DNA from: Anaerolineales bacterium
GTDB taxonomy: Bacteria; Chloroflexota; Anaerolineae; Anaerolineales; UBA4823
DNA length: 6,515 nucleotides
NCBI GenBank assembly: GCA_016932955.1
Contig: JAFGBV010000100.1
Span: 1-6,515 of the forward strand
Direction of reading: 5' to 3'
In this document: in pieces, positions 1 through 6,515 of the stretch
Numbering within the stretch: position 1 is the stretch's first letter
How the letters are laid out: each line of letters opens with the position of its first letter
The notes under the pieces: generated by a model
Seen by the model: the letters and a program-made list of their open reading frames with translations, nothing else
Told to the model about the DNA's origin: nothing
Database searches by the model: none
Program-made: the position numbers and the translations under genes

Positions 1-2029
1 GGTCCGCCAGGATCGCCTCTTCTTCCAGCAGCGCTTCCCAGGGCGGGAGGGCATTCTCATCGCGCGGATGGGTGCGCTGCCAGAAAGTGATCACCTTCTC
101 CACCTCCTGGTCGCTGATCATCACCCCCTGAGAGCGCAGCGGGGCCGGCGCTTCTGGCGGCTGGAACAGCATGTCGCCGTGACCCAGCAGCGCTTCTGCA
201 CCCCCGCTGTCCAGGATCACCCGCGAATCCACCGATGAGGCCACCGCAAAGGATAATCGGGCTGGAAAGTTAGCCTTGATCAGCCCGGTGATGATATCCG
301 TGCTCGGGCGCTGGGTCGCCACCACCAGGTGAATGCCCGTCGCTCGCGCCATCTGCGCCAGGCGGATCAGGTTGTGCTCGGTCTGGTCGGGGGCTGTCAT
401 CATCAGATCCGCCAGCTCGTCGATCATCACCACGATGCGCGGCAGCACCTCCGCCCCCTTATGGCGGCGGGCTTTGCGGTTGTAGGCGTCCAGGTGGCGG
501 GCATTCATCACCTCCAGCAGCTTGTAGCGCCGATCCATCTCCACCACCACCCAGCGCAACACGCCCAGGATGCGCTGGATATCGGTCTCCACCTTGCCGT
601 ACAGGTGAGGCAGCCCGTTGAAGCGCACCAACTCCACCATCTTGGGGTCGATCATCACCAGGCGCAGATCCTCCGGCGGATTATTGAATACCAGGCAGGT
701 GGTCAGCGCAGCAATACACACCGACTTGCCAGAGCCAGTGGTGCCGGCAATCAGCAGGTGGGGCATGCTCATCAGATCCGCCACCACCGGCAACCCCGAC
801 ACATCCCGCCCCAATGCAATCGCCAGCGGGGAATTGATCTTGTAGAACGCCTCCGACTCGAGGATCGGGCGTAGGCGCACCACCGTTGTGCGCAGATTGG
901 GCACCTCGATCCCGATGTAAGATTGCCCCGGCACCGGCGCTTCGATGCGCAGGCGCTCGGCTGCCAGCGCTAGCGCCAAGTCGCGGCGCAGCGAGGCGAT
1001 TTGCGAAACACGCACCTTTTGCTTGGCCTCGTCTTCGCTCCCGTTCTTGAGGAAGCCCGGCTCCACCGCAAATTGGGTCACCGTCGGCCCAATGCGGAAG
1101 CCGATCACCTTGGCCGGAACACCAAAATCGGCCAGTGTCTTCTCGATCAGCCCGGCAGTCTGGTTGATGTTGCGCTCGTCAGGCCGCGAGCTGGCCTCGT
1201 ACACCAGCAATTCCAGCGGCGGCAGGCGCTCATCGCGCGGCTGCGGCGGGGCCGCCCTCTCATCCTCGCGCGAGACCTGGAACTTCTTGCGAAATTCCGC
1301 TGGCAGCAAGGCGCGGCGCTTCTTGGCATCCCCCACCGCCAGCGCAGCCTGCTCGCCCGCCGGTGCCATGCTGATCACCGGCTCAGAAGCCAGCGCCACA
1401 GCATCGATGTGGGGCTGCGCCCAGCGCTGGAATTTCCGTCGTAGCGGCCCTGCTAATCCCAACCCGTATACCAGCCCGCCTAGCATCGCCACCCCCAGGA
1501 TCGCCGCTTGCACCAACCAGCCGAGTATGCCGAAACGCTGGAACAGAATACCCAAAATCTCCACCAGGCCCCACCCCACCAGTCCGCCGTCCAGGCTGGC
1601 TTCAGCGCGCGTCACCGAGCTGCCGCCCAGCAGAGAAAGAAATGCCAATCCCGCAAACGCGCTCAGCTCCAGCGCAATGACCCTGCCCCAGCGCACCTGA
1701 GGAATAGCGCTTTGTGCCGGCTCGCTCAGCGAGTGAGCCCGGTTAGCGCGCTGGCGCAGCACCACCAGCCCCGCCAGTCCGCTGCCTACCACCACCAGGA
1801 TGCCCCCCCAGCCGAACATCAGCCTCACAAAGCCGCCCCAGTTTTTGAGAATCCCCTCCCCCGCCAGCGGCGGGAAAACAATGGCAAGCAGCGTGAGCAG
1901 CGCAAGCGCAAGCAGCAACACCCCGGCAACATCCCACGAGAAGCGTTGAAAACGCATCACCAGGTTCAGAGTCGTACGCAGGGTCTTCTGCGCCTCAGAA
2001 GGTCGTGGGGCTGGCTTTTGGCTGCTCAT
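1..2029 (-). CDS. ftsK: FtsK/SpoIIIE-type DNA translocase, C-terminus cut off by the window edge
   Basis: This is a membrane-anchored DNA pump that moves chromosome ends through the closing septum. Reading the minus strand from ATG at 2029 gives 676 uninterrupted residues. Four hydrophobic segments lie at about 33-53, 72-91, 116-135 and 168-194, matching the usual four-helix FtsK anchor. A short charged linker (about 196-270) follows, then the alpha/beta motor. Walker A is GTTGSGKS at 429-436 (Lys435), a DPKMVEL segment is at 461-467, Walker B ends in Asp537-Glu538, and ATQRPSTD is at 571-578. The motor is complete, but the DNA-reading gamma winged helix lies beyond base 1. No clear Shine-Dalgarno precedes the ATG. 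An in-frame TTG at 2063-2065 would add 12 residues and overlap the Nudix stop. The gene lies 32 bases behind the Nudix gene, so it is probably co-transcribed. Family assignment is secure. Confidence 0.96.
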   Translation of the reverse strand, partial: MSSQKPAPRPSEAQKTLRTTLNLVMRFQRFSWDVAGVLLLALALLTLLAIVFPPLAGEGILKNWGGFVRLMFGWGGILVVVGSGLAGLVVLRQRANRAHSLSEPAQSAIPQVRWGRVIALELSAFAGLAFLSLLGGSSVTRAEASLDGGLVGWGLVEILGILFQRFGILGWLVQAAILGVAMLGGLVYGLGLAGPLRRKFQRWAQPHIDAVALASEPVISMAPAGEQAALAVGDAKKRRALLPAEFRKKFQVSREDERAAPPQPRDERLPPLELLVYEASSRPDERNINQTAGLIEKTLADFGVPAKVIGFRIGPTVTQFAVEPGFLKNGSEDEAKQKVRVSQIASLRRDLALALAAERLRIEAPVPGQSYIGIEVPNLRTTVVRLRPILESEAFYKINSPLAIALGRDVSGLPVVADLMSMPHLLIAGTTGSGKSVCIAALTTCLVFNNPPEDLRLVMIDPKMVELVRFNGLPHLYGKVETDIQRILGVLRWVVVEMDRRYKLLEVMNARHLDAYNRKARRHKGAEVLPRIVVMIDELADLMMTAPDQTEHNLIRLAQMARATGIHLVVATQRPSTDIITGLIKANFPARLSFAVASSVDSRVILDSGGAEALLGHGDMLFQPPEAPAPLRSQGVMISDQEVEKVITFWQRTHPRDENALPPWEALLEEEAILAD

Positions 2030-2061
2030 AGCGGTGAGAATAGCATAGTTTTCCAGCGCCG

Positions 2062-2619
2062 TCAACCGGATTCGATCCCGCGCACCTCGAGAACATCCCC
2101 CAGCAAGCCTGGCTTGCCCACCCGCTTCAGGTAAAACTCTGCGGGTTTCAGTCCTGAGCCTTCCATCTGATCATATAACTGCTGGCGTGTCATCTCCGCT
2201 GGAAATGCCCATTCCCCATCCTGCAGTCGGGTGACCCCGCACGTCCCCGCCAGCGAATCCAGGATGCGCTGACGGTGCCCCAGCAACATTTCTTCCGGCA
2301 GGTTCTCGCCAGAAAAATAGCCCATCTCGATCACCTCGCTGGGTTGTGGTGTTAACCTGCCGCCGATTCCCTGGCCCGTAAAAACAACCACATGTAGCCC
2401 GCCATGGAGCCAGTGTGGGCGCGAGTATATTCCCACCAGCCGCTCCAGGCGCACCTCCAGGCCGGTTTCCTCCCGCGCCTCCCGCCTCGCCGCCTGGGCG
2501 ATGCTCTCCCCGTCATCCACGCTCCCGCCAGGCAGGCACCACACCTCAAAATCCTTGCGTTTTGTCAGCAAAATGCGTCCATCTTCAATGATGGTAACGT
2601 TTACACCAAGACCGGGCAT
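2062..2619 (-). CDS. Nudix hydrolase
   Basis: This 185-residue protein is predicted to hydrolyse a nucleoside diphosphate linked to another group; the substrate cannot be read from the sequence. The Nudix box is perfect: Gly32, Glu38, Arg46-Glu47, Glu50-Glu51 and Gly53-Leu54 follow the GX5EX7REUXEEXGU pattern, so the metal-binding glutamates are intact. Upstream residues 26-32 (VWCLPGG) are the strand and turn usually found before the box, and YSRPH at 65-69 follows it. About 60 residues after residue 125 are not recognisable and could shape substrate choice. The ATG is supported by GAGAGG on the minus strand 6 bases upstream. The 48-base gap to the transporter is AT-rich and contains a TATACAAT that could be a weak -10, but I see no matching -35. 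It probably belongs to the same operon as its neighbours. MutT or ADP-ribose pyrophosphatase labels would be guesses. Confidence 0.93.
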   Translation of the reverse strand: MPGLGVNVTIIEDGRILLTKRKDFEVWCLPGGSVDDGESIAQAARREAREETGLEVRLERLVGIYSRPHWLHGGLHVVVFTGQGIGGRLTPQPSEVIEMGYFSGENLPEEMLLGHRQRILDSLAGTCGVTRLQDGEWAFPAEMTRQQLYDQMEGSGLKPAEFYLKRVGKPGLLGDVLEVRGIESG

Positions 2620-2667
2620 AGGTTCCTCTCTTTATAAATCATTGTATATTGTGCGCCGAGATAGAGA

Positions 2668-3606
2668 TCAGTCCCTGGCTTGCTGCCTGAGCGATGCTAC
2701 GTAGATCCCAAACAAGATCAGCACACCCCCGGCGATCTTGAGCCAGGTAGGAGTTTCGCGCAGCAGAAAATAAGCCAAAATCGTGGAGCCGATCGGCTCT
2801 CCGAGCAAAGTGATCGATACATACGTCGCCGGCAGGTATCCCAGCGCCCAGTTGAACGTCGAGTGGCCGATCAACTGCGGAATGAGTGCCAGCAGGACAA
2901 ACCAGAGATATGTCTGCGGCGGGTAACCCCAAGGCCTGAGCCCTGCCGCAAACATGATGACCACCAGTACGATGGCTGCCATGCCATACACCAGAAATAT
3001 ATAACCGACCAGCGATATGTTCGCCCGCAGCCGGCGCCCAATGAGCATATAGCTGGCCGCGGCCAGCGCCCCAGCGATAGCCAGCAAGTCTCCCACGAAT
3101 GCCTTGCCGCGTACGAACTGACCCAGGTCAGGGCAGGCAAGAACGCCTGATTGCCAGGTGCAGCTATCACTCAAGCCCACGATAGTCCCCCCAGCAAGTG
3201 CCAGCAGCATGCCGATCAGGATCGTGCGGGTGATACGCTCGTGTACCGTGATCGGGGAGAGCAAAGCCACCCACAGCGGTGTGGTCGAGACGAGCACAAC
3301 CGACGACGCCACCGAAGTGTACTCGAGCGAAGTGATCCAGGTAGCAAAATGGATTGCCAGAAAAATCCCCGAAAGCAGCGCCAGCCCTATTTGCTTGCGC
3401 GAAAGGGCAGCCAGCTCCGCCCGGCGTCGGCTGAGTGCCAGCGGTGCCAGGACAAGACTGGCAATGCTCAACCGCCATGCCGCAATCACCAGCGAAGACG
3501 CCTCCTCTTGGGCATAGCGAATGAAGATCGATGCAGTGGATACTGCCAGTATGCCAAAGGCAATTGCCAATTGTGGGGGAACACGGGGGTGTCTATCTGC
3601 GTTCAT
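2668..3606 (-). CDS. EamA/DMT-superfamily permease, 10 membrane helices
   Basis: This is a predicted inner-membrane transporter of the drug/metabolite family; the substrate is unknown. I start it at ATG 3604-3606 because that codon forms an ATGA overlap with the stop of the preceding protease gene. The longer start at 3633 would add nine polar residues (MACATPTLS) inside that gene. The 312-residue product has two EamA repeats, about residues 14-144 and 172-304, each with around five hydrophobic helices. Typical repeat ends are visible: STTPLWVALLSP at 107-118 and LLGEPIGSTILAYFLLRE at 267-284, the latter with the glutamate usual in EamA proteins. The loop between the repeats (about 146-170) is extended and holds two cysteines, Cys149 and Cys158. 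Translational coupling to sodX suggests co-expression with Ni-SOD, but EamA proteins are too varied to infer nickel or oxidant transport from position alone. Confidence 0.92.
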   Translation of the reverse strand: MNADRHPRVPPQLAIAFGILAVSTASIFIRYAQEEASSLVIAAWRLSIASLVLAPLALSRRRAELAALSRKQIGLALLSGIFLAIHFATWITSLEYTSVASSVVLVSTTPLWVALLSPITVHERITRTILIGMLLALAGGTIVGLSDSCTWQSGVLACPDLGQFVRGKAFVGDLLAIAGALAAASYMLIGRRLRANISLVGYIFLVYGMAAIVLVVIMFAAGLRPWGYPPQTYLWFVLLALIPQLIGHSTFNWALGYLPATYVSITLLGEPIGSTILAYFLLRETPTWLKIAGGVLILFGIYVASLRQQARD

Positions 3607-3908
3607 GCTGAGCGTGGGCGTCGCACATGCCAAATGACCCTGCCCAGCACAGATCCACTGGAGATTGCACCGAATTCACGGCTGTCCACGCTGGATGGGT
3701 GGGTGCCGAGTACAAATAGATTGCCGCTGGCAGGTTCTACCTCGTTAATTCGTTTGATCATCAGCCCATAGGCTGGATGCCGGAAGGCAATCGTATCGCC
3801 TTTTCTTGGAGGAATGAAAAAAAAGGGGATTTTGCTGATCATCACAAAATCCCCTTCTTGGTATTCTGGGGTCAGGCTTTGGCCTGTGATTCTGAGTACC
3901 CGGAGCAT
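3603..3908 (-). CDS. sodX: Nickel-type superoxide dismutase maturation protease (S26 family)
   Basis: This small serine protease should remove the leader of the Ni-SOD precursor encoded just upstream, exposing the His-Cys nickel hook. The 101-residue protein has the signal-peptidase I layout in miniature. GQSLTP at 9-14 provides the nucleophile Ser11, EGDFVMI at 18-24 follows, RKGDTIAF at 35-42 is the next strand, and Lys52-Arg53 provides the general base Lys52. A final GSVLGRVIWHVRRP strand is at 85-98. It lacks the N-terminal membrane helix of LepB, as expected for a soluble maturation enzyme. Its ATG overlaps the sodN stop as TAATG, and its TGA overlaps the next ATG. No independent Shine-Dalgarno is needed if translation reinitiates. 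Position next to sodN and the short length favour SodX over a general signal peptidase. Confidence 0.94.
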   Translation of the reverse strand: MLRVLRITGQSLTPEYQEGDFVMISKIPFFFIPPRKGDTIAFRHPAYGLMIKRINEVEPASGNLFVLGTHPSSVDSREFGAISSGSVLGRVIWHVRRPRSA

Positions 3909-4408
3909 TATAGCACAGGGTAAACCAGCTCCAATGCGGGTGCGTAGGGAGCCTTGGCGCGCTTGGTGGCAATGCCTTTGGCGTCCCAGAAGATCTGCGC
4001 GAACTCGTTCACTGCTTCTACGAATTGCACGGCGGTCTCGCGGTCGGTGGTCTGGCGCACTTTCGAGCCAAGCTGCATCAGCTTGTGCACCAGCTCGTGA
4101 GTGTTGGGGTGCTTTTCCAGGTGCTGGGCTTTGAGAAAATCCCCCCAGATCACGCGCACCTCAGCCTTGGCTTTTTCAGCGTGCTCTTCCTTAACCGTGA
4201 TGTAGCGTACCATGCTGTTGTGGTAATCCAGGCTCTTTTCGCTGCCTTTTGCTTCGAGGTCTTTCATCAGATCGATCATCCGTACTACTGTGAGCGCAGA
4301 GATCTGCGCAACGATCGGATCGTAAATTCCGCAGGGGATGTCGCAGTGTGCTTTAGCGCGCGGAAAGTGAAAAGATTGATCTAGCATGGTTAAGAATTGA
4401 TGGAACAT
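3908..4408 (-). CDS. sodN: Nickel-containing superoxide dismutase precursor
   Basis: This enzyme dismutates superoxide to oxygen and hydrogen peroxide at a nickel site formed by the mature N-terminus. The 166-residue precursor has a 20-residue leader ending RAKA, then the nickel hook HCDIPCGIYDP at 21-31. After cleavage His1, Cys2 and Cys6 are the ligands, with the conserved Asp3, Pro5 and Tyr9 also present. The helical-bundle body keeps the family segments IWGDFLK (87-93), HLEKHPNTHELV (96-107) and IFWDAK (139-144). About 20 residues follow (ATKRAKAPYAPALELVYPVL), beyond where I recall the Streptomyces enzyme ending. The second-shell Glu17 and Arg47 of that enzyme appear to be Ser and His here. 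The start is fixed by AGGAGG seven bases upstream. It is the first gene of the minus-strand run and overlaps sodX by one base. Confidence 0.97.
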   Translation of the reverse strand: MFHQFLTMLDQSFHFPRAKAHCDIPCGIYDPIVAQISALTVVRMIDLMKDLEAKGSEKSLDYHNSMVRYITVKEEHAEKAKAEVRVIWGDFLKAQHLEKHPNTHELVHKLMQLGSKVRQTTDRETAVQFVEAVNEFAQIFWDAKGIATKRAKAPYAPALELVYPVL

Positions 4409-4415
4409 GTTTTTT

Positions 4416-4421
4416 CCTCCT
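4416..4421 (-). promoter_or_regulatory. Ribosome binding site of sodN
   Basis: The minus strand reads AGGAGG here, a full Shine-Dalgarno match seven bases before the sodN ATG. It decides the start and so fixes the leader peptide at 20 residues. Confidence 0.9.
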
Positions 4422-4512
4422 GAGTATTAGATTGTAGTTGGTTTTCTGGGAATACCTGGAACGTGGCGATCTGTGGTGGTGTCACTCCTGCCATCTATCA
4501 CGGAAATTCCCA

Positions 4513-4533
4513 ATCACCCTTCAAATAAGTGAT
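4513..4533. promoter_or_regulatory. Inverted repeat at the predicted sodN transcription start (possible operator)
   Basis: ATCAC (4513-4517) and GTGAT (4529-4533) form a perfect five-base inverted repeat separated by 11 bases. Relative to the predicted start near 4535 it covers about +2 to +22 of the sodN transcript, a normal place for a repressor to act. It does not match the Streptomyces Nur box as I remember it. A five-base arm can occur by chance, so its role as an operator is a suggestion only. Confidence 0.3.
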
Positions 4534-4541
4534 GTGCATAG

Positions 4542-4570
4542 ATGATAATGAAAAAGAGTATTTTTGTCAA
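4542..4570 (-). promoter_or_regulatory. Sigma-70/A-type promoter of the sodN operon
   Basis: On the minus strand the -35 box TTGACA (4565-4570) is followed after exactly 17 bases by TATCAT (4542-4547). One base departs from consensus. Transcription would start near 4535 and leave a leader of about 127 bases before sodN. A TACAAT at 4431-4436 is closer to the gene but has no acceptable -35 at 16-18 bases, so I prefer the upstream site. No start site has been mapped; this is prediction from sequence. Confidence 0.65.
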
Positions 4571-4844
4571 GATTATGTCCAGCTTGCTGGAAGCCTTTAG
4601 GATTAAAGAATTATCATTTACTCCACTTCTCGTAATAACGCTTTCCCTTCTCACACAGATAGCAGGTGTGATCCGCCTAACTTGGTAGCTTCCCATCGCT
4701 GCTCTGCCTCAGATCGGTATCTACCACCCACGCACCCCACACGAACCTCTATTTTGTGCATACTAAGTGGCACGCTTTTCATAAAGTCGGGGTTTGGGGT
4801 GTAATTCGCCTTTAAGAAAGTCCTTTACTAAGTAGTTCAAATGA
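4571..4844. other. Divergent intergenic stretch with no recognised gene
   Basis: Between the two divergent promoters lie about 270 AT-richer bases in which I see no tRNA, conserved small ORF, transposase remnant or attachment site. A 60-codon minus-strand ORF (4514-4696) covers part of it, but it lacks a Shine-Dalgarno, contains the sodN promoter and has no recognisable motif. Small symmetric elements are present: CCAGC-TT-GCTGG at 4579-4590, next to the sodN -35 box, and TCACAC-N9-GTGTGA at 4651-4671. Neither has a T-run placed to make it a terminator. Confidence 0.5.
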
Positions 4845-4873
4845 TTGACGGAATCGAACAATTGTTCTATAAT
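4845..4873 (+). promoter_or_regulatory. Strong sigma-70/A-type promoter of the radical-SAM operon
   Basis: TTGACG (4845-4850) and a perfect TATAAT (4868-4873) are separated by exactly 17 bases. Only one base of twelve departs from consensus. Transcription would start near 4880, giving a leader of about 50 bases before the ATG at 4930. Such a strong promoter normally needs a repressor to control it, and a palindrome fills its spacer. Confidence 0.85.
4855..4868. promoter_or_regulatory. Probable LexA/DinR-type SOS box inside the promoter spacer
   Basis: The 14 bases CGAACAATTGTTCT contain a perfect 12-base palindrome, GAAC-AATT-GTTC (4856-4867). Compared with the Bacillus subtilis LexA (DinR) consensus CGAACRNRYGTTYC, 12 of 14 positions agree; the mismatches are the eighth and last bases. 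It sits wholly between the -35 and -10 hexamers and touches the first base of the -10, the classic place for LexA to block RNA polymerase. Whether the host LexA uses this motif is not shown here. Another repressor with a GAAC half-site could bind instead. Confidence 0.6.
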
Positions 4874-4916
4874 ATATCAATCTAGATCATTTGTGCTAGT
4901 TTTCTCCACCCCTACC

Positions 4917-4924
4917 AGGAGAGG
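4917..4924 (+). promoter_or_regulatory. Ribosome binding site of the radical-SAM gene
   Basis: AGGAGAGG lies five bases before the ATG at 4930 and supports that codon as the start, so the non-conserved N-terminal extension of about 20 residues is probably really made. Confidence 0.8.
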
Positions 4925-4929
4925 TAACA

Positions 4930-5631
4930 ATGGCTTCTGCTACTAATCAATCATCCCTCTCAGCTGCCCCCATCCCCCACTCAGACCTGCCTGCTGTGTT
5001 GAACATCGCCGCAACCTGCCTCGCAACAAGAGCCCTAGGACCTGGTCTCCGCAGTGTCGTTTGGGTACAGGGATGTCCATTTCATTGTCAGGATTGCATC
5101 TCCCCCCAATGGATACCGATCCGTCCCAATATCCTGATTACACCCCGCGAGCTCGCTCCTGGGTTGCTCAGCCATCCGGATGTATCCGGTCTCACCATCA
5201 GCGGTGGCGAGCCATTCCTGCAAGCCAAACAATTAGCCGAGTTAATTCGCATCATTCGTAATGAAAGGAATCTCAATGTGATCTGTTACACCGGTTTTTT
5301 GCTCAGCCAGCTCAGTAAGATGCCTGTTGGCAGCGGAGTCTCAGATCTCCTCTCTCAAATTGACGTACTCATCGATGGACCATATATTGCGAGCCAAAAC
5401 GACAATCGTGGCCTACGTGGTTCTTCTAATCAAACGATTCACCATCTCACCACTCGGATAAATGAGGTTGATTTTGAAAATCAGCCTCGCCAGGCTGAAA
5501 TCTATGTCCGTAATGGATCCGTATGGGTTGTTGGAGTTCCTCCAATAGGTGTCGGTTTTAATATCCTGAATGGGATCAGAAAGGCAGAAAAAGATGTCAG
5601 GACACAAGCACACCACAGTGTCTATCTCTGA
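4930..5631 (+). CDS. NrdG-like radical-SAM (4Fe-4S single-cluster) protein, substrate unknown
   Basis: The 233-residue protein belongs to the radical-SAM activating-enzyme group and should cleave S-adenosylmethionine at a 4Fe-4S cluster to make a 5'-deoxyadenosyl radical. The cluster motif C-x3-C-x2-C is Cys49, Cys53 and Cys56 in VQGCPFHCQDCISP. The SAM-binding motif ISGGEPFLQ is at 90-98, YTG at 120-122, and DGPY at 149-152. It opens with about 20 poorly conserved residues and ends with a tail of roughly 45 residues rich in V and G (EIYVRNGSVWVVGVPP at 190-205), so it is longer than NrdG as I know it (around 150-175 residues). No nrdD or other recognisable glycyl-radical enzyme lies in the window, which argues against a housekeeping NrdG. 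Its own promoter carries a LexA-like box. It overlaps the next gene by 38 bases, so they are probably one operon. The target may be a protein encoded further downstream. Confidence 0.88.
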   Translation: MASATNQSSLSAAPIPHSDLPAVLNIAATCLATRALGPGLRSVVWVQGCPFHCQDCISPQWIPIRPNILITPRELAPGLLSHPDVSGLTISGGEPFLQAKQLAELIRIIRNERNLNVICYTGFLLSQLSKMPVGSGVSDLLSQIDVLIDGPYIASQNDNRGLRGSSNQTIHHLTTRINEVDFENQPRQAEIYVRNGSVWVVGVPPIGVGFNILNGIRKAEKDVRTQAHHSVYL

Positions 5632-6515
5632 GGAGGAATATCGCCGCTTGCATGAAACGGAAATACAGCTCCGTTTCCTCAATTCAGAGCTACCCGGTAT
5701 GGTGGAAAAGGCTAGCATTCAGACGCGTGCCAGTCTTCAAGCCTATGTACATGATCTGGAGCAGCGACAAATGGATTATCTCGATACATTCGATGGTGTG
5801 AACCAGAGCCTGCTCGATCTCGAAATCCAAACCAGCCAGGCAATCCTGGATCAACAGCAACAAATCCAGGCTCAAATGGATTCCCTTGCCGGTGATTTAT
5901 GGCAACACACCAGCGAAGCCCTTTCCAATGTTGAGCAGGCTTACTGGTCGCACATTGAAACCATCTCCTCACTGCATAGAGACGAGTTGCAATGGCTGGC
6001 AGACCAATACAATCAGGCGAGTTCCCGAGATCAACAGAAAATGGATTTCGCGCACCAATGGCTAGAGATGGTCAATCGTATGTTCGCATCAATTACAAGT
6101 ATCTATGACCATCAACGCTATCTGCCTGGCGCAATGAAGAAAATCCAGGCTCGCATTGCTCAGGCTGATTTGACATACCAACAATCCATTCCAGAAACCA
6201 CACTTGCACTCACCCAGGCGATCTTTCTCGACCTTTCAGAGATTAGGGTGACTCTCGAAAAGAGGCAGCTCCAGTTCCACACCTTGCTCCAAGCAGCCTC
6301 ACAGTATGCATCCCGCCTGGAGAAGAAAGCGCATAAATATACACAAATCTCAGCCATGGATTTACAAGGGCATCCTTTGCCCTTACTCCTCGATGTCAAT
6401 TATTGGGTTAAAGGTGCCTTTCATGACCTCACCCGTAGGATTGAAACCCTCCGCGCTGAATTAAGTGAAAATCCTCAGCACTTTTCCATCGCTGAACTCC
6501 AAGATATCCTGGAAA
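5594..6515 (+). CDS. Predicted coiled-coil/alpha-helical protein of unknown function, C-terminus beyond the window
   Basis: I do not recognise this family. From ATG 5594 the frame stays open for 307 residues to the window edge. The N-terminus VSISEEEYRRLHE (9-21) is followed by long glutamine- and charge-rich stretches with heptad-like hydrophobic spacing, strongest at about 13-135 and 205-250. The segment from 85 to 96 (LDQQQQIQAQMD) is nearly all polar. There are no cysteines and no membrane segment or signal peptide, suggesting a cytosolic elongated or scaffold-like protein. The ATG has only a weak upstream AAGG and lies inside the radical-SAM gene, fitting translational coupling. An in-frame TTG at 5648 sits 11 bases after a strong GAGGAGG and is an alternative, but it would remove the ISEEEYRRL segment. 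Base composition is far less GC-rich than ftsK. An effector or sensor partner of the radical-SAM protein is a guess. Confidence 0.8.
   Translation, partial: MSGHKHTTVSISEEEYRRLHETEIQLRFLNSELPGMVEKASIQTRASLQAYVHDLEQRQMDYLDTFDGVNQSLLDLEIQTSQAILDQQQQIQAQMDSLAGDLWQHTSEALSNVEQAYWSHIETISSLHRDELQWLADQYNQASSRDQQKMDFAHQWLEMVNRMFASITSIYDHQRYLPGAMKKIQARIAQADLTYQQSIPETTLALTQAIFLDLSEIRVTLEKRQLQFHTLLQAASQYASRLEKKAHKYTQISAMDLQGHPLPLLLDVNYWVKGAFHDLTRRIETLRAELSENPQHFSIAELQDILE

Follow-up and report, generated by a model that had tools for sequence, protein, structure and literature searches.

A LexA-type box in the promoter of a radical-SAM operon of Anaerolineales points to control by the SOS response

The promoter of a radical-SAM operon in an Anaerolineales bacterium contains a palindrome that resembles a LexA operator, which raises the question of whether this operon is switched on by DNA damage. 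The stretch of DNA that we analysed (6,515 nucleotides of contig JAFGBV010000100.1, assembly GCA_016932955.1; hereafter the window) encodes on its minus strand FtsK, NUDIX and EamA proteins, a signal-peptidase-like gene and a nickel superoxide dismutase, and a 521-base intergenic region separates these from the plus-strand operon. At 3603-4408, the nickel superoxide dismutase scores 164.4 bits (cut-off 90) and the maturation-protease-like gene 51.9 bits (below its cut-off of 63.25), and a -35/-10-like site lies on the minus strand at 4570-4542, away from the LexA box. The window FtsK shares 64% identity with its counterparts in the relatives G002 and G377, the best two of 396 genomes searched in the class of G002, and EamA-like and NUDIX-like genes are also seen by eye near the operon of G414. 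The features of the operon are as follows.

4845..4850, plus strand: -35 hexamer TTGACG (direct reading and promoter scan)
4856..4867, plus strand: predicted LexA box GAACAATTGTTC, in the spacer and abutting the -10; matches the sites upstream of lexA in relatives and recurs in orthologous promoters
4868..4873, plus strand: -10 hexamer TATAAT (direct reading and promoter scan)
4917..4924, plus strand: Shine-Dalgarno-like AGGAGAGG (by eye)
4930..5631, plus strand: NrdG-like radical-SAM protein, 233 aa, CxxxCxxC at residues 49-56 (Pfam Fer4_12, E 7e-32)
5594..6515, plus strand: coiled-coil protein starting MSGHK, truncated by the window end (coiled coil read from the sequence by eye)

The first-pass annotation had described a TTGACG-N17-TATAAT promoter with a LexA-like palindrome exactly filling its spacer. 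The promoter is present at 4845-4873 with a spacer of 17 bases (4851-4867), both by direct reading and in a promoter scan of a 527-base region (11/12 hexamer matches), and GAACAATTGTTC is a perfect palindrome of 12 bases; it lies inside the spacer as described, but occupies only the last 12 of the 17 bases rather than filling them. The predicted operator thus overlaps the promoter. Because the scanned region holds three promoter-like sites against a shuffle average of 1.2, the promoter match carries little weight by itself. The LexA consensus of Bacillus subtilis is CGAACRNRYGTTCG, and on recounting we obtain the agreement claimed earlier, 12/14 positions. The pattern GAACNNNNGTTC occurs once in the 6,515 bases (expected 0.04) and at least once in 9 of 200 shuffled window sequences.

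The search of host-type lexA and recA promoters for the motif, which the first-pass annotation had proposed, was run in relatives. We collected lexA loci from three sets, namely 10 Chloroflexota genomes that have radical-SAM relatives, 60 genomes belonging to the class (lexA match in 54, best-scoring 30 loci used) and 13 operon-bearing genomes. These gave 53 loci, of which one with less than 150 nt upstream was dropped. Within 350 nt upstream of lexA, the exact GAACN4GTTC is found at 48 of the 52 testable loci and an exact or one-mismatch box at 51; the exact form is missing at four, and G010 has neither form within this distance. GACA-like bases precede and TAT-like bases follow 49 of these boxes, judging from base composition, so that at lexA, too, the box seems usually to sit between the two promoter hexamers. 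We observe a weaker picture upstream of recA (best-scoring 30 of the matches, L150-L179), with the exact box in 2/30, a one-mismatch box in 14 more, and the variant GAAC-N4-GTGC in 11/30. With a symmetrised matrix made from the 52 lexA sites only, the window box scores 20.0 bits, against a median of 19.2 for the lexA sites and 6.1 for the runner-up site in the window; its score equals or exceeds that of 40/52 lexA sites. Over 270,444 positions in 15 operon loci, the same matrix returns 11 sites of at least 13 bits, 8 of which precede the radical-SAM gene.

A lexA gene is present in 12 of 13 operon-bearing relatives and also in G002, G004 and G005, and we infer one in the genome of the window as well; the LexA of Dehalococcoides has reportedly been studied. 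It is improbable that the box is instead bound by another repressor sharing the LexA motif, for example a LexA paralogue, in which case the trigger would not be the classical SOS signal. Some genomes of the class do have two or three lexA-family matches, and G666 carries the box, yet no lexA match was found there at E 1e-20 (genome completeness not given); against this, the motif likewise stands upstream of lexA in operon-bearing genomes, and G002 and G414 have a single lexA match each at the thresholds used.

Conservation of the box in orthologous operon promoters was the other point on which the earlier reading had been made to depend, and here too the outcome is favorable. The radical-SAM alignment A1 (E 1e-60) yields 16 loci, spread over 15 of the 301 genomes searched in the order; adding L021 (G005) and the window gives a set of 18 close orthologues, 14 of them with a box in the promoter. 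The box is exact in seven (window, G002, G005, G414, G583 [two], G666, and G629), with those of G666 and G629 identical to the window 12-mer, and has one mismatch in seven (G004, G281, G641, G602, G662, G566, and G643). No box is found in the promoters of the remaining four, namely the two apparent sisters G377 and G663, G401, and the second copy in G414. In both sisters lexA does carry an exact box, and G401, a Hsp70-like variant in which the radical-SAM gene is internal, has only one-mismatch sites, one within the ORF as called and one 438 nt upstream. The second G414 copy (L252, contig C38) lies with a short coiled-coil-like gene amid recombinase- and primase-looking genes, as seen by eye, and has no exact LexA-type box in 18 kb.

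Across the same loci, an exact box lies within 250 nt upstream of 7/16 radical-SAM genes and of 1/175 other ORFs (Fisher P = 5e-8; without the window 6/15, P = 6e-7), and an exact or one-mismatch box upstream of 13/16 and 21/175, respectively; the count of 16 omits G602 and the second G414 copy, and the ORFs are mechanical calls rather than annotated genes. When the 14 box-bearing promoters, window included, are aligned on the box, a hexamer starting with TA follows immediately 3' in 12, and mean information reaches 1.30 bits for the box and 1.03 bits for the -10, against 0.04 to 0.10 for the flanks. The rows were picked for having a box, so that the box value comes partly from selection, whereas the -10 was not selected; G602 carries the box twice (the upstream one was used), and G643 has a better TATAAT upstream of its box. 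Since the flanks are unconserved, the box has not been retained merely through recent descent. A chance origin of the palindrome in an AT-rich promoter, as its occasional appearance in shuffles might suggest, is hardly credible in view of its recurrence before orthologues with unconserved flanks and its near absence upstream of other ORFs.

G002 offers an independent instance, since its operon is split, with the radical-SAM and AAA genes at one locus and the coiled-coil gene at another, and each promoter has its own box. The detached coiled-coil protein is 26% identical to that of the window over 291 aa (E 6e-21). The 6.8-Mb genome contains 21 GAACRNNYGTTC sites, compared with 12 for a reversed-pattern control, several of them inside ORFs; they include one each at the radical-SAM promoter, lexA, and the detached coiled-coil gene. 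In G281, the deviation GAAA-N4-GTTC is common to lexA and the operon, but G566 contradicts this, with GAAA-N4-GTTC at the operon and the exact GAAC form at lexA, so that covariation of the half-sites is at most a hint. Elsewhere in G002 and G414, the gene of a similar membrane-like protein (L186 and L248; by eye) follows an exact box plus another box-like site and is possibly a further SOS gene, and overlapping boxes GAACGAACGTTCGTTC mark the beginning of a TetR-like gene (L192 in G002, L237 in G414; by eye). At greater evolutionary distance, exact boxes are lacking from the 3-kb loci of eight further radical-SAM relatives in the class. In a set of 80 relatives spanning many phyla, an exact box lies within 300 nt of the match only in L007 and L021 (one-mismatch box in 9 more), so that LexA-type control looks confined to this lineage.

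As far as sequence comparison across relatives can tell, the motif is that of the lexA upstream site, it lies within the promoter, it recurs before orthologues, and it has an independent counterpart in G002. Because the palindrome matches the LexA site expected from relatives and recurs before related clusters, the cluster is very probably damage-induced, and the SOS control of the radical-SAM operon proposed in the first-pass annotation is supported by the lexA motif of relatives and by the orthologous promoters; we regard LexA control as highly probable. It is established that LexA represses its promoters and that damage releases them through RecA-stimulated cleavage of LexA. Here, a LexA dimer bound to the palindrome would occupy the spacer as far as the -10 and exclude RNA polymerase from the near-consensus promoter. 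Once DNA is damaged, LexA would cleave itself under stimulation by RecA, and the freed promoter would turn on the radical-SAM, coiled-coil, and AAA+ genes.

Regarding the proteins that would be induced, the first gene product has C49, C53, and C56 of its CxxxCxxC invariant in 32 sequences and is on this motif assigned to the radical-SAM superfamily; its best-scoring orthologue in the order of G002 is that of G414 (61% identical). The coiled-coil protein has no Pfam family at E 0.001, is 39% identical over 291 aa to the second gene product of the G414 operon, and has a conserved MSG start. Gene 3, past the window end, codes in relatives for an AAA+ protein that has two AAA modules with Walker motifs, and its N-terminal 300 residues resemble in fold an additional AAA module that lacks the P-loop and aligns with the AAA modules of the proteasomal ATPase, Vps4, and p97. 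Proteins of these kinds are widespread; at E 1e-3, radical-SAM relatives number 4,563 and AAA relatives at least 7,989, distant families included in both.

Convergent to gene 3, we observe by eye in the ORF lists an SPFH-like/SPFH-like/TPR operon in seven of the loci examined (L021, L182, L229, L230, L231, L233, and L234), and G002 also has two convergent genes positioned like the SPFH-like pair. Similarity to SPFH/Band-7 and TPR families is weak (E 8e-4 to 0.09, under Pfam cut-offs, in the two loci scanned), and hydrophobic stretches seen by eye suggest that these proteins are located in the membrane. None of 8 upstream regions of the convergent operon has an exact box and only L231 has a one-mismatch site (L235, among the 8, may belong to another gene set); these regions often read TTGAC...TATACTG. 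The putatively damage-inducible proteins may join membrane-bound partners made without LexA control, forming an AAA+ remodelling machine in which the radical-SAM enzyme would modify a partner protein, with a role in defence or damage survival.

A defence role is suggested by the patchy spread across the order (15 of 301 genomes), by the copy within a mobile-looking region (by eye), and by the G583 copy, which has a type IIG restriction enzyme and a PDC-S27 candidate in its neighbourhood; we consider it plausible, at somewhat less than even chances. Damage-linked envelope or protein quality control, which is compatible with the SOS reading and does not involve invaders, is about as likely: the AAA modules together with the degenerate N-terminal region, as well as the SPFH-like and TPR partners beside the operon, fit such a role, and PADLOC matches the scanned operon proteins only to generic AAA or coiled-coil models or, weakly, to radical-SAM ones. 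Predicted LexA control supplies a trigger that can be tested for a radical-SAM/AAA+ gene set without a name, and it directs attention to the LexA operator of a large Chloroflexota lineage known mostly from metagenomes. Should the operon indeed respond to damage, its function is to be sought under phage attack or genotoxic stress, and the placement of a LexA-gated half next to a membrane half that lacks such gating would hint at how the system stays harmless until it is required.

With respect to known systems, the literature matches listed (titles and abstract openings, with subscription literature mostly outside) include no published SOS control of such an operon and no LexA motif for this lineage, and the radical-SAM/AAA+ operon would be a new member of the LexA regulon. 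The predicted box has the palindrome, spacing, and promoter-overlapping position expected of a repressor site from the GAAC-N4-GTTC-type LexA operators of B. subtilis and Mycobacterium tuberculosis, as described in PMC3323433, and differs from them in lying in Chloroflexota, upstream of a radical-SAM/AAA+ operon. The closest named radical-SAM family is NrdG, the anaerobic ribonucleotide reductase activase, which has the CxxxCxxC in common with the window protein; unlike NrdG, the latter falls below the NCBIfam cut-off (90.1 versus 126.1 bits), and no reductase gene was recognised in the operon. A further comparison is with the MoxR-vWA ternary and related NTP-dependent conflict systems, which PMC7159879 reports in Chloroflexi among others and in which AAA+ remodellers have partners or effectors including Band-7, TPR, and coiled-coil proteins and, in one subtype, a radical-SAM domain. 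These partners are shared with the operon described here, the AAA matches of which are, unlike those of MoxR-vWA systems, to PF00004 with AAA_lid_6; vWA is absent among the matches listed for the compact-operon proteins scanned (in one table, the best 25 of 41), and the words SOS and LexA do not occur in the main text of PMC7159879. We tentatively suggest for this Chloroflexota order, with slightly less confidence than we give to either function above, a two-part machine unlike a named one, in which an ungated SPFH/SPFH/TPR membrane base is joined after DNA damage by a LexA-gated radical-SAM/coiled-coil/AAA+ part and which may serve damage-triggered defence or a decision on cell fate.
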